A stretch of 64,000 nt of DNA, from NCBI RefSeq assembly GCF_018687785.1, contig NZ_LTBL01000001.1, positions 1,355,780 to 1,419,779 on the forward strand, in the 5' to 3' direction. Made by a program: the position numbers and the translations under genes. Source of the stretch: Methanovulcanius yangii (lineage in GTDB: Archaea > Halobacteriota > Methanomicrobia > Methanomicrobiales > Methanomicrobiaceae). Positions within the stretch are counted from its first letter, which is position 1, and each line of letters opens with the position of its first letter. Of this stretch, positions 1 through 64,000 are shown one piece after another. The notes under the pieces were generated by a model, which did not search any database, was not told the origin of the DNA, and saw only the letters and a list, made by a program, of their open reading frames with translations.

Positions 1-48
1 ATGCTTGGGTTTGTTGTGATGATGATTCTCGATGTGGGGCTGGGGTGA
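1..48 (+). CDS. C-terminal fragment of a membrane protein, possibly ZIP-family metal transporter
   Basis: The window opens inside a reading frame that ends at a TGA at 46-48. The visible 15 residues are hydrophobic and end in MMILDVGLG. That ending resembles the last helix of archaeal ZIP-family divalent metal transporters, which often finish with a MMxLD-type motif. The rest of the gene lies to the left of the window, so the family call is a guess from a short tail. Confidence 0.35.
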   Translation: MLGFVVMMILDVGLG

Positions 49-117
49 GGATGATACGAAACAGCCACTGAACCTCCATCCATCCCAGGAAGGAATGCCA
101 AAACAGGCTTTCGGATC

Positions 118-149
118 CGGATACGTCGGATTAAGGCCACCCGTATCCG
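118..149. repeat. Inverted repeat, possible terminator hairpin
   Basis: CGGATACG at 118-125 is repeated in inverted orientation as CGTATCCG at 142-149, with a 16-base loop. It lies in the gap between the truncated first gene and the antiporter. It could end the upstream transcript or be an operator. No T-run follows, so the terminator reading is weak. Confidence 0.3.
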
Positions 150-225
150 AAACGACATGGATGCCGGTTTTTCAATTATTCCCCGCCCAAGCACTTTTCA
201 CCCCCCACAGCGGATAGTCCATTGA

Positions 226-1410
226 ATGGACGTCATCCTGGAGATCCTCCTGCTCCTCATCTGTGCCAAGCTCTTCGGCGAGCTCGTGGAGCGGGCGGGG
301 TACCCGGCCCTCATCGGGGAGATTGCCGCAGGTATCCTCCTCGGCCCCTCCCTCCTCGGATGGGTCTCCACGAATGAGACGATCGAGATATTTGCCGACA
401 TCGGTATCATTGCGCTCCTTTTTGTGAGCGGAGCGGAAATGAACCTGAAGTCATTCCTGGAACGGCGCAATATCGCGGTCACAACGGCGGCGGCAGGCGT
501 TGTGATCCCCTTTGCCGCCGGAGCGCTCCTCGGGTATCTCCTGCACTTCTCCCAGGAAGAGACACTCTTTGTAGCGATTGCCCTCTCCATCACCTCCATC
601 GGTGTTTCGGTCAGGATTCTCGTCGATTACAAACAGCTGAATACGGACGTCGGGACCGCCATCGTAAGCGCCGCGGTCCTGGATGACATCATCGGGATTG
701 TGCTCCTCGGCATCCTCTCCGCTGTTGCGATGCCGGGGACCACGCTTGCCGCTGAATCGCTCTCCATGGGACTTCTCATCGCAGCCGTGTTTCTCGTACT
801 CTTTGTTCTCATCGCACCCCGGGCTCTCCGGTGGATCTTCGATTGGGCGCGAAAGACTGAGACACACGAGATGGTCTATTCGATTGCCCTCATCCTCGCC
901 ATCGGGAGCGCCTGGCTCTCCCACACCGCAGGGCTGCATTACTCCATCGGGGCGTTTATCGCAGGTCTCATCCTCGGCGACCAGATTCGAAAGGACCGTC
1001 TCCTCTTCGACAGCCTGATGGACTTCGGGTTCGGATTCTTCGTGACCTTCTTCTTTGCGTCCATCGGCCTTCTGTTCAGTTTTACTGCGGAGACATTCCT
1101 CTCCCCCTACATCATCCCCCTCGTCGTTGTGGCGATCGCAGGCAAGGTTCTGGGGGGATATATCGGGTCCATCCATTTCCTGAAAAAAACACAGGCCATC
1201 CTCGTCGGCCTCGGGATGATGCCGCGCGGGGAGATCGCACTCGTCGTTGCAAAGGTGGCCCTTGTCGGAGGCCTTATCGGGAGCGCTCTCTTCTCCGCCG
1301 TGACCGTGATGGTGATTGCAACGATCATCATCACCCCCCTCCTCATGAAGCATGCGTTCAAATGGGCGAACCTCCCCGGAAAGGAATCATCCCAGGACGC
1401 CGGTTCATAA
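226..1410 (+). CDS. Cation:proton antiporter, CPA2 (KefB/NapA-like) family
   Basis: This 394-residue protein is almost entirely hydrophobic, with about 12 predicted membrane helices, and matches the Na+/H+ exchanger domain of the CPA2 family. The early GEIAAGILLGPS segment (about residues 31-42) and the paired aspartates at 153-154 in the middle of a helix are typical. The paired Asp site is the usual ion-binding centre of electrogenic antiporters. There is no C-terminal TrkA-N/RCK domain, so it is the short form. It presumably exchanges Na+ or K+ for H+ across the cytoplasmic membrane. The ATG at 226 lacks an obvious Shine-Dalgarno sequence. It stands alone and converges on the CBS gene. Confidence 0.85.
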   Translation: MDVILEILLLLICAKLFGELVERAGYPALIGEIAAGILLGPSLLGWVSTNETIEIFADIGIIALLFVSGAEMNLKSFLERRNIAVTTAAAGVVIPFAAGALLGYLLHFSQEETLFVAIALSITSIGVSVRILVDYKQLNTDVGTAIVSAAVLDDIIGIVLLGILSAVAMPGTTLAAESLSMGLLIAAVFLVLFVLIAPRALRWIFDWARKTETHEMVYSIALILAIGSAWLSHTAGLHYSIGAFIAGLILGDQIRKDRLLFDSLMDFGFGFFVTFFFASIGLLFSFTAETFLSPYIIPLVVVAIAGKVLGGYIGSIHFLKKTQAILVGLGMMPRGEIALVVAKVALVGGLIGSALFSAVTVMVIATIIITPLLMKHAFKWANLPGKESSQDAGS

Positions 1411-1484
1411 AAAAGGGCAATGAGCCATCTTCATGCATGCTCCGGTTTTACCATGCCCGGCGAAACTTCCCGCAAATACAAAGG

Positions 1485-1940
1485 TTATATATGCCCTTCA
1501 CGGACCAGAAACGCAATAATATCGCACATCTCCACCAGTCCCAGGGCGATGCCGTCATCATTGACCACCAGCACATCGGGATGCCTATTCTTTTCCATCG
1601 CCTGAAGAGTCTCCGCCACTGTCGCCGAGTCCGGGACCGTCACATGACTACGGGTCATGAGCTCAGAGGCATGTTTTGCCGCACTCTTGTGCAGACACTC
1701 CAGGCACCCAAGTTTTCGCCTGCTCCGGATACCCATGCCGGGGGTAATCGCGGAGAGAAGATCCATCCGGGTGATGATCCCCAGAAACCGGCACTCCTCG
1801 TCGCAGACGATGATGTCGACACATCCACGTCGGGTAAATGATTGGTAGATATCGGCCACCGGCGTCTCCGGGTGGACACGGGCAAAGTCCTCCTGCATGA
1901 TCTCGGTGATGGGTGTGTCTTCGGGGTCTGGTTTGTCCAC
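1485..1940 (-). CDS. CBS-domain pair protein
   Basis: The 151-residue protein consists of two CBS motifs, roughly residues 12-70 and 88-147, and nothing else. Such stand-alone Bateman modules bind adenosyl ligands (AMP, ATP, SAM) and act as energy sensors or regulators of partner enzymes. The N-terminal ITEIM and the second-motif segment LVVNDDGIALGLV are typical CBS patterns. The start is a GTG at 1940, preceded by a purine-rich GGAGAGGAGAG stretch. A TATA-like TATATATA lies about 60 bases upstream (near 2000). The partner cannot be deduced from the neighbours. Confidence 0.85.
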   Translation of the reverse strand: MDKPDPEDTPITEIMQEDFARVHPETPVADIYQSFTRRGCVDIIVCDEECRFLGIITRMDLLSAITPGMGIRSRRKLGCLECLHKSAAKHASELMTRSHVTVPDSATVAETLQAMEKNRHPDVLVVNDDGIALGLVEMCDIIAFLVREGHI

Positions 1941-1996
1941 GGTTCGGGTCTCTCCTCTCCATACGATGTGGATAGTGTGTGATCAGCATCGCAGGA

Positions 1997-2007
1997 GATA
2001 TATATAG
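1997..2007 (-). promoter_or_regulatory. TATA-box promoter for the CBS-domain gene
   Basis: On the minus strand a CTATATATATC stretch lies about 60 bases before the GTG start of the CBS gene. It fits an archaeal TATA box that would leave a leader of roughly 35 bases containing the purine-rich ribosome-binding region. Confidence 0.45.
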
Positions 2008-2113
2008 CGGCGGGTGTCGCCGAAAGAGCCTTCGCTGAGAGAAGACCACAGCCCCGATTCTTCAGGTGGTGCTCTGTCCGACACCTGCCCTCCCTCGGTG
2101 AGTCACTCTCCCC

Positions 2114-2347
2114 TTATTCTTCAGCCTTTGCCTTGTCGGCAAGTCGTGCTATCCAGATGGTGACAATTACCGCGATGATTGTTACAATGACGGCATAGGC
2201 AAGCATTGCCGGGATGTTTTCGGCGGTCCCGAACACCTCTGCGAAGATCGCCTGAATCGCACCGTTCCATGCGAGAGCGGCGACCAGACCGAAGGCCACG
2301 GTCAGGAGTGCCGCAATCTTTTCGATTATTTCTCCTTTGAGTGCCAT
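2114..2347 (-). CDS. DUF5654 family small membrane protein
   Basis: This 77-residue protein has two hydrophobic helices (about residues 11-33 and 44-68) and a charged C-terminal tail rich in Lys, Glu and Ala. The N-terminal AxxWNGAIQAIF segment following the first helix matches the DUF5654 family of short archaeal membrane proteins, whose function is unknown. A TTTTTATAGG TATA-like box lies about 25-30 bases before the ATG, suggesting a very short leader. It stands alone between the CBS gene and the NSS transporter, so context adds nothing. Confidence 0.7.
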   Translation of the reverse strand: MALKGEIIEKIAALLTVAFGLVAALAWNGAIQAIFAEVFGTAENIPAMLAYAVIVTIIAVIVTIWIARLADKAKAEE

Positions 2348-2571
2348 AGCGGATTCATATCACAGTATCCTATAAAAATGCGTCTCTCACCCGGGGATCT
2401 CCCATTCATGGAGTCTGATATTCCTTTCTTTCATTTTGGCAGGATTCCCACTTCCCTCTCCACCCCGGCGACGTGGAACGCCTCTGCGCATCAGGCATAC
2501 CCGTCCCGGACCCACGGACACACATATATCCCCGGACGACACTACCTCCTGCATTTACGGAGGGGTATGCT

Positions 2572-4017
2572 TTGGAGCAGTGGTCTTCACGAGCAGGGTT
2601 CCTGCTGGCAGCGATCGGGTCGGCGGTCGGCATCGGCAATATCTGGCGGTTCTCCGCGGTGGTCGGGCAGAATGGCGGCGGGGCCTATCTCATCCCCTAC
2701 CTCATCGCGGTCTTCCTCTTCGCCATGCCCCTTATGATCCTCGAATTTTCAATGGGTCGTCACTTCCGGGCAACGGTGGTCTCTGCATTCAGGAGCGTGC
2801 GCCCACGGTTTAATATAATCGGCTGGTTGCTGTGCGCGATCCTCTTCATCGTCCTCAGTTACTATCTGGTGATTACCGGCTGGACGCTCGCGTATGCCCT
2901 CTTCTCCGCGACGGGGTCCATGACGACCTTCGCCGGGTTCACCGCCACCTACCAGCCGGTTGCCTTCTTCGTTCTCGCTGCCCTCGCGACGGGCCTCGTG
3001 GTATCCATCGGTGTGCAGAAAGGGATTGAGAAGATCTCCGTCGTGATGATTCCCCTCTGCATCCTCATCCTTCTTGCCCTCGCCCTCATCGGCACCACTC
3101 TTCCCGGGTTTGCCGACGGGATGCGGTATTTTCTCACCCCGGACTTCTCGGTGCTTGCAAACCCGCTCATCTGGAGTGCCGCCTTCGGTCAGGCGTTCTT
3201 CTCCCTCTCGGTCGGGCAGGGGATTCTCCTCACCTACGGAGCCTACATCCCCCGGAATATCAGTCTGCCGCGCTCCGCCCTCATCATCACTCTCGCAGAT
3301 CTCAGTGTGGCCTTTCTTGCCGGCACAGTCATCTTTCCCGTTGTCTTCTCCTTCGGATTTGCCCCCACCATCGGTTCGGAACTCGCATTCTCCACCCTCC
3401 CGAAGGCATTCGCCCAGATGCCCGGTGGCCAGCTCTTCGCGGTCGCCTTCTTCTTTGTGCTCTTCTTTGCCGCAATCACCTCTGCCGTCTCCATGATGGA
3501 GGTGAGCGCCGCCGCTCTCCGGGAGACTCTTGGATGGACACGCCGCCGCACTACCCTCCTTTTGACCGGGGGTATCATCGCCCTCGGGCTCCCCTCGGCA
3601 CTCAGCTACAGCGGATTTTCCCTGACAATAGCCGGGGTGCGGGTACTCGATTATCTTGACGAAACAGTGGGTACGCTCGGCATCCCTATCGCTGCCCTCC
3701 TGACATCGGTGACCTTCACCTGGTTCCTCGAGAAAAGTGTGCTTGAATCGCAGATTGATGCAGGGGGACGGGTGACCGCAATCGTTCTTCCACTCTGCAA
3801 ATACGTGATCCCCGCCGTCCTCATTCTCACCACGGGATACCGGCTGTTTGCGAATGTCGATTTCCCCGGGACACGTCTCATTCCCGGAACGGAGTTCATC
3901 GGCACCCCCGCCGAGGCGGCAGGGATCGCCATAATCCTCATTCTGCTCCTCATAAACATCCTCGTCATATGCAGAATGTGGGGGTGCAGGCTCCCATCGT
4001 GGATGAGGAGAGGCTGA
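2572..4017 (+). CDS. Sodium-dependent transporter, NSS/SNF family
   Basis: The 481-residue protein is a neurotransmitter:sodium symporter homologue of the LeuT type, about 11-12 helices. It opens with the family hallmark GSAVGIGNIWRF in the first helix (about residues 13-24), which carries unwound-helix Na+ and substrate contacts. It probably imports amino acids with Na+. I place the start at the TTG at 2572, because GGAGGGG lies 6 bases upstream and the family normally begins only about 6 residues before SRAGFxLAAIG. The longer in-frame ATG at 2473 would add 33 residues with no family resemblance. It is monocistronic. Confidence 0.88.
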   Translation: MEQWSSRAGFLLAAIGSAVGIGNIWRFSAVVGQNGGGAYLIPYLIAVFLFAMPLMILEFSMGRHFRATVVSAFRSVRPRFNIIGWLLCAILFIVLSYYLVITGWTLAYALFSATGSMTTFAGFTATYQPVAFFVLAALATGLVVSIGVQKGIEKISVVMIPLCILILLALALIGTTLPGFADGMRYFLTPDFSVLANPLIWSAAFGQAFFSLSVGQGILLTYGAYIPRNISLPRSALIITLADLSVAFLAGTVIFPVVFSFGFAPTIGSELAFSTLPKAFAQMPGGQLFAVAFFFVLFFAAITSAVSMMEVSAAALRETLGWTRRRTTLLLTGGIIALGLPSALSYSGFSLTIAGVRVLDYLDETVGTLGIPIAALLTSVTFTWFLEKSVLESQIDAGGRVTAIVLPLCKYVIPAVLILTTGYRLFANVDFPGTRLIPGTEFIGTPAEAAGIAIILILLLINILVICRMWGCRLPSWMRRG

Positions 4018-4066
4018 CGGGAGGAATCTACCGTTTTTAACCATGGCAGACACCATCAAAAATAGA

Positions 4067-4139
4067 TACCCCCGGGCGGATTCGAACCGCCGTAACCGGC
4101 TCCAAAGGCCGGTATGATTGACCACTACACCACGGGGGT
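4067..4139 (-). tRNA. tRNA-Gln (UUG anticodon)
   Basis: On the minus strand this 73-base segment folds into a full cloverleaf. The acceptor stem is ACCCCCG/CGGGGGT, the anticodon stem CCGGC/GCCGG encloses loop CTTTGGA (anticodon TTG), and the T arm GGCGG/CCGCC carries TTCGAAT. The first base pair is A1-U72, the identity element that archaeal GatDE uses to amidate Glu-tRNA-Gln, which supports the glutamine call. The discriminator is A and CCA is not encoded. No intron is seen. Confidence 0.95.
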
Positions 4140-4294
4140 CCGCAGGCATTTCCGGAAAGGTATCACAAATCCGGACTGCACTATAGATATGCCTCACGCA
4201 GATTTATTGCTTCGGTCATGGACGAGGGAAAAGAGAAGGACGGGCTGTGACACCCGTACCGGGTGCCGTCCCGTATGGCAGATCGGTTCGATCG

Positions 4295-4720
4295 TCAGAT
4301 GACCTCGACCAGCGCCCGCACATCGGCCCCGCCGAGCTTCATATTGGAAAATTCTGCGTTGACAGTTGTCGATTCTCCCGGTTCTATTCGTCCGACTTCA
4401 ACGATCTTCGTGCCAAGCTGACGCGGTTTGTCCACCGGACCGTCGACGACGGTGACATTCAGCTTGAGACCGTTGACAGCCATTATGCCGTCATTTGTAA
4501 CCTCGATCGTATAGATGGCATAATTGGCCATCGTCCGTTCCTCGATAACCTCGGCAGATATTGTCTCCTCCGATACCGGCGACGTGCACCCTGCGCTGCA
4601 GAGAAGAAGAACCAGGGACAATCCGGCAAGCAGTATGACCGTCGCACCGCTCCGCATGTTCATCCCACCCATGGCCCGGGGAACCAGACCCCCCGGTAGA
4701 GAGAAATCTCTTATATTCAT
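4295..4720 (-). CDS. Putative secreted lipoprotein with a beta-sandwich-like domain
   Basis: The 141-residue protein has a hydrophobic signal segment (about residues 24-43) ending in a lipobox-like LCSAGC, with Cys45 as the predicted lipidated residue. About 95 residues follow, containing YAIYTIEVTNDG and later alternating hydrophobic strands. This looks like the FxLYD/DUF4352 type of small extracytoplasmic sandwich. It would be anchored on the outside of the membrane. The start is uncertain: the ATG at 4720 has GGGGTG upstream, while ATGs at 4672 to 4657 would give a more usual signal-peptide length. Function is unknown. tRNA-Gln lies downstream on the same strand. Confidence 0.65.
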   Translation of the reverse strand: MNIRDFSLPGGLVPRAMGGMNMRSGATVILLAGLSLVLLLCSAGCTSPVSEETISAEVIEERTMANYAIYTIEVTNDGIMAVNGLKLNVTVVDGPVDKPRQLGTKIVEVGRIEPGESTTVNAEFSNMKLGGADVRALVEVI

Positions 4721-4845
4721 CTAAAACACCCCAGTTCATTTTGGGGAATCCATAGGCAATAAATACATAGGACTTTGAATTCGGGGAAACAGAATCGTGC
4801 GCCACACGTATGACACGCGTGAAACGGCATTTTCCAAAGTGCACC

Positions 4846-4858
4846 AGATATTTAATTT
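4846..4858 (+). promoter_or_regulatory. TATA-box promoter of the leuCDB-type operon
   Basis: An AT-rich ATATTTAATTTTA stretch lies about 70 bases before the ATG of the dehydratase large subunit. It is the only strong TATA-like element in the 200-base gap and would give a leader of about 40 bases. Confidence 0.45.
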
Positions 4859-4921
4859 TATTTTTTGCGGCACGGTGCATTGAATAGCCTTAAGGCGTAA
4901 GATAAGCATGAAGGGAACACA

Positions 4922-6181
4922 ATGTCCGCAACCATATCCGAAAAAATCTTTTCAGCCCGGTGCGCACAAGACGTCCGTGCCGGGGATGTGATGATGGCGC
5001 CCGTCGATGCCGCGATGATCCATGACATCACCGGACCTCTTGCCATCGACAAATTCGTGGAGATGGGGGGGACCACCGTCTTCGACCCGGCAAAGGTCAT
5101 TCTCCTCTTCGATCACCAGGTTCCCGCAGACTCCATCCCGGCGGCGAAGAACCATGTCATGATGCGCCGGTTTGCCGATGATCAGGGCATCCTCAACTAC
5201 GACGTCCACGAGGGGGTCTGTCACCAGGTTGCCGTGGAGAAAGGCCGTGTTCTCCCCGGAGACATTGTCGTCGGGTCGGATTCGCACACCTGCACCTACG
5301 GTGCGGTCGGTGCCTTTGCAACCGGTATCGGGTCGACCGACATGGGCTTTGCCCTCCGGTTCGGCGCTCTCTACTTCCGCATCCCGGAGAGTATCCGGGC
5401 GGATGTGTCCGGCGCCTTTGCACCACGCGTCGGGGCAAAGGACCTCGTACTTTCCATCATCGGCGACCTCGGGGCCGACGGGGCCACCTACAAGGCGGTG
5501 GAGTTTACCGGTTCCGCAATCGAGGGAATGGATATTCCCGGCAGGATGACCTGCTGCAATATGGCAATCGAGATGGGCGGCAAGGCAGGCATCGTCCCTC
5601 CGGATGCAACGACCCGTGCCTACCTCGCCGCAATAGGTGCCCGCACCACCCGGGAGGAGGATCTCACTCCTGATGATGATGCCACCTACGCGGCATGGAA
5701 GGACTATGACGTCACCGACCTTGCGCCCCAGGTCGCCGTCCCGCACAATGTCGACAACGTGGTCGACGTCACCGAGGTCGCCGGCACCCCCGTCAATCAG
5801 GTCTTCATCGGTTCCTGCACCAACGGCCGGTATGAGGACTTCGTCGAAGCAGCCGAGGTCCTCAAAGACGGATGCTTTTCCCCGGACATCCGCGTAATCA
5901 TCGTCCCCTCATCCCGGACCGAATACCTGAAGACTCTCCGGGCGGGCCTTCTCGAGCGGTTCGTCGAGGCGGGCGCGATCGTCGAGGGCCCGTCCTGCGG
6001 CCCGTGCATGGGGGGCGCCTTCGGGCTCCTTGCCCCCGGAGAGGTCTCGCTGTCGACCTCGAACCGCAACTTCCGGGGCAGGCAGGGCAGCACGGAGGCG
6101 GAGGTCTATCTCTGCTCCCCGGCAACGGCGGCGGCGAGCGCGATGTCAGGTGTCATCACCGACCCGAGGGAGGTGGCCTAA
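4922..6181 (+). CDS. leuC: 3-isopropylmalate/homoaconitate dehydratase, large subunit
   Basis: The 419-residue protein is the large subunit of the archaeal two-subunit aconitase-like dehydratases. The cubane [4Fe-4S] ligands are visible in GSCTNGR (near residue 300) and in CGPCMGG (near 360). The substrate-binding segments SDSHTCTYGA and GIGSTDM are intact. It isomerises isopropylmalate (leucine pathway) or homocitrate-type acids (coenzyme B and 2-oxosuberate pathway); methanogens have a paralogue for each. The large subunit does not settle which. The next gene, three bases downstream, is the small subunit, and its specificity loop favours the leucine branch. Confidence 0.88.
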   Translation: MSATISEKIFSARCAQDVRAGDVMMAPVDAAMIHDITGPLAIDKFVEMGGTTVFDPAKVILLFDHQVPADSIPAAKNHVMMRRFADDQGILNYDVHEGVCHQVAVEKGRVLPGDIVVGSDSHTCTYGAVGAFATGIGSTDMGFALRFGALYFRIPESIRADVSGAFAPRVGAKDLVLSIIGDLGADGATYKAVEFTGSAIEGMDIPGRMTCCNMAIEMGGKAGIVPPDATTRAYLAAIGARTTREEDLTPDDDATYAAWKDYDVTDLAPQVAVPHNVDNVVDVTEVAGTPVNQVFIGSCTNGRYEDFVEAAEVLKDGCFSPDIRVIIVPSSRTEYLKTLRAGLLERFVEAGAIVEGPSCGPCMGGAFGLLAPGEVSLSTSNRNFRGRQGSTEAEVYLCSPATAAASAMSGVITDPREVA

Positions 6182-6183
6182 AG

Positions 6184-6672
6184 ATGCGGGTCTGGAAATT
6201 CGGCGACGATATCGACACGGACGCGATCATCCCGGGCAGGTTCCTGATCATCTACGACCCGGCCGAACTGGCGACGCATGCATTCGAGGGGACAAGGGAC
6301 GACTTTGCCCGTGAGGCACGCAAGGGAGATATCATCGTCGGCGGGAAGAACTTCGGGTGCGGGTCGTCCCGCGAACACGCACCGCTGGCCCTCAAGGGAG
6401 CAGGCATCACCGTGGTCGTTGCACGATCCTTTGCACGGATATTCTACCGCAACTGCATCAATACGGGCGTCCTCCCCGTCATCTGTCCGAACGCGGATAC
6501 CATCGGGGAAGGCGACACGGTCGAGATATTCCCCGACGAGGGCTACCTGACGGCAAACGGTATCCGCCACGACATCGAACCGGTCCCCCCCTTCATGCGA
6601 AAGATCATCGCGGCGGGCGGGCTCGTCGAATATGCACACATCATAAAGGAGCTGGAATTATGTACAAAGTAG
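6184..6672 (+). CDS. leuD: 3-isopropylmalate dehydratase, small subunit
   Basis: The 162-residue swivelling-domain subunit begins with [16 protein letters not shown] and contains the GSSREHAP substrate-phosphate or carboxylate loop. In the M. jannaschii pair, the short loop after PGR decides specificity: YLRT in homoaconitase, whose Arg binds the extra carboxylate, and YLVY in isopropylmalate isomerase. Here residues 20-23 read FLII, hydrophobic and without Arg, which favours isopropylmalate isomerase; this is an inference. I use the ATG at 6184, because longer upstream frames would run deep into leuC. It overlaps the dehydrogenase gene by 13 bases. Confidence 0.85.
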
Positions 6673-7781
6673 CGTCCATCGGCGGCGACGGCATCGGGCC
6701 CGAGATCATCGGTGCGGGCAAAACGGTCCTCGACGCGGCAGGAGAGAAGTTCGGGTTCGATATTGACTGGACCGACTATGACATCAGTGCTGACCGGTAC
6801 CTGACAACAGGAGACCTCATCACAGAGGAGGAACTGGCAGAGCTCAAAGGCTACCGGGCCATCTACTTCGGCGCCATCGGCGATGACCGGGTGACCCCGG
6901 GGATCCTCGAGAAGGGCATCCTCCTTGCGATGCGGTTCGCCTTTGACCAGTACGTCAACCTCCGGCCGGTGAAGATGCTTGCCGGGACGAAAACGCCCCT
7001 TGCAAACAAGGGACCGGAGGACATCGACTTCGTCGTCGTCCGCGAAAACACCGAAGACTTCTACGTGGGCATCGGATCCCGGTTCACCGGCGGGCGGGAG
7101 ACAAAGGAGCTGGAGGTCGTCCGCGACCTCTACCAGGTGAAATTCGGCCTCGACGTGACGACCGATGCCGAGGAGATAGCCTACCAGATCGGCATCATCA
7201 CAAAAGAGGCGTCCGCCCGGGTCATGGACTACGCCTTTGCGCTGGCGATGAACCGGGAGAAGAAGGTCAGCTCGGTCGACAAGGCAAACGTCCTCTCCGA
7301 CGTGTATGGTCTCTGGCGTGATGTCTTCACCGAGACCGCCGCCCGCTACCCTGAGGTCACCACGGAGTTCAACTTCGTCGACGCGGTGACCATGTGGTTC
7401 GTCAAAAACCCCGAATGGTTCGATGTCGTGGTCACCCCCAACATGTTCGGGGATATCATCACCGACCTCGGCGCAATGATCCAGGGAGGGCTGGGCCTTG
7501 CACCCGGCGGCAACATCAACCCGGAGGGGACCTCGATGTTCGAACCCATCCACGGGTCGGCACCGAAGTACAAGGGGATGAACAGGGCAAACCCGCTTGC
7601 CACCATCTGGGCGGGTTCCCTTCTCCTCGACCACCTCGGAGAACATGCAGGGGCGGCGGCGGTGGTCGGTGCCATCGAGGCGAGCATCGCCGCCGGTGCC
7701 ACCACCGTGGATCTCGGCGGGTCGCTTGGGACAAGCGACGTCGGCGACTGGATTGCGGATTATCTCCTGAAGACGAGCTGA
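6660..7781 (+). CDS. leuB: 3-isopropylmalate (or homoisocitrate-type) dehydrogenase
   Basis: The 373-residue protein belongs to the beta-decarboxylating dehydrogenase family. It starts with a GGDGIGPE nucleotide-site motif, carries the substrate-binding YVNLRPVK segment and [10 protein letters not shown] loop, and has the metal-binding [12 protein letters not shown] and the GSAPKYKG adenine loop. It oxidises and decarboxylates the product of the upstream LeuCD-type isomerase, using NAD(P)+. The ATG at 6660 follows GGAG with good spacing and overlaps leuD. Archaeal LeuB and AksF cannot be separated by eye. The LeuD loop nearby suggests leucine biosynthesis. Confidence 0.87.
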
Positions 7782-7793
7782 TACCTCTCTTGA

Positions 7794-7830
7794 GGGGAAA
7801 TATCCCCCATTTGCAAATATACTATTTTTC
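7794..7830 (+). terminator. Probable terminator after leuB
   Basis: A short GGGG/CCCC hairpin at 7794-7807 with a six-base loop is followed by a TATTTTTC T-run near 7823-7830. It sits just after the leuB stop and before the convergent ABC1 kinase gene. Confidence 0.35.
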
Positions 7831-7895
7831 AGGCCGGATTTCGGCTCTATGGTCGCTACAGAAGAACGTCATGCACTACGACAGACCCTTAACTC

Positions 7896-9539
7896 TCAGC
7901 TCTTCAGCCTCCAGACCCGGTAGATGGAGACGAGCCCGATGATGACCGCGATGATGTACCCAAAGAGGGCCGCGTTATACGGGATACTGCCCTTTTCATC
8001 GGAGAGAAAGAGCATCAGCGACGACCCGATGACGATGGCTGCGGTGATGAGGCCAATCAGGAGATTGTTCGAGGCGCGGTCGATGGAGTTTGCGAGGCGG
8101 GCAATGTCCGTTCCGACGACTTCAATTTTCACACTACCATCGGTTGCCTTCATGAGCGCCCGGTTGATCACATGCGGCAGGGAGATGAAGTCGTCGATAA
8201 CATCGAACGTATCCTTGGTAAAGCGTTTCAGGGTGCTCCGGGAGAAGAAACTCTCCCGTTCGATCTCCGCCACATAGGGGCCGACCTCCTCGGAGAAATG
8301 GAAGTGCGGGTCCAGCTTTTTCCCGGTATCAAGTACCATGATGATGACCTTGAGGGCCTGCATCAGGCTCATGGGAACCACCAGCCGATACCGGTTCAGA
8401 AGGCCCGGCACCTGCTTCATGAGCCCCCCCAGATCAAACTGCCGGATGTCGTACCCGGAATACTCCCTGAGGATCGTGTAGGTCTCGTCCTTGAAGGAAT
8501 CGAGGATGCGATCATCGAGATCCACCCCAAGGTCGCGGAACGATGCGATGATCTCATCCACATCGTTGTCGAGAAATCCCATCAGGAGGGCAACAAGGGC
8601 CTCCCTCCGCTCGGGCCGGAGAATTGCAAACGCCCCGAAATCCAGAAAGACGAGGTCCCCCTTCATATCCACGAGGAGGTTGCCCCCGTGTGGGTCTGCG
8701 TGGAAGAACCCGTATTTGAGGATCTGCTTGATATAGGATTTGATGCCGCGATTGGCGATCTTCTTGGTGTCGAACCCGAGGATCCGTATCGCGTCCACGT
8801 CATCGACCCGGACTCCCCGGATATATTCCATGACGAGGAGTCGTGGCCCCGAATACTCCCAGTGAATACGCGGCACCCGCACAGCAGGAACTTCGGTGAC
8901 GATCTCCCGCAGACGGTCGGCATTCTTTCCGTCGTTGACAAAATCCAGCTCCTTTTGGATCTGGACCGAGAATTCCCTGACGACCCCGCTCGGATTATAG
9001 ATTTTATACTCGGGAAAATTCTTCTCGACCCGTTCGGCAAGGGAGGCGAGGATCTTCAGGTCCACCTCTATGATGTCTTCTATGCCCGGACGCTGGACCT
9101 TGACCGCCACCACTGTCCCGTCCCTGAGCATTGCCCGGTGGACCTGTGAGAGCGAAGCCGATGCGGTCGGCACCTCTTCAAAATATGCGAACGTCTTCTC
9201 GATCGGGCCGCAGTATTCTTCTATGGTTCCCCGAACCTCATCGAAGGGGACAGGTTTTACCCTGTCAGTAAGGGCCTGCAGCTCCTCAATGAGCTCCGGG
9301 GGGAGCATCTCCCTTCGGGTGCTTACCATCTGCCCGAATTTGATGAATGTCGGCCCCAGTTCCTCAAGGGCAAGGCGCACCCGTTCATACTCGCTCAGGT
9401 ATATCTCCGGCTCTTTCTTCCTCCTGAACGGACGCCGCCGGGTTGTTGTGCCGGGATACATCTGTTCCAGGGCAATGCCAAAGCCATACTTGATGAGGAT
9501 GTCGGCGATCTGTCCATATCGCCTGAACCGGGTTACCAT
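7896..9539 (-). CDS. ABC1/UbiB-family atypical protein kinase
   Basis: The 547-residue protein is an ABC1 (ADCK/UbiB) kinase-like protein. It has the signature KFGQMVSTR (the KxGQ motif) about residue 90, the VAVKVQRPG nucleotide-binding lysine, and a DPHGGN plus FLDFGAF catalytic/metal pair. Two helices at the C-terminus anchor it in the membrane. In bacteria and mitochondria such proteins support quinone synthesis. Methanomicrobiales lack classical quinones, so the lipid or cofactor served here is unknown. I use the ATG at 9539, which starts just before the conserved helix RYGQIADILIKYG. It is the last gene in a minus-strand run, 25 bases after the MFS gene. Confidence 0.88.
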   Translation of the reverse strand: MVTRFRRYGQIADILIKYGFGIALEQMYPGTTTRRRPFRRKKEPEIYLSEYERVRLALEELGPTFIKFGQMVSTRREMLPPELIEELQALTDRVKPVPFDEVRGTIEEYCGPIEKTFAYFEEVPTASASLSQVHRAMLRDGTVVAVKVQRPGIEDIIEVDLKILASLAERVEKNFPEYKIYNPSGVVREFSVQIQKELDFVNDGKNADRLREIVTEVPAVRVPRIHWEYSGPRLLVMEYIRGVRVDDVDAIRILGFDTKKIANRGIKSYIKQILKYGFFHADPHGGNLLVDMKGDLVFLDFGAFAILRPERREALVALLMGFLDNDVDEIIASFRDLGVDLDDRILDSFKDETYTILREYSGYDIRQFDLGGLMKQVPGLLNRYRLVVPMSLMQALKVIIMVLDTGKKLDPHFHFSEEVGPYVAEIERESFFSRSTLKRFTKDTFDVIDDFISLPHVINRALMKATDGSVKIEVVGTDIARLANSIDRASNNLLIGLITAAIVIGSSLMLFLSDEKGSIPYNAALFGYIIAVIIGLVSIYRVWRLKS

Positions 9540-9564
9540 GGGTAACCGAAAATAAGCGGTGCAC

Positions 9565-10752
9565 CTAAATATCCTTTCTCTGTGCCGATACCGACCGCCT
9601 CCATGGATAGGGGACGAGGAAGAAGAGCACGAGGGCAACAAGGACCGGCAGGACAAAGAGTTGCATCGATGCGGCAAGGCTCGTCATATCTGCATAGAAA
9701 CCACTGACCGCCACCCCTGCCCCCCCCGCCCCTACGGCAAGACCGAGCATCAGTCCGGAGACCAGGCCGACATTGCCGGGAACCAGTTCATGTGCCATGG
9801 TAACCGTCGTCGAGAAGGTGGACCACAGGGCAAATCCGAATGCGATGAGAAACACAAACGACAGCATCCCGGACGTTGCCATGAAGAGCAGGAAGAACGG
9901 GATGGAGAGTGCGGTAAAGAAGAGCACAAGCTCCTTTCTCCCATAGGTATCCGAGAGGGTGCCGACGATCACCTGTCCGAGCACTCCGGCAAAGAGCATG
10001 CAGGAGACGAGAAGGTTGGCGGAGACGATGTCGAGCCCCTTGACCTGGTGCAGGAAGGTCGGAAGAAACGCCACTGAACCGAATATCGCCCAGGCCCGAA
10101 ACGCCGAACCGCTGACGAGGATCCCTGCTGCACGGACCATTCGCCGCTGGTCCGCCACGTCACCGCCGACCATCCGGGGAGGCTGCGGTATCGCCGCCAC
10201 CTCCTGTTCCGACGGGAGAATGCGGTGGAGGACAAACGCCATGAGGACGGCAGGGATCACCATAAGGGCCAGACCATGAAGTCCGTAGAGGGCCACCAGA
10301 CCGCCGGCAATGATCGGCCCCACGGCAAAGCCGATGTTGCCCCCCACCACGAAGAAGGAGGTGAGCCGCCCGCGGGCCGGGCCGTGCGCCAGCCGGGAGA
10401 CGAGCCCGAGCGCAGCCGGGTGGAAGAGAGCATGCCCAAGCGCCGCACAGACGGCAAAGAGAAGGATCACCCAGTATGACTGCACCAGCCCGATGGCCGA
10501 TATGAAGACCGCACAGATGAGTATCGTCACCTTCACCGGGACGGCCTTCCCCCGTGCGTCGTAGAGCCACCCGAAGACCGGTTGGGTAAACGAGGAGGTC
10601 AGATTCCACACCGTGACGATGAGCCCAGCCATGAAGTAGCTATAATTGTTCTGGACAATGAGGAGCGGAAGAATGGCGGCGATGACCGGGGAGTAGATGT
10701 CGGTCACCACATGCGCCGCAGAGAGGCCGAAGATGGCACGTGTCTCGTTCAT
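9565..10752 (-). CDS. Major facilitator superfamily transporter
   Basis: The 395-residue protein has about 12 hydrophobic helices and the MFS loop signatures GWLYDARGK (loop 2-3) and GTLSDTYGRKE (loop 8-9). Substrate is unknown; drug or metabolite efflux is typical of the subgroup. The ATG at 10752 follows GAGGAGGGAGC, a strong ribosome-binding site, and overlaps the methylase stop (ATGA). Its position at the end of an operon of central metabolic and translation-modification genes gives no clear substrate hint. Confidence 0.85.
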   Translation of the reverse strand: MNETRAIFGLSAAHVVTDIYSPVIAAILPLLIVQNNYSYFMAGLIVTVWNLTSSFTQPVFGWLYDARGKAVPVKVTILICAVFISAIGLVQSYWVILLFAVCAALGHALFHPAALGLVSRLAHGPARGRLTSFFVVGGNIGFAVGPIIAGGLVALYGLHGLALMVIPAVLMAFVLHRILPSEQEVAAIPQPPRMVGGDVADQRRMVRAAGILVSGSAFRAWAIFGSVAFLPTFLHQVKGLDIVSANLLVSCMLFAGVLGQVIVGTLSDTYGRKELVLFFTALSIPFFLLFMATSGMLSFVFLIAFGFALWSTFSTTVTMAHELVPGNVGLVSGLMLGLAVGAGGAGVAVSGFYADMTSLAASMQLFVLPVLVALVLFFLVPYPWRRSVSAQRKDI

Positions 10753-11357
10753 GCTCCCTCCTCCCGCACGATGCGGATGAATTCCACCGGGATCGTCACC
10801 CGGTCCTTCGTGTGATGCGCAAAGGTTCGCGAGATGGGAAACCGGTGTGTGATGAGCGTATCCACCACCCCGCGGCCACGGATGTAGGCCTCCACAAATC
10901 TCGCCGACCCGGCATTGAAGATCCCCCACACCACCTCTGCAGATGCGAGCCCCGCATCGATGAACGGTCGGTCGGCATGGACACGCTGGGCACCAAAGGG
11001 CGGGTTCATGATCACGGAGTCAGCGGGCGGGACGGTCATTCCGGCGATATCTCCTTCCAGAAAGGTGATATCCGCATCGATGCAGGCTGCATTGCGCCGT
11101 GCCACATCCAGGGCCGCCCCGTCGATATCGATGCCGATCACTTCACCGGCGCCGAGCATCCACGCACCGCACGAGAGAATCCCCGCACCGCACCCGAGGT
11201 CAAGCACCCGGAGGCCCCGAATGTCCCCCCGCCGGTCTGCCTCATGGAGAAACCGCGCCGCCACCGTTGCAGGCGTGGCATACTGCTCGAGGGCCGCCTC
11301 GGGCCGTTCGAACCCCTCCAGAGTCTCGAGTTCCATCTCCAGGTGCCGGATTTTCAC
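10749..11357 (-). CDS. METTL5-like RNA N6-adenine methyltransferase
   Basis: The protein of about 202 residues is a class I SAM methyltransferase. It has the VLDLGCGAGILS SAM loop (about residue 50) and the NPPFG catalytic tetrad of N6-adenine methylases. The N-terminal LEGFERPEAALEQY and PFGAQR segments match the METTL5 family; the human member makes m6A in the small rRNA, and archaeal members probably do the same. I prefer the GTG at 11357, which has AGGTGA five bases upstream; a GTG at 11366 is the alternative. It overlaps or abuts dph2, pairing two translation-apparatus modification enzymes. Confidence 0.82.
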   Translation of the reverse strand: MKIRHLEMELETLEGFERPEAALEQYATPATVAARFLHEADRRGDIRGLRVLDLGCGAGILSCGAWMLGAGEVIGIDIDGAALDVARRNAACIDADITFLEGDIAGMTVPPADSVIMNPPFGAQRVHADRPFIDAGLASAEVVWGIFNAGSARFVEAYIRGRGVVDTLITHRFPISRTFAHHTKDRVTIPVEFIRIVREEGA

Positions 11358-11362
11358 GAATC

Positions 11363-12310
11363 TCACCTGATCTCATCGATCTGGTAGTCGTCCCAGTCCC
11401 TGACCCCGCAGACAATCTCATACTCAGGCGGGGAGAGAACGGGGACGGGAAAGCGGACCTGGTCGTCATAGGCAAGCCGGGGACATGCGGTATTGACATA
11501 ACACCCGAAGCCGAGATTCAGCAGCGCATCGGGGGAGACCTCACGAAGCGTGATGCAGAATGCTCCTTCCCGGAGACCAAGAAGGCGGCGGGCCTCCTCC
11601 CGGCGGGCCTGTCCGGTCTTCGTCGAGAGAATGATACCGGTGCTCGCCGCATCCCGCGCCTTTTCTATCTGGGCAAACCGGCGCCGGAGAAGAGCGTCGG
11701 CATCGACCTCCCCCGCCGTTCCGGTCACGGGGTCGAATGCCACGACCCTCGCACCCGTCGCAAGCCGGATGCCGATGGGATGGAAGACTCCCGTCCCGAC
11801 GAAGAGAACCTCACGTGCCCCGGTTCGTTTTGCGGCCTCGAAGGAGCAGCCGAGCACCTGCCCCCTGAAGGGCGCCCGTGGTGCACCGTCCCGGATAACC
11901 GCGGTGATCCCGTGGGACTCGAGCACCCCTGCGATATCGTCGATGAGATGGGCGTGCTGGATGGTGGTGACAAGCCCCACCTCTGTTTCCCGAAGAAGAG
12001 GGATGACCGCCTCCACCACCGCCGGGTCAAAATCGTACCTGACGTATTCGTAGATGACACCGTCCCGGTCCTCCACCGGGGCGTGCCCGAAGTGGACGAG
12101 AACGTCTGCGAAGGCGAGGGTATCCTCGGCGAGATCGCAGGCGCCGTAACAGGGGTCTCCGCTGATGATCACGTCGTACCCTTCCGCTCTCAGGGCACGT
12201 GCAACGGGGAATGCCTGCCTCTTGAGTCCCTCGGGGAACTGGAGGGAGAGCCGCCGGGCACCGGTAGCCCGGATACGGGCAAGGAGATCAGAAGTAAGTA
12301 TTGATGACAT
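11363..12310 (-). CDS. dph2: 2-(3-amino-3-carboxypropyl)histidine synthase (diphthamide synthesis)
   Basis: The 315-residue protein is the archaeal radical [4Fe-4S] enzyme that transfers the aminocarboxypropyl group of SAM to a histidine of elongation factor 2, the first step of diphthamide formation. The three domains each carry a conserved cysteine: SGDPCYGACD (Cys58 region), LGCSFE in the middle, and NTACPRLAYDD near the C-terminus. Together these hold the cluster. The ATG at 12310 overlaps hpt by 23 bases; the longer frame upstream has no family resemblance. Confidence 0.9.
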   Translation of the reverse strand: MSSILTSDLLARIRATGARRLSLQFPEGLKRQAFPVARALRAEGYDVIISGDPCYGACDLAEDTLAFADVLVHFGHAPVEDRDGVIYEYVRYDFDPAVVEAVIPLLRETEVGLVTTIQHAHLIDDIAGVLESHGITAVIRDGAPRAPFRGQVLGCSFEAAKRTGAREVLFVGTGVFHPIGIRLATGARVVAFDPVTGTAGEVDADALLRRRFAQIEKARDAASTGIILSTKTGQARREEARRLLGLREGAFCITLREVSPDALLNLGFGCYVNTACPRLAYDDQVRFPVPVLSPPEYEIVCGVRDWDDYQIDEIR

Positions 12311-12839
12311 TGACGCCCGTTTCATCGACCTCGATCTCGACCAGTGCCTTGTACTCACGGCCGATATCAACGTTTCCGCGCTTGATGACGACGAGCACGT
12401 CCTGCACATGCGCCCCGCACTTCTCAAGCCCTTCGAGCATGGCGACCATCGTCCCTCCGGTCAAAAGCACATCGTCCACGACCGCCACCCGTTCGCCGGC
12501 GGCAACACCGTTCATGTAGAGCTCTCCCTTGGAATAGCCGGTCGTCTGGTGAAGGGCACACTCCCCGGGCAGACCGTAGTGCCGCTTTCGGACGATGGTG
12601 AGCGGGATGTCGGTCATCAACGAGAGGGTGACCCCGATGTGAATGCCCATCGCCTCGGCAACCACTATCTTGTCGACATTTTCGAGGTCGAGAACACGCG
12701 CCATGCCGACGGCCACTTCCCGCAGGAGGCCCGGTTCGACGACCGGCACCCCGTCGCTGATCGGGTGAATGAAATAGTTATATTCGCCGCGACGTACAAT
12801 CGGACAGTTCTCCAGTGATGCAACAAGTTTGTCAAACAT
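12288..12839 (-). CDS. hpt: Hypoxanthine/guanine phosphoribosyltransferase (archaeal type)
   Basis: The 183-residue protein carries the PRPP-binding motif VAVVDDVLLTGGT (about residues 118-130) and is the usual length of the archaeal Hpt/PyrE-like purine salvage enzymes. It would convert hypoxanthine or guanine plus PRPP to IMP or GMP in the cytoplasm. The KIVVAEAMGIHIG segment just after the first third is typical. It overlaps mfnA by 8 bases and dph2 by 23, so it is co-transcribed with both. Confidence 0.85.
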   Translation of the reverse strand: MFDKLVASLENCPIVRRGEYNYFIHPISDGVPVVEPGLLREVAVGMARVLDLENVDKIVVAEAMGIHIGVTLSLMTDIPLTIVRKRHYGLPGECALHQTTGYSKGELYMNGVAAGERVAVVDDVLLTGGTMVAMLEGLEKCGAHVQDVLVVIKRGNVDIGREYKALVEIEVDETGVNVINTYF

Positions 12840-13929
12840 TCATTTCACCTATATCATGCAAAAAATTCTCAATCGCCTGTGTGGAGACATGCGGCATGCA
12901 GACGATGCGCATATGGCCGTCCCGTGTCCGGGAGACCTGCCATCCCTCCGGGGTATTCGGGCACTCGAAGGCGGCGACATTGACCTCGGGTTCGACGACG
13001 ACAGGGTAGCCGTAGCCTTCCATGCCGTCAATCAGAAGGCGTGTCCTGTCCATGCACTCCCGGACGATCCGGGTAAAGCCATCCCGTCCAAGGAGCTGAA
13101 GGACGGCCCATGCCCCGACGACCGCACCGCCCGGGCGGGTCCCTGCAAGAGTGAACTCCTTTTTTACAGTCAGGTACGGGGTATCAACATTGAGGGCGCA
13201 GAGCATCGATTCTTCCCGCGTCAGGAGGCATCCGACGGGAATCGTCGACATCCCCATCTTGTGCGGGTCCACAGAGATGCTTGCGACACCATCCAGACGG
13301 AAATCAAAGACCGGTGCGTCTTCGAGAAACGGGAGGACCAACCCCCCGAAGGCGGCATCCACATGGAGGTGGACCTGTCGTTCGAGGGCAAGTTCGGCAA
13401 GGCGCTCGATCGGATCGACAACACCATATTCGGTCGTCCCGGCGATCCCTACAAGGGCAATCGTCTGGTCGTCAATGAAGCGTTCCGCCGCATCCACATC
13501 CATTCGGTACCTTCCGTCCGAGGGGACGGTGCGCATCTCAAGGCCGAGGAGATCACAGGCCTTCTCAAAGGAGAAATGAGCCGACTCCGGGACGACGACA
13601 TTCGGCGATGCAACGGGTTTTGCCTTCCGGGCTATCCGCAATGCCTGGATATTGGACTCCGTCCCGCCGGACGTCGCATAGCCGCATACCCCGGAGAGGT
13701 GGAGCAGTGATCCGAGTTCTTCGGTCAGAAGGGTCTCTATCTCGGCAGTCCCCTGAAAAAGGCCCGGATCGCCCAGGTTCGACTCAATAAACATCTCCTG
13801 CACCTTCACTGCAAGCGGATGCGGAAGGGTGCACATTGAGGAGAGGACCTTGCGGTAGCAGCGGTCTTTTGCTTTCTGAGAAGAGAGAAAAGAGAGGATC
13901 TTTTCTTCAGGACAACCCGCCGTTCGCAT
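12832..13929 (-). CDS. mfnA: L-tyrosine/L-aspartate decarboxylase
   Basis: The 365-residue PLP enzyme is a group II decarboxylase. The cofactor lysine sits in SVDPHKMGM (Lys224), with LHVDAAFGG (Asp191) upstream and GTESN near residue 89. In methanogens MfnA makes tyramine for methanofuran, and can also make beta-alanine for coenzyme A. The ATG at 13929 overlaps the ppsA stop (TAATG). It is therefore probably translated together with PEP synthase, linking a C1-carrier cofactor pathway to gluconeogenic PEP. Confidence 0.92.
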   Translation of the reverse strand: MRTAGCPEEKILSFLSSQKAKDRCYRKVLSSMCTLPHPLAVKVQEMFIESNLGDPGLFQGTAEIETLLTEELGSLLHLSGVCGYATSGGTESNIQALRIARKAKPVASPNVVVPESAHFSFEKACDLLGLEMRTVPSDGRYRMDVDAAERFIDDQTIALVGIAGTTEYGVVDPIERLAELALERQVHLHVDAAFGGLVLPFLEDAPVFDFRLDGVASISVDPHKMGMSTIPVGCLLTREESMLCALNVDTPYLTVKKEFTLAGTRPGGAVVGAWAVLQLLGRDGFTRIVRECMDRTRLLIDGMEGYGYPVVVEPEVNVAAFECPNTPEGWQVSRTRDGHMRIVCMPHVSTQAIENFLHDIGEMNV

Positions 13930-16193
13930 TACTTTCTCGCCATCTCGAGGAGTATCCGCTGCTCGGTCCGTGCAGCGGTCTCACGGATTTTCGGCACCGC
14001 ATCGATATTTGCGGAGACGCTGGTAATCCCGGTACGGATGAGCCATTCGACCATCTCGGGGTCGGACCCTGCCTGCCCGCAGATGGAGCACTCGACGCCG
14101 CCTTCGCGGCACCGGCCGATGGCATACTCGATGAGTTTGAGTACTGCCGGATGTTTAGGTTCGTACATGCCCGCAACATTCTGGTTGTTGCGGTCGATTG
14201 CAAGGGTGTACTGGATGAGATCGTTCGTGCCGAAGGAGGCGAAGTTGATGCCCGCCGCGATGAAGTCGTCGATGAGAAGAGCACTGGACGGAATCTCGAT
14301 CATGACGCCGAGGGTGGTGTTTGCCACATCGACGCCCCATCCCGCGAGCATGGCACGGGCGGCGATGAACTCACGCGGGTGGCCGACGAGCGGGAACATG
14401 AGGCCCATGTTCGAGTAGCCTTCGGCCCAGAGACGCTTGAACGCCTCCACCTGAAGGCGGAACTGCTCGGTCTGCTGGAGGTCGCGCCGGATGCCGCGCC
14501 ATCCGAGCATCGGGTTGTGCTCGTCGGGTTCGTTCTCTCCACCCTCCATGTTCCGGAACTCGTCGGTGGGTGCATCAAGCGTGCGGACCCAGACCGGTTT
14601 TCCGGGGAATGCATCGAGGACCGTTTTAATCCCACGGTAGAGTTCTTCTACGAATTCCTCTTCCTTGTTGTGTGCAATAAACCAGCCGGGGGTCCGGTTG
14701 AGACCAAGGATCAGGTGCTCGATTCTCAGGAGCCCGACACCATCCGCACCGGTCGCCGCAGCACGTGCAGCGGCCTCGGGAAGTGAGACATTGACCTTGA
14801 TGGAGGTGCCGGTGATGATCGGTGCCGCGACAAACCCTCCAACAGGGGCGGGCGCCTCCTCCCGGGGGGCACTGACCCTCCCTTCGAAGACCAGTCCCTT
14901 TTCACCATCGACCGTTACGACCTGTCCCTCTTTGAGGGTCTGGGTCGCCGTGCGTGTACCGACAACGGCAGGCGTTCCGAGTTCACGGGAGACGATGGCC
15001 GCATGGCAGGTCATGCCTCCTTCATCGGTGATGATGGCGCAGACCTTGCGCATACCCGGGACCATGTCCGGGTTGGTCATCTTTGCAACCATGATGTCTC
15101 CTTCCTTCACCTTCGCAAGATCCCTGACCGAATCCACGATGACGACTTCGCCGGTGGCAATCCCCGGGGAGGCGCCCTGTCCTTCCAGAATTATTGATAC
15201 ATTTTCCTGCACGGTCGCAGCCTCCTTGGAATGCATTTGTGAGATGGTGGTAATCGGACGGGACTGGAGAATGTAGATGGTGCCCTCCACAATGCTCCAC
15301 TCGACGTCCTGCGGGTTTCCATAGTGATCCTCGGCGATCTTCCCGTACCGGGCAAGATCGGCAATCTCGCTGTCGGAGAGGACCGGGATGTCACGGCGAT
15401 CGGCGGGAACCGGCACTTCCTTGGTGCCATGGTCGCCATCCGGGAGGATCTCGATATTTTTGGTGGCAATGTACCGGTCAACGACCTTCTTTGAACGCTG
15501 ATCAAAGACATAATTGTCTGGCGATACGGCACCCGAAACAACAGCCTCGCCCAAACCCCAGGACCCTTCGATAATCGTGGTCGGCTCCCCGGTCACGGGG
15601 TGCGAGGAGAACAGGACACCGGCCTTTTCTGACTTGACCAGCTGCTGCACGACGACGGCAATATCGACACTCCGATCGTCGAAGCCCTGCTTGGCGCGGT
15701 AGTAGATTGCCCGTGCACCATAGAGGGACGCCCAGCACATCTGGACCGCCTCAAGGAGGTTTGCATCCCCCTTGATATTGAGGTAGGTCTCCTGCTGGCC
15801 GGCAAAGCTTGCATCCGGGAGGTCTTCGGCCGTCGCACTGGACCGGACCGCAACGATGACGCCCTCACCCATGGAGCCGTAGGCGGAAATGATCTTCTCG
15901 CGCAGGTCCATCGGCATTGACGCCTTCATGACGATCTCCTTCACCCGTGTCGCGGTCGATTCAAGGAGGTCGGCATCCTCAACGTCAAGCCCCTGCAGAA
16001 GGGAAAAAACCGCTTCATCGATGTTGGTTTCCTCAAGGAAACGTCTGAAGGCCTGCGCGGTGACGACGAACGCACCGGGGACCGGCAGACCGACCGAGGT
16101 CATTTCTCCGAGGGAGGCACCTTTCCCCCCAACCGACGGAATGTCCTCTTTTTTTATCTCTGCAAGCCACAGAATATCTGGCATCTTGGTCAT
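13929..16193 (-). CDS. ppsA: Phosphoenolpyruvate synthase
   Basis: The 754-residue protein has the three expected parts: an N-terminal ATP-grasp domain (GGKGASLGEM near residue 22), the phosphohistidine domain with GGMTCHAAIVSRELG (near 400), and a C-terminal PEP-utilising barrel ending in CSICGQAGSD with the catalytic Cys. It makes PEP from pyruvate and ATP, the gluconeogenic entry step in an autotrophic methanogen. I use the ATG at 16193, which has AGGTGG eight bases upstream; a GTG at 16205 also opens the frame. It heads the long minus-strand run that ends with the ABC1 kinase. Confidence 0.93.
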   Translation of the reverse strand: MTKMPDILWLAEIKKEDIPSVGGKGASLGEMTSVGLPVPGAFVVTAQAFRRFLEETNIDEAVFSLLQGLDVEDADLLESTATRVKEIVMKASMPMDLREKIISAYGSMGEGVIVAVRSSATAEDLPDASFAGQQETYLNIKGDANLLEAVQMCWASLYGARAIYYRAKQGFDDRSVDIAVVVQQLVKSEKAGVLFSSHPVTGEPTTIIEGSWGLGEAVVSGAVSPDNYVFDQRSKKVVDRYIATKNIEILPDGDHGTKEVPVPADRRDIPVLSDSEIADLARYGKIAEDHYGNPQDVEWSIVEGTIYILQSRPITTISQMHSKEAATVQENVSIILEGQGASPGIATGEVVIVDSVRDLAKVKEGDIMVAKMTNPDMVPGMRKVCAIITDEGGMTCHAAIVSRELGTPAVVGTRTATQTLKEGQVVTVDGEKGLVFEGRVSAPREEAPAPVGGFVAAPIITGTSIKVNVSLPEAAARAAATGADGVGLLRIEHLILGLNRTPGWFIAHNKEEEFVEELYRGIKTVLDAFPGKPVWVRTLDAPTDEFRNMEGGENEPDEHNPMLGWRGIRRDLQQTEQFRLQVEAFKRLWAEGYSNMGLMFPLVGHPREFIAARAMLAGWGVDVANTTLGVMIEIPSSALLIDDFIAAGINFASFGTNDLIQYTLAIDRNNQNVAGMYEPKHPAVLKLIEYAIGRCREGGVECSICGQAGSDPEMVEWLIRTGITSVSANIDAVPKIRETAARTEQRILLEMARK

Positions 16194-16235
16194 GCTCATT
16201 ACCACCTGATGATTGTGTGTAATATTCTTCTGAGT

Positions 16236-16247
16236 ACCTAATTAGGT
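16236..16247. promoter_or_regulatory. 12-base perfect palindrome in the ppsA-serA divergent promoter region
   Basis: ACCTAATTAGGT is a perfect palindrome lying 43 bases before the ppsA start and 67 bases before the serA start. It could be the ppsA TATA region, an operator for either gene, or both. Confidence 0.35.
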
Positions 16248-16313
16248 TTGCCAACCGGGCCACCGTGGGAAACCATGAATAGACGATACGTGAAGTAAAT
16301 ATGGGGAACAATA

Positions 16314-17900
16314 GTGACTTTCAAAGTTCTTGTCAGTGATGCACTGGCAGATGAAGGAGTAGATATCCTCCGGGAATACTGTGACGTAGATGTAAAGACC
16401 GGTCTTCCCGAAGAGGAACTGGTCGGCATCATCGGCGAATATGACGGCCTTTTGGTCAGAAGCGGGACCCAGGTGACGCCTGCGGTCATAGAAGCGGCGG
16501 ACAGACTCAAGTTCATCGGCCGTGCGGGTGCAGGGGTCGACAATATCAACCTCGAGGCGGCAACGAAGCGCGGCATCATCGTTGCAAACGCCCCCTCGGG
16601 AAACACCCTCGCAGCATGTGAACACACCCTTGCAATGATGATGTCCCTTGCCCGCAACATCCCGCAGGCGACGGCATCCGTCAAGGCGGGGGAATGGAAA
16701 CGGTCGAAGTTCATGGGTGTCGAACTCAATGAGAAGACCCTCGGTATCGTCGGATTTGGCAGGATCGGGCAGGAACTCGCCCAGCGTGCGAATGCCCTCA
16801 GGATGCGCTGCATCGCCTACGACCCGTATATCAATGCCGACCGCGCAAAACAGCTCGGCGTAGAGGTCTGCACCCTGGCCGAACTGTTTCCGCAGGCGGA
16901 TTTCATCACCGTCCACACGCCGCTCGTCAAGGAGACACGCCACATGATCAACAAGGACACCCTTGCAACCATGAAGGACGGCGTGCGGATCATCAACTGT
17001 GCCCGTGGCGGCATCATCGATGAAGATGCACTCTATGACGCAATCGTGGCCGGCAAGGTTGCAGGCGCCGCTCTCGATGTCTTCGAGGAGGAACCTCCCA
17101 AAGATGCGAAGATCGTCACTCTCGAGCAGGTCATCACCACGCCGCATCTCGGGGCAAGCACGGTCGAGGCCCAGCAGAATGTGGCGGTCTCGGTGGCAAA
17201 ACAGTGCATCGAGGTTCTGGAAGGCGGCTCTGCAAAGTTCGTCGTCAATGTCCCCATGGTCCCCCCCGACCAGAAGGAGCGTATCGAACCCTATGCGAAA
17301 CTTGCAGAGAAGATGGGCAAACTCCTGATGCAGCTGATCGAAGGCAGGATCTCAACCATCGAGATAGAATACGGCGGCAAGGCAGCCGAGTTCGGCCAGA
17401 GCACGAAATACATCACAAGGGTCGCCCTCAAGGGCCTGCTCGACCAGATCCTGCAGGGCGGCGTCAATATCGTCAATGCCGAGTTTGAGGCAACCTCCCG
17501 CGGCATCAAGGTCTCGGAATCCATTACGGAGGAGTCGAAGGGTTTCACGAATATCATGACCATCCGTGTCACGACGGACACCATGTCCGAGTCCGTTTCC
17601 GGCAACGTGTCCTCCGCCGACAAACTGCGCATCGTCGCCATCGGCGAGTACATGACCGATATGACACCCGGCGGCGATGTCGTCATCTCACGGCACCAGG
17701 ATGTGCCGGGGGTCATCGGCCAGTTCGCGACCATCATCGGCCGACACGGCGTAAACATTGCCGGGATGCAGGTCGGCCGCAACCAGCCGGGACAGCAGGC
17801 CATCATGGTTCTCAATGTGGACGCCCCGGTACCTCAGGAAGCGATGGACGAGATCCTCACCATCGAGGGCGTCTTCACCGCAAAATACGCGAGCATCTAA
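16314..17900 (+). CDS. serA: D-3-phosphoglycerate dehydrogenase
   Basis: The 528-residue protein is a long-form SerA. An N-terminal substrate domain and a Rossmann NAD domain (GIVGFGRIGQELAQR, about residue 143) are followed by the catalytic Arg, Glu and His positions in CARGGIID and TPHLGAST. An intervening ASB domain and a C-terminal ACT domain (GRHGVNIAGMQVGR) complete it. It oxidises 3-phosphoglycerate, the first step of serine synthesis. The GTG at 16314 has GGGG upstream. It is divergent from ppsA, so both 3-carbon metabolic genes could share control through the palindrome between them. Confidence 0.93.
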   Translation: MTFKVLVSDALADEGVDILREYCDVDVKTGLPEEELVGIIGEYDGLLVRSGTQVTPAVIEAADRLKFIGRAGAGVDNINLEAATKRGIIVANAPSGNTLAACEHTLAMMMSLARNIPQATASVKAGEWKRSKFMGVELNEKTLGIVGFGRIGQELAQRANALRMRCIAYDPYINADRAKQLGVEVCTLAELFPQADFITVHTPLVKETRHMINKDTLATMKDGVRIINCARGGIIDEDALYDAIVAGKVAGAALDVFEEEPPKDAKIVTLEQVITTPHLGASTVEAQQNVAVSVAKQCIEVLEGGSAKFVVNVPMVPPDQKERIEPYAKLAEKMGKLLMQLIEGRISTIEIEYGGKAAEFGQSTKYITRVALKGLLDQILQGGVNIVNAEFEATSRGIKVSESITEESKGFTNIMTIRVTTDTMSESVSGNVSSADKLRIVAIGEYMTDMTPGGDVVISRHQDVPGVIGQFATIIGRHGVNIAGMQVGRNQPGQQAIMVLNVDAPVPQEAMDEILTIEGVFTAKYASI

Positions 17901-17910
17901 AACGGTGCCC

Positions 17911-17926
17911 CATCCTTTTTTTTTAA
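17911..17926 (+). terminator. T-run terminator after serA
   Basis: A nine-T stretch at 17916-17924 begins 16 bases after the serA stop. Archaeal termination commonly uses such T-runs without a hairpin. Confidence 0.6.
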
Positions 17927-18061
17927 CTGCCGTCGACAGCAGCTGAATTCAATTATCCGGGCATCAGGGCTGACGTTATGAACCTCCCGTGAGGGCTCCA
18001 TTTTCGCGCGATCACTACCGTTTGAACGCCTCTTCCAGTGACCGCTAAATGCAAAACCAAC

Positions 18062-18072
18062 ACTATTTATAC
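18062..18072 (+). promoter_or_regulatory. TATA-box promoter of tRNA-Val
   Basis: CTATTTATACC lies about 40 bases before the mature 5' end of tRNA-Val, the position expected for a box A with a short 5' leader removed by RNase P. Confidence 0.55.
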
Positions 18073-18106
18073 CCCGAACACATATTCTATAGAGCACCAG
18101 TTTCTG

Positions 18107-18180
18107 GGGCTCGTGGTCTAGCAGGTTATGACGTCGCCCTGACATGGCGGAGGTCTTGAGTTCGAATCTCAACGAGCCCA
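18107..18180 (+). tRNA. tRNA-Val (GAC anticodon)
   Basis: The 74-base segment folds into a cloverleaf with acceptor stem GGGCTCG/CGAGCCC, D arm with AGCAGG, anticodon arm CGCC/GGCG enclosing loop CTGACAT (anticodon GAC), and a T arm with TTCGAAT. The discriminator is A, CCA is not encoded, and there is no intron. A T-rich stretch follows as terminator. Confidence 0.95.
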
Positions 18181-18316
18181 CTTTTCATATCTTTTCTCCT
18201 CCAGCCTCCCGGCTGCAATTTTCAATTCACCTTATGTCGTCCATCCGGTAATTCCCTCCCGAAATCACCATAACGGACAAAACCCAACACTGGATACGAA
18301 CGAGGGGAAACCAGCG

Positions 18317-19405
18317 ATGAACGTTCTTTTTGTTGTCTGCGGTGAAGGGCTCGGCCATACATCACGGTGCCTGCATACGGCACGCTATCTCGAAGCGCAC
18401 GGATTCACCTGCCATTTTGCCGCATATGACACCTCTTTCCGTTTTCTTCAGCGGCAGGGATGGCAACGCCTTCACCGGACGCCGCGGGAGGTGACGCTCG
18501 CCGGCAATAACGGATTTTTTACCCTCACCGGCACCCTCAACGACTCGAAGGGTGTACCGGTCAACATGTACCGATCATACCGGATGGTGCAGGACCTCAT
18601 CGACGCCGAGCATATCGACCTTGTCGTTGCCGATACCATGTATGCCGCCGTTGTTGCCGCCCGCCGGAAGGGGGTTCCAACGGTCTTTATCACAAACCAG
18701 AATACGTTCTGCACCCTTTCCGGAGAGAGCGCGGCAGCATGGAAGGCACTCGGACGAATGGTCAGTTCCTTCTTCTCCCTCCCCGATGCGATCGTGGTTC
18801 CCGACTTCGCACCGCCAGACACGATATCCGGCTACAACCTGACCATTCCCGACACCATGAACGGAAAGGTGCGGTTTGTGGGGCCGATGCTCGCCATCGA
18901 CCGCGCAGCCTACCCGGTCAGCAGCGACACCGTCTTTGCGAGCTTCGGGGGCGAACCGTTCAAGGTCCCCCTCTATCACCGGCTCGCAGACATCGCCCGG
19001 CGGCGGGAGGATCTCTCCTTCAGCGTCTTCTCCAATGCCGACGGACTCCCGCCCGCATCGAAAAACTTCACACCCTACGGCTTCGTCCCCGACCTCTACC
19101 CCCACCTTGCACGGGCGAAGGTCGCCATCCTCCACGGCGGTCTGACCAGCCTGCATGAGTCGCTCTTCTTCGGAAAACCCGTAGTCGTCGTTATCGACCC
19201 CCATCATCCGGAACAGGGGAACAATGCACGAAAGATCCAGGATATGGGCGCAGGGGTGATTGTGAGGGGCGATACGGCGACCGAAGATAACCTGGAAGCG
19301 GCCATCGATGCCGCAGCGGCCCTGCGGCCTCCGGGGGTGGCCCACCTCTTCGGGCACCAGGATGGGAGGACCGGAACCCTGCGTGTCATCGAGGAGATCC
19401 TGTAA
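18317..19405 (+). CDS. MurG-like family glycosyltransferase
   Basis: The 362-residue protein has a GT-B architecture. The N-terminus GEGLGHTSRC (residues 9-18) is the glycine-rich acceptor loop, SFGGEPFKVP lies in the linker, and ILHGGLTSLHESLFFGKP plus the DPHHPEQGNNA segment near the C-terminus form the nucleotide-sugar site. It resembles the MurG/UGT superfamily set found in methanogens, which transfer sugars to lipids or cell-surface acceptors. GAGGGG is nine bases upstream of the ATG. Its acceptor is unknown; the next gene encodes a secreted membrane-anchored protein that might be an envelope partner. Confidence 0.72.
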   Translation: MNVLFVVCGEGLGHTSRCLHTARYLEAHGFTCHFAAYDTSFRFLQRQGWQRLHRTPREVTLAGNNGFFTLTGTLNDSKGVPVNMYRSYRMVQDLIDAEHIDLVVADTMYAAVVAARRKGVPTVFITNQNTFCTLSGESAAAWKALGRMVSSFFSLPDAIVVPDFAPPDTISGYNLTIPDTMNGKVRFVGPMLAIDRAAYPVSSDTVFASFGGEPFKVPLYHRLADIARRREDLSFSVFSNADGLPPASKNFTPYGFVPDLYPHLARAKVAILHGGLTSLHESLFFGKPVVVVIDPHHPEQGNNARKIQDMGAGVIVRGDTATEDNLEAAIDAAAALRPPGVAHLFGHQDGRTGTLRVIEEIL

Positions 19406-19479
19406 ATACCTGCAGAAACCATTTTTCTTCAGAAATGTCCCCACCGGCGAAACGCCGGAAAACGGGAGAGTTGCATACA

Positions 19480-20163
19480 ATGGACAATGGCTGGAAGCTA
19501 CTTATCGGCATCATCCTGGTGACCGGGTGTATTATCGGCGCAATCATACTGGTGGCGGGGATGTTTTATCCCGCCGGGTTTGAGGCGACGGGCATCGTAA
19601 TCGAAAGCACCTATACCTATGATCTGACGATCACAAACGATCATGACCTCGACGGGCTCGAATTGATGGTGCCCCTGCCGTCGAGAAATGGCGATACACC
19701 GCTGGGCAATGCCATCGTCTCATCCGGGGAGGCGTTATACCCGGAGGGATGGGACGTCATCCTGGTCGGCGATAGCGGGGCGGCATTTCTGAAGGTTCGT
19801 GCGGATCACCTTCCGGCCGTCGCCGCCCCGTACCACCTGACAGCGACGGTTACGGCATCATCCCTCATCGACACACAGAACCCCCTCAATGACCCCTGGC
19901 AGATTTCGCCTGCTTCCGCGGTACAACAGGACAATATGGGCATTACATATTCTTCCACCGTCTACGCACGATTTGACGCCCCCGACGATGCCGTCACCTC
20001 GATTGTCACAACCTCCGCCGGAGAGAATTCATGGCGGTATCCTCTCGCAGGCGGCAATTCATTCACCAACCGGCTGGGAATCTCCCTCATCGGCCCGGCA
20101 TCCGGGTGGCATACGGCAGACGGCCTGATTACGGCAGGTCTCGGAAAGTACACCCTTCTCTAA
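19480..20163 (+). CDS. Membrane-anchored extracytoplasmic protein of unknown function
   Basis: The 227-residue protein has one N-terminal membrane helix (about residues 5-29) and a roughly 195-residue outer domain of mostly beta character. I do not recognise a family. The ATG at 19480 is preceded by GGGAG with suitable spacing. An in-frame ATG at 19435 would add an unlikely basic extension. It follows the glycosyltransferase by 74 bases on the same strand, so the two may be co-transcribed. Confidence 0.6.
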   Translation: MDNGWKLLIGIILVTGCIIGAIILVAGMFYPAGFEATGIVIESTYTYDLTITNDHDLDGLELMVPLPSRNGDTPLGNAIVSSGEALYPEGWDVILVGDSGAAFLKVRADHLPAVAAPYHLTATVTASSLIDTQNPLNDPWQISPASAVQQDNMGITYSSTVYARFDAPDDAVTSIVTTSAGENSWRYPLAGGNSFTNRLGISLIGPASGWHTADGLITAGLGKYTLL

Positions 20164-20188
20164 AGAGAGAAGAAAGAGAGAGCAGAGG

Positions 20189-20205
20189 CGCTCCCGGGAG
20201 GAGCG
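20189..20205 (+). terminator. Hairpin, probable terminator
   Basis: CGCTCC and GGAGCG form a six-pair stem around a five-base loop 25 bases after the preceding stop, followed by a modest T-rich stretch (CATTTTTC). This would separate the membrane protein gene from the AIM24 gene. Confidence 0.4.
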
Positions 20206-20260
20206 TTGATCCATTCATTTTTCATACAAAGTGCGCAATAGTTCAGACAGGTGAAACGAA

Positions 20261-20953
20261 ATGGAATACACGATCATCGGTGAAAATCTCCAGATGGTGA
20301 CCTGCACCCTTACCGCCGGCGAACACATCAATGCGGAGGCCGGTGCGATGGTGAACATGAGCGGGAACATGACCATGTCGACCGCTGCAAAGGGCGGCGT
20401 CTTCAAGGGCCTCAAGCGCATGGTCACCGGGGAGAGTTTCTTCATGACCGATTTCACTCCCGAAGGCGACGAAGGCTTCGTCTCATTTGCCGGAAACGTG
20501 CCGGGAAAGATCTTCACCGCACAGATAGGTGAGGGAGAATTCCTTGCGCAAAAGGATGCCTTCCTCTGTGCCGAGGAAGGCGTCGACCTCGATATAGCCT
20601 TTACCAAAAAACTACGTTCGGGCGTCTTCGGCGGTGAAGGGTTCATCCTCCAGCGTTATAGCGGGAAGGGCACCGCCTTTCTCCACTGCTGCGGCGATCT
20701 GATCACCATGACCCTTGCACCGGGCGAAACGGTCCGGGTCGAGACCGGTCTCGTCGTAGGCTTCGACGCCTCCGTCGACTACTCCATCGAATTTGCCGGG
20801 GGGGTAAAGACCGTCCTCTTCGGAGGGGAGGGGCTCTTTTTGACCACCCTCACCGGACCAGGAACAATCGTCCTCCAGTCGATGGACATTGCAAAACTGG
20901 CGGCATCCCTCATCCCCTATCTTCCCGTGCAGACCTCGGGAAACAACCGGTGA
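20261..20953 (+). CDS. TIGR00266/AIM24 family protein
   Basis: The 230-residue protein matches the AIM24 (TIGR00266, DUF124) family, a beta-helix-like fold. It has EAGAMVNMSGNM near the start, GGVFKGLKRMVTGESFFM, and the typical later FLHCCGDL and FGGEGLFLTTLTGPG. The function is unknown in prokaryotes; yeast Aim24 affects mitochondrial inner-membrane organisation. It has AGGTGAAAC before the ATG. It lies 11 bases upstream of the DUF2117 gene, and that gene overlaps nre, so the three form a likely operon. Confidence 0.85.
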   Translation: MEYTIIGENLQMVTCTLTAGEHINAEAGAMVNMSGNMTMSTAAKGGVFKGLKRMVTGESFFMTDFTPEGDEGFVSFAGNVPGKIFTAQIGEGEFLAQKDAFLCAEEGVDLDIAFTKKLRSGVFGGEGFILQRYSGKGTAFLHCCGDLITMTLAPGETVRVETGLVVGFDASVDYSIEFAGGVKTVLFGGEGLFLTTLTGPGTIVLQSMDIAKLAASLIPYLPVQTSGNNR

Positions 20954-20964
20954 CCTGACAGGAT

Positions 20965-22014
20965 ATGGATACCGCAGAGATCATGAACGGCACGATGGTC
21001 ATCCACGGACCGGAGGCCTTCGACAGCGGCGACGTCGCAAGGGCAGTGGAGCGTCTGCATCCGTCACGAATCATCGTCTCCGGCATCATGGGGCGAACCG
21101 CCGCCGAGGAATCCGGCATCCCCTGTGAATTCATCACCGTTCCACCGTCCCTGGTCCTTCGCCATCTTCCAAACACAGAGCGCCCGTACCTCCTCAACCA
21201 CGCGAAATCCTCCGAATCAGCCCGGGTATTCGGAAGTATCGTTGCCGGACGCACAGGGAGGGGACTCATCCAGGTGGAAGGCACCGACGGCACGGTAATT
21301 GCATGGGACGGGGCCGATCGGACCTATGCAGGCGAACTCGCAGCACGCATGGAATATGGGGCGGAGGCCGCTTCATCCTCCCCCCCTGACGCTGCCGGCC
21401 CCACCCGGACCATCCGGGGATGCATCCCCGGCGAACCGGTCTTTGTCAACGGGATCATCATAGGGACGGCGACCGCACCCTCCGCGGTGATTGGTGTCAG
21501 GGCAGGTGAGATCATTGCCATCGACGGCATCACCCTCAAGCCCCACGGGGTGGAGAAACTGATGCGTCAGGGCCTTCCCGACCTTGCAGCGGCATGGTGC
21601 AAATCAGGAGGAGTCCGTAACGCCGGGCCTGTGGCAACGGGTCGCTGCAGTAACCGCGGGATAATCACCGTCATCGACCATGCGGGATGCGATCTCTATG
21701 AGCATATCGGTGAGGAGACCTGCGGCGTTCTCGCCATCGGCGATGATACGACCGCAGTCTGCGGACACATCTGCGCCCACCGCGGCATACCCGTCTTCGG
21801 CGTGACGGACGGGGACGCCGACGGAATCATCAGCCCGTCCTACTGCACCGGGTCGGTGGTCGTCCATGTCATCTCCGGGCGGGATGATGACCTCGGCAGG
21901 GAGATTGCCGCGGGCATCCCGGATGGGCATCACATATGGGATGAATGGGTGCAGGACGTCATCGACCGGTTTGAAGGACAGGTCCGGGTGGTCCGCGATC
22001 TCAGGTGCGCATGA
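20965..22014 (+). CDS. DUF2117 domain-containing protein
   Basis: The 349-residue protein belongs to DUF2117, a family largely limited to methanogens. Visible features are the N-terminal IHGPEAFDSG and RIIVSGIMGRTAAEESG, a middle segment GVRAGEIIAIDGI, and a C-terminal half with several conserved Cys and Gly-Asp pairs (GDDTTAVCGHICAHRGIPV). The last part reads like a nucleotide or phosphate-binding alpha/beta fold. Function is unknown. It overlaps nre by 4 bases (ATGA), a tight link to DNA repair. Confidence 0.75.
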   Translation: MDTAEIMNGTMVIHGPEAFDSGDVARAVERLHPSRIIVSGIMGRTAAEESGIPCEFITVPPSLVLRHLPNTERPYLLNHAKSSESARVFGSIVAGRTGRGLIQVEGTDGTVIAWDGADRTYAGELAARMEYGAEAASSSPPDAAGPTRTIRGCIPGEPVFVNGIIIGTATAPSAVIGVRAGEIIAIDGITLKPHGVEKLMRQGLPDLAAAWCKSGGVRNAGPVATGRCSNRGIITVIDHAGCDLYEHIGEETCGVLAIGDDTTAVCGHICAHRGIPVFGVTDGDADGIISPSYCTGSVVVHVISGRDDDLGREIAAGIPDGHHIWDEWVQDVIDRFEGQVRVVRDLRCA

Positions 22015-23165
22015 AACGACTCTGCCCCGAATGCAAGGGACGCGGCATGTGCGGACTTCCCCGCTGCCCAATCACCTCCCGATTCTACGAATCCGTCCGG
22101 GTAAGGCAGTCGGATTCATACATGGGGGCATCGCCCTCGGTCTTCGTCGGCACCAGGGGGTACCCGCGCATGCAGGCGGGCCCTCTCCTCGTCGATGACC
22201 CGGATGCCCCGCCGTTATGGGTCCGTGAGGGGTATTCGATTGATGACATCGTGGGCATCCGGGCCCGGACCATTCGTGGTGCGGGGGAGACGGGGAGACA
22301 CCTCGACAGGGTGCAGGAGATCGCCCTTTCGGCAACACCCCTTGATGTGGAGGTGGCCTTCACCCGGCCGGTGTCATTCAACCTGACCTTTGACGGGACA
22401 CTGACACCGGTCGGCCTCCATGGCGAGATGACGCGGATGGATGTCCTGGAAAATGCCCGGACACCGCGACCGGTCGAACGGGCGGTCGCCGACACTGACC
22501 TGAAGGCAACCGATGCCGTGCGCACTCTCTATGCCGAGGGAGTCGATGTCTACCATATCACGCAGCTTCTCACTTCCGGTCTCCTCGGCGTCCGCCGAAA
22601 GGCAGTTCCGACGAGATGGGGCATCACTGCGGTGGACGACATGCTGGGCAACGGACTGAAGCAGACGACGGGCAAAAACCCTCCTCTCGAAGAGTACCGT
22701 GTCTTTTCCGGGACCATCTACGGCAATCAGATCGTCTGCATTCTTGCCCCCGGCGCCTGGAATTATGAAATGATCGAGATATGGGGAGAAGGGAGCCTCT
22801 GGGGAAGTGATGGCGACACAATCGTCGTGGACGGAGAACGGCGAAAGAAACAGGGGTATTCCCCCATTGCCGGTGCATATTATTCCGCCAGGCTCGCTGT
22901 CCTCGATTATCTTGACGGGATTGGCAGAACAGCCCGGGCCATTGTCATCAGGAACGTCTCCTCCGCATACTGGGCCCCCCTCGGCACGTGGGTCATTCGC
23001 GAGGCGGCACGCCTCTCGATGCAGTCGGACCCCCTCGTCTGTCCGTCCCTCCGCGAGGCGGCCGCCGCGGCATCGGCATGCCTTGGATCAACAAAATGGG
23101 AAGGATATTCAACCCTCATGCGCGAAATCGAGTCCCAAAGAACCCTCTTTGACTTCAACAAATGA
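22011..23165 (+). CDS. Nre family DNA repair protein with C-terminal PCNA-binding motif
   Basis: The 384-residue protein starts with a zinc-ribbon-like pattern, CPECKGRGMCGLPRCP (residues 5-20). It ends in QRTLFDF (residues 376-382), a textbook PIP box for binding the sliding clamp PCNA. These are the two hallmarks of archaeal NreA, which takes part in DNA damage response in Haloferax. The internal DDPDAPPLW and the long conserved mid region also fit. The ATG at 22011 follows CAGGTG; the GTG at 22005 would overlap more. It is coupled with the DUF2117 gene. Confidence 0.9.
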   Translation: MKRLCPECKGRGMCGLPRCPITSRFYESVRVRQSDSYMGASPSVFVGTRGYPRMQAGPLLVDDPDAPPLWVREGYSIDDIVGIRARTIRGAGETGRHLDRVQEIALSATPLDVEVAFTRPVSFNLTFDGTLTPVGLHGEMTRMDVLENARTPRPVERAVADTDLKATDAVRTLYAEGVDVYHITQLLTSGLLGVRRKAVPTRWGITAVDDMLGNGLKQTTGKNPPLEEYRVFSGTIYGNQIVCILAPGAWNYEMIEIWGEGSLWGSDGDTIVVDGERRKKQGYSPIAGAYYSARLAVLDYLDGIGRTARAIVIRNVSSAYWAPLGTWVIREAARLSMQSDPLVCPSLREAAAAASACLGSTKWEGYSTLMREIESQRTLFDFNK

Positions 23166-23167
23166 AG

Positions 23168-23178
23168 GGCATATATAT
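23168..23178 (+). promoter_or_regulatory. TATA-box promoter, probable leaderless transcript
   Basis: GCATATATATA just after the nre stop lies about 30 bases before the ATG at 23207. With no Shine-Dalgarno sequence there, transcription would start at or next to the start codon. Confidence 0.45.
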
Positions 23179-23206
23179 ATCCCACCGATATAACATCTTA
23201 ATTGAT

Positions 23207-23971
23207 ATGAAACGGAATCACCCAGCATTCCTGAGTGCACTGCTCTTCATTGCGATGATCCCGGGAGTTCAGGCACTGGATTCGTCCCACGTCTACAGTA
23301 CCCTGAGTCAGAACCAGTACCTGACAATCGCGGTTGCCGGTCTCGTTCTCTTCGCAATATTCATTGCGGTTCTTTATATGATAGGCTCCCGCCATGCGGT
23401 CAGGACAAAGATGAATCCCACCGTCCGGCCGATCTTCGGCATTCTTGCAGTCATGTATCTCCTGACCGGGACGCTCCTGCTCTTCATCGCAGGTATTGTT
23501 CTCATTGAGCCGTTTTCAGACACCGCGGCATTTGATGAAGTCGTCCTCAACTTCCAGTATTACTTCCCAAACATCGTCTTCGGTATCATCGCCACTGCTG
23601 CAGTCGGGCTCATTCTCTATCTCGCGGGCATCTATACCATCTTCATGATCAAGGACACCCCGGAGGTTAAGGATCTGCGAACCAAGGACTACCATATTCA
23701 GGAGACCGGGGACATCGATGAGAAGACAGCGATAAAGCAGCCATATTCGAATCTCAGCTATCGGGTGCTGTCCTGGGAGACGGGCGAACCGCTGGTGGAC
23801 GGGAAGGTCAATCTCGAGACCACCGGAGGTGTCCTTGTCATGGTCAAATATACGGATTTTCAGGGAGACGTTAATTTCGGGAAACTCAAAGGCACCAACG
23901 ATGACTATTACCCGTATGTGGACGGGGATAAGGACCGGCAGGATTACCGGGTCATTGCCACCATCACATAG
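23207..23971 (+). CDS. Membrane protein with C-terminal extracytoplasmic-type domain, unknown function
   Basis: The 254-residue protein has a signal-like N-terminus cleaved after PGVQA (about residue 23). Three membrane helices follow (about residues 37-57, 75-98 and 120-145), then a roughly 95-residue soluble tail rich in Asp, Tyr and Thr. The tail ([24 protein letters not shown]) reads like an Ig/carboxypeptidase-regulatory-type beta sandwich. I do not recognise a named family. I use the ATG at 23207, which suits both signal peptide and TATA placement; an ATG at 23162 would overlap nre. It converges on the ligase gene, overlapping by 8 bases. Confidence 0.6.
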
Positions 23972-25598
23972 ACGACTGCCGGGTAAACCGTTCCTGTATC
24001 AGGGCGAGGGATTCCACCTCGTCGACCCCTTTGTCATCCCGCATCCTGATAAACCGGGGGAATCGAAGCGCAAATCCCCCCTCATAATTCGGGCTTTTCT
24101 GTATCTCAGCATACCCCACTTCAAAGACCAGTTCCGGTTCAAAATAGACGGTCTTTCCTTCCGATGACACGACCTTGTCCTTCAGAAGTTCATAGACCTC
24201 GGCCAGCATTTCATCGGAAAAGCCCGTTGCGACCTTTGAGACGGGGATCAGTGTACCCTCATGGTTGCAGGCAAGGAGGAAGGAGCCGAAGAGTCTGGCC
24301 CGCCGCCCTTCACCCCACTCCGCGCCAATGACCGCAAGATCGATGGTATCGACGGCGGGTTTGATCTTTATCCAGTCTTTTCCACGGACACCCGGAGTAT
24401 ACTCCGACGTGGGCACCTTGATCATGATCCCCTCATGCCCTTCGTCGAGTGCCCCACGATAAAATGCCTCGATCTCCGCTTCGTCCCCACTGACAAGCTG
24501 AGGGGCGACGAAATCGCTCACCGCCTCTTCCAGACGTTTTCTCCGCTCCCCGAACGGGAGACCAATCAGGGTCTCCCCGTCGATCCATATCAGGTCAAAG
24601 ACGTTCGGTACGAGAGAGATCTCCTCGATATGCGAAGCAACGTCATGTTTTCTCCGGAAGCGGCGCAGGACATACTGGAACGGCAACGGCCGCCCGTCCT
24701 TCACGGCGATGACCTCGCCATCGAGAATCAGGTCGTGAGGAGTCGCCGCGGAAAGCATTTCAACCACATCCGGTATCGCACCCGTCACCTCCTCGAGTTT
24801 GCGGGAATACATCCTGCATTCCCCGCCCTTCTTATGGAACTGGAACCGCGTCCCGTCGTATTTGTATTCCGCGGCAAGGTAATCCGTCTCCTCCAGCATG
24901 GCGGCGATTGTCCCCTGTTTGGCAAGCATCATCTTCACCGGCCGGAAGAGCTCGACCCGGACCTCCGCAAGGGCCTCGTCTCCCTGCCGGGCAAGGACCC
25001 CCACTTCCCCGAGATCATTTGCTGCCTGGTAGGCGTGCTCGACCCGTTCCGATGAAACGCCAAAGGCGGCGGCCACTGCGTCCCTCATCGTGCCTTCGCC
25101 GATACCGATGCGGAGTTCCCCGAGCATCAGGCGGGCCAGGTAACGCCCCTCAAGTGGCGTTGCATTGGCAAAAAGGCGCCGCACCACCCTCAGTTTCTCC
25201 TTCTGCGAACGCGATCCCTCGATGCGGGCCAGCGTAGTGAAATCCTGATATACCTCTCCAAGGGTGAGCGGGGTCGTAAAAAACGACGTCTGCTCCTTTC
25301 GTGCGAGAAGGTGCTCCACCGCCCGGCCGGGATCGCCCCCTTTGTTTACCTCCCTGATAACCGCGGCACGGTCCTTTCCCGTCACATAGCCGACCGCATC
25401 ATAGACATGGTTCGGTCCGATGCCGATCTTCTCCTGGCTCCAGTCGGGAAAGATGCGCCCCATCAGGAAACGAATCAGGACGGAAAGATCGTGTTCATCC
25501 GCTGCCTCGAGGGCCTCCCTGACGATAGCAGTCATATCAATACGCCCGGGGACATCTTCCAGGCGGTTGCATATTGTGGCAAATTCTGAAAAATCCAT
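23964..25598 (-). CDS. lig: ATP-dependent DNA ligase
   Basis: The 544-residue protein has the three-domain architecture of archaeal DNA ligase I: an N-terminal DNA-binding domain, an adenylation domain with the KYDG motif (Lys246 forms the enzyme-AMP), and an OB domain ending in basic LRFPRFIR. It seals nicks, including those between Okazaki fragments. The length is usual for the family (about 550-600). I use the ATG at 25598. The MBL hydrolase gene ends four bases upstream on the same strand, so both are probably co-transcribed. Confidence 0.93.
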
Positions 25599-25602
25599 GC
25601 TC

Positions 25603-26379
25603 TTATACCTCGAACGAATCGGAGATCGTATGCTGCCGGGCCACTCCGACGTCCAGGTTCCCGGCATAGAGGCCCACACCTTCATGAGCCGTGGCAAGGG
25701 CCTTTTCCGGGGTATTGTTCTCCTCGCTCAGGTGGGCAAGCACCACATGGCTAAGGCCGTCACAGAGTTCCCGCAGCACCGCCGCAGCAGCGGGGTTGGA
25801 GAGATGACCCCGCTCCCTATCGGCAATTCTCCGTTTCAGAAATGCGGGATACCGGCCTTCTGCAAGCATTAACGGGCAGTGATTGCTCTCGAGGATCACC
25901 GCATCGCACCGCTTCAGATACGAGAGCATGCCGGAGGTGACCATGCCGGTATCAGTGCAGACTCCCACGGTCACATCACCTTCACGGATGCAAAAGCCCG
26001 AGGGTTCTGCCGCATCATGGGATGTGCGAAATGCGGTCACGAAGAAGTCTCCGCACGCCACCTCCGCACCCGGGAGGACGGCATGCATCGACAATGCACC
26101 GGGTTTTTTCAAAGTCCCCCCGAGACCCCCGAGCGTCCCCTCCGTCCCGTAGACGGGCACGCCGCTTCCCCGGCAGAATACATCCGCCCCGCGGATATGA
26201 TCCGAATGTTCATGCGTCAGAAAGAGGCCTTCCACATCCCCTGCATCGGCACCGGCCTCCGCCATGCGGCGCCGGATCTCCCGGTTGGAGATGCCGGCAT
26301 CGACGAGGATGGTGCCGGACCCCCCCTCGACGCAGATACAGTTCCCCTTGCTTCCGCTCGCGAGGACCGTGATCTTCAT
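25603..26379 (-). CDS. MBL-fold metallohydrolase (YycJ/WalJ-like)
   Basis: The 258-residue protein is a metallo-beta-lactamase-fold enzyme. It starts [13 protein letters not shown] and shows the metal-binding [13 protein letters not shown] (HxHxDH), ESNHCPLML and LAHLSEENN segments of the YycJ/WalJ-like group. Family members are suspected phosphodiesterases or nucleases acting in DNA metabolism. A TATA-like CATATAAT stretch lies about 30 bases before the ATG. It is directly upstream of the DNA ligase gene, which fits a DNA-repair role, but the substrate is unproven. Confidence 0.82.
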
Positions 26380-26515
26380 TGGTCAGTATGTTGTCGCCCG
26401 GACGGTATTATATGTCCCCATCCGGTCGTCCTTCGGGGTTGATTTATTCCATGGCGGTGGTTTTCATCTCACTGCCGTCTGCCATCAGGTCACCATTCCG
26501 GCGGTTGCGAACCGG

Positions 26516-27325
26516 CTACTTCGCCCGGATAACGGTCCCCACCCTTTCGCCGGCAAGCGCCTTTGTGAGGGTGCCGGGGACATGCCCGTTGATGATGTTG
26601 ATCTTTTGGAGACTTTTCGAGTGGGGGAGGAGTTCCACCACCTTGCGTTCGAGGACCATGTCATCCATATTCAGATCAAGGAGTTCGGTTGCAGTGATAT
26701 CCGTTATCAGATTCGCATCCGGGTTGATGAATGGGTTTTCCGTATAAAGACCGTCGACATTTTTGACCATGATACAGCTCCTTGCGCCTAAAACCTCGGC
26801 AGCAAGATACGCCCCGGTATCGGTGCGGTGCTGAGGGATCATGCTGCCTTTGGAGGGTTCTTCATACAACCCGTAGGGCGGCGTGCCCGCCATCACCGGG
26901 ATCATTCCCATCTTTATGAGCATCGGGATATTCATCAGATCATCCGCCTCGATGCGCACTCCCCCATATTCTGAGAGAAGGGTTGCAACCATGATGGAAT
27001 TCTGCTTGGATATTTCTGCCGAGAGATCGGCCAAAATGCCCGTCGGCATCCCAAGGTCTACGCCGACGTCCATCACATGCCTGACCCTGACACCGCCCCC
27101 GACAACTACGAGTATCTGATGGGTCTTCGCAAGCTCCGCCACCTCCTCAAGAAGCGGCAGGACCACCTCTGAACCGAAGTCGATGGTGCCATGCCCGCCG
27201 ATCTTCACTACATTAAGATCAGGAGCAATCTTCACCTGGATCTCATATTCCGAACCATACTTCAAAGATTTCCTGACAAGGGTCTCCCCCTGAAATCTGT
27301 TGGCAAGCTCCCATCGTTTCGTCAT
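26516..27325 (-). CDS. Molybdenum storage protein-like amino acid kinase-fold protein
   Basis: The 269-residue protein has an amino acid kinase fold, with VIKIGG-type start (VVKIGGHGTIDFG) and VVVGGGVRVRH. It matches the Azotobacter Mo-storage subunits across several blocks: GTPPYGLYEEPS, IPQHRTDTGAYLAAE, VKNVDGLYTENP, and the C-terminal HVPGTLTKALAGERVGT. MoSto stores polyoxomolybdate or tungstate clusters in a nucleotide-dependent cage of alpha and beta subunits. Here only one gene is present, so a homohexamer is possible. Uridylate kinase is the usual annotation, but the length and motifs fit MoSto better. An inverted repeat resembling a ModE box precedes it, and Mo/W transport genes follow within 1-5 kb. 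Confidence 0.75.
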   Translation of the reverse strand: MTKRWELANRFQGETLVRKSLKYGSEYEIQVKIAPDLNVVKIGGHGTIDFGSEVVLPLLEEVAELAKTHQILVVVGGGVRVRHVMDVGVDLGMPTGILADLSAEISKQNSIMVATLLSEYGGVRIEADDLMNIPMLIKMGMIPVMAGTPPYGLYEEPSKGSMIPQHRTDTGAYLAAEVLGARSCIMVKNVDGLYTENPFINPDANLITDITATELLDLNMDDMVLERKVVELLPHSKSLQKINIINGHVPGTLTKALAGERVGTVIRAK

Positions 27326-27342
27326 CGTATCACTACCTAAAA

Positions 27343-27366
27343 GGTTATATCAAAAAAGATATAATT
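27343..27366. promoter_or_regulatory. ModE-box-like inverted repeat upstream of the Mo-storage gene
   Basis: GGTTATAT at 27343-27350 and ATATAATT at 27359-27366 are inverted around a short spacer; TTATATC and GATATAA pair perfectly over seven bases. The half-site layout and 24-base length recall the bacterial ModE operator (CGTTATAT ... ATAACG, from memory). It lies 18-41 bases before the ATG of the Mo-storage-like gene, where it would overlap the promoter. Confidence 0.4.
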
Positions 27367-27378
27367 AGTGGCCTAACC

Positions 27379-27394
27379 AGTTGTTATATCAACT
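27379..27394. promoter_or_regulatory. Second GTTATAT-containing inverted repeat
   Basis: AGTTG (27379-27383) and CAACT (27390-27394) flank TTATAT. The GTTATATC core is the same as in the neighbouring repeat at 27343. Two copies in 52 bases suggest a tandem operator for the storage-protein gene. Confidence 0.3.
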
Positions 27395-27599
27395 GATTAC
27401 CCCATGCCAAACCCACGGCACTCAGAAGGTCACCCGTCACAGAAGATGATGGACCGTTCAGACGGGCAAATATCCGGGTTTTGAGCCAAATCAGGTACTT
27501 TTTGTCGGCATCTTTGTCCCATCCAGTGACGGGAAACCTATAAATCTACACAGTGCCATGTGGGTTCATTGCCAAAACGGCAGCAAAGAGGTGAATGCG

Positions 27600-27815
27600 A
27601 TGAAAATTTATGCACGTGCACGACAAAAAGTCGGCGAGGGTGTCAAACAGCCCAAGTACAGGGTTGTTGCGGTGACTGGGGACAAGGACGACAAGTTCAA
27701 GGTGGAAGCGGTTCACTTCCGCAAGATCGAACTTGAGCAGATTGCCAAGGACACCGGCGGCGAGATCGTCTGGCTCGAACCGATGTCCGAAGAAGAAAAA
27801 GGGAAGATGAAGTAA
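27600..27815 (+). CDS. Small conserved protein of unknown function
   Basis: The 71-residue protein is basic at the start and acidic at the end (EEEKGK), with alternating strands KYRVVAVTGDKDDKF and a later helix KIELEQIAKDTG. AGAGGTGAATGCG provides a clear ribosome-binding site for the ATG at 27600. Similar short proteins occur in methanogens, but I cannot name a family. It precedes another small unknown gene and the oxyanion transporter, all on the plus strand. Confidence 0.6.
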   Translation: MKIYARARQKVGEGVKQPKYRVVAVTGDKDDKFKVEAVHFRKIELEQIAKDTGGEIVWLEPMSEEEKGKMK

Positions 27816-27879
27816 ATCATTTATCCCTAACATCAACCCCTCTATTTTATGGTTTTATACTCCCACGTAATATCATCCA

Positions 27880-28242
27880 ATGGCGACTCTTGATGTCCCC
27901 CGCATTTTGTACGCGGCAGCAACGATCCTCATCCAGGAGGACCGGAGGCTTTCCGTCGAATTCGGAGATGGTGAGATCAGGATAAAGTTCCCTACCACCC
28001 GCCGCCTCGCACAATATCTCAATGTTCCCCATTACTATGTCCTTCCGTATTTTTCCACGATGGAGGATGAACACCTGATCCGGCGTGAGGAACGGGTGGG
28101 CATCTCGACGACCACGGCAGGTACATCATTGTTCTTTTCGATGCTCGACGAAGGACTGAAGGCCTCCGCTGAGGAGCTCCTCGGCAACGAAACCTTTGAT
28201 GCACTCTGTAGCCGGGTTGCAGCCTGTTCGGGGAACGTATGA
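27880..28242 (+). CDS. Conserved protein with a possible winged-helix fold
   Basis: The 120-residue protein has an N-terminal helix, a short beta hairpin, and then RRLAQYLNVPHYYVLPYFSTMEDEHLIRREERVGISTTTAG. That reads like a helix-turn-helix with a wing. It could be a small DNA-binding regulator, but no family is recognised. A GGTTTTATAC box about 25 bases before the ATG and the lack of a Shine-Dalgarno sequence suggest a leaderless transcript. It lies 112 bases before the MOT1-type transporter and might regulate it; that is inference from position only. Confidence 0.55.
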   Translation: MATLDVPRILYAAATILIQEDRRLSVEFGDGEIRIKFPTTRRLAQYLNVPHYYVLPYFSTMEDEHLIRREERVGISTTTAGTSLFFSMLDEGLKASAEELLGNETFDALCSRVAACSGNV

Positions 28243-28354
28243 ACAGCGCCCATAGGCGTGACATAAACGAACGATCGCCATCCAACCGCACAAAACCATA
28301 ATCCGGACCTGATACACGGATGGAGGATAATCCTGCCATCCAGCGGAGAAAGAA

Positions 28355-29482
28355 ATGCAGCACGACACTGAAGCACCACCCCTCCGGTTCGATTTCGGGG
28401 AACTTGCAGGATCAGTGGGGGATTTCGGCACCATCTTTCCGATCGTCCTCGGTGTCGCACTGGTGACCGATCTCAATCTCAGTACAATGCTTTTCTTCTT
28501 CGGGCTCTGGTTCATCATCGCCGGATTCTACTATCGTCTTCCCATTCCGATTGAACCGATGAAGGCCATCGGGGCGATTGTGATTGCAGGGTCCCTCACC
28601 TCCGCCGAGGTGGCGGCATCCGGGCTCATCATCGGCATATTCTTCCTCGCGGCGGGTCTCCTGAAGGGGATGGGCTGGCTGCGGAGGTACATCCCGCAAA
28701 GCGTGATTCGCGGCGTCCAGGGGGGACTGGCACTCATTCTCCTCCGAACGGCAGTGGGGTACGGCACGGATGATATCCTCCCCTTTGTTCTTGCCGTGGC
28801 GATTATCATCGGATTCTTCCTGCTCGCGCGAAAGACCCGTATCCCCGATATCTCGGCACTCCTCGTCATCGCCCTCGGATTTGCGGGCGGCATATATCTC
28901 TCGGGGATACCGGAATTTGCTGCCCCGGCCCTTCCCGTATTCTCCCTCCCGCCGCTCTCCCTGTATCCATCGGTCACCTGGGATCTGGTTCTCCCCCAGA
29001 TCCCCCTCACTATCACGAATGCCATCCTTGCCACTTCCCTTCTGACGATGGACCTGTATAAGCGGGATGTTGAACCGGACAAGTTGTCAGTGACCATCGG
29101 CCTGATGAACCTCGTCTCAGTACCGTTCGGCGGCATGCCGATGTGCCACGGAGCAGGAGGACTTGCCGCCCAGTATCGGTTCGGCGCCCGTACGGGAGGT
29201 GCAAACGTGTATGCAGGGGTTCTCCTCTTCGCCCTCGCCCTGCTCTTTGCGTCCTCGGATATGCTTGCCCTCTTCCCCACGGGGATATTCGGAGCACTGC
29301 TCGTCTTTGTGGCAATCGAACTCGGCCGCCACAGCCTGAAGACCGAGTCCTGGCTGGTCTCGGGCATCATGGTCATTCTGGCGTTTTTCGCAGGTATGGC
29401 AGTCGCATTCGTCGTCGGTCTCATTCTCGCATATATTCTGCAATGGCACACGAAACGAACGACCGAAGATACCGCAAAATAA
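28355..29482 (+). CDS. MOT1-type molybdate/sulfate transporter
   Basis: The 375-residue protein has about 10-11 helices. It opens with FGELAGSVGDFGTIFPI (about residues 14-30), the hallmark of the MOT1 family of high-affinity molybdate (and possibly sulfate) transporters. Other blocks are PIEPMKAIGAI and FGGMPMCHGAGGLAAQYRFG. It probably imports molybdate or tungstate with a coupling ion. It lies between the Mo-storage-like gene and the convergent wtpABC operon, which supports an oxyanion role. AGAAAGAA precedes the ATG, a weak ribosome-binding region. Confidence 0.85.
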   Translation: MQHDTEAPPLRFDFGELAGSVGDFGTIFPIVLGVALVTDLNLSTMLFFFGLWFIIAGFYYRLPIPIEPMKAIGAIVIAGSLTSAEVAASGLIIGIFFLAAGLLKGMGWLRRYIPQSVIRGVQGGLALILLRTAVGYGTDDILPFVLAVAIIIGFFLLARKTRIPDISALLVIALGFAGGIYLSGIPEFAAPALPVFSLPPLSLYPSVTWDLVLPQIPLTITNAILATSLLTMDLYKRDVEPDKLSVTIGLMNLVSVPFGGMPMCHGAGGLAAQYRFGARTGGANVYAGVLLFALALLFASSDMLALFPTGIFGALLVFVAIELGRHSLKTESWLVSGIMVILAFFAGMAVAFVVGLILAYILQWHTKRTTEDTAK

Positions 29483-29509
29483 AAAAAATCGGGAAGTCCT
29501 GATCCTGCG

Positions 29510-30598
29510 TCAGGATTGACTTCCGTCTGCATTCAGAAGGGGCGCCGCCACCACCGCATCCGCCGGGCACCACAGGGAAATCTGCATTCCTTCCTTCAGG
29601 TCGTGCCGGATCACCTTGCTCCGGTGAACATCGGCAATGACAGGGAAAAATGGGGTTTCAAGCGTCATTCGCACCATTGCACCGTCGGAGAGCATGGAGA
29701 TGATCCTCCCGCTGATGATATTCTCTTCCCGACCGGGGGGAGGAACAGGTGAGATGCGCACCTCATGGGCCCGGATGCATGCGGCCACCGCATCACCCTC
29801 ATGAAATCCACGATCCGGAGCCCGCAGGAGACATTCTCCGCTTCGTATTGTCACGTACCCTTCTGCGACGCTCTCCACCGAGCCGTCGAAGATATTCTCC
29901 ATTCCGACAAACCTGGCGACCTCACGTATGGGAGGGGCGGAGAAGATCTCCTCCCTTGTCCCTTCGGCTACCAGGTGCCCGTCGATGATGACCGCGACCC
30001 GCGTTGCGAGACGGAGGGCCTCTTCCCTCGAATGGCTTACATGCACGACGGTAAGGCCATACTCCTCACGGATGCGGGCGAGTTCGATAATGAAGAAGTC
30101 ACGGGTGAGGGGGTCCAGCGCTGCGAGAGGCTCATCGAGGAGGAGGACATCCGGTTCCACCACAAGCGCCCTGGCAAGCGCCACCCGCTGCTGCTCGCCC
30201 CCGCTCATTGTCCGGGGGAGGCGATGGGCAAGGGCGGTGATGCCGAACCGTTCCATAATCTCACAGACGCGTTCCTTCGACTTTTCCGGGGGCACCTGCT
30301 GCATCTTCAGGCCGAATGAAATATTCTCCTCCACCGTCATGTGAGGGAAGAGGGAATAGTCCTGGTACATCAGCGAGATCCTTCGCTCCTCGGGAGGAGT
30401 GTTTCTGACATCATTGTGCCGAAGAAGAATCCGCCCATCATCGGGTTTGTGCAGTCCCGCAATCGCCTCCAGAAGAACGGTCTTACCCGCTCCCGACGGA
30501 CCGATGATGAAGAAATATTCGCCTCTGTGGATATGCAGAGAGACATCCTGCAGGGAGAATTCGCCCAGCTTGAGTGACACACCATCAAATTCTATCAT
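29510..30598 (-). CDS. wtpC: Tungstate/molybdate ABC transporter ATP-binding protein
   Basis: The 362-residue ATPase has the Walker A GPSGAGKT (about residue 34), signature MSGGEQQRV (about 134), Walker B VLLLDEPLAALD and switch His in VVHVSHSRE. A C-terminal MOP/TOBE-type domain (about residues 235-350) fits the molybdate/tungstate subgroup, where it can bind oxyanion to regulate transport. Start overlaps the permease gene by 14 bases. It energises the transporter formed with WtpB and WtpA. Confidence 0.88.
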   Translation of the reverse strand: MIEFDGVSLKLGEFSLQDVSLHIHRGEYFFIIGPSGAGKTVLLEAIAGLHKPDDGRILLRHNDVRNTPPEERRISLMYQDYSLFPHMTVEENISFGLKMQQVPPEKSKERVCEIMERFGITALAHRLPRTMSGGEQQRVALARALVVEPDVLLLDEPLAALDPLTRDFFIIELARIREEYGLTVVHVSHSREEALRLATRVAVIIDGHLVAEGTREEIFSAPPIREVARFVGMENIFDGSVESVAEGYVTIRSGECLLRAPDRGFHEGDAVAACIRAHEVRISPVPPPGREENIISGRIISMLSDGAMVRMTLETPFFPVIADVHRSKVIRHDLKEGMQISLWCPADAVVAAPLLNADGSQS

Positions 30599-31436
30599 CG
30601 TATTTCCCCATGAACCGCGTCAGGAACCTGAGCACGGCAAAGACCGCAAGACAGACGATGAGAAACACGAATGCGACGCTCCGCGACTCCTTGATGCCGT
30701 GGGTAGTGAAGGTATAGTAGATCACCGTCGAGATCACCATCGGATAATATGCAATCATGATGATCGCCGCAAACTCGCCGATGGCACGCCCCCATGCCAG
30801 AATGGCACCCGAATAGATATGCCGAACCGATAGCGGCAGTACAACCCTGGCAAACGCCTGAAAACGGCTTGCGCCAAGCGTACGCGCTACATTTTCGATA
30901 TGGAGCGGCACATTCTCAAAGCCCTCACGAACGCTGTTGATCAGATATGGCGATGAGACAAAGACCATCGCAACGACAATGCCCGGATAGGCGTCCTCAA
31001 AAAATATCCCTGCAGAAGCAAGGGGTGCACCAATAATCCCCCGCTCCATGAAGAGGAGGTAGACCATGATACCTGCGATCGTGTGCGGGAGCATCAGCGG
31101 GAGATCCACAAGACTCTCCACGATCCCCTTGCCGCGGAAATTCATCCGTGCGAGGATGTAGGCGAGGGGGATGCCGAAGACGAGCAGGATGAGGACCGCA
31201 TTGAGGCCGGCCCCCATGGTCAGGAGAATCGAATCCACCACCCGTTCCTGGGCCGCGACCTGCAGAAGATGCGAAATGTCACCGAATTCAGGGACGGCAA
31301 GGGAGAGAATAGCCAGCAGTGTGATGACGACGATCAGCGAACCGGTCAGGGCGAAGGAGATCAGGCATGCATCGGGCAGGCGATGTGATGAACGGAATGA
31401 CGGCCACCACGACTGATCTCCCTTCATCATCTGCAC
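30585..31436 (-). CDS. wtpB: Tungstate/molybdate ABC transporter permease
   Basis: The 283-residue protein has six helices and the EAA-like cytoplasmic loop ENVARTLGASRFQAFARVVLP, followed by GRAIGEFAAI, both typical of ModB/WtpB permeases. It forms the membrane channel of the oxyanion importer. It lies between wtpA (15 bases upstream) and wtpC (overlapping). Length is slightly above the usual 230-250, from an N-terminal extension of about 25 residues; a later start is possible. Confidence 0.87.
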   Translation of the reverse strand: MQMMKGDQSWWPSFRSSHRLPDACLISFALTGSLIVVITLLAILSLAVPEFGDISHLLQVAAQERVVDSILLTMGAGLNAVLILLVFGIPLAYILARMNFRGKGIVESLVDLPLMLPHTIAGIMVYLLFMERGIIGAPLASAGIFFEDAYPGIVVAMVFVSSPYLINSVREGFENVPLHIENVARTLGASRFQAFARVVLPLSVRHIYSGAILAWGRAIGEFAAIIMIAYYPMVISTVIYYTFTTHGIKESRSVAFVFLIVCLAVFAVLRFLTRFMGKYDDRI

Positions 31437-31451
31437 CGTTTAAAAATAAGA

Positions 31452-32528
31452 TTAGAGAAGTTCCACATACGGGAGAAGACCCTCGGGAACGTCACCATAT
31501 CCACCTGCGGGGATGATCGGCGGCTGTCCCTGGGATGCCATAATGTCATTGCCGGTTTCGGTAATAAGCATCTCGATGAACTTTTCTCCGTAATCAGGAT
31601 TCTCAGCGTTCAGGGGCACGGTTGCGCCATAGACGATGGGCTTGCCCACATTGACTCCGCTGGTGCATTCGATCTGCACCTGGGCATAGGTATCTGCCTG
31701 CTGAGCAGACGACAGGTCGATTTCTACCGGCAGTTCGATGAACTTCAGGTCGTTCTGCACGGCGACACTGCGGTACTCCCATGCATAGTCAAGGCCGCCG
31801 GACTCGAGCATCTGGACGAGTTCAACGGACTTCGGGCGGATCTGAAGGGTTCCGTCCGGCTGGGGATCGGTTGCGTCGATGGTCCAGACGCCGTCAGCCT
31901 CGCTCGCGGTAATGGCACTATTGGCACCGACGGTGTTGTCGAAGATGGTATCATCGTTGTAGTAGAACTCCGCAAGCTGGATCACCATCGGCGTGCGGTA
32001 GCCGCACGGGTCGAGGTTGGGGTCTGAGAAGGCCCACTTGACATCATCCTTCTGGAGAATCTCATACCAGTTGTCCGCACTTACTTCATCGGCATACAGG
32101 CTGTCATCCGTGTAGCAGAGGACCATTGCGTTGTTCGCAAAGGTGGCATACCAGTCGGCATCGTCCGGGACCATGAGACAGGGAATGAGTGAGTAGTCTG
32201 CCGAGGCAAGGACGTCGGCATCCTTGTCGAGTTCGGTAATATCCTTGACAATCTTGGTACTGCCACCCGCATAGAGCAGGACGTCAGCTTCAGGATACTT
32301 CGATTCGAATGCCTGTTCCATCTGTTCGAACGGGCTGGTCAGGCTTCCGGCATGGAAGACCTTCACCTGCACCTGTTCCGCAGGTGCTGCAGTTGTTTCG
32401 GCAGGTGCCGCTGTCGGTGTGGTTTCGGCAGTGGGTGTTGCCCCGCTGTCCGTTGAGGTACAGCCGCACAGGAAGACGGCTGCCAAAAGAACGGCACCAA
32501 CAAGAACCAATGAAATCTTTTGACTCAT
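31452..32528 (-). CDS. wtpA: Tungstate/molybdate ABC transporter substrate-binding lipoprotein
   Basis: The 358-residue protein has a signal peptide ending in a lipobox (AAVFLCGCTS, lipidated Cys near residue 23). A Thr/Pro/Ala-rich linker of about 30 residues follows, then the WtpA-type binding domain starting VFHAGSLTSPFEQM. The oxyanion-binding segments FHAGSLT, and the later SDPNLDPCGYR with its Asp, match the archaeal WtpA/ModA group, which co-ordinates molybdate or tungstate octahedrally. The linker tethers the domain to the outer membrane face. It heads the wtpABC operon, and its promoter shares a gap with hisD. Confidence 0.9.
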   Translation of the reverse strand: MSQKISLVLVGAVLLAAVFLCGCTSTDSGATPTAETTPTAAPAETTAAPAEQVQVKVFHAGSLTSPFEQMEQAFESKYPEADVLLYAGGSTKIVKDITELDKDADVLASADYSLIPCLMVPDDADWYATFANNAMVLCYTDDSLYADEVSADNWYEILQKDDVKWAFSDPNLDPCGYRTPMVIQLAEFYYNDDTIFDNTVGANSAITASEADGVWTIDATDPQPDGTLQIRPKSVELVQMLESGGLDYAWEYRSVAVQNDLKFIELPVEIDLSSAQQADTYAQVQIECTSGVNVGKPIVYGATVPLNAENPDYGEKFIEMLITETGNDIMASQGQPPIIPAGGYGDVPEGLLPYVELL

Positions 32529-32588
32529 ATGGGTAATTAAAACGCAGACACATTTATGTCTTTTTTATTCGGAGGCAGTTAACCAGGT

Positions 32589-32602
32589 ATAATATATATT
32601 AT
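32589..32602. promoter_or_regulatory. 14-base AT palindrome, shared promoter or operator between wtpA and hisD
   Basis: ATAATATATATTAT is a perfect palindrome located 61 bases before wtpA and 105-118 bases before hisD. It can act as a TATA box in either direction, or as an operator for an oxyanion regulator. It is the most AT-rich stretch in the divergent gap. Confidence 0.45.
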
Positions 32603-32683
32603 TTACACCCGTCAGATACTGCCCGGTTTCCCTCGTCTTCCATGATATCACGCACTTTTCCCCGGGACGAAAGCATCATACCT

Positions 32684-32712
32684 CCACATAGCACACGCTT
32701 GTGCATATGTGG
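32684..32712 (+). promoter_or_regulatory. Stem-loop covering the hisD start codon
   Basis: CCACATAGCACA (32684-32695) pairs with TGTGC plus TATGTGG (32700-32712) to form a 12-pair stem with a single bulged A at 32705 and a CGCT loop. The proposed hisD ATG at 32707 lies in the 3' arm. In RNA it could hide the start codon; in DNA it could be an operator. Confidence 0.45.
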
Positions 32713-33960
32713 AAACCTCTGGACGTGGAGACCTGGGTCGCCGGCCGGCGCGGCGATATCGAACAGGTCAGGGGACCTGTCAGCGAGATCATCGAGAACA
32801 TACGCACCCGCGGCGACGAAGCACTCAGGGAATATACAAAGAAATTCGACGGCATCGACATCGAGGACTTCCGGGTCAGTGAGGAGGAAATCGAGGCGGC
32901 TTACGATACTACGGACCCGTCGCTTACCGAATGCCTCATCGAGGCAGAGGCCCGCATCACCCAGTTCCATGAACTCCAGAAACGCGATGACCTGCGTCTC
33001 AGGGAGATCGAACCGGGCATCACCCTCGGCATGAAGGCAACCCCTCTCGACCGGGTTGGCATCTATGTGCCGGGCGGACGGGCCTCATACCCCTCGACGG
33101 CCCTCATGGCGGCGGTACCCGCACGGGTGGCGGGAGTGCCGGAGATCTGCTGTTGTACCCCGCCGCCGGTCCACCCCCTCACCCTCCTTGCTCTCGACAT
33201 CGCCGGGGTCAGGGAGATCTACCGGGTCGGCGGGGCACAGGCTATCGCCGCCCTCGCACTGGGCACGGAGAGCATACGGCAGGTCCAGAAGATCGCAGGC
33301 CCCGGCAACATCTACGTCACCGCGGCAAAGATGATGCTGCGCGAATACGCAGAGATCGACTTTCCTGCGGGGCCGTCGGAGATCGGCATCATCGCCGACT
33401 CCTCGGCAAACCCCGCCTACATCGCAGCAGACATCCTTGCGCAGGCAGAACACGACCCCCATGCAGGGTGTGTCCTCATCACCACCGACCCTGCCATTGC
33501 CGAAGCGACGGGGAGAGAGATTGTCCGTCAGATGGAGCAACTTCCCCGCCAGGAGATCATTCGAAGCGCTCTTGGCAACTCAGGGTTCGTCCTCGCTGCA
33601 GATATCGACGAGGCAATCGTCCATTCCAATACCATCGCCCCGGAACACCTTTCCATCCAGGTCACAGATACCCTGCCGGTCCTGCAGAAGGTGCGCCATG
33701 CAGGCTCCATCTTTGCCGGACCGTACACCCCCGTCGCCTGCGGGGATTACGCCTCCGGCACCAACCACGTCCTCCCGACCGCAGGCTATGCCCGAATGTA
33801 TTCCGGCCTGACGGTGGACCACTTTTCCAAGACCTCCACCATCCAGATCCTCGAACCCCGTGGACTGGAGGCCATCGGCGACATCGTGGAACGCCTTGCA
33901 ACGGAAGAAGGGCTCAGCGCCCACGCAGCATCCGTGCGGGTCAGGAGAACCAACCTCTGA
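32707..33960 (+). CDS. hisD: Histidinol dehydrogenase
   Basis: The 417-residue protein is a full-length HisD: GIYVPGGRASYPST, VGGAQAIAALALGTESI, FPAGPSEIGIIAD, and the zinc/catalytic segment around APEHLSIQV (Glu and His) are all present. It catalyses the last two steps of histidine synthesis, histidinol to histidine, with NAD+. The ATG at 32707 is chosen over the GTG at 32701 because it gives the usual start. No Shine-Dalgarno sequence is visible, and a strong stem-loop covers the start. Other histidine genes are not linked here except hisC at 40.6 kb. Confidence 0.93.
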   Translation: MWKPLDVETWVAGRRGDIEQVRGPVSEIIENIRTRGDEALREYTKKFDGIDIEDFRVSEEEIEAAYDTTDPSLTECLIEAEARITQFHELQKRDDLRLREIEPGITLGMKATPLDRVGIYVPGGRASYPSTALMAAVPARVAGVPEICCCTPPPVHPLTLLALDIAGVREIYRVGGAQAIAALALGTESIRQVQKIAGPGNIYVTAAKMMLREYAEIDFPAGPSEIGIIADSSANPAYIAADILAQAEHDPHAGCVLITTDPAIAEATGREIVRQMEQLPRQEIIRSALGNSGFVLAADIDEAIVHSNTIAPEHLSIQVTDTLPVLQKVRHAGSIFAGPYTPVACGDYASGTNHVLPTAGYARMYSGLTVDHFSKTSTIQILEPRGLEAIGDIVERLATEEGLSAHAASVRVRRTNL

Positions 33961-33987
33961 ATCGTCCCCTTCGGGCCGTGCACCCAC

Positions 33988-34003
33988 TTTTTTTAAAAAA
34001 AAA
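33988..34003. terminator. Bidirectional T/A-run terminator
   Basis: Seven T (33988-33994) followed by nine A (33995-34003) separate the convergent hisD and HD/OB genes. Each strand reads a T-run right after its gene, so it can end transcription both ways. Confidence 0.6.
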
Positions 34004-35020
34004 TTAAAAGAGCCTTTCCTGATATTCTTTTTCCGGTTGTTCAGCCGGACCATCCGGCCGTTCAAACCGGTATACCGGACCTCCCAGCCGACGTCCCTTC
34101 ACCACTTCACCTGAGGAAACCTCCCGGAGGTCTTCTCCGGTTTCATGAATCGTGGCGCTGGCATTGTCCCCGAAATGGACGGCCCATGCCTCCGGGGAAT
34201 GCGGCCGGACCTCGCCATGGTCTCCATGGTGCGACTGGAGGATATGCAGCAGGTGTGCATAGTCCGCATCAGGGAGGGGCCGTTCATCATGCAGGCGGGT
34301 GATCATCTGGATGCCAAGGGCCGTATGACCCACGAGTGAATAGGCTGGAAGGGAGGTGAAGACAAATCCCCGTTTTTCAAATGAGGCCGCCTTCCCGATG
34401 TCATGCAGGATGGCGCCGGCGATCACCATATCCCGGTCCATCTCCACGCCCCTCACCCCGCCTGCCATTGCCGTAGCGATTCGCACCACTTCAAGAGTAT
34501 GTTCCGCAAGGCCCCCTGTGTAGGCATGGTGCTTATAGCGAGCTGCGGGCACCTCGAAAAAACCGGGGTGACGGGCGAGTGCGGCCCTGATAAAATCGCG
34601 GAGGGGAGCCCGGGAAACCGTGTTAACAAAGTCCATTATTGCCTTTTTGTTCCCTCGGGTATCCGCAGGGGAATAGACATAGTCCTCGGGACGGAGGACC
34701 TCCGCCCCTATAGGGGTGCAGAGATAGCCGACGCCATCATTGATGTTGAGCTGCACCGTTCCCCTGAACACCTGGGCAGTACCGAAACACCGGTATACCT
34801 CCCCTGCCATCAGGCCGTCGCATACGCTGACGATCTGCTCGTCGCTTCCCGTCCCCCACACCTTGCATGCAAGGGACCCGGTTGCATCCGATATGGTGCA
34901 CGTGATGTATTTCCCTTTCTTTCCGTTCTGGAGGGAGGGGTCTTCCAGCACAAACAGTGCGTCGACGATATCCCCTGATCGTATGTCTTTGATAGTCTGG
35001 TTCTTCTCCACCACAATCAC
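34004..35020 (-). CDS. OB-fold plus HD-domain 3'-5' exonuclease (YhaM/CBF1-like)
   Basis: The 338-residue protein has an N-terminal OB nucleic-acid-binding domain (about residues 20-100), then an HD phosphohydrolase domain. The metal-binding signatures are HAYTGGLAEHT, AILHDIGKAA and the later SHHGDHG. The arrangement matches YhaM-type 3'-5' exoribonucleases of Firmicutes and related archaeal proteins, acting on RNA or DNA ends. The frame opens at GTG 35020 (GTGA overlap with the GT2 stop), but GTG 35011 has the better spaced GGAGTGA. It lies last in a DJ-1, GT2, HD operon. Confidence 0.78.
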   Translation of the reverse strand: MIVVEKNQTIKDIRSGDIVDALFVLEDPSLQNGKKGKYITCTISDATGSLACKVWGTGSDEQIVSVCDGLMAGEVYRCFGTAQVFRGTVQLNINDGVGYLCTPIGAEVLRPEDYVYSPADTRGNKKAIMDFVNTVSRAPLRDFIRAALARHPGFFEVPAARYKHHAYTGGLAEHTLEVVRIATAMAGGVRGVEMDRDMVIAGAILHDIGKAASFEKRGFVFTSLPAYSLVGHTALGIQMITRLHDERPLPDADYAHLLHILQSHHGDHGEVRPHSPEAWAVHFGDNASATIHETGEDLREVSSGEVVKGRRLGGPVYRFERPDGPAEQPEKEYQERLF

Positions 35021-35721
35021 TCCGGTTGTTTTCCCGCACGTACCCGGATCAGGCGCATGACCATGCCGAACCCGGCACCGGCCCGCACGCTCGATTCTCC
35101 GCGGTCCTCCCAGGAAATGGGCACTTCCACCACATCGAATCCCGCCCTTTTCAGCCGCCAGAGGAGTTCTGCATCAAATTCGAACCCGTCCGAGACCATC
35201 TGCGGAAGAACGGCGTCCAGCGACTCCTTCGTAAAGACCTTCGCCCCGCACTGCGTGTCCGAGTTGGAAATTCCAAAGAGGACCTTTACCCAGAGATTAA
35301 AAAGACGGGACTGAAGACGCCGGGAAAGTGACTGGGGGACCCTGACGTTCGCCCCCTTCACCCAACGCGACCCGATTGCACCATCATGCCCGTCGAGATG
35401 GGCAAAGAGGCGTTCCATTTCCCGGACCGGCGTGGACCCGTCGGCATCCATGAACCCCGCACAGGGCGTTGTCGCCGCCGTAAGGCCCGCTCGCACACCT
35501 CCTCCTTTCCCAAGGCGTCGGGGATATTCGAGACAGGTAATGCTCCGGTCAGGATGCGAGGATGCATACTCCCGGACGATCGCCGCGGTCCTGTCGGTGC
35601 CGTCGCAGACGAAGATCACCTCCCCGGAAAATCCCTCTATATCATCCAGGACGGCACCTATGCGCCGCTCTTCGTTGTAGGCAGGTATGACGAGGGTGCA
35701 GTCCCCGGGTGCCGGAACCAT
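35017..35721 (-). CDS. Family 2 glycosyltransferase (dolichyl-phosphate sugar synthase-like)
   Basis: The 234-residue protein is a GT-A transferase. VIPAYNEE (residues 11-18) starts the nucleotide-sugar site, and FMDADGS is the metal-binding DxD. QCGAKVFTKE and the later SWEDRGESSVR resemble dolichyl-phosphate mannose/glucose synthases. It has no C-terminal membrane helices, so it is the soluble DPM1-like form. It probably makes a polyprenyl-phosphate sugar used in glycan or N-glycan synthesis at the membrane. Six bases separate it from the DJ-1 gene upstream. Confidence 0.8.
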   Translation of the reverse strand: MVPAPGDCTLVIPAYNEERRIGAVLDDIEGFSGEVIFVCDGTDRTAAIVREYASSHPDRSITCLEYPRRLGKGGGVRAGLTAATTPCAGFMDADGSTPVREMERLFAHLDGHDGAIGSRWVKGANVRVPQSLSRRLQSRLFNLWVKVLFGISNSDTQCGAKVFTKESLDAVLPQMVSDGFEFDAELLWRLKRAGFDVVEVPISWEDRGESSVRAGAGFGMVMRLIRVRAGKQPE

Positions 35722-35727
35722 AGGATA

Positions 35728-36243
35728 TCAGCAGGTGAAAAAGCCGATGATCTCTTCGGCGAAGGCTGAGGCGGCGTCCGGTCCCTTTGCAGTTATCACG
35801 TTGTCATCCACAATGACCGGGATCGTCTGGTAGGTGGCGCCATGCTGTTTGAGGGTATTGACCGAGAGAGGCGTCTCGAAGACCGTCGCCTGCCTGCCCT
35901 CCAGGGCCCCTGCAAGGGCAAGCACCACGGGGGCAAGGCAGATGGCCGCCACCAGTTTGCCCGATTCGTTCATCTCCCGTACAAGTGAGATGAGCGCATC
36001 ATTATTCCAGAGATACTGCTGCGACCCGACCCCGCCGACGATCACGATGCCGTCATAATCTTCGGCTTTTGCATCGGTGATTGCCATCGGGACATCCATG
36101 ATGGCCCCGAGCATCCCCGTACAGGTGCCCGGCCTGTCGGTCGCCACATCATAGGCAATGCCTGCGTCATCGAAGGCCCGGGCAGGGACCTCGAATTCCT
36201 CATCACGGTACCTTTCATGGGCAACAACCATGAGCAGTTTCAT
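35728..36243 (-). CDS. DJ-1/PfpI family protein
   Basis: The 171-residue protein has the flavodoxin-like DJ-1/PfpI fold: MKLLMVVAHERYRDEE at the start, GIVIVGGVGSQQYLW in the middle, and the nucleophile elbow AAICLAPVVLA, with the reactive Cys near residue 97. Members include proteases, chaperones and glyoxalase-like deglycases; which applies is not clear. The position after the nucleophile is Leu rather than the His common in PfpI proteases, so a protease role is less likely. It is first in a three-gene operon. Confidence 0.82.
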   Translation of the reverse strand: MKLLMVVAHERYRDEEFEVPARAFDDAGIAYDVATDRPGTCTGMLGAIMDVPMAITDAKAEDYDGIVIVGGVGSQQYLWNNDALISLVREMNESGKLVAAICLAPVVLALAGALEGRQATVFETPLSVNTLKQHGATYQTIPVIVDDNVITAKGPDAASAFAEEIIGFFTC

Positions 36244-36376
36244 GCACTATACTCGGGCACAAAGATTCATAAACTCTGGGATTCCCGTCCGGGAGCAGGC
36301 AGGGAAAGGCACGCAAAGACAGGGAACGTTCCCCTGCTTCCAAATACTTATTTCTGTCACGGGAAAACCCTGTACT

Positions 36377-36790
36377 ATGACATACCTGGACGAAATCTCC
36401 CTGAAAGGGAGAGACGCAAATCCGTTCTTCCGGATGATGGGCATCGAGATCGTCTCCTACGGCAGGGGCGAGGCGGTCCTTGAGATGGACGTCACCCCCG
36501 ATATGATGAACGGCGACGGCTGGCTCCAGGGAGGCATATATACGGCACTTGCCGACGAAGCGATGGCGCTTGCCCTGATAACCATCCTTGATGATAACGA
36601 ATCCATTGCAACCATCTCCGAAACCACCTCATTCTACCGCGGCATGCAAAAAGGCAGGCTCCATGCGGAGGGCCGGGTCGTCCGCAAAGGAAGAAGAATT
36701 GCCTTTGCCGAGGGGAGGATCATGCCGGCAGGCGGGGAGGACCCGGTTCTCTCAAAATCGGATGCTTCTTTTGCCGTCATCCGCCGGTAG
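36377..36790 (+). CDS. PaaI-like hotdog-fold thioesterase
   Basis: The 137-residue protein has a hotdog fold: NPFFRMMGIEIV, then GDGWLQGGIYTALADEAMALA, with the Asp/Asn-Gly-x-x-x-GG-x-x-x-x-LAD pattern of PaaI thioesterases. It probably hydrolyses an acyl- or aryl-CoA. I use the ATG at 36377; the longer open frame to 36158 has no resemblance to the family. An AAATACTTA box is about 30 bases upstream and there is no Shine-Dalgarno sequence, so it may be leaderless. It stands alone before pyrG. Confidence 0.8.
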   Translation: MTYLDEISLKGRDANPFFRMMGIEIVSYGRGEAVLEMDVTPDMMNGDGWLQGGIYTALADEAMALALITILDDNESIATISETTSFYRGMQKGRLHAEGRVVRKGRRIAFAEGRIMPAGGEDPVLSKSDASFAVIRR

Positions 36791-36874
36791 ATCCGCCCGG
36801 GTGAAACACCAATTTTTCCGTATCCCACCTCAATGATAATGTTGCTTCAGAGTACATAGTACCTGCATACGTAA

Positions 36875-38497
<1,623 letters not shown>

Positions 38498-38508
38498 CAG
38501 GTGACACC

Positions 38509-39426
38509 ATGGTAAAGGCAGAGAAATTTATTGAAGAGGCAGTCGAGGCAATCCGCAAGGAGGCCGGAGACGAGAAGGTTGTAATGGCACTCTCCGGCGG
38601 CGTCGACAGTTCGGTCTGTGCAGAACTTGCAAAACGCGCCATCGGCGACCGTCTGATCCCCATCTATGTGGATACCGGCCTGATGCGCAAGGGAGAGAGC
38701 GACCGCATATGCGAGCTCTTCTCGGACATCAACCTCAAGATGGTAGAGGCGGGCGACGAGTTTTTTGCAGCACTGGCCGGTGTGACGGACCCGGAGCAGA
38801 AGCGAAAAATCATCGGCGAGAAGTTCATCCGGATCTTCGAGCGTGAGGCGCTGGCAACCGGAGCAGCGTACCTCCTCCAGGGAACCATCTACCCGGACAT
38901 CATCGAGAGCGAGGGCGGGATAAAGAGCCATCACAACGTGGGTGGCCTTCCCCTCGATATCGACTTCAAGGGGGTCATCGAACCCCTCGTGGAGCTCTAC
39001 AAGGATGAGGTCCGCGAGGTGGCAGGCGCCCTCGAGATGCCGGCGGAGATTCAGCACCGGATGCCGTTCCCCGGACCGGGCCTTGCGGTCCGCTGCCTCG
39101 GCGAGGTGACCCCCGATAAGATCGCCGTCGTCCGCGAGGCAAATGCCATTGCTGAAGAGGAACTGGTGGAGCAGTTCATGCCGTGGCAGTGCTTCGCCGC
39201 GGTCCTCGGGCTCGGGACCGGGGTCAAGGGCGACATCCGCCTCCACGGTTGGATCGTCGCAGTCCGTGCGGTCTATTCACGTGACGCGATGACCGCCGAA
39301 CCCGTTGAACTCCCGTGGGAGACGATGCACCGGATTGCATCACGCATCACCGCCGAGATTCCGGGCGTTGCACGGGTCGTCTACGACATCACCCCCAAGC
39401 CCCCCGCGACGATCGAATACGAATGA
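38509..39426 (+). CDS. guaAB: GMP synthase, ATP-pyrophosphatase subunit
   Basis: The 305-residue protein is subunit B of the archaeal two-subunit GMP synthase. It has the PP-loop [10 protein letters not shown] (about residues 26-35), [11 protein letters not shown], and the C-terminal dimer segment FPGPGLAVR with KPPATIEYE at the end. It adenylates XMP and accepts ammonia from a separate glutaminase subunit (GuaAA), which is not in this window. The ATG at 38509 has AGGTGA five bases upstream and is preferred over the ATG at 38494. Confidence 0.93.
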
Positions 39427-39466
39427 GCGGATACGAAGTAACCGAAGAATAAAAAAGGACACTAAT

Positions 39467-40600
39467 ATGGAATTACGGGACGATTACCGGGAACTTGACG
39501 AGAAATACGTCATGCAGATCTTTGCCCGCGACCTGCGCATCGTAAGGGGCGAAGGGGCAAAGGTCTGGGATGATGAGGGGAATGAATATATCGACTGCTT
39601 TGCGGGCATCGCAGTCTGTTCCACCGGCCACTGCCACCCGGCGGTGTCATCGGCCATCTGTGAACAGGCAGGGCAGCTGATCCACATCTCCAATCTCTTC
39701 TACGTCCCCGGCCAGGCGGAATTTGCCGAAAAGCTGGTGGGCATCACCGGACTGAAGGGTGCACGGGCATTCTTCTCGAATTCCGGAACGGAGGCAAACG
39801 AAGCAGCCATCAAACTTGCACGCGTTCGGACCGGCAGGACGAAGTTTGTTGCTTTCGTCCACGGATTCCACGGGAGGACATGCGGAGCGCTCTCAATGAC
39901 CCACAAAGAGGCATACCGCGTCCCGTTCTCCCCCCTCCCCTATGAGTGCGAATTCATTGAGTACGGGGATCTCGACGCCCTGTCGGACGTGGTCGACTCC
40001 TCTGTCGCCGCAGTCATCACCGAGCCGGTACAGGGTGAAGCGGGAGTCCTGCCCGCACCGAAAGGGTTCCTGAAGGGCGTACGCGACATCTGCACGGACA
40101 ATGAAAGCCTCCTCATTCTCGATGAGGTGCAGACCGGTATCGGCCGGACGGGGAAATGGTTCGGGTACCAGCACGAGGGTATCGAACCGGACATCGTCTC
40201 GATGGCAAAGGGCATCGGTTCCGGTTTCCCCATGGGCGCGATCGTCGCACGCGAAGGCCTCTCCTTCCTCCCCGGAGAACACGGCGGCACCTACAACGGA
40301 GGGCCGCTTGCCTGTGCGGCGGGCCGGGCAACACTTGAGGTCGTGGAGAGCGTCCTTCCGGACGTCGAACGCAAGGGGCGCCTGTTTGCTGAGGGGCTCG
40401 CCGCCCACACCCCCCGCCAGATCGGCCTGATGATCGGCATCACGCTCGGCGACCGGTGTGCAGAGGTTCAGAGGAAGTGCCGTGAGGCGGGGGTTCTGAC
40501 CAACTGCGCAAGCGGCAGCCTGCGGCTCGTTCCGCCGCTTGTCATCACCGACGAGGAGATAGGGGCCGCAGTCGGAGTCATCAATGAAGCACTTGATTAG
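39467..40600 (+). CDS. argD: Acetylornithine/4-aminobutyrate-type aminotransferase
   Basis: The 377-residue PLP enzyme is a class III aminotransferase with ISNLFYVPGQ, FFSNSGTEANEAAIK, FHGRTCGALS, and the LILDEVQTGIGRTG aspartate. The cofactor lysine sits in VSMAKGIGSGFP. The length and motifs fit acetylornithine aminotransferase of arginine synthesis, which in methanogens may also serve lysine-type pathways. AAAAGGAC precedes the ATG at 39467. It overlaps hisC by 17 bases, so arginine and histidine synthesis genes are co-expressed here. Confidence 0.85.
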   Translation: MELRDDYRELDEKYVMQIFARDLRIVRGEGAKVWDDEGNEYIDCFAGIAVCSTGHCHPAVSSAICEQAGQLIHISNLFYVPGQAEFAEKLVGITGLKGARAFFSNSGTEANEAAIKLARVRTGRTKFVAFVHGFHGRTCGALSMTHKEAYRVPFSPLPYECEFIEYGDLDALSDVVDSSVAAVITEPVQGEAGVLPAPKGFLKGVRDICTDNESLLILDEVQTGIGRTGKWFGYQHEGIEPDIVSMAKGIGSGFPMGAIVAREGLSFLPGEHGGTYNGGPLACAAGRATLEVVESVLPDVERKGRLFAEGLAAHTPRQIGLMIGITLGDRCAEVQRKCREAGVLTNCASGSLRLVPPLVITDEEIGAAVGVINEALD

Positions 40601-41639
40601 GGAGTGTTTTCAGGGAGAGGGCTACGTCTTCGCAACGCGGGCCGCTGAGATTGCCCGTGCCCACGGGCATGCCCGTCCGGCACGCCTCGCAAGCAATGAA
40701 AACCCCGCAGGTCCGTCACCCGAGGCGGTCCGGCGTGCCGTCGATGCACTCGGATGCGTCAACCGGTACCCGGATGAGACGAACAGGGGATTTGCGGATG
40801 CCCTGCGGGCGTACCACGGCGACTACCGTTTCGTGGCGAGTGTCGGTATGGACGGGATCATCGAGACGGTGATCCGAACCCTCATCAATGACGGAGACGA
40901 GGTCGTGGTCAGCACCCCGACCTACTCCTTTTACGGCATCGCCGTCCGGGCACAGGGAGGCACCCCCGTAAGTGTCGCCCGCAGGGCGGACTGGTCCGTC
41001 GACCCTGAGACCTTCATCCGTGCCTGCAAAGGAAGAAAACTCGCATTTCTCTGCAGCCCGAACAACCCGACGGGGACCGTCACCCCTGTTGAGGACATCA
41101 AAGCCATCCTCGATGAAATCAAGGGGATTCTCTTCCTTGATGCCGCATATATCGATTTCTGCGACGAGGACTACCGCCCGCTGATGAAGGAGTATGACAA
41201 CCTGATTATCGGCCGGACGATGTCCAAGGCCTTCTCGCTTGCGGGGCTTCGCATCGGCTATGCCTTCGTCCCCACATGGTACGAACCCTACTATATGACC
41301 GCGGCAACACCCTTTACGCTCAACAGCGTTTCCCAGGCGGCGGGAGAGGGAGCCCTTGCCGACCCCTCGCACACCATCCCCATCGTCAGGAATGTCGAGG
41401 TCTGGCGAGGCCGCTTTGCAAAGGAGTCCCCGTACCCCGTCGCACCGTCGGGGGGTAATTTTGTGCTGGTCGATGTTGCTCCTGCCACGGCTGAAGAGGT
41501 CGTCGAACAGCTCGCAGCCCGCGGCGTCATCGTCCGGTCATGCACGAGCTTCCCCGGTCTTGGCGACCATTATATCAGGGTCTCCATCGGTGAGGACTGG
41601 GAGAATGAACGATTCCTCGAGGAGATCTCCCGCTTATGA
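40584..41639 (+). CDS. hisC: Histidinol-phosphate aminotransferase
   Basis: The 351-residue PLP class I/II aminotransferase has ARLASNENPAGPSPEAV at the N-terminus. Later motifs are LCSPNNPTGTVTP, and the cofactor lysine in GRTMSKAFSLAGLRIGYA. It transfers an amino group from glutamate to imidazole acetol phosphate in histidine synthesis. It overlaps argD and is followed, by a 4-base overlap, by the AK6-type kinase gene. The C-terminus (RVSIGEDWENERFLEEI) matches HisC well. Confidence 0.9.
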   Translation: MKHLIRECFQGEGYVFATRAAEIARAHGHARPARLASNENPAGPSPEAVRRAVDALGCVNRYPDETNRGFADALRAYHGDYRFVASVGMDGIIETVIRTLINDGDEVVVSTPTYSFYGIAVRAQGGTPVSVARRADWSVDPETFIRACKGRKLAFLCSPNNPTGTVTPVEDIKAILDEIKGILFLDAAYIDFCDEDYRPLMKEYDNLIIGRTMSKAFSLAGLRIGYAFVPTWYEPYYMTAATPFTLNSVSQAAGEGALADPSHTIPIVRNVEVWRGRFAKESPYPVAPSGGNFVLVDVAPATAEEVVEQLAARGVIVRSCTSFPGLGDHYIRVSIGEDWENERFLEEISRL

Positions 41640-42154
41640 TGATTGCCCTCTCCGGGACACCGGGATGCGGGAAATCAACGGTGGCCGCCATTCTTCGGGA
41701 ACGTGGCTGGACAGTCGTCCGGCAGAACGAAACGACCGGTCCGTACCGCCTTGGGGATGACCACGACCGCGACACGGTCGTCATAGACGAGGAGCTGTGG
41801 GCAGAGGAGTTCACCCCCTTTGAGGGAATCATCGAGGGCCACCTGACGCATCTTCTTCCGGCAGACTGCGTTGTCGTCCTCCGGTGCCGGCCGGACATCC
41901 TCGCACGACGTCTCCGAACCCGGGGGTACGCACCGGAGAAGGTGGCGGAGAATGCAGAAGCCGAGGCACTCGATGTGATCCTCGTTGAGGCGCTCGAAGT
42001 CCATCCCGAATCCCGCGTCTGCGAGATCGACACGACAGAGATGAGCCCGGAGGCGACGGCAGGGGTAATCGAGGCATTTATCCATGGTGAGAGCCCTAAA
42101 CCCTGTACGCATGTCGACTGGTCGGCATATCTCGGGATAACCACATGGGAGTAG
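41636..42154 (+). CDS. AK6/Fap7-like nucleoside monophosphate kinase
   Basis: The 172-residue protein has the Walker A GTPGCGKST at the N-terminus and the LRCRPDILARRLRTRGY lid-type segment. It resembles archaeal adenylate kinase-like proteins of the AK6/Fap7 group. In eukaryotes Fap7 also acts in small ribosomal subunit maturation, and archaeal members bind ribosomal protein S11. Role here could be AMP phosphorylation or ribosome assembly. It overlaps hisC and the next gene, so it is in the same operon. Confidence 0.82.
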   Translation: MMIALSGTPGCGKSTVAAILRERGWTVVRQNETTGPYRLGDDHDRDTVVIDEELWAEEFTPFEGIIEGHLTHLLPADCVVVLRCRPDILARRLRTRGYAPEKVAENAEAEALDVILVEALEVHPESRVCEIDTTEMSPEATAGVIEAFIHGESPKPCTHVDWSAYLGITTWE

Positions 42155-42744
42155 ACAGCTTTCGGCCCCGGGTGCAGGGAATCATCATCCCCGTGGCCCG
42201 GGCAATGGCAGGGATGGGCATTACCCCGAATGCAAGCTCCATCATCGCATTTCTGGCCGCCGCCGGTGCCGGCGTGGCGTTCTATTTCAGCATGCCGCTC
42301 CTCGGCGTCCTGGGGGTCATGCTCAACGCCTTCTTCGATGCAATGGACGGGGCAATCGCCCGCGAGGCAGGGACGGCCTCCATGCGGGGGGATTATCTCG
42401 ACCATGTCCTCGACCGCTATGCAGATATCGTTATCATCTGCGGGATCTTTATCGGGCCGCTTGCATCCGCACCCGAAGGGATCCTTGCCCTCACCGGCGT
42501 CCTGATGTCCTCCTATATGGGCACACAGGCGCAGGCAGTGGGTGTCGGGCGTTTCTATGGCGGGATTCTCGGGCGGGCGGATCGGCTCCTTCTCCTCATT
42601 GTCTTCGGGATTCTCGCAGCATTCGTGCCGGCAGGGATCCTCGGGTACGGTTTTCTGGCATGGCTACTCCTCATCTTCGGTGTGCTGGGGCATGTAACCG
42701 CCTGGCAGAGGTTCCGACACACCTGGAATGAACTGAAAAAATAA
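42145..42744 (+). CDS. CDP-alcohol phosphatidyltransferase (archaeal phospholipid headgroup synthase)
   Basis: The 199-residue membrane protein has about six helices and the full family signature D-G-x2-A-R-x8-G-x3-D-x3-D: DGAIAREAG followed by RGDYLDHVLDR (about residues 68-90). These Asp residues bind Mg2+ and the CDP-linked lipid. Members join CDP-archaeol to an alcohol such as inositol phosphate, serine or glycerol phosphate. The substrate cannot be read from sequence alone; archaetidylinositol phosphate synthase is a reasonable candidate. It overlaps the kinase gene by 10 bases. Confidence 0.85.
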   Translation: MGVDSFRPRVQGIIIPVARAMAGMGITPNASSIIAFLAAAGAGVAFYFSMPLLGVLGVMLNAFFDAMDGAIAREAGTASMRGDYLDHVLDRYADIVIICGIFIGPLASAPEGILALTGVLMSSYMGTQAQAVGVGRFYGGILGRADRLLLLIVFGILAAFVPAGILGYGFLAWLLLIFGVLGHVTAWQRFRHTWNELKK

Positions 42745-42771
42745 ATAAGTAAAATAAAACCGAATCCATTT

Positions 42772-44175
42772 TCAGGCGGAACCGGAGGGTGATGCATCCG
42801 GTCCCGGCCCTGTTTTCTTCAGGTTCTTCGTGTAGAGCCGTGCCCAGGTAAAGGCAACAAGCGATCCTATCACATTTCCAATCACCAGGCCCCACCAGAC
42901 ACCGTGCAGCCCCCACCCGGCAACGACGGCAAGCCCAAAACTGACGGTGACGGTTAGAACGATGGTGCGCAGGAGGGTGACGATCAGTGCATTGAGCCCC
43001 TTGCCAGTCCCCTGGAAGAGGCCGGACGAGAACATTCCGAGGGCTGTTGTGGGGTAGAAGATGCAGATCACCCTGATGAAGAATACCAGCTCATCATAGA
43101 GATGGGCAGCGCCCTCGGAGAAGGTGAAGATGAGTGCGATCTGGGGGGCAAAGATGAAGGTCAGGACGGCAATCACGCATCCGATCCCAAATCCAAGTTT
43201 TATGGCATAGAGATGCCCAATCTCCATCTTCAGGTAGTCGCGTGCCCCGTAGGCAGCCCCGGAGACGGAAACGACAGCGGTAGTGATGGCGATGAGAGGG
43301 GTAATGGCGATCATCACGACACGCCACCCGGTCGAATAGATGGCTACGCCGTCCGTCGTTGCAACCAACATGATGATCACATTCAGACATACCGTCGTCG
43401 CCGCCATTGACATCTGCATGAAGGCGGCCGGCAGGCCGACGGAGAGAATCTCACGGATGACTGTCGGCTGAAACCTGAACCCGGAAAACGGGACCGAGAC
43501 ATAGGTATCCTGCCGGATAAAGAGCCACCAGACCATCGGGACCACGGCCACGATAAACGAGACGATCGTTGCCCATGCCGCTCCCGCAACACCCATCCCA
43601 AGGACGTAGATGAATACGGGGTCGAGGACGATGTTGACAAGAGAGCTTGCGACCATCACGTACATCGCACGTTTTGCATCGCCCTCGGAACGCAGCATCG
43701 CGGTGACGATGGCGGTAAAGAGCATGAAGATGGTGCCGTAAAAGATGACCTGTGCATATTGTGTCGTCATCTCCGCCACAGGACCCGGCCCGGTCAAAAC
43801 ACTCATGTATGGGGCACCAAGCACACCGGCAATCGTGATCACCACCGATACCGCCACAAGGAGTACCATCGTATGTACAGCCACCTGATCGGCACCGGCC
43901 TTGTCCTTCCTGCCGATGCGGCGTGAGATGGCCGACCCCGCACCGACGCCGAGACCGTTGGCAAGCCCGAACACCGCAAAAAAGAAGGGAAAGACAAACC
44001 CGACCGCAGCAAGCGCATCGGCCCCGAGGCCGGCCACCCATATCGTATCCGCAAGATTATAGAGCGTCTGCAGGGCCATGGCCACCATCATGGGCCATGC
44101 AAGGGCACGGATGGCGGCCTTCGGGTCGCCGAGAAGGGTGCGGACCCCTGCAGTCATATCACCCGAATCACTCAT
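42772..44175 (-). CDS. MATE-family multidrug/metabolite efflux transporter
   Basis: The 467-residue protein has about 12 helices in two repeats and the MATE pattern, with LADTIWVAGLGADALAAVG near residue 35 and GVGAGSAISRRIGRKD near 80. It exports small molecules using H+ or Na+. The ATG at 44175 overlaps the marR stop and is preceded by GGGGAGAGG. It is co-transcribed with the MarR regulator, which probably controls it, and lies downstream of the condensation-domain gene. Confidence 0.88.
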   Translation of the reverse strand: MSDSGDMTAGVRTLLGDPKAAIRALAWPMMVAMALQTLYNLADTIWVAGLGADALAAVGFVFPFFFAVFGLANGLGVGAGSAISRRIGRKDKAGADQVAVHTMVLLVAVSVVITIAGVLGAPYMSVLTGPGPVAEMTTQYAQVIFYGTIFMLFTAIVTAMLRSEGDAKRAMYVMVASSLVNIVLDPVFIYVLGMGVAGAAWATIVSFIVAVVPMVWWLFIRQDTYVSVPFSGFRFQPTVIREILSVGLPAAFMQMSMAATTVCLNVIIMLVATTDGVAIYSTGWRVVMIAITPLIAITTAVVSVSGAAYGARDYLKMEIGHLYAIKLGFGIGCVIAVLTFIFAPQIALIFTFSEGAAHLYDELVFFIRVICIFYPTTALGMFSSGLFQGTGKGLNALIVTLLRTIVLTVTVSFGLAVVAGWGLHGVWWGLVIGNVIGSLVAFTWARLYTKNLKKTGPGPDASPSGSA

Positions 44176-44647
44176 TCCTCTCCCCCCGCAGAGTCCGGGT
44201 CTGTTCAAGATTGTACACCATCAGGCCCAGGAGACGGGCCGCTTCCTTGCGTTCCTCCTCATCCATTCCGGCAAGGAGCGTTTCATTCAGGCCCTCCACT
44301 GCGTTCAATGCCGTCCGGCGCACCTCATGCCCGACCTCCGTCAGATACAGGCGGGTACGTCGCCGGTCATCGGGGTCACGGAGCCGCCGCACGAACCCTT
44401 CCTCCTCAAGTGCCTGGCATGCCCGGGCGGCGGTCGCCTTGTCGTACCCGAGGGCACGGGCAAGCTCGTCCTGGGATTCCCCCTCACAGCGGTAGAGGTG
44501 AAGGAGAAATGCAATATTTCCCGTGCGGAGGGGAAGGCCCTCCAGATCACGGGCAAGGCAGGACTGCCCCCCGCGGTGGAGATAGGAGATGGCCCCGACA
44601 ATGTGGTCCGGCCTCACGCTCTTCAGGCAGAACCCGCGTGTAATCAT
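44168..44647 (-). CDS. MarR-family transcriptional regulator
   Basis: The protein of about 159 residues has a winged-helix core: NIAFLLHLYRCEGESQDELARALGYDKATAARACQALEEEGFV, then the wing RRLRDPDDRRRTRLYLTEVG. These are MarR hallmarks (DxRRxR wing). It binds DNA as a dimer and usually responds to small ligands. The ATG at 44647 is taken; an ATG at 44668 would add seven residues. It overlaps the MATE gene by 8 bases, so it very likely regulates this exporter and perhaps the condensation-domain gene. Confidence 0.87.
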   Translation of the reverse strand: MITRGFCLKSVRPDHIVGAISYLHRGGQSCLARDLEGLPLRTGNIAFLLHLYRCEGESQDELARALGYDKATAARACQALEEEGFVRRLRDPDDRRRTRLYLTEVGHEVRRTALNAVEGLNETLLAGMDEEERKEAARLLGLMVYNLEQTRTLRGERNE

Positions 44648-44694
44648 GCCGATAGGTAGACACTGCATGAGATTAATGGTTGTGTCCGCAACAA

Positions 44695-46023
44695 TTACCT
44701 CCCGCTTCCGGGAAGAATGGCATCGAGCCGCTCCATCATCCGGGACACGGCATCCGGGTCATGCCCGCTGCAGAACGAGGTGGAGAGGGTCATATGCCCC
44801 TCAAAGGTTGAGGCCAGAAGAATCGAACCCGGAGGATAGGTTGCAGGCGCCGGGCACCAGACATGGCGGACCGTGACGGGCCCACCCTCCTCTCCCCGGA
44901 AATACGAAGCCACGGCGGAGGGGATGACTCCGGTGTTTGTCAGGATCGGGTTTTTGAGCCACTCGCCGGCGTAAGTCTCACGCATGGCGGCAAAGAGCGG
45001 AGCGACTCCCTCGGATATCCCGGCGAGGTAGGTTTTTTCGTAGAAGACGACCGTCCCGAGCCCGACATGGGAGGCCTTCTTCTCCTGCATGATGTGCGCA
45101 ACGCGGGACAGGATATCCTCAAGTCCGTCCTGTTTCTCTGCAGAGAGGCGCAGTTCATACCCTACCGAGAGATTGCAGATGCTCCGGGGAGGGATACACC
45201 GGAGGTAGCGCCGCAGGTCAAGAGTGCCGAGGAGCCCCAGATCCATGCCATAGAGATCCTCGTTCGCGGTAGCATCAAGAAGCGCGGCAAAGTAGGCGGC
45301 AAGGAGAAGATCATTGAGTGTTGCCCCCCGTTCCCGGGCATACTTCCGCAGAACGATGAACCGTTCGGCAGGGATGTCCAGCCGGGCCCACCGGGGCATG
45401 CTGCGGGAGAGGGACTGACACGGGAACCCCCAGCTTTCGGCAAACGCCGATTCATCTGCATACGCACGTGCACACTCCTCATCCGTGAAACCGGCGCGAA
45501 TCCCTTCTGTCCCCCGCTCCTCCCAGAGTGGATGAATGTCCGGTTCTCTGCCCTCTACCCGTTCGCGATAGCATTCCGCCAGAAGAACGGCTGTCTGGAA
45601 GAGACCATTTGCATCCACCGCAGCATGGTGAATGCTCAGGACAAGCGTATCGGCATGCGCCCTACGGTCACGGAAGAGAGAGAGCCGGATCTGCGGCCCG
45701 GCAAAGGCGTCAATCACCGGAAGGGCATACGTGCCCTCATCCGGCGCGAATGGTTCTTCTGAGAACGAAAACGCCATGTCAACGGAAGAGAGGGGAAGTT
45801 CCTCCCAGTATCCCCGGTCATGACGTTCCACGTACCGGCATCGGAGCACCGGTGCGGCCAGGACCGTGTCCCCGAGGGCTGCCCTGAGGGCTGCCCGGTC
45901 AAGGTGGCCGTCAACCTCGATCACAAGGTGGATCGTCGGGTCATACACCTCGGCGAACCATACGTTCACCACATCAAATGCGGGCGCCGGCCATATTCTG
46001 CCCGCTGCTTCCACCTCAGTCAT
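44695..46023 (-). CDS. Stand-alone condensation-domain (acyltransferase-like) enzyme
   Basis: The 442-residue protein has the chloramphenicol acetyltransferase/condensation fold. The catalytic HHxxxD motif is IHHAAVDANG (His132, His133, Asp137). The N-terminal VWFAEVYDPTIHLVIEVDG and the late LTNTGVIP segment match condensation or alcohol acyltransferase-like proteins. It is a single domain without adenylation or carrier modules, so it may join a CoA- or carrier-bound acyl group to an amine or alcohol. A CAATATAC box lies about 30 bases before the ATG. The product is unknown; MarR and MATE genes follow on the same strand. Confidence 0.72.
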   Translation of the reverse strand: MTEVEAAGRIWPAPAFDVVNVWFAEVYDPTIHLVIEVDGHLDRAALRAALGDTVLAAPVLRCRYVERHDRGYWEELPLSSVDMAFSFSEEPFAPDEGTYALPVIDAFAGPQIRLSLFRDRRAHADTLVLSIHHAAVDANGLFQTAVLLAECYRERVEGREPDIHPLWEERGTEGIRAGFTDEECARAYADESAFAESWGFPCQSLSRSMPRWARLDIPAERFIVLRKYARERGATLNDLLLAAYFAALLDATANEDLYGMDLGLLGTLDLRRYLRCIPPRSICNLSVGYELRLSAEKQDGLEDILSRVAHIMQEKKASHVGLGTVVFYEKTYLAGISEGVAPLFAAMRETYAGEWLKNPILTNTGVIPSAVASYFRGEEGGPVTVRHVWCPAPATYPPGSILLASTFEGHMTLSTSFCSGHDPDAVSRMMERLDAILPGSGR

Positions 46024-46162
46024 AGTCGTCCGTTATGGTTATCCCCCGCAGGTATATTGGTTATTGTTCGGCAGGCGAAAGTGATGTCCCTGCCGGACGA
46101 TCCATGCATCATGCACTGACAGCTCCTCTCCAGGGAATGATCGCTCTTCCGGCTCCTGAGAC

Positions 46163-46714
46163 CTATGCTCCGATGAGGAGGAGCACCACACAGACGACCG
46201 GAGGGATGACAAGATTGTCCTCGATTGGCGTGACCAGTTCGGTGACGGCCGCACACCCCGCCACCACCACCGCCTGAACGGGCGGGAGAAGGACGAGGAG
46301 GACGAGGGCTGCTGCGGCAAGCCCCGACAGCGACCCCTCCCACGTCTTCCCGTTTCTGATCCGGTGACGCCCGAACGCGGTTCCCGCCATCGTACTGACG
46401 CTGTCGAGCACCGCGAGGGTGACGACGCCCGCGAGGGCATACGCCTCCGGAAAGACGGCGAGGCAGAAGACGGTGGAGATGACAAAACAGATCGCCCCGA
46501 ACCCGGGAATGCGGACGTCACGTTCGACGGCGTCCAGCATACCGGAGACGATCGGGACATGTTTTCCTGCCGCAACCCTGTCAAGGATGGCAAAACCCCC
46601 GAGAAGACCCGCAGTAAAGAGCATCAGGGAGACCTGCGCACCGGCGGCAACGATCACCGCAGCGATGGCCAGGCCAACGAGAAGATGGATTGCCTGCCGG
46701 GCAAATTCATTCAT
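46163..46714 (-). CDS. Polyprenol/diacylglycerol kinase-like (CTP-dependent) membrane protein
   Basis: The 183-residue protein has about six helices and the motif STMAGTAFGRHRIRNGKTWEG (about residues 107-127). This is the CTP-binding signature shared by dolichol kinase, SEC59 and the phosphatidate cytidylyltransferase superfamily. It probably phosphorylates a polyprenol or lipid alcohol with CTP for glycan-lipid synthesis. It is divergent from the K+ channel gene and lies 139 bases upstream of the condensation-domain gene. Confidence 0.75.
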   Translation of the reverse strand: MNEFARQAIHLLVGLAIAAVIVAAGAQVSLMLFTAGLLGGFAILDRVAAGKHVPIVSGMLDAVERDVRIPGFGAICFVISTVFCLAVFPEAYALAGVVTLAVLDSVSTMAGTAFGRHRIRNGKTWEGSLSGLAAAALVLLVLLPPVQAVVVAGCAAVTELVTPIEDNLVIPPVVCVVLLLIGA

Positions 46715-46876
46715 TGGTCAGAGATGGACTCCGGACAGGATTAATCCCTCTCACCCGCTCCCCGGCCGGCGTCAGACGGAGGGCTGATCCGCTGCGTCGG
46801 AAAATAGAAGATTTATGACCGAAGGCACGCAAAAAAGCATAGAGAAACGGCCTTTTGGCAGGAGAGGGAGAGATAA

Positions 46877-47731
46877 ATGGGACAAATCAGACAACGCATC
46901 TACGAGATAGTTGAGACACCACGGGACGATGACCGGGCAAGCATTCTCTTTGACATATTTATCGTATCCATGATCTTTCTCTCCATTGCAGGCCTCGTCC
47001 TTGCCAGCATCCATACATTCCTCGAGAACCACTTCTTCCTCATCCTGGGAATCGAACTGCTGACCGGAGTCGTCTTTACCATCGAGTACCTTCTGAGAAT
47101 CTGGGCATGCACGGCAGACCCCGCATATGCCCGACCGGTTACCGGGAGGATACGCTATGCCCTCGGGCTCTTTCAGGTCGTCGACCTCGTTGCCCTGCTC
47201 CCCTATTACCTGGCGCTCTTCTTCCCCTTCAATGTGGAGTTTCTCCGGGTGCTGCGACTGCTGCGTCTTATCAAACTGGGAAAATACTCACGATCGTTCT
47301 CCCTGATGGTGCGGGTGGTCGACCGCAACAAGCAGTCCCTGCTCTCCGCCCTCTCGGTCCTCCTCATCATCCTCGTGATCGCCTCCTCACTCATGTACTA
47401 CGCTGAACACGTTGCCCAGCCCGACGTCTACTCCAGCATCCCCGCGGCGATGTGGTGGGGCCTCATCACCCTTGCCACCGTGGGATATGGCGACATGGTG
47501 CCGATAACCCCGCTTGGAAAAATCCTGGGAGGGGTCATCGCCCTCATTGGTATCGGTGTCTTCGCCCTGCCTGCCGGCATCATAGCATCGGGATTTACCG
47601 AGGTCCTCGAGGAGGAGGAGGAGGAGAAGAGAAAAGCAAAAATGAACAGGAATTCCCCCACATCGCCACGGATTGAGATCTGTCCCCACTGCGGCCGGGA
47701 AATCCGTCCGGAAGACCGCAAGTCCCGTTAA
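46877..47731 (+). CDS. Voltage-gated-type potassium channel
   Basis: The 284-residue protein has six helices. S4 carries regularly spaced Arg (RVLRLLRLIKLGK, about residues 124-136) and the pore has the K+ filter TVGYGD (201-206). After S6 comes an acidic stretch of six Glu, then a tail with a single CPHC pair (Cys269, Cys272). The S4 charges fit a voltage sensor of Kv/ion_trans type. GGGAGAGATAA is the ribosome-binding site. The stop overlaps by 4 bases the convergent nitrogenase-like K gene. The half zinc-knuckle tail is unusual and could dimerise around a metal. Confidence 0.9.
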   Translation: MGQIRQRIYEIVETPRDDDRASILFDIFIVSMIFLSIAGLVLASIHTFLENHFFLILGIELLTGVVFTIEYLLRIWACTADPAYARPVTGRIRYALGLFQVVDLVALLPYYLALFFPFNVEFLRVLRLLRLIKLGKYSRSFSLMVRVVDRNKQSLLSALSVLLIILVIASSLMYYAEHVAQPDVYSSIPAAMWWGLITLATVGYGDMVPITPLGKILGGVIALIGIGVFALPAGIIASGFTEVLEEEEEEKRKAKMNRNSPTSPRIEICPHCGREIRPEDRKSR

Positions 47732-48849
47732 GAGGAGGAGAGGCCGGCTGCAAGGACCCGCTCGATGACCCAGAGTGCCCCTTCTATGCCGGCAAGCGGC
47801 CTGTTGACGAGCATCAGTGACTTCTTCATCGGGAGGGTGACCTGGACCTGCACGGCCGCCGGTGCGAGGGCTCCCTCATAGGCGGACCCGAAGATGATAT
47901 CCGGCGTTGTCCCCTCAAGGCAGGCCCTGACCGACCCGATATCAGGGGCATAGACGATGTCACGCCGATTCTCCGGCGGCACCGTCCGGGACGCCATGAA
48001 GGCAATATCCGCATCGAGGTAGGTGGTGCAGAGATCAGCGATCATCCCGGCATATCCGGCCATCGCAACAACGCCCACCAACGGCGGATCATGCACCCTG
48101 AGATAGCGGTCACAGGCGATGATGATCCGCTCCTCCGCGGCTTCCGCCTCATCCATCACCGGCGTAATATCGGCATCCGGGCAGAGAGAGGAGAGCCGTA
48201 CGAACGCATCCCGAACGTCCGAAAGACCCAGCAATGCCCCTGCGTTCTTCCCGATGCCGGTCGCCATGTCCGGCACAAGGGAGATCGTCACCGGCGCAGG
48301 GTGGCGAACGGAGGCGAGGGTATCGGAGCAGTAGCACGCTGCGACCGGGATGCCCGCCATGGCACAGAGACGTTCTGCCTCACGGCGGTTGCCGGTGGAG
48401 AAGAGATCGGTCGATATGCAGCCGTCCAGATTGACCCCTGGCCGTGACGGGTCGACGACGGGGCTGAGGGCCGCTACGCCACGCCGGAATCCTTCCCCGA
48501 GATCACCCGCGTATCCGGGGGCATCCACAACAACCGCCTGATGATCATCCAGAAACTGCCGGATATCCTCACCGATGGTCGAGGGGACGCATGAATTGAC
48601 CACCGCCACCTGTTCGCAGAGAGGGGAGACCCCCTCGACGACCTCGCGCAGCCGGTCTTCGGTCCCGAAGACCACCTCATGCTCGAGGAGATAGGTGCAG
48701 TTGAGAGGGTCGGGGATGACGGCATCGGCATAGAAGTAACAGGCGGAGGAACCGTGGATGACCACTCCCACACCGTCGACCGCCGCAAGCGCCGATGCCG
48801 CCCCCACCATGGCACAGGGCCAGACCGGGTTCTCACATGGCCTGCCCAT
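47728..48849 (-). CDS. Nitrogenase-like component 1 subunit, NifK/E-like
   Basis: The 373-residue protein is an oxidoreductase/nitrogenase component 1 family member, far shorter than NifK (about 520). C12-AMVGA followed by HGSSAC (Cys37) matches the NifK Cys70 and Cys95 pattern with identical 25-residue spacing. NSCVPSTIGED (Cys87) matches NifK Cys153 with TxxxxIGDD. An extra Cys at position 5 lies next to the first ligand. The ATG at 48849 has GGAGGAGG upstream; the longer frame starts at 48882. It overlaps the D-like gene by 17 bases. It should pair with that subunit and receive electrons from the H-like protein; the substrate is unknown. Confidence 0.8.
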   Translation of the reverse strand: MGRPCENPVWPCAMVGAASALAAVDGVGVVIHGSSACYFYADAVIPDPLNCTYLLEHEVVFGTEDRLREVVEGVSPLCEQVAVVNSCVPSTIGEDIRQFLDDHQAVVVDAPGYAGDLGEGFRRGVAALSPVVDPSRPGVNLDGCISTDLFSTGNRREAERLCAMAGIPVAACYCSDTLASVRHPAPVTISLVPDMATGIGKNAGALLGLSDVRDAFVRLSSLCPDADITPVMDEAEAAEERIIIACDRYLRVHDPPLVGVVAMAGYAGMIADLCTTYLDADIAFMASRTVPPENRRDIVYAPDIGSVRACLEGTTPDIIFGSAYEGALAPAAVQVQVTLPMKKSLMLVNRPLAGIEGALWVIERVLAAGLSSS

Positions 48850-49885
48850 CGATAAACCTCCTCCACTGCCTGAGCATTCCACGGATACCGGATGTCCCGA
48901 CCGGCATACAAAACGGGACGGGGATCACTGTTCCTTCCGGCGCCACGTGTATTTCAAGGTGGGATGCGATCTCCTCGAAGAGATCACTCTCCGCTGACTG
49001 AAACCCGAAATTATCGAAGGTGATACACGCTCCGGCCAGGTCGCTGAAATCATCTGCAAGCTCTTCCTGTCGCGCCTTCTCCTCCCGTATGGCATCGGTC
49101 GCATCGATGCCGGTCAGTCTGCCTGCCTCCCCGAGAAACGCAATCGTTCCGGCAAGTCCTGCCGGAAACGAGGATATTGACGGGGTGCCGGTGAGAGCAT
49201 CGAAATGACGGGAGAGGGTGCCCTGCGGGTCTTCCCGCATCACGTTCAGGCATCCCGCACCCATACCACGGATATCTTCCGGAGAGACGTTCCGGACGAA
49301 CCGGACATTGACCTCAAGGCCAAGGGCCTCCAGGAGACGTGCCACCTCGGCATGGTTGGCCTCCACCTCGAACTCGAGGTTCTTCTCCCCGATCAGGTTC
49401 ACCCCTCCGTCGCGGGACACCGATGGTTCGATGAAATCTGAGAGGGCGAAAAGAGCGCTTGCGTATCCGGAGTGAAACGTTCCGCCAAGAAAACCCGAGC
49501 TTTCGATATGCACCACAGGTACATCCCAGTCCCTTGCGCAGACCGCCGCCGTATCATCCCCGATGGTTTCGGTGACGCAGGTCGATATGACGCAGACGGC
49601 CGACGGCCCCCCTTCGGCAGCAAAGGAAATGGCATCCGCCAGTGCCTCCTCTCCCCCGAAGATTACCTCCTCTTCCCCAAGCCCGCTCGATATGATCCGG
49701 GGTATGGTATAGATGTCGTGCTCGAGGAGAGTGGTGTGCAAAAGCGAGGTATTGATATGGGTACATCCGTCCGGACCGTGGACGATTGTTACCGCGTCAT
49801 TCAGAAAGGCGCTCACGGAAAGCGCCCCCATAACGGTACAGCCTTCAAACCGGGATGTGCTTTCTGGCAAGTGCTTCGAGTTCAT
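48833..49885 (-). CDS. Nitrogenase-like component 1 subunit, NifD-like
   Basis: The 350-residue protein belongs to the nitrogenase component 1 family. Cys16 (FEGCTVMGA), Cys41 (IVHGPDGC) and Cys103 ([11 protein letters not shown]) match NifD Cys62, Cys88 (HGPVGC) and Cys154, with spacings of 25 and 62 against 26 and 66. This keeps the ligands for a P-cluster-like or shared [4Fe-4S] centre. Cys212 (GAGCLNVM) lies roughly where NifD has its cofactor cysteine, but this alignment is uncertain and the cofactor His is not obvious. The protein lacks CfbD-type HPRPSPI. The ATG at 49885 has GGAG upstream and overlaps the H gene by 41 bases. Confidence 0.8.
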
Positions 49886-50660
49886 GCATCTCCAGCGGAG
49901 TCGGGATGGACGTTTCGGTGTTGGTCTGTATTGTCTCGGCAAGATGCCGGTACACTGCCGCCTGCGCCGAATCAGGGGCAAACTCGATGACCGTCTGCTG
50001 GTTGACTTCAGCAACCTGCACGACCCCGTCACGTGGGATGTAGGCGATGAGGCGCGACCCCACCATATCGGCAAATTCCCGTACAAGCTCCTCTTCCCCG
50101 GGAATATTCTTGGCATTGCAGATCACGCCGCCCAGTGCGCATTTGGCCTTGCTTCTTTTTGAGAGGCGTGCTATGGCCTTGCAGATATTATTGGCCGCAT
50201 AGAGGGACATGAACTCCCCGGATGTGACGAGATAGATCTCCTGCGCATACCCCTCCCGCATTGGCATGGCAAATCCGCCGCAGACCACATCACCGAGCAC
50301 ATCATAGACAATGACATCCCCGTAGAGGGCATCGAGTTTCTGGAGGAGCTGAAACGTGGCAATGATCCCGCGGCCCGCACAGCCGATGCCGGGGTCGGGA
50401 CCCCCCGCCTCGACGCACCGTATTCCGCCGTACCCCTCGAAAACCACCTCATCAACCCCGATCCTGTCCCCTTTTTCCCGGACAAGATCCAGAACTGTCG
50501 GAATCCACTCCCCGTGCATCAGCATTCTCGTACTGTCATGCTTCGGGTCGCACCCGATCTGCATCACATCGCAGCCGGTGTCAGCGAGGGCTGCCGAGAG
50601 ATTTGCCGAGGTAGTGGATTTTCCAATGCCACCCTTTCCATACAGGGCGATTTGTTTCAT
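49845..50660 (-). CDS. Nitrogenase iron protein-like ATPase (NifH/CfbC/BchL family)
   Basis: The 271-residue protein has the complete NifH core. The P-loop is GKGGIGKST (residues 9-17), switch I is GCDPKHDST, and Cys94 (GIGCAGRG) and Cys127 (VVCGGFAMP) are ligands for the [4Fe-4S] cluster shared by two monomers. The Arg of CAGRG is also present. It should hydrolyse MgATP and pass single electrons to the D/K-like complex. It is first in the operon, with a TATA box about 25 bases before the ATG, so the transcript is probably leaderless. Family resemblance alone fits CfbC too, but the two partner genes here are not CfbD-like. Confidence 0.88.
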
Positions 50661-50662
50661 TG

Positions 50663-50675
50663 ACTAAAATTTAGT
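50663..50675. promoter_or_regulatory. Operator-like inverted repeat at the nitrogenase-like operon start
   Basis: ACTAAA (50663-50668) and TTTAGT (50670-50675) form a perfect six-base inverted repeat around one A. It lies two bases before the H-like ATG and between it and a TATA-like GATATAG (about 50681-50687 on the minus strand). A regulator bound here would block transcription initiation. It is not the GGAA-N6-TTCC operator of NrpR. Confidence 0.4.
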
Positions 50676-50698
50676 TGTGCTATATCATTAGTTCTCTG

Positions 50699-51226
50699 TT
50701 ACTCCCCGGCATCCTCGGTCCCTCTTTTCACAACCATCAGACTGACCGAGAGGAGGACGATGGCAATCGGGATGACCAGGTTTTCGTAGGTGAGATGTTC
50801 AAACCCTACAAGAACCGCCATCTCGAGGTAATGGACGAAGAGAATGAAGACGATCACCTGTCCGAGGATCATCTTCAGGTCGATGATATTTTTCATCTTC
50901 AGCCAATTTGGGAGGTAGGACTGCTGTTTCTCCTCATCATTTGCCAGGAAGAGGTAATACACCCCGAACCCGAAGATCATCAGAACGAGGGCGAGAAGAA
51001 AGGCATCCGTTGCCTGTATGACAATCACGGTCGCAACATTCGACGATGTCAGATGGACGGGGACCGCCTCCGGGGGAAACAGGGGTTCGACGCCTCCGAT
51101 GAAATAGTACCACGCGGAGATGGTCTTCTCAAATCCGATGATAAACATGAGCACCGACCCTGCAAATGAGGATACGGCGGCAATGACGACGATATATGTC
51201 AACAGCGTCACATTTTTCAGAAACAT
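50699..51226 (-). CDS. UPF0114/YqhA family membrane protein
   Basis: The 175-residue protein has four helices and fits the YqhA (UPF0114) family of inner-membrane proteins of unknown function. Matching segments are VSSFAGSVLMFIIG near the start, IQATDAFLLALVLMIFGFGVYYLF in the middle, then LKMILGQVIVFILFVHYLE. GAGGGGGG precedes the ATG and ACTATATATG lies about 50 bases upstream as promoter. It lies 38 bases before the nitrogenase-like H gene on the same strand, so read-through is possible. Confidence 0.82.
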   Translation of the reverse strand: MFLKNVTLLTYIVVIAAVSSFAGSVLMFIIGFEKTISAWYYFIGGVEPLFPPEAVPVHLTSSNVATVIVIQATDAFLLALVLMIFGFGVYYLFLANDEEKQQSYLPNWLKMKNIIDLKMILGQVIVFILFVHYLEMAVLVGFEHLTYENLVIPIAIVLLSVSLMVVKRGTEDAGE

Positions 51227-51269
51227 TGGACCCCCCTCAAGTATATCAGAGGGATGCGGAGAACCCCAT

Positions 51270-51280
51270 ATATAGTTATG
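51270..51280 (-). promoter_or_regulatory. TATA-box promoter of the UPF0114 gene
   Basis: ACTATATATGG on the minus strand lies about 50 bases before the UPF0114 ATG and leaves room for a leader carrying GAGGGGGG as ribosome-binding site. Confidence 0.5.
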
Positions 51281-51319
51281 GGTGCCGTGGTCCCGCTCCC
51301 GTGCGCAGGGGGGGCAAAC

Positions 51320-52789
51320 CTACCACTCAAACCCGCGGATGAGGCCGATGAAGAATACGATCACCGCCATCACTTCAAGACGTCCGAGCCACATCTGAAG
51401 GATGAGCACGATCTTGGATGCCGCGGACATGTCCGGGGAGACGAACCCGGTGGAGATGCCGTTGTTGCAGGTCGCCGAGATGACATCGAAGATGATGAGG
51501 CTGGTATCGATATCCGGCCGTTCGAAGTGCATAATCGCAATCATCGAAATTGCAATCGTGATGATGAAGAGCACCATGGTGAGCATGTTGCGCGACACCT
51601 CCAGTTCCGCCTCGGATTTGATGATATTCTTCCCGTTGTACCGGAAGGGGATGACCGCCTTTGTGCTCTTGAACGACCGCTGGAACCACCATTTGATCCC
51701 CTTGAAACCGATCATCACACGGGAGAGCTTGACACCCCCTGCCGTACTTCCGCTCGAACCACCGACGAAGACCATGACCGTGAGAATCAGGATGGAAACC
51801 GGCGCCCAGAGCGAGATATCTGCAGTCTGGAATCCGGTACTCGTTGCAGCGGCGGATGCCATGAACAGCCCGTTGACGACCGCCGAGAACGGGTCCATCT
51901 TGTTGAATGCCAGCAGGTCCGCTGTAATGAGTACGAAGCCCGCAAGGATTATCGCAAAGAGCAGTTTCGCCTGATCATCCTCCAGAATCCTGAACTTATG
52001 GGTGCGATGGAGGAGGAAGTAGAGTTTGAACGGCAGGGCTCCTGCAATCATCACCGGAATGATCAGCATTTCGAGGAGACGGTTGTCATAGTACCCGATT
52101 CCCCCGTTGTGGATGGTAAATCCACCGGTTGAGATGGCCGTCATCGCGATATTGAGGGCATCCCACAGCGTCACCCCCGAGAGGTAGATGAGGAGGGTGC
52201 CCGCGACGGTCAGTGCAAGGTATATCTTCCAGAGATTTTTACCCTGTTCTACAGCACTCGGGAAATAGGCATCCTTCTTCCCCTCCATCCGCTCGGAACT
52301 GTAGAGCCGCAGCGACGAGACAGAGGAGCGGTTCAGAAATGCCACGCTGAATGCCACGATGCCAATGCCCCCGAACCATTCCATGAGAGTCCGCCAGAAG
52401 ATGAGGGTCTCCGGGAGGGCATCCACGTCACGGGACATCGTCATTCCCGTATCCGTCCATCCCGACATCGCCTCGAATACCGCGTCGAGGTATGGCATTC
52501 CTGCACCGAAGACGAACGGGAGGGCTCCGACCAGCGCACAGATGATCCATATCGTTGCAACGGCAAAGAGCGCCTGGGAAAGTTTTGGATCCTTATCACT
52601 GCGAGGAAGCTCCAGAAAGAGGGATCCGATGCAGAAGAGGGCGACGGGGACTGTGACCATCGGCATGATCATGTCCAACTCCCCGAAGATCACGGCAACG
52701 ATCAGAGGGATGCAGGTTCCTGCGCTGATGTACCTGAGGATCAGGCCGATATCATCGGTGACGACCAGGTACTGCTGGAAGCGGTTCAT
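51320..52789 (-). CDS. trkH: Trk-type potassium uptake protein, TrkH
   Basis: The 489-residue protein has the TrkH/KtrB four-repeat pore architecture. Repeat filters include AMSGWTDTGMTM, AISTGGFTIHN, SAAATSTGFQTA, and the last, SATCNNGISTGFVS. A GGSSGSTAGGVKL segment (about residue 338) also matches TrkH. It imports K+, normally with a TrkA/RCK regulatory partner. No trkA gene is next to it. It is separated from the UPF0114 gene by about 93 bases; together with the channel at 46.9 kb, two K+ transport genes flank the nitrogenase-like operon. Confidence 0.92.
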   Translation of the reverse strand: MNRFQQYLVVTDDIGLILRYISAGTCIPLIVAVIFGELDMIMPMVTVPVALFCIGSLFLELPRSDKDPKLSQALFAVATIWIICALVGALPFVFGAGMPYLDAVFEAMSGWTDTGMTMSRDVDALPETLIFWRTLMEWFGGIGIVAFSVAFLNRSSVSSLRLYSSERMEGKKDAYFPSAVEQGKNLWKIYLALTVAGTLLIYLSGVTLWDALNIAMTAISTGGFTIHNGGIGYYDNRLLEMLIIPVMIAGALPFKLYFLLHRTHKFRILEDDQAKLLFAIILAGFVLITADLLAFNKMDPFSAVVNGLFMASAAATSTGFQTADISLWAPVSILILTVMVFVGGSSGSTAGGVKLSRVMIGFKGIKWWFQRSFKSTKAVIPFRYNGKNIIKSEAELEVSRNMLTMVLFIITIAISMIAIMHFERPDIDTSLIIFDVISATCNNGISTGFVSPDMSAASKIVLILQMWLGRLEVMAVIVFFIGLIRGFEW

Positions 52790-52876
52790 AACCTATCATA
52801 CTGGTAGCTTTGATGGAGTCTTATCCTTTTTGCATTTGTCAGGTGCAGGAAGGAAAAAGTAAAAAAGGGCGGGGAT

Positions 52877-53278
52877 TCACCTGTTGACCCAGAGATTGTG
52901 AATGTTACAGCATTCAAATGCCTTCACTTCGGTGTCGACGCCGGGGAAGAACGCCTCGGGGGCATCGCCGGGTTTGAGATAATGGATCATCACATCCCGC
53001 CCCTTCTGGACCGCAATCCACATGATATAATGCTCCTCCTCCATCGGATGGGCGGTCGAACCCACCTTTACCTTGATGCCTCCTTCTGCCTTTTCGACGA
53101 TCGGAACATGCTTCTGGGTGGCCGGATCCGCAATCTGCTCCTCGAGAAGATCCATCTCGGTTCCGGCACAGGAGACCGATAGTGCATCCGGTGTCGGGGC
53201 CTTGCACATCAGCGCATCCATTGCCATGATGGTGCCGTTGCACCCCTTGCATTTGAAAAATAATAGTTTCTCATCCAT
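52877..53278 (-). CDS. Superoxide reductase (desulfoferrodoxin/methanoferrodoxin-like)
   Basis: The 133-residue protein has the SOR catalytic domain: KHVP (His57), AHPMEEEHYI (His77, His83), and CCNIHNLW (Cys124, His127) form the square-pyramidal iron site. The N-terminal part has CKGC (Cys10, Cys13), then Cys25 and Cys37, but not the adjacent Cys-Cys pair of a desulforedoxin centre; the expected pair reads Ser-Cys. This is closer to methanoferrodoxin of Methanosarcina, described with a [4Fe-4S] cluster, than to classic desulfoferrodoxin. Gln55 replaces the usual Glu before Lys-His. It reduces superoxide to peroxide and follows FprA and rubredoxin in one operon. Confidence 0.85.
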   Translation of the reverse strand: MDEKLLFFKCKGCNGTIMAMDALMCKAPTPDALSVSCAGTEMDLLEEQIADPATQKHVPIVEKAEGGIKVKVGSTAHPMEEEHYIMWIAVQKGRDVMIHYLKPGDAPEAFFPGVDTEVKAFECCNIHNLWVNR

Positions 53279-53291
53279 AAGGATCTCTCCC

Positions 53292-54476
53292 TCAGACGAG
53301 GGAATGATCCTGATGGCGTTTATAGATTTCCCCCGCAAGACGGGCAATGGCGACATTGGTCTCCTCGTCGGATTTCCCCTTTACATAGACGGGGTCGAGC
53401 ATCTCCGCATCCACCTTGGCAAGCATCGCGGTGAGGTCTTCGACCGTCTTTCCACCCCACCCGTAGGACCCGATCACCCCGATCCATTTTGCGCGGGGTT
53501 TGAGGAGATTGGTGATAAAGGCAACATGTGCCGCCTTTGGGTGAGGACCAAAGAGCATCGTCGGAGCACCGAGAATGATCGTTGCCGCATCGACCAGATC
53601 ATAGGCAACCTGCCCCGGTTCGCAGCGGCCGAGATCGTACGGGCGCACCTCGATGCCGCGCTCGATGAGATGTTCCACAAGGCGGACCACCATCTCACGG
53701 GTACTCCCGTGCATCGAGACATAGGGAATGACGACGAGGTTTTTCACTTCATCGGAGGTCCAATCCTCGTATAAATCGAGAATGCCGGCGGGGGCCCGAT
53801 GGAGGGGGCCATGGCTTGGTGCAATGATGGCCGGTCCCAGCGCACGTACCCGGGCTGTGTATTCCCCGACCTTCTTTCTGAACGGCTGCATGATCTCCGC
53901 ATAGTACTGCCTCGCGGCCACCTGATAGCGGCAGGAGGCATCGCCAAAGAGTGAGCTTGATGCAATGTGGGCACCGAAGAGATCGCAGGAGAAGAGAATC
54001 TTATCCTCCTCGAGATAGGTCATCATCGTCTCCGGCCAGTGAACCCATGGAGTGCTCAGGAACGTGAGGGTCTTATTTCCCAGTGAGAGGGTGTCGCCTT
54101 CGCCGACCACCATGACACGTTCGGGCGGGACATGGTGGAGGCTGCCGCAGAGATCCCGTCCCTTCTCCGTCGTCACGACCACAGCCTGCGGAAAGAGCTC
54201 GAGAACCAGGGGGAGCGACCCGGAATGATCCTGTTCTGCATGATTGACGACGATATAATCGATGGATGTGAGACCGGCACGGACGAGATTGCTGATGTAG
54301 GTCTCCTCGAAGTCGGAGTCTACCGTATCGATGAGGGCGGTCTTCTCCGAACCACGGACGACGTATGCATTGTAGCTCGTCCCGTCATTCAGCCTCATCA
54401 GCTCATCGAAGACGGCACGATCCCAGTCGATAACACCCACGCTGTAGACGTCGGGAACAATTTCGCGGGCTGCCAT
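53292..54476 (-). CDS. fprA: FprA-family A-type flavoprotein (F420H2:O2 oxidase-like)
   Basis: The 394-residue protein has an N-terminal MBL-type di-iron domain (NHAEQDHSGSLP: His79, Glu81, Asp83, His84) and a C-terminal flavodoxin domain binding FMN (VIPYVSMHGSTREM). In methanogens such enzymes reduce O2 to water using F420H2, protecting the cell. Length fits the family (about 400). The ATG at 54476 lies just after the rubredoxin stop; the longer frame upstream is the rubredoxin region in another frame. The superoxide reductase gene follows 13 bases downstream. Confidence 0.92.
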   Translation of the reverse strand: MAAREIVPDVYSVGVIDWDRAVFDELMRLNDGTSYNAYVVRGSEKTALIDTVDSDFEETYISNLVRAGLTSIDYIVVNHAEQDHSGSLPLVLELFPQAVVVTTEKGRDLCGSLHHVPPERVMVVGEGDTLSLGNKTLTFLSTPWVHWPETMMTYLEEDKILFSCDLFGAHIASSSLFGDASCRYQVAARQYYAEIMQPFRKKVGEYTARVRALGPAIIAPSHGPLHRAPAGILDLYEDWTSDEVKNLVVIPYVSMHGSTREMVVRLVEHLIERGIEVRPYDLGRCEPGQVAYDLVDAATIILGAPTMLFGPHPKAAHVAFITNLLKPRAKWIGVIGSYGWGGKTVEDLTAMLAKVDAEMLDPVYVKGKSDEETNVAIARLAGEIYKRHQDHSLV

Positions 54477-54477
54477 C

Positions 54478-54642
54478 TCAGGACATCTCCCTGAAGTTCT
54501 TCTTCTCCGCACCGCAGATCGGGCAGTGCCATGCATCCGGCAGATCCTCAAACGCAATTCCGGGTTCTACATCGGTCCGCTTTTTGGACGGGTCATATAC
54601 ATGACCGCATATCTGGCATTTCATCTTCCGCATCGTGCTCAT
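54478..54642 (-). CDS. Rubredoxin
   Basis: The 54-residue protein has the two rubredoxin knuckles CQICGHVYDP and CPICGAEK, which bind a single iron with four Cys. It carries electrons, probably to the FprA and superoxide reductase downstream. The ATG at 54642 follows GGAGGGAAATGAC. It is the first gene of a rubredoxin, FprA, SOR operon, a compact oxygen-defence unit. Confidence 0.93.
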   Translation of the reverse strand: MSTMRKMKCQICGHVYDPSKKRTDVEPGIAFEDLPDAWHCPICGAEKKNFREMS

Positions 54643-54890
54643 GTCATTTCCCTCCGTCAGAGGGCTGCCGTCCCGTGCATCCGTACAGGAAAGGCCGTAT
54701 CCGGCCGTCAGGGAGGCAGTCGCACAGGATAATTGCAACCCGGCAATATTAGACATTCGCATTCACCGGACATCACGCACCCTGTAGTGGCCGGTACGGG
54801 CCTGGGGATGCCATGCCGGCAGGGGGTGGTGTCCCCCGCCGCAACATGCATATATGGATGAGGCATAGAAGGGATGCGAGGTCACCGCCG

Positions 54891-56003
54891 GTGCAGGTTC
54901 GTCCGCTTCTCTGGGTACTGCTTATTCTAACTGTACTTCTTTGTATGGCGATTGCCGTACCGGGATTTTTCACCCCGGGCACCGTATCGGCACGCTACCC
55001 TTCAGTTCCGGTCGGCTCTGCCTCTCCCGAATTTGAGAACGTTTCCTATACATTCCCCTATGCAACGTCAATTCATACCATCGAAATTCCGGTTGACCGC
55101 ACCATATTCATGGCAGCGGCAAAGACTCCCAAGTATGCCGTCGTTTACGGAAAACCGGAGATGGATATGATTCTCGCCGGATATTACCATTCATTCGTCC
55201 ATGACAAGGCACAGGGGCAGGTCTATGAGGCCGCTGTGGTCCCCCTGAGAAGCATTCGCGACCGCGAACACCTGACAATGGACGAGTATGCAGAGCTCAT
55301 CACCGTTTTCGTTCAGTCCATTCCCTTTGATCATGCGCCCGACAATCCTGCCCCGAAATTCCCGGTCGAGACACTCCTTCTCGGCACCGGAGACTGCGAT
55401 GACAAGACCATCCTCCTTACGGGACTTCTGGCCCACGAGGGATATGATACGGCAATCCTCGTCTTCCGTGAAGATGCACACACCGCAGCCGGGATTCGGT
55501 GTGACGATGCTCTTGCATGGTATGCCGGGTATGCCTATACGGAGACGACCGAATTCTCCCTCATCGGCCTTCCCGCAGATGCATTGGGCGGGAATGTCAC
55601 GATAACCGGTGCGCCCGTCATCATACCGGTTGGAAACGGTACCACCGCCTACCACGCCACCGACGAGACCACCTATCTCGGCCGCAGGGCTATGGAAGCG
55701 CGTGCGGCGATCCCCACCCTCCGGTCGCGGATAGCAGAAATGGAACAGGCGATCGCCTCCGGGGACACGTATCTCTCCGGCATGCTGGAGATGATGAATG
55801 CGGCAGCGGCGGCGGATAACAATACGGCACTGTGCCGGGCCGAAGAAGAGTATCTGGCTGGTCTGGAGGAGCACCGGGCACTTACGGGCACCTGCGAGTC
55901 ACTCAGGGCGGAGCTGAACAGGAATATCTTCCTCCACGACTACATTCTCGCAAACCAGCATAACCGGGCGGGTACCTATGCCCATGTCCGGACAATTCCC
56001 TGA
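54891..56003 (+). CDS. Membrane-anchored transglutaminase-like domain protein
   Basis: The 370-residue protein has one N-terminal helix (about residues 5-25) and an outer domain. GTGDCDDKTILLTGLLAHEGYDTAIL (about residues 163-188) is the transglutaminase-like Cys-containing motif. Later segments are consistent with the His and Asp of that triad but are not certain. A C-terminal helical region (about residues 285-350) with heptad-like Leu, Met and Glu may form a coiled coil. I prefer the GTG at 54891, because GAGGTCA lies seven bases upstream and a TATA-like CATATAT lies about 40 bases upstream; ATGs at 54846 and 54858 are in frame. It may be a cysteine peptidase or crosslinker at the surface. 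Confidence 0.65.
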   Translation: MQVRPLLWVLLILTVLLCMAIAVPGFFTPGTVSARYPSVPVGSASPEFENVSYTFPYATSIHTIEIPVDRTIFMAAAKTPKYAVVYGKPEMDMILAGYYHSFVHDKAQGQVYEAAVVPLRSIRDREHLTMDEYAELITVFVQSIPFDHAPDNPAPKFPVETLLLGTGDCDDKTILLTGLLAHEGYDTAILVFREDAHTAAGIRCDDALAWYAGYAYTETTEFSLIGLPADALGGNVTITGAPVIIPVGNGTTAYHATDETTYLGRRAMEARAAIPTLRSRIAEMEQAIASGDTYLSGMLEMMNAAAAADNNTALCRAEEEYLAGLEEHRALTGTCESLRAELNRNIFLHDYILANQHNRAGTYAHVRTIP

Positions 56004-56014
56004 AAGAAAACCAT

Positions 56015-58027
56015 CTAGGCCTCTTCCGGCATCGCGCATTCCAGTTCGGTGACGATGGCAAGGGGGTCATCCAGTGTCCGTACCAGCTCCCGGATACGGT
56101 CGAGCCTCTCCACCCCGATGAAATGTTCGGCCATGACCCGTCCGAGAGGAAGAACGTCCAAGGTATCACCTGAACGCCGGATGTAGCCTTCTTTACGGAG
56201 AAGAGGGCCCATATCATCGGTGATTCCCACCATCGAATCCCCGATTCGTCCCAGTTCTGCCATACTGCCCCCGCAGGCGATGGCGTTTGCAACGTACTCC
56301 TCACTCGACTCTTCCATGCCATAGACCGGTGCCACCTCTTCCATCTCCCCTTTGAGAAGACGGATGGCGATCTCCTCTTCGGTAAACCCGCGTCCCTTGG
56401 CATAGGTGGCGCCCGGTTCTGCGAGGATGACGACCTTGCCCAGGTCATGGAAATCCGGTCGACCCGCACGGCCCATCATCTGGGTGAACTCCTGTACGGT
56501 GAGCCATTCAATCCCCATCGCAAGTGAATCGAAGACAACCTGTGATGCAGGGAAATCAACCCCTGCCGCAAGGGCTGCCGTCGTCACCACGGCGGCAATC
56601 TCCCCCTTTTCGAACCGGCGCTCCACCTCCCGGCGTTCCTTCGCCGAGAGGCCCGCATGATACGGCATCGCCTTCTTCCCGATTGCATCCGCGAGGGTAT
56701 GACAGCGGGCCCGGGCGTTGGTGAAGATGATCGTCTGCCCCCTGAATCCGCGTGAGGACGTGTGCCGGTACTCGTCCGCGACGAGTTTTTTTATGAATGC
56801 GGTTTTTTCCTTTCGTTCGGTGAAGATGAGGTGCCGCTCGAGAGGGACGGGCCGCTCGTCATAGCGCACAAGGGCGGCATTCAGCTTCTTTGCGAGGAGA
56901 TTGGGCGATCCGATCGTTGCGGAGAGGAAGAGGAACTGTGCCTGCGGTGCAAGATAGCGGAGGCGTGCAATAAGCCCGTCGAGCCGGTGGCCACGCTCCT
57001 CATCCTCCAGCATCTGCACCTCGTCGATGACGACCGTTCCGATCTTCGGAAGCTTCCTGCCCATGCGGATCTGGTTGTCAATGCCCTCATAGGTTCCCAC
57101 CACGATCGCCGAACGCAGACTTCGCCGGGCCTTTACACGGGTCTCCGGGAGATTGAGCCTTGAGACCCCCGTCTGAAGCGAAACGTCGAGAAATTCCCCG
57201 TACCGTTCGGTAAACCGACTGTATTTCTGGTTCGCAAGCGCCACAAGCGGAACGAGAAAGAGCATCGCTCCGCGTTTCTCCATCACATTCTTGACACCGG
57301 CCATCTCCCCGATGAAGGTCTTTCCCGACGCCGTCGCCGCAACTACGAGGAGATCCTTCCCCTTTAGAAGGCCGGCCTCGACCGCAAGTTCCTGGGCCGG
57401 CATCAGCTTCTCGACACCCGAGGCAGTCCGCAGTTTCTCGGGGATGGGGAGAGTCTTCAGCGAAGATGTGTTCATGACAGGATGTGCATCAAGCCGGTCG
57501 AAGATGGTCCGTTCTGTCTCGATGGTTGCCGGCTGAAGTGTCGCAAGCACCCGGTCAAGATCCCTGTACTCCTGCAGGAGGTGTTCGAGATGGGTGATGG
57601 ACCCCGAACCCATCCCCCCGAGATACCCCGCCTCACGCCTCAGTTCCCGGCGGGCGCAGTCCATGCAGATGATCTCTTTCCCGTATCTGACTGCATTCTT
57701 TTTCTTCAAAGGGGTGATCCTGTCTGCGGCAAGGCAGGGCCTGCAGGAGTTGAGCAGGGACCAGGAGATCTGGAGATCCCGGAGAAACGATATGAACGCC
57801 TCGTCCTCACCGGTCAGGTAGACCTGCGATTCCCGGAGCTGTGCTATCAGTTCCTTCGTGGGGACATGCCGTACCTGCCCTTTCCCCGGGAGACGGGCAC
57901 GGTAACTCCGGGGACGGTGACCTTTACCGGTCCGTTCGAGTTCGACATCGCCGGTACCGGTCACCCGGCGACCGTCATAAAAATAGAGCCGGTAGGAACC
58001 CCGGCGGGGGTGTACGATGACATTCAT
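56015..58027 (-). CDS. DEAD/DEAH-box superfamily 2 helicase (Ski2/Hel308-like) with zinc-finger N-terminus
   Basis: The 670-residue protein has an N-terminal region with CRPC and CMDC pairs (about residues 95-125) forming a likely zinc finger. Helicase motifs follow: AATASGKT (Walker A), IDEVQ (Walker B), LSATIG (III), and QMMGRAGRP (VI). It unwinds RNA or DNA; the Ski2/Hel308-like core and DEVQ box are suggestive of repair or RNA processing. It overlaps the HTH regulator gene by 4 bases, so the two are one transcript. The N-terminal 60 residues (strands, basic) could be an OB or DUF5814-type domain. Confidence 0.82.
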   Translation of the reverse strand: MNVIVHPRRGSYRLYFYDGRRVTGTGDVELERTGKGHRPRSYRARLPGKGQVRHVPTKELIAQLRESQVYLTGEDEAFISFLRDLQISWSLLNSCRPCLAADRITPLKKKNAVRYGKEIICMDCARRELRREAGYLGGMGSGSITHLEHLLQEYRDLDRVLATLQPATIETERTIFDRLDAHPVMNTSSLKTLPIPEKLRTASGVEKLMPAQELAVEAGLLKGKDLLVVAATASGKTFIGEMAGVKNVMEKRGAMLFLVPLVALANQKYSRFTERYGEFLDVSLQTGVSRLNLPETRVKARRSLRSAIVVGTYEGIDNQIRMGRKLPKIGTVVIDEVQMLEDEERGHRLDGLIARLRYLAPQAQFLFLSATIGSPNLLAKKLNAALVRYDERPVPLERHLIFTERKEKTAFIKKLVADEYRHTSSRGFRGQTIIFTNARARCHTLADAIGKKAMPYHAGLSAKERREVERRFEKGEIAAVVTTAALAAGVDFPASQVVFDSLAMGIEWLTVQEFTQMMGRAGRPDFHDLGKVVILAEPGATYAKGRGFTEEEIAIRLLKGEMEEVAPVYGMEESSEEYVANAIACGGSMAELGRIGDSMVGITDDMGPLLRKEGYIRRSGDTLDVLPLGRVMAEHFIGVERLDRIRELVRTLDDPLAIVTELECAMPEEA

Positions 58028-58833
58028 GGCGAACTGAGATCGCGGATTTCATAGCTGAGACCTGCCGATTCCAGGCGCTTGAGAAATCCGGTAAACTCCT
58101 CATCAACAATGACCATGGAGCAGTTCATACCATGAAACGCTGCTTCGATGATCCCCTCCCGGGAACCAAAAAAGCTGTCGGGGACAATGCCTGCGTTCTT
58201 CAGCGCGATAACCGCCTCCAGTCCAACAGCACCGATATATTCCATGCCACCGACGGCATTCAGCACAGCCTCCGGCGTGACCTTTCGTGATCCCCCCCGC
58301 TGAATACGGGGGACCTTACAGACCCGGATGGCTCCTTCGTGGTGATCGATGATGCCGGAAAGTTTGGCTATGCCAATATCCTGCCCCTTTCGGGCATCGC
58401 CCGCCGCTTCGCCCATGGCAGCCTGGGTCGTCCGGACGGCGTAGAGATAGCCGCCCTCCATGTACACGCCGACGACATCCCCCTTTGCAATGTCCTCCGC
58501 CGCAATCGCCGTCCATACCGAAACCTGCTGGACGACATCATGCGTCACATAATGTGCATAGGTCTCGAGTGCTTCGGCATTCATCAGCACCCATTCGACG
58601 CCATTGTGAGTTACATTGTACCGGCCGCGACCATGGGAATCGACGAGGCCTTCATCGACCATCTCCCGGATGTATTCGCTGACAGCCTGCGGGGTAATGC
58701 CCAGTTTTTCGGCAATCTCCTGTTGGCGGACCGACGGCTGATGCTCCGCTATTTCGACAAGTATCTGAAAGCGGGTCGCTTCCCGCTTGCTCTTGAGTAT
58801 GATATGGAAAGGATCCTTATTCCGGTCTGCCAA
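58024..58833 (-). CDS. Winged-helix transcriptional regulator with C-terminal ligand-type domain
   Basis: The 269-residue protein has an N-terminal winged helix (RQQEIAEKLGITPQAVSEYIREMVDEGLV, about residues 37-65). About 170 residues of alpha/beta sequence follow, resembling a ligand-sensing domain (KGDVVGVYMEGGYLYAV). It matches MarR-like archaeal regulators that occur next to helicase or hydrogenase genes. It overlaps the helicase downstream and another regulator upstream, suggesting a two-regulator helicase operon. The ligand is unknown. Confidence 0.75.
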   Translation of the reverse strand: MADRNKDPFHIILKSKREATRFQILVEIAEHQPSVRQQEIAEKLGITPQAVSEYIREMVDEGLVDSHGRGRYNVTHNGVEWVLMNAEALETYAHYVTHDVVQQVSVWTAIAAEDIAKGDVVGVYMEGGYLYAVRTTQAAMGEAAGDARKGQDIGIAKLSGIIDHHEGAIRVCKVPRIQRGGSRKVTPEAVLNAVGGMEYIGAVGLEAVIALKNAGIVPDSFFGSREGIIEAAFHGMNCSMVIVDEEFTGFLKRLESAGLSYEIRDLSSP

Positions 58834-59308
58834 GGATAACCAACCCCTGCCCCTTCACATCAAGGTTCGGCATCCTTTTCGCAAGGCCCTTGACAAGCAT
58901 GGGACTCACCTGGTATTTCCGGGCGAGGTCGTTGTAGGATGTCATTCCTGCCCTGACATCCGCTTCAATCTTTTCCACCATTTCCCGAAGGTCTTCATCC
59001 GTTGAGTTGGCAACATACAGGAGATCCCCGAGGTCTTCCATCGAACACTGGAATCCGGCGCGGAAACGACTGTACGTGGTGCGGTATTCCTTGGCAGGGG
59101 TCTTCCCGGGTTCCGGCATCCGCCACTGTTCCTCGATTAGATTCCCCTTCTGGAGAATCGCGAGGCAGTCATCCACGCAATCAGCCCCGACATCATTACA
59201 CAGCTCCTCCTGAGTCATCCACTGTTTTGCAAGAAGATCATACACCTTCTTATACTGGGAATTGTTGAATGTAATGATAAGTGGAACGATCTCGAGAGGA
59301 TCATTCAC
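58817..59308 (-). CDS. ArsR-like helix-turn-helix regulator
   Basis: The protein of about 163 residues has an N-terminal winged-helix (KVYDLLAKQWMTQEELCNDVGADCVDDCLAILQKGNLI, about residues 20-57) and a C-terminal second helix-turn-helix-like segment (YNDLARKYQVSPMLVKGLAKRM). The frame is open to 59620, but hypF and its promoter lie there, so I take the GTG at 59308, about 40 bases after a CTATATTAAA TATA box; a TTG at 59329 is the alternative. Cys-rich GADCVDDC could bind metal. It overlaps the next regulator gene by 17 bases. Confidence 0.7.
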   Translation of the reverse strand: MNDPLEIVPLIITFNNSQYKKVYDLLAKQWMTQEELCNDVGADCVDDCLAILQKGNLIEEQWRMPEPGKTPAKEYRTTYSRFRAGFQCSMEDLGDLLYVANSTDEDLREMVEKIEADVRAGMTSYNDLARKYQVSPMLVKGLAKRMPNLDVKGQGLVILGRPE

Positions 59309-59341
59309 AATCCTGTTATGCCCTGTCAAAGTAAAAACCCA

Positions 59342-59374
59342 TTTAATATAGGGCGTGAAAACATTAAATACTAT
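59342..59374. promoter_or_regulatory. Divergent promoter between the ArsR-like gene and hypF
   Basis: A minus-strand CTATATTAAA (near 59342-59352) serves the regulator gene. A plus-strand ATTAAATACTAT (59363-59374) lies about 20 bases before the hypF ATG. The hypF transcript is probably leaderless. The two TATA elements are close enough that one binding event could affect both genes. Confidence 0.5.
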
Positions 59375-59386
59375 CCAGACTTTTCT

Positions 59387-61603
59387 ATGCGCAAAAACGG
59401 ACAGATTTCTATAAAAGGCATCGTCCAGGGAGTCGGTTTTCGCCCATTTGTCTTTGCTGCGGCCGTAAAATTTGGCATCACGGGCAATGTCCGCAACCTG
59501 GGATCCGAGGTCCTCATCAATGCATGGGGGGACCATTTTGAGGAATTCCTTTGCGCGGTCGCCGGCGGCACCCCGCTCTCCCGCATCGACAGCGTCGATG
59601 TCAGGGAGGTCGAGGGTCACGCCCCGGAGGATTTTTCCATCCTGGAGAGTACGACTGGAGCACTCTCGGGGTTCATTCCTGCCGATGTTGCAACCTGTGA
59701 AGAATGCCTCGCAGACATCATGCAGTCAGGCGGCAGATATGAAGGATACTGGGCAACCTCCTGCGTCAACTGCGGACCACGGTACAGCATCATCCATGCC
59801 CTGCCGTATGACCGGGAACGGACGACAATGGACGAGTTTCCCCTGTGCCGGGGGTGCAGTGATGAATATACCGACCCCGGCTCACGCCGCCACCATGCAC
59901 AGACCATCGCCTGTCATGCCTGCGGCCCCTCCCTTGCCCTTCTCGACAGGAACGGTGAACCGGTTCAAGGGGACCCGATACCAACGGCGGCAGGCCTGCT
60001 CGACGATGGGGCCGTCATCGCAGTGAAGGGCCTCGGGGGGTTTCATATTGCCTGCATCGAATCCTCGGCTTCCCGCCTGAAAGGAACCCTCGGCCGGCCT
60101 GAACAGCCCCTTGCAGTGATGGCGGAAGCCGATGAGATCAGGCGCGTGGCCCATGTCTCCCCCGACGAGGAGGCACTTCTCAGCGGACCGGCGCACCCGA
60201 TAGTGGTCCTCGAAAAGAAAGACCCCGCGTCACACATGGGCATCTCAAAACTGCACACCCTCGGGTGCATGCTGCCTTATACGGCCCTTCACCATCTCCT
60301 CTTCCGGAACCTGAGGGCCCGGATGCTCATCATGACGAGCGCCAACGAACCGGGCGAGCCGATGATGACGACGACGGAGTCGGCATTTTCCCGCCTGGCA
60401 GACCATATCGATTATTATCTCACCCATAACCGCCGCATCGAAAACCGGTGCGACGACTCCGTCGTGCGGGACGGCTATATCATACGACTCTCCCGCGGAC
60501 TGGCCCCGAAACGGATACGCTGCGATCTCGGAGATATTTCAATCCTCGGAGTGGGTCCGGAACTCAACTCCAATGTCTCCGTCTACCATGGCGGATTTCT
60601 GATCACGTCCCCCCATGTCGGCAACGTGCGAAACCCCTCCACGCTTGCCTACCTGAAGGAGACCGCGGAGACCATCCGTGCCTTTACGGGGGCGTCATGT
60701 GACATCATCGCCCATGATCTCCACCCGCAGTTTCTTTCGACGAGGTATGCCTGGGAGCTTGCAGCCCGGAGCGGGGCCCGCCTGGTACCGGTCCAGCATC
60801 ACCGTGCGCATATCGCGGCAACGACAACAGAACCCTGCATCGGCATCGCCATCGACGGCGTCGGGTACGGCGATGACGGAACCATCTGGGGCGGGGAGAT
60901 CTTTGCCGGGCAGGTACCCGACCTGCGCCGTGTCGGACATCTCGAACAGGTCCTGATGCCGGGAGGCGATCTTGCCACCCGCTTCCCCGAACGGATGCTC
61001 TATGGCATGCTGCCGGACGATAGCACCCTCGACCTCCTCGCAAAGCGGGGGTGGAGCGAGACGGAGAGAAATATTCTCGCCCGCCAGGTCGACCGCAGGT
61101 TCAACGTGAGCATGACGAGCAGCACCGGCAGGGTACTCGATGCCGCAGCAGCCCTCCTCGGGATATGCCGGGAGAAGACCTTTGACGGTGAACCTGCACA
61201 GGTCCTTGAATCGGCCGCATTCCGGGGCACCCCCACCATCTGGGAGAGGGAATGTATCCGCGGGGACGGGATGGACATCCTCCTGACCAGTGCCATCATG
61301 AAGAAGGCCCGCGAGGCGTCGCGGACCCACAGTGCCGAAGACATTGCCGCATCGTTCCAGGCGACCCTTGCCACCGGTATTGCGGAGATGGCGGTCAGAG
61401 CGGCACATGAAGAGGATATCGACCGGATTGCCCTCTCGGGGGGTGTTGCATACAACCGGTTCATCAGGGAGACGATCCTCGCACATATCAAAAAAGAGGG
61501 ACTCACCCCCGTCATCAACCGGGAATACCCCCTCGGCGACGGGTGCATATCGGCGGGCCAGTGCATATGGGCATCGGCAGTGCACAGGCAGGAAAAGAAT
61601 TAA
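59387..61603 (+). CDS. hypF: Carbamoyltransferase HypF ([NiFe]-hydrogenase maturation)
   Basis: The 738-residue protein has all HypF parts: an N-terminal acylphosphatase domain (GIVQGVGFRPFV), two zinc fingers (CEECLADI with CVNC, and CRGC with CHAC), a YrdC domain (VKGLGGFHIAC), and a C-terminal Kae1-like carbamoyltransferase (HHRAHIA, GVGYGDDGTIWGGE). It makes the CN ligand precursor by passing a carbamoyl group to HypE. Methanogens need it for F420-reducing and other [NiFe] hydrogenases. Length is usual (about 750). I use the ATG at 59387; the frame runs 23 codons further upstream. Confidence 0.94.
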   Translation: MRKNGQISIKGIVQGVGFRPFVFAAAVKFGITGNVRNLGSEVLINAWGDHFEEFLCAVAGGTPLSRIDSVDVREVEGHAPEDFSILESTTGALSGFIPADVATCEECLADIMQSGGRYEGYWATSCVNCGPRYSIIHALPYDRERTTMDEFPLCRGCSDEYTDPGSRRHHAQTIACHACGPSLALLDRNGEPVQGDPIPTAAGLLDDGAVIAVKGLGGFHIACIESSASRLKGTLGRPEQPLAVMAEADEIRRVAHVSPDEEALLSGPAHPIVVLEKKDPASHMGISKLHTLGCMLPYTALHHLLFRNLRARMLIMTSANEPGEPMMTTTESAFSRLADHIDYYLTHNRRIENRCDDSVVRDGYIIRLSRGLAPKRIRCDLGDISILGVGPELNSNVSVYHGGFLITSPHVGNVRNPSTLAYLKETAETIRAFTGASCDIIAHDLHPQFLSTRYAWELAARSGARLVPVQHHRAHIAATTTEPCIGIAIDGVGYGDDGTIWGGEIFAGQVPDLRRVGHLEQVLMPGGDLATRFPERMLYGMLPDDSTLDLLAKRGWSETERNILARQVDRRFNVSMTSSTGRVLDAAAALLGICREKTFDGEPAQVLESAAFRGTPTIWERECIRGDGMDILLTSAIMKKAREASRTHSAEDIAASFQATLATGIAEMAVRAAHEEDIDRIALSGGVAYNRFIRETILAHIKKEGLTPVINREYPLGDGCISAGQCIWASAVHRQEKN

Positions 61604-61614
61604 TTCGAATAGTA

Positions 61615-62004
61615 TCAGGAATTTATCGTTTGATCGAGGATATCCCTCAGGTCGTACATCCGATACGGCTTCTTGAGAACTCCTGCAAATCCCATTTCAA
61701 GGAGCGAAGATTCGTCCATATCGCCTGCCAGTCCGCTGGTTACGATGGCGCGAACACCGGGATCGATTTCCCACAGAAGCGGAATCGTCTCCATTGCACC
61801 CATCCCCCCGGGCACCGTGATATCGAGAATAACTGCATCAAACGAGGCGTTTTCAGCCATGGCATCCCGGTACTGTTCCAGGGCATCCTCACCGCTGGTC
61901 GCCGCCACCGTCTCATACCCCAGCCTCCCCAATAGAAGGCACGTCACCTCAAGGATGGTCGGTTCATCATCCATGACAAGTATTTTTCTGGTTGTTTCAG
62001 GCAT
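61615..62004 (-). CDS. Stand-alone response regulator receiver domain
   Basis: The 129-residue protein is a CheY-like receiver: the acidic pair Asp12-Asp13, the phospho-acceptor Asp61 (VILDITVPGG), Ser90 (IVTSG) and Lys112 (LKKPY) are all present. It has no output domain, so it acts through protein contacts. No histidine kinase is beside it in this window. A perfect inverted repeat and a TATA-like element lie upstream. It is convergent with hypF, with 11 bases between the stops. Confidence 0.9.
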   Translation of the reverse strand: MPETTRKILVMDDEPTILEVTCLLLGRLGYETVAATSGEDALEQYRDAMAENASFDAVILDITVPGGMGAMETIPLLWEIDPGVRAIVTSGLAGDMDESSLLEMGFAGVLKKPYRMYDLRDILDQTINS

Positions 62005-62489
62005 CGCTGTTACTTCCTGTATATCTTCGGAGGGGGAGATCGAATGAACGTATTATGTCCCACCCTATTGATATGCTTTATTGCATATCACTTAACGATA
62101 CAATGTTCCTCTTCCAGACATATAATACATTCCCAAAGTGCATACCAACCCACAATATATTTAAATAGTGCAGGGGCAGAACCAGTCTCAAAACCGCTCC
62201 TACCGCACCCTTTTTTCCCAAACGCCGAAGTAAATTGAGAGGCAACGAGGGATTCGGCCCAACCGCCACATCGTCGTCACCCGGAGAGGACCCCGGCGGC
62301 ATCAGAGCATGGCGGCACTGTCGGAAAAGATATCATATATGCTTTTTCCGAGATTCGGGACGGATTGAGCCTCGCAGGAACAGCCGAACACGTATGCTCA
62401 ATTTGCCCGACCGGACCGCGGCACATGCGATACTCCCTTCCGCCCGCAAGCATGTTCATGCCCAGCCATTCCAATCCACGGGGGGCGGT
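62005..62489. other. 485-base gap without a recognisable gene
   Basis: The gap lies between the response regulator start and the stop of the thioredoxin-CcdA gene. Near 62048-62057 there is a TATA-like box for the response regulator, and at 62069-62090 an inverted repeat. A plus-strand AATATATTTAAAT stretch sits near 62152-62167. Open frames on both strands are short and rich in Arg, Pro and Gly, unlike neighbouring proteins. A small RNA is possible, but I cannot show one. Confidence 0.5.
62069..62090. repeat. Perfect 8-base inverted repeat upstream of the response regulator gene
   Basis: TGATATGC (62069-62076) and GCATATCA (62083-62090) are perfect inverted copies around six bases. The pair lies about 65 bases before the ATG of the response regulator, just upstream of its TATA box, as expected for an activator or repressor operator. 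Confidence 0.4.
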
Positions 62490-63632
62490 TTAGAGAGAGA
62501 CCCATGCAAGAATGAAGAGTCCGAGCCCAACCATACACAGACCCATGCTTAGGCGAAGGGACCGCCGATACTCCTCACGCCAGCGGCCGACACGTTCCGG
62601 CGACAGACCACCTGCGACGAGCAGCGTTATGACAATGAGGGGAAGGACAAAGATGAGGTTGTACAGGAGAAGTGCCCCCACGGTCCTGATGCCCGGTGCA
62701 GACGCGAGCATTCCCAGCACGGCAAGATAGACACCGCCGGTGCATGGCAGTTCGAAAAATCCGGTCAGAATGCCTATGGCAAAGGCTGCAGGAATCGTGT
62801 GCCTACCCGTCAGGCGCTTGAGTATGGCACTGCCACCTTCAGGAATGGCAAGAGAGACAACCGCCCGGCCCGTCACCCCTTCCGCCACCATAAATATCCC
62901 GATGATAATTGCCACCAGCGCTGCGAATATGGAGAACCCTGCGCCGATATCAAGGACACGGACAGCCGCCAGGATGCCGATGCCGGAGAGGATGTAGATG
63001 AGAAACACCCCCGCGGCATAGGCAAACCCGGTTGCAATGACACTCTTCCTGCTTCCTGCGCTGAGAAGAGTGACCAGAAGGAACACCAGCACCGCAAAGG
63101 CACAGGGATTGACCCCGTCAACGAGGGCTGCCCCTGCGATGATGAGAAGCGACGGCCCGGCAGGGGGAGGCGAGGAAGGAGACGGAACCACCCCCGCATC
63201 GCTTGTTGCATCGGGAGAGGGGGAAACGGAAACCGTGCCATTTTCGAGGTATCCGGGCAATTTTGTCGAAATCGCAGTATACCCTTCGAGGAAGAGGCCG
63301 TCGCTGGTGAAGACGGCGGGGTACGACGGATACGGCTCGCCATGCGCCTGACCCATTTGGAAAAAGAGGTCACGAACGGAGGCGTTGCCCGTCACATCGC
63401 AGTATTCAAAACGAACCGCAGGGTATGCAACTGAGAGGTTCTCCACTACAGGATGCGCCTTAGTACAGGCATGACATGTCTCACTGAAGAAAAAAAACAC
63501 GACCCGCCCCGCGTCATTCACCGCACCCGTACAGGAATGGACGTCGGCCGCCCCGGCCCCCGCCACAAGCCCCCATACAAGCATGGAGAGAACAAGTATT
63601 GGCACTACGCCCCGGGAGACACCCCGCACCAT
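62490..63632 (-). CDS. Thioredoxin-like/CcdA fusion, thiol-disulfide electron carrier
   Basis: The 380-residue protein has a signal-like N-terminus and a thioredoxin-fold outer domain with the redox motif CHAC (in FFFSETCHACTKAHP). A Pro/Ser-rich linker follows (about residues 135-165), then a CcdA/DsbD-type core of six helices. The core has Cys in NPCAF and ELPCTGG, the pair that shuttles electrons across the membrane. It should deliver reducing power outside for disulfide reduction. The fusion of both parts in one chain is uncommon. The start (ATG 63632) is uncertain; TATA placement suggests that it may lie slightly downstream. Confidence 0.82.
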   Translation of the reverse strand: MVRGVSRGVVPILVLSMLVWGLVAGAGAADVHSCTGAVNDAGRVVFFFFSETCHACTKAHPVVENLSVAYPAVRFEYCDVTGNASVRDLFFQMGQAHGEPYPSYPAVFTSDGLFLEGYTAISTKLPGYLENGTVSVSPSPDATSDAGVVPSPSSPPPAGPSLLIIAGAALVDGVNPCAFAVLVFLLVTLLSAGSRKSVIATGFAYAAGVFLIYILSGIGILAAVRVLDIGAGFSIFAALVAIIIGIFMVAEGVTGRAVVSLAIPEGGSAILKRLTGRHTIPAAFAIGILTGFFELPCTGGVYLAVLGMLASAPGIRTVGALLLYNLIFVLPLIVITLLVAGGLSPERVGRWREEYRRSLRLSMGLCMVGLGLFILAWVSL

Positions 63633-63911
63633 ACCTCGATATAGACTGGGGAGGTTCTTAATCCTGCCGCACCCGCTTATATGCCATCATCGGCCCCTAT
63701 CTACAATCCGACTGCAATTTTGCATCTTACATACGAACAAAAGGTAAAATGGACGTTCAAAAAACCCATAGCCCGCGTGCGGACAGAATGGCACGAACGG
63801 CATCGGCCGGAAGATCTGCGAAAGAACCCGATGGAATAATGCGGAACGATATACAGGATACGTAAGAGAATTGCGTCTTACCTCCCGGAAAGGGAGGTGA
63901 AGAAAAAAGAT
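63633..63911. other. Gap between the thioredoxin-CcdA gene and rpl12
   Basis: This 279-base interval holds the promoter for the thioredoxin-CcdA gene on the minus strand (a TCTATATCG-like box near 63641-63649) and the 3' region of rpl12. I see no gene in it. Confidence 0.4.
63880..63910 (-). terminator. T-run and hairpin after rpl12
   Basis: On the minus strand a TCTTTTTTCTTC stretch follows the rpl12 stop directly. A seven-pair hairpin then forms from ACCTCCC and GGGAGGT (63880-63898) around a five-base loop. The T-run comes before the hairpin, so the T-run rather than the hairpin would act as the archaeal terminator. Confidence 0.45.
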
Positions 63912-64000
63912 TTAGCCGAAGAGTGCACCGAGGCCGGCCATGCCGTCCTCTTCTGCCTCTTCCTCTTCCTCTTCAGCCTCTTCCTCGACAGCTGCCTCCG
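63912..64000 (-). CDS. rpl12: Ribosomal stalk protein L12 (P1), C-terminal fragment
   Basis: The last 89 bases read, on the minus strand, a long acidic stretch of Glu and Ala followed by GMAGLGALFG and a stop at 63912. This is the conserved C-terminal tail of archaeal L12 (P1), which recruits elongation factors to the ribosome. The start lies beyond the right edge, where rpl10 and other ribosomal genes are expected. Confidence 0.9.
   Translation of the reverse strand, partial: EAAVEEEAEEEEEEAEEDGMAGLGALFG

Follow-up and report, generated by a model that had tools for sequence, protein, structure and literature searches.

Diverse nitrogenase-like proteins without the FeMoco ligands, including H-E fusions, have been documented by Dos Santos et al. 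(2012; PMC3464626), where, in the passages available, systems composed of an H-D fusion and a K protein are noted as well, without a name. The general kind of protein dealt with here is already known. The available passages of the papers on Mar (PMC12552129), on Isr (PMC11423573) and on CfbD, group VI and MCR activation (PMC12176620) hold no description of the H-D-K operon presented below. What appears to be new is that almost all Methanomicrobiales carry, beside the F430-making CfbD, a second, undescribed two-subunit relative of nitrogenase.

The operon was found in Methanovulcanius yangii, within the window, i.e., the whole stretch of 64,000 nucleotides that was analysed, at positions 47728-50660 of the minus strand. 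As originally predicted, it consists of three intact overlapping reading frames in the order H-D-K, with the anticipated lengths (Table 1), and the Pfam matches (NifH, 2e-107, for H; nitrogenase component 1, PF00148, 3.5e-51 for D and 6e-26 for K) rule out chance. A same-strand overlap of H and D is present in 89 of 92 loci and an overlap of D and K in 56 of 76; at 13 loci, K is situated close by on the opposite strand. Translational coupling is a likely role of the 41-bp overlap between H and D.

Table 1. Features of the H-D-K operon (positions in the window).
Feature	Positions	Strand	Basis
H, NifH-type ATP-dependent Fe protein, 271 aa	49845..50660	-	ORF, Pfam, NF033200 CfbC score
D, component-1 alpha-type subunit, 350 aa, ATG start	48833..49885	-	ORF, Pfam, alignments, tree, model
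K, component-1 beta-type subunit, 373 aa, ATG start, three domains	47728..48849	-	ORF, Pfam, alignments, tree, model
H/D reading-frame overlap, 41 bp	49845..49885	-	ORF coordinates; kept in relatives
D/K reading-frame overlap, 17 bp	48833..48849	-	ORF coordinates; kept in relatives

Both component-1 proteins display the predicted three-cysteine pattern (Cys16, Cys41 and Cys103 in D; Cys12, Cys37 and Cys87 in K) along with the HGPDGC and HGSSAC blocks, so that the pair holds the six P-cluster-type Cys that are a feature of nitrogenase. Loss of this pattern in close relatives, named in advance as a point against the prediction, was not seen: the three Cys are invariant in all 56 aligned D sequences and in all 52 aligned K sequences. 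Two further Cys are nearly as constant (Cys5 of K, 51/52; Cys116 of D, 50/56), and the P-loop and both 4Fe-4S Cys motifs of H are present in 100 of 100 relatives. The column of NifD C275 is occupied by Cys in NifD, NifE and MarD but not in D, the alpha-type subunit, which hence has no cofactor Cys of this type; the adjoining Arg217 of D is invariant (56/56). Other invariant charged residues (R12, R183, R195, E167 and E171 of D; R160, R288 and E157 of K) point to a putative binding site, the ligand of which may be acidic.

The AlphaFold2 models of D and K, built as monomers (mean pLDDT 90.0 and 92.9, respectively), point in the same direction as the alignments with regard to the length of D. 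Its last, third domain comprises two strands and two helices, about half of what is found in the counterpart of K, and in the profile alignment with NifD about 90 residues of domain III have no counterpart in D, in the region that carries the cofactor His of NifD. D is without about half of this domain, which accounts for its short length, and K is nearly full length. Since the C275-type Cys and half of domain III are both gone, chemistry of the cofactor type (N2, C-S) is disfavoured and a bulky organic substrate, probably a tetrapyrrole, is favoured. The best structural match of D is MarD (9d9u; TM 0.72), with BchB also at TM ~0.7; those of K are chains of NifEN, BchB and NifK (TM ~0.8).

The phylogenetic placement was assessed with a main tree of 62 sequences, in which NifD/E, NifK/N, MarD, MarK, CfbD, BchN, BchB and a solitary NifD-like family form distinct clades; Isr, Nfa and group VI sequences are outside its sampling by name, and COR is outside the tree. 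D and K each constitute a clade of their own (support 100/99 and 100/100), separate from NifD, BchN, MarD and CfbD, four of the families against which such trees had been proposed. That neither is nested within any characterised clade sampled is solid, COR being set apart by HMM score alone. D is located on the alpha side, grouped with BchN and the D part of the H-D fusions (98/92), and BchN joins it only at this deeper node; K is on the beta side, weakly grouped with the K of the fusion systems (83/48). In AU tests, joining with CfbD was not rejected for either D (p 0.099) or K (p 0.37). As BchN is a long branch, its position beside D lends little weight to a tetrapyrrole. Against the CfbD cut-off of 268 bits, D reaches 48 and K 32, so neither is CfbD; D gains 26-56 bits with the BchN/BchB models (cut-offs 324-912), so it does not belong to DPOR, and 43 bits with BchZ (cut-off 529), below the COR threshold. 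No match of BchY to D was obtained among the HMM scores. When BchYZ was sought on a photosynthesis plasmid, only BchNB was present in the stretch examined.

H is the only Fe protein encoded in the genome, the remaining hits being weak, and the component-1 proteins number three: D, K and CfbD. With 420 bits, H passes the cut-off (402) of NF033200, the NCBI model of CfbC, which also accepts the cfbD-linked CfbC of other families. The gene of CfbD lies ~0.8 Mb from the operon and has no reductase gene of its own. Across the Methanomicrobiales, the protein above the CfbC cut-off is the D-linked one, and outside this order CfbC typically adjoins CfbD. Since the sole Fe protein passes the CfbC cut-off and CfbD is encoded elsewhere without a reductase, H probably serves both CfbD and DK, by elimination from gene content. 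Joining H with CfbC was not rejected (AU test, p 0.095). The idea that H had displaced an ancestral CfbC, raised by a first tree with H beside NifH, was dropped, as this placement shifts when fewer rows are used and in view of the same AU result.

D is confined to the Methanomicrobiales. When hits near the paralogue level are disregarded, D orthologues occur in 57 of the 60 relatives' genomes, one of them as a contig-end fragment (the raw tallies of 58/60 and 46/46 include CfbD and paralogues), and the other three genomes are incomplete or fragmented assemblies. In a 392-genome sample of the phylum, strong matches (E < 1e-100) were obtained for 95 of the 98 Methanomicrobiales genomes listed, and none of the 294 genomes outside the order has D, their best hits (E ~1e-55) representing other families. 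The best 79 loci from a scan of 84,980 species all belong to Methanomicrobiales where the record names the lineage; some records say only Euryarchaeota.

D and K were not found in three Methanomicrobiales genomes, G375 (which we take to be Methanospirillum hungatei JF1), G357 and G174, all of which retain H. In G375 and G357, the gene order FprA-PRK-H-(137-aa-type gene) is that usual in the order minus TrkH, D and K; in G174, it is FprA-desulfoferrodoxin-TrkH-H-(homologue of the 137-aa-type gene), and this genome contains a single Fe protein and a single component-1 hit, the latter in the size and match range of CfbD. TrkH and PRK also vary among several loci that bear DK. The neighbourhood favours loss of DK in these genomes over primary absence and, as H is kept there with D and K absent, DK is, judging from the genes present, not required for F430 in the three. 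The recurrent neighbours at relatives' loci (FprA, desulfoferrodoxin, PRK, TrkH and LeuC/LeuD/isopropylmalate dehydrogenase) were considered as a guide to the substrate and rejected as such: those upstream are retained in the genomes without DK, which is a matter of synteny and no proof of a pathway. At the window operon and at the relatives' loci, no substrate- or pathway-linked gene was seen.

Overall, H-D-K may well represent a nitrogenase-like two-component reductase, sharing H with CfbD and acting on a bulky organic substrate, most likely a tetrapyrrole; we hold this reading tentatively, at somewhat less than an even chance. In the scheme that we infer, from the heterotetramer and the cluster type to the path of the electrons, the sharing of H and the substrate, the H homodimer, ATP-dependent and carrying a 4Fe-4S cluster, would feed a (DK)2 heterotetramer with single low-potential electrons. 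An Fe-S cluster at the interface, ligated by three Cys from each subunit, would relay them and, as in DPOR and CfbCD, they would reach a bulky organic substrate directly, within an open cavity between D and K. The most likely substrate would be F430 in a modified or damaged state, or else a related tetrapyrrole of Ni or Co, and the same H would drive CfbD, too. Of the substrates listed in the original prediction, a tetrapyrrole would be the best supported, because the sole Fe protein is CfbC-like, cofactor chemistry is disfavoured and, weakly, because of the tree neighbours of D; cleavage of C-S bonds fares worse, given the missing C275-type ligand and half domain. The predicted heteromeric reductase of a new substrate likewise stands in part, its component 1 lying outside the sampled clades with invariant Cys, but H would not be its private subunit. 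Against the preferred reading, Methanospirillum and all methanogens of other orders produce F430 with no DK, and the operon has no linked gene for a substrate or pathway.

DK is unlikely to act in F430 biosynthesis proper, for which neither other methanogens nor the DK-less genomes need it. A narrower variant, in which DK would be a second F430-directed reductase that shares H with CfbD and either repairs oxidised or otherwise altered F430 (e.g., ring-dehydrogenated) or makes an order-specific variant of it, would agree with a shared H, with the missing nitrogenase cofactor, with the oxygen-defence neighbours (FprA, desulfoferrodoxin and rubredoxin) and with the dispensability in Methanospirillum; put this specifically, it is rather unlikely. 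Air-oxidised forms of F430 exist, and a literature search for them, with subscription papers mostly outside it, gave no match. An unlikely but more serious competitor is the reduction of a metal complex (corrinoid, heme or metallophore), as the systems of H-D fusion and K may perform it: the D part of the fusions is among the nearest relatives of D, the fusion operons include a FecCD permease and an ABC ATPase, and a similar transporter accompanies an HDK operon of Sporomusa. Still, neither the surroundings of the window operon nor the genes conserved at the relatives' loci include a transporter of the FecCD/ABC type, the grouping of K with the fusion K is weak, and M. hungatei has the fusion system without DK, so by that evidence the two are not interchangeable. 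Some Methanomicrobiales genomes hold both H-D-K and the H-D fusion system.

As a scaffold resembling NifEN, DK would hold or modify the [8Fe-9S-C] cluster made by NifB, e.g., for the McrC/Mmp7 clusters of the MCR activation complex. The genome does encode a NifB above the family cut-off, without a nitrogenase, K is structurally near the NifEN and NifK chains, and clusters of this sort have been reported in the MCR activation complex, according to the available part of PMC12176620; yet D has neither the Cys that NifE conserves at the C275 column nor half of domain III, and MCR is activated without DK in other methanogens, with three genomes of the order itself lacking DK, which makes a scaffold quite improbable. 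The same two deficits of D weigh against the cleavage of C-S, C-N or similar bonds of small molecules in the manner of Mar and Isr, as do the separate clades of MarD and MarK and the lack of any radical SAM maturase or sulfur-assimilation gene linked to the operon at the relatives' loci. This activity is improbable for DK, notwithstanding that MarD is the top structural match of D and that Mar and Isr, in the passages available, exemplify such chemistry among group IV enzymes (PMC12552129, PMC11423573). Finally, DK could be without catalytic activity and, as a regulator or electron reservoir, govern how much H is available to CfbD, in keeping with the apparent sharing of H and with the H-D overlap tying their expression. 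Against this, numerous charged positions remote from the cluster Cys are invariant and suggest a ligand site, and to our knowledge there is no precedent for a regulator or reservoir of the DK type; such a role is very unlikely.

The operon concerns methanogens of importance in wetlands, digesters and guts: the Methanomicrobiales have kept an ATP-costly reductase of the nitrogenase type nearly without exception. If H is indeed common to DK and CfbD, this bears on the supply of F430. Lacking the cofactor ligand and half a domain, D helps to map how substrates changed within the superfamily. The natural DK-less genomes and the reported genetic access to Methanoculleus thermophilus (PMC9081873) make the question testable.

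With CfbCD, H-D-K shares an Fe protein that passes the CfbC cut-off and probably serves CfbD, compact catalytic subunits and the expected lack of a large cofactor. CfbD, however, is a homodimer of one kind of subunit, in which two Cys are fully conserved here (C34 and C89 in L118), whereas H-D-K has two different component-1 subunits, each with three Cys and a clade of its own. DPOR (BchLNB) is likewise a three-gene H/alpha/beta system without a large cofactor, and its BchN is near D (98/92), but BchB is without the full Cys triad that K keeps and no chlorophyll genes accompany H-D-K. The architecture of MarHDK is the same, with six cluster Cys and the closest fold to D (9d9u); MarD differs from D in that its domain III is complete and its C275 column is occupied by the extra Cys, and MarD and MarK form clades apart from D and K. 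NifDK and NifEN are similar in the P-cluster-type Cys spacing and the fold, but D has no C275 equivalent and no cofactor-His region, the scores are far under every Nif cut-off and the NifD/E and NifK/N clades are separate. The H-D fusion systems with their K, which are among the nearest tree relatives of D, resemble the operon in missing most FeMoco ligands and in their archaeal distribution; they differ in the fusion of H and D (728-746 aa), which are separate overlapping genes in the window operon, in the full length of their D and in the attached FecCD/ABC transporter.

Upstream of the TrkH gene and the H-D-K operon (Fe protein and two component-1 subunits) lie the genes for rubredoxin, an FprA-type protein and desulfoferrodoxin, a set which is a conserved oxygen-defence neighbourhood. 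The 442-aa protein also encoded near the operon would, judging from its sequence, be an unusual acyltransferase-like enzyme for a methanogen. In many loci, the gene of the 137-aa type, for which no Pfam match was found, is located directly 3' of K, and in the loci lacking D and K it is located directly 3' of H.

Features near the operon and at loci (L) of other genomes
Feature	Location	Strand	Remarks
442-aa protein	window 44695-46023	-	weakly resembles acyltransferases of condensation-domain or PapA5 type
Rubredoxin, FprA-type flavodiiron-like protein, desulfoferrodoxin	window 52877-54762	-	
137-aa-type protein	L109:12311-12727	+	homologues in 26 loci
H-D fusion proteins, then a K gene	L136, L137, L138, L139		
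Mar-like D genes	L147 (G041)		at least three, clustered; one Methanomicrobiales genome
Solitary NifD-like protein	L141:4430-5617	-	family also at L143, L144, L145, L146, L148, L150

The H-D fusion proteins (728-746 aa) occur with K in Methanosarcina-like genomes and some Methanomicrobiales; upstream of the fusion, genes for a FecCD permease and an ABC ATPase were seen (L136 and L139 scanned). Two of the Mar-like D genes are accompanied by K, and one Mar-type H is present within the same stretch.

The solitary NifD-like proteins (about 390-426 aa) carry three P-cluster-type cysteines and one more at the alignment column of the NifD cofactor ligand C275, and no K partner was seen. The gene adjoins cfbB, cfbD and cfbE at L141, and cbiB and a NifH at L150. 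This family could represent a homomeric relative of nitrogenase possessing a cofactor ligand.
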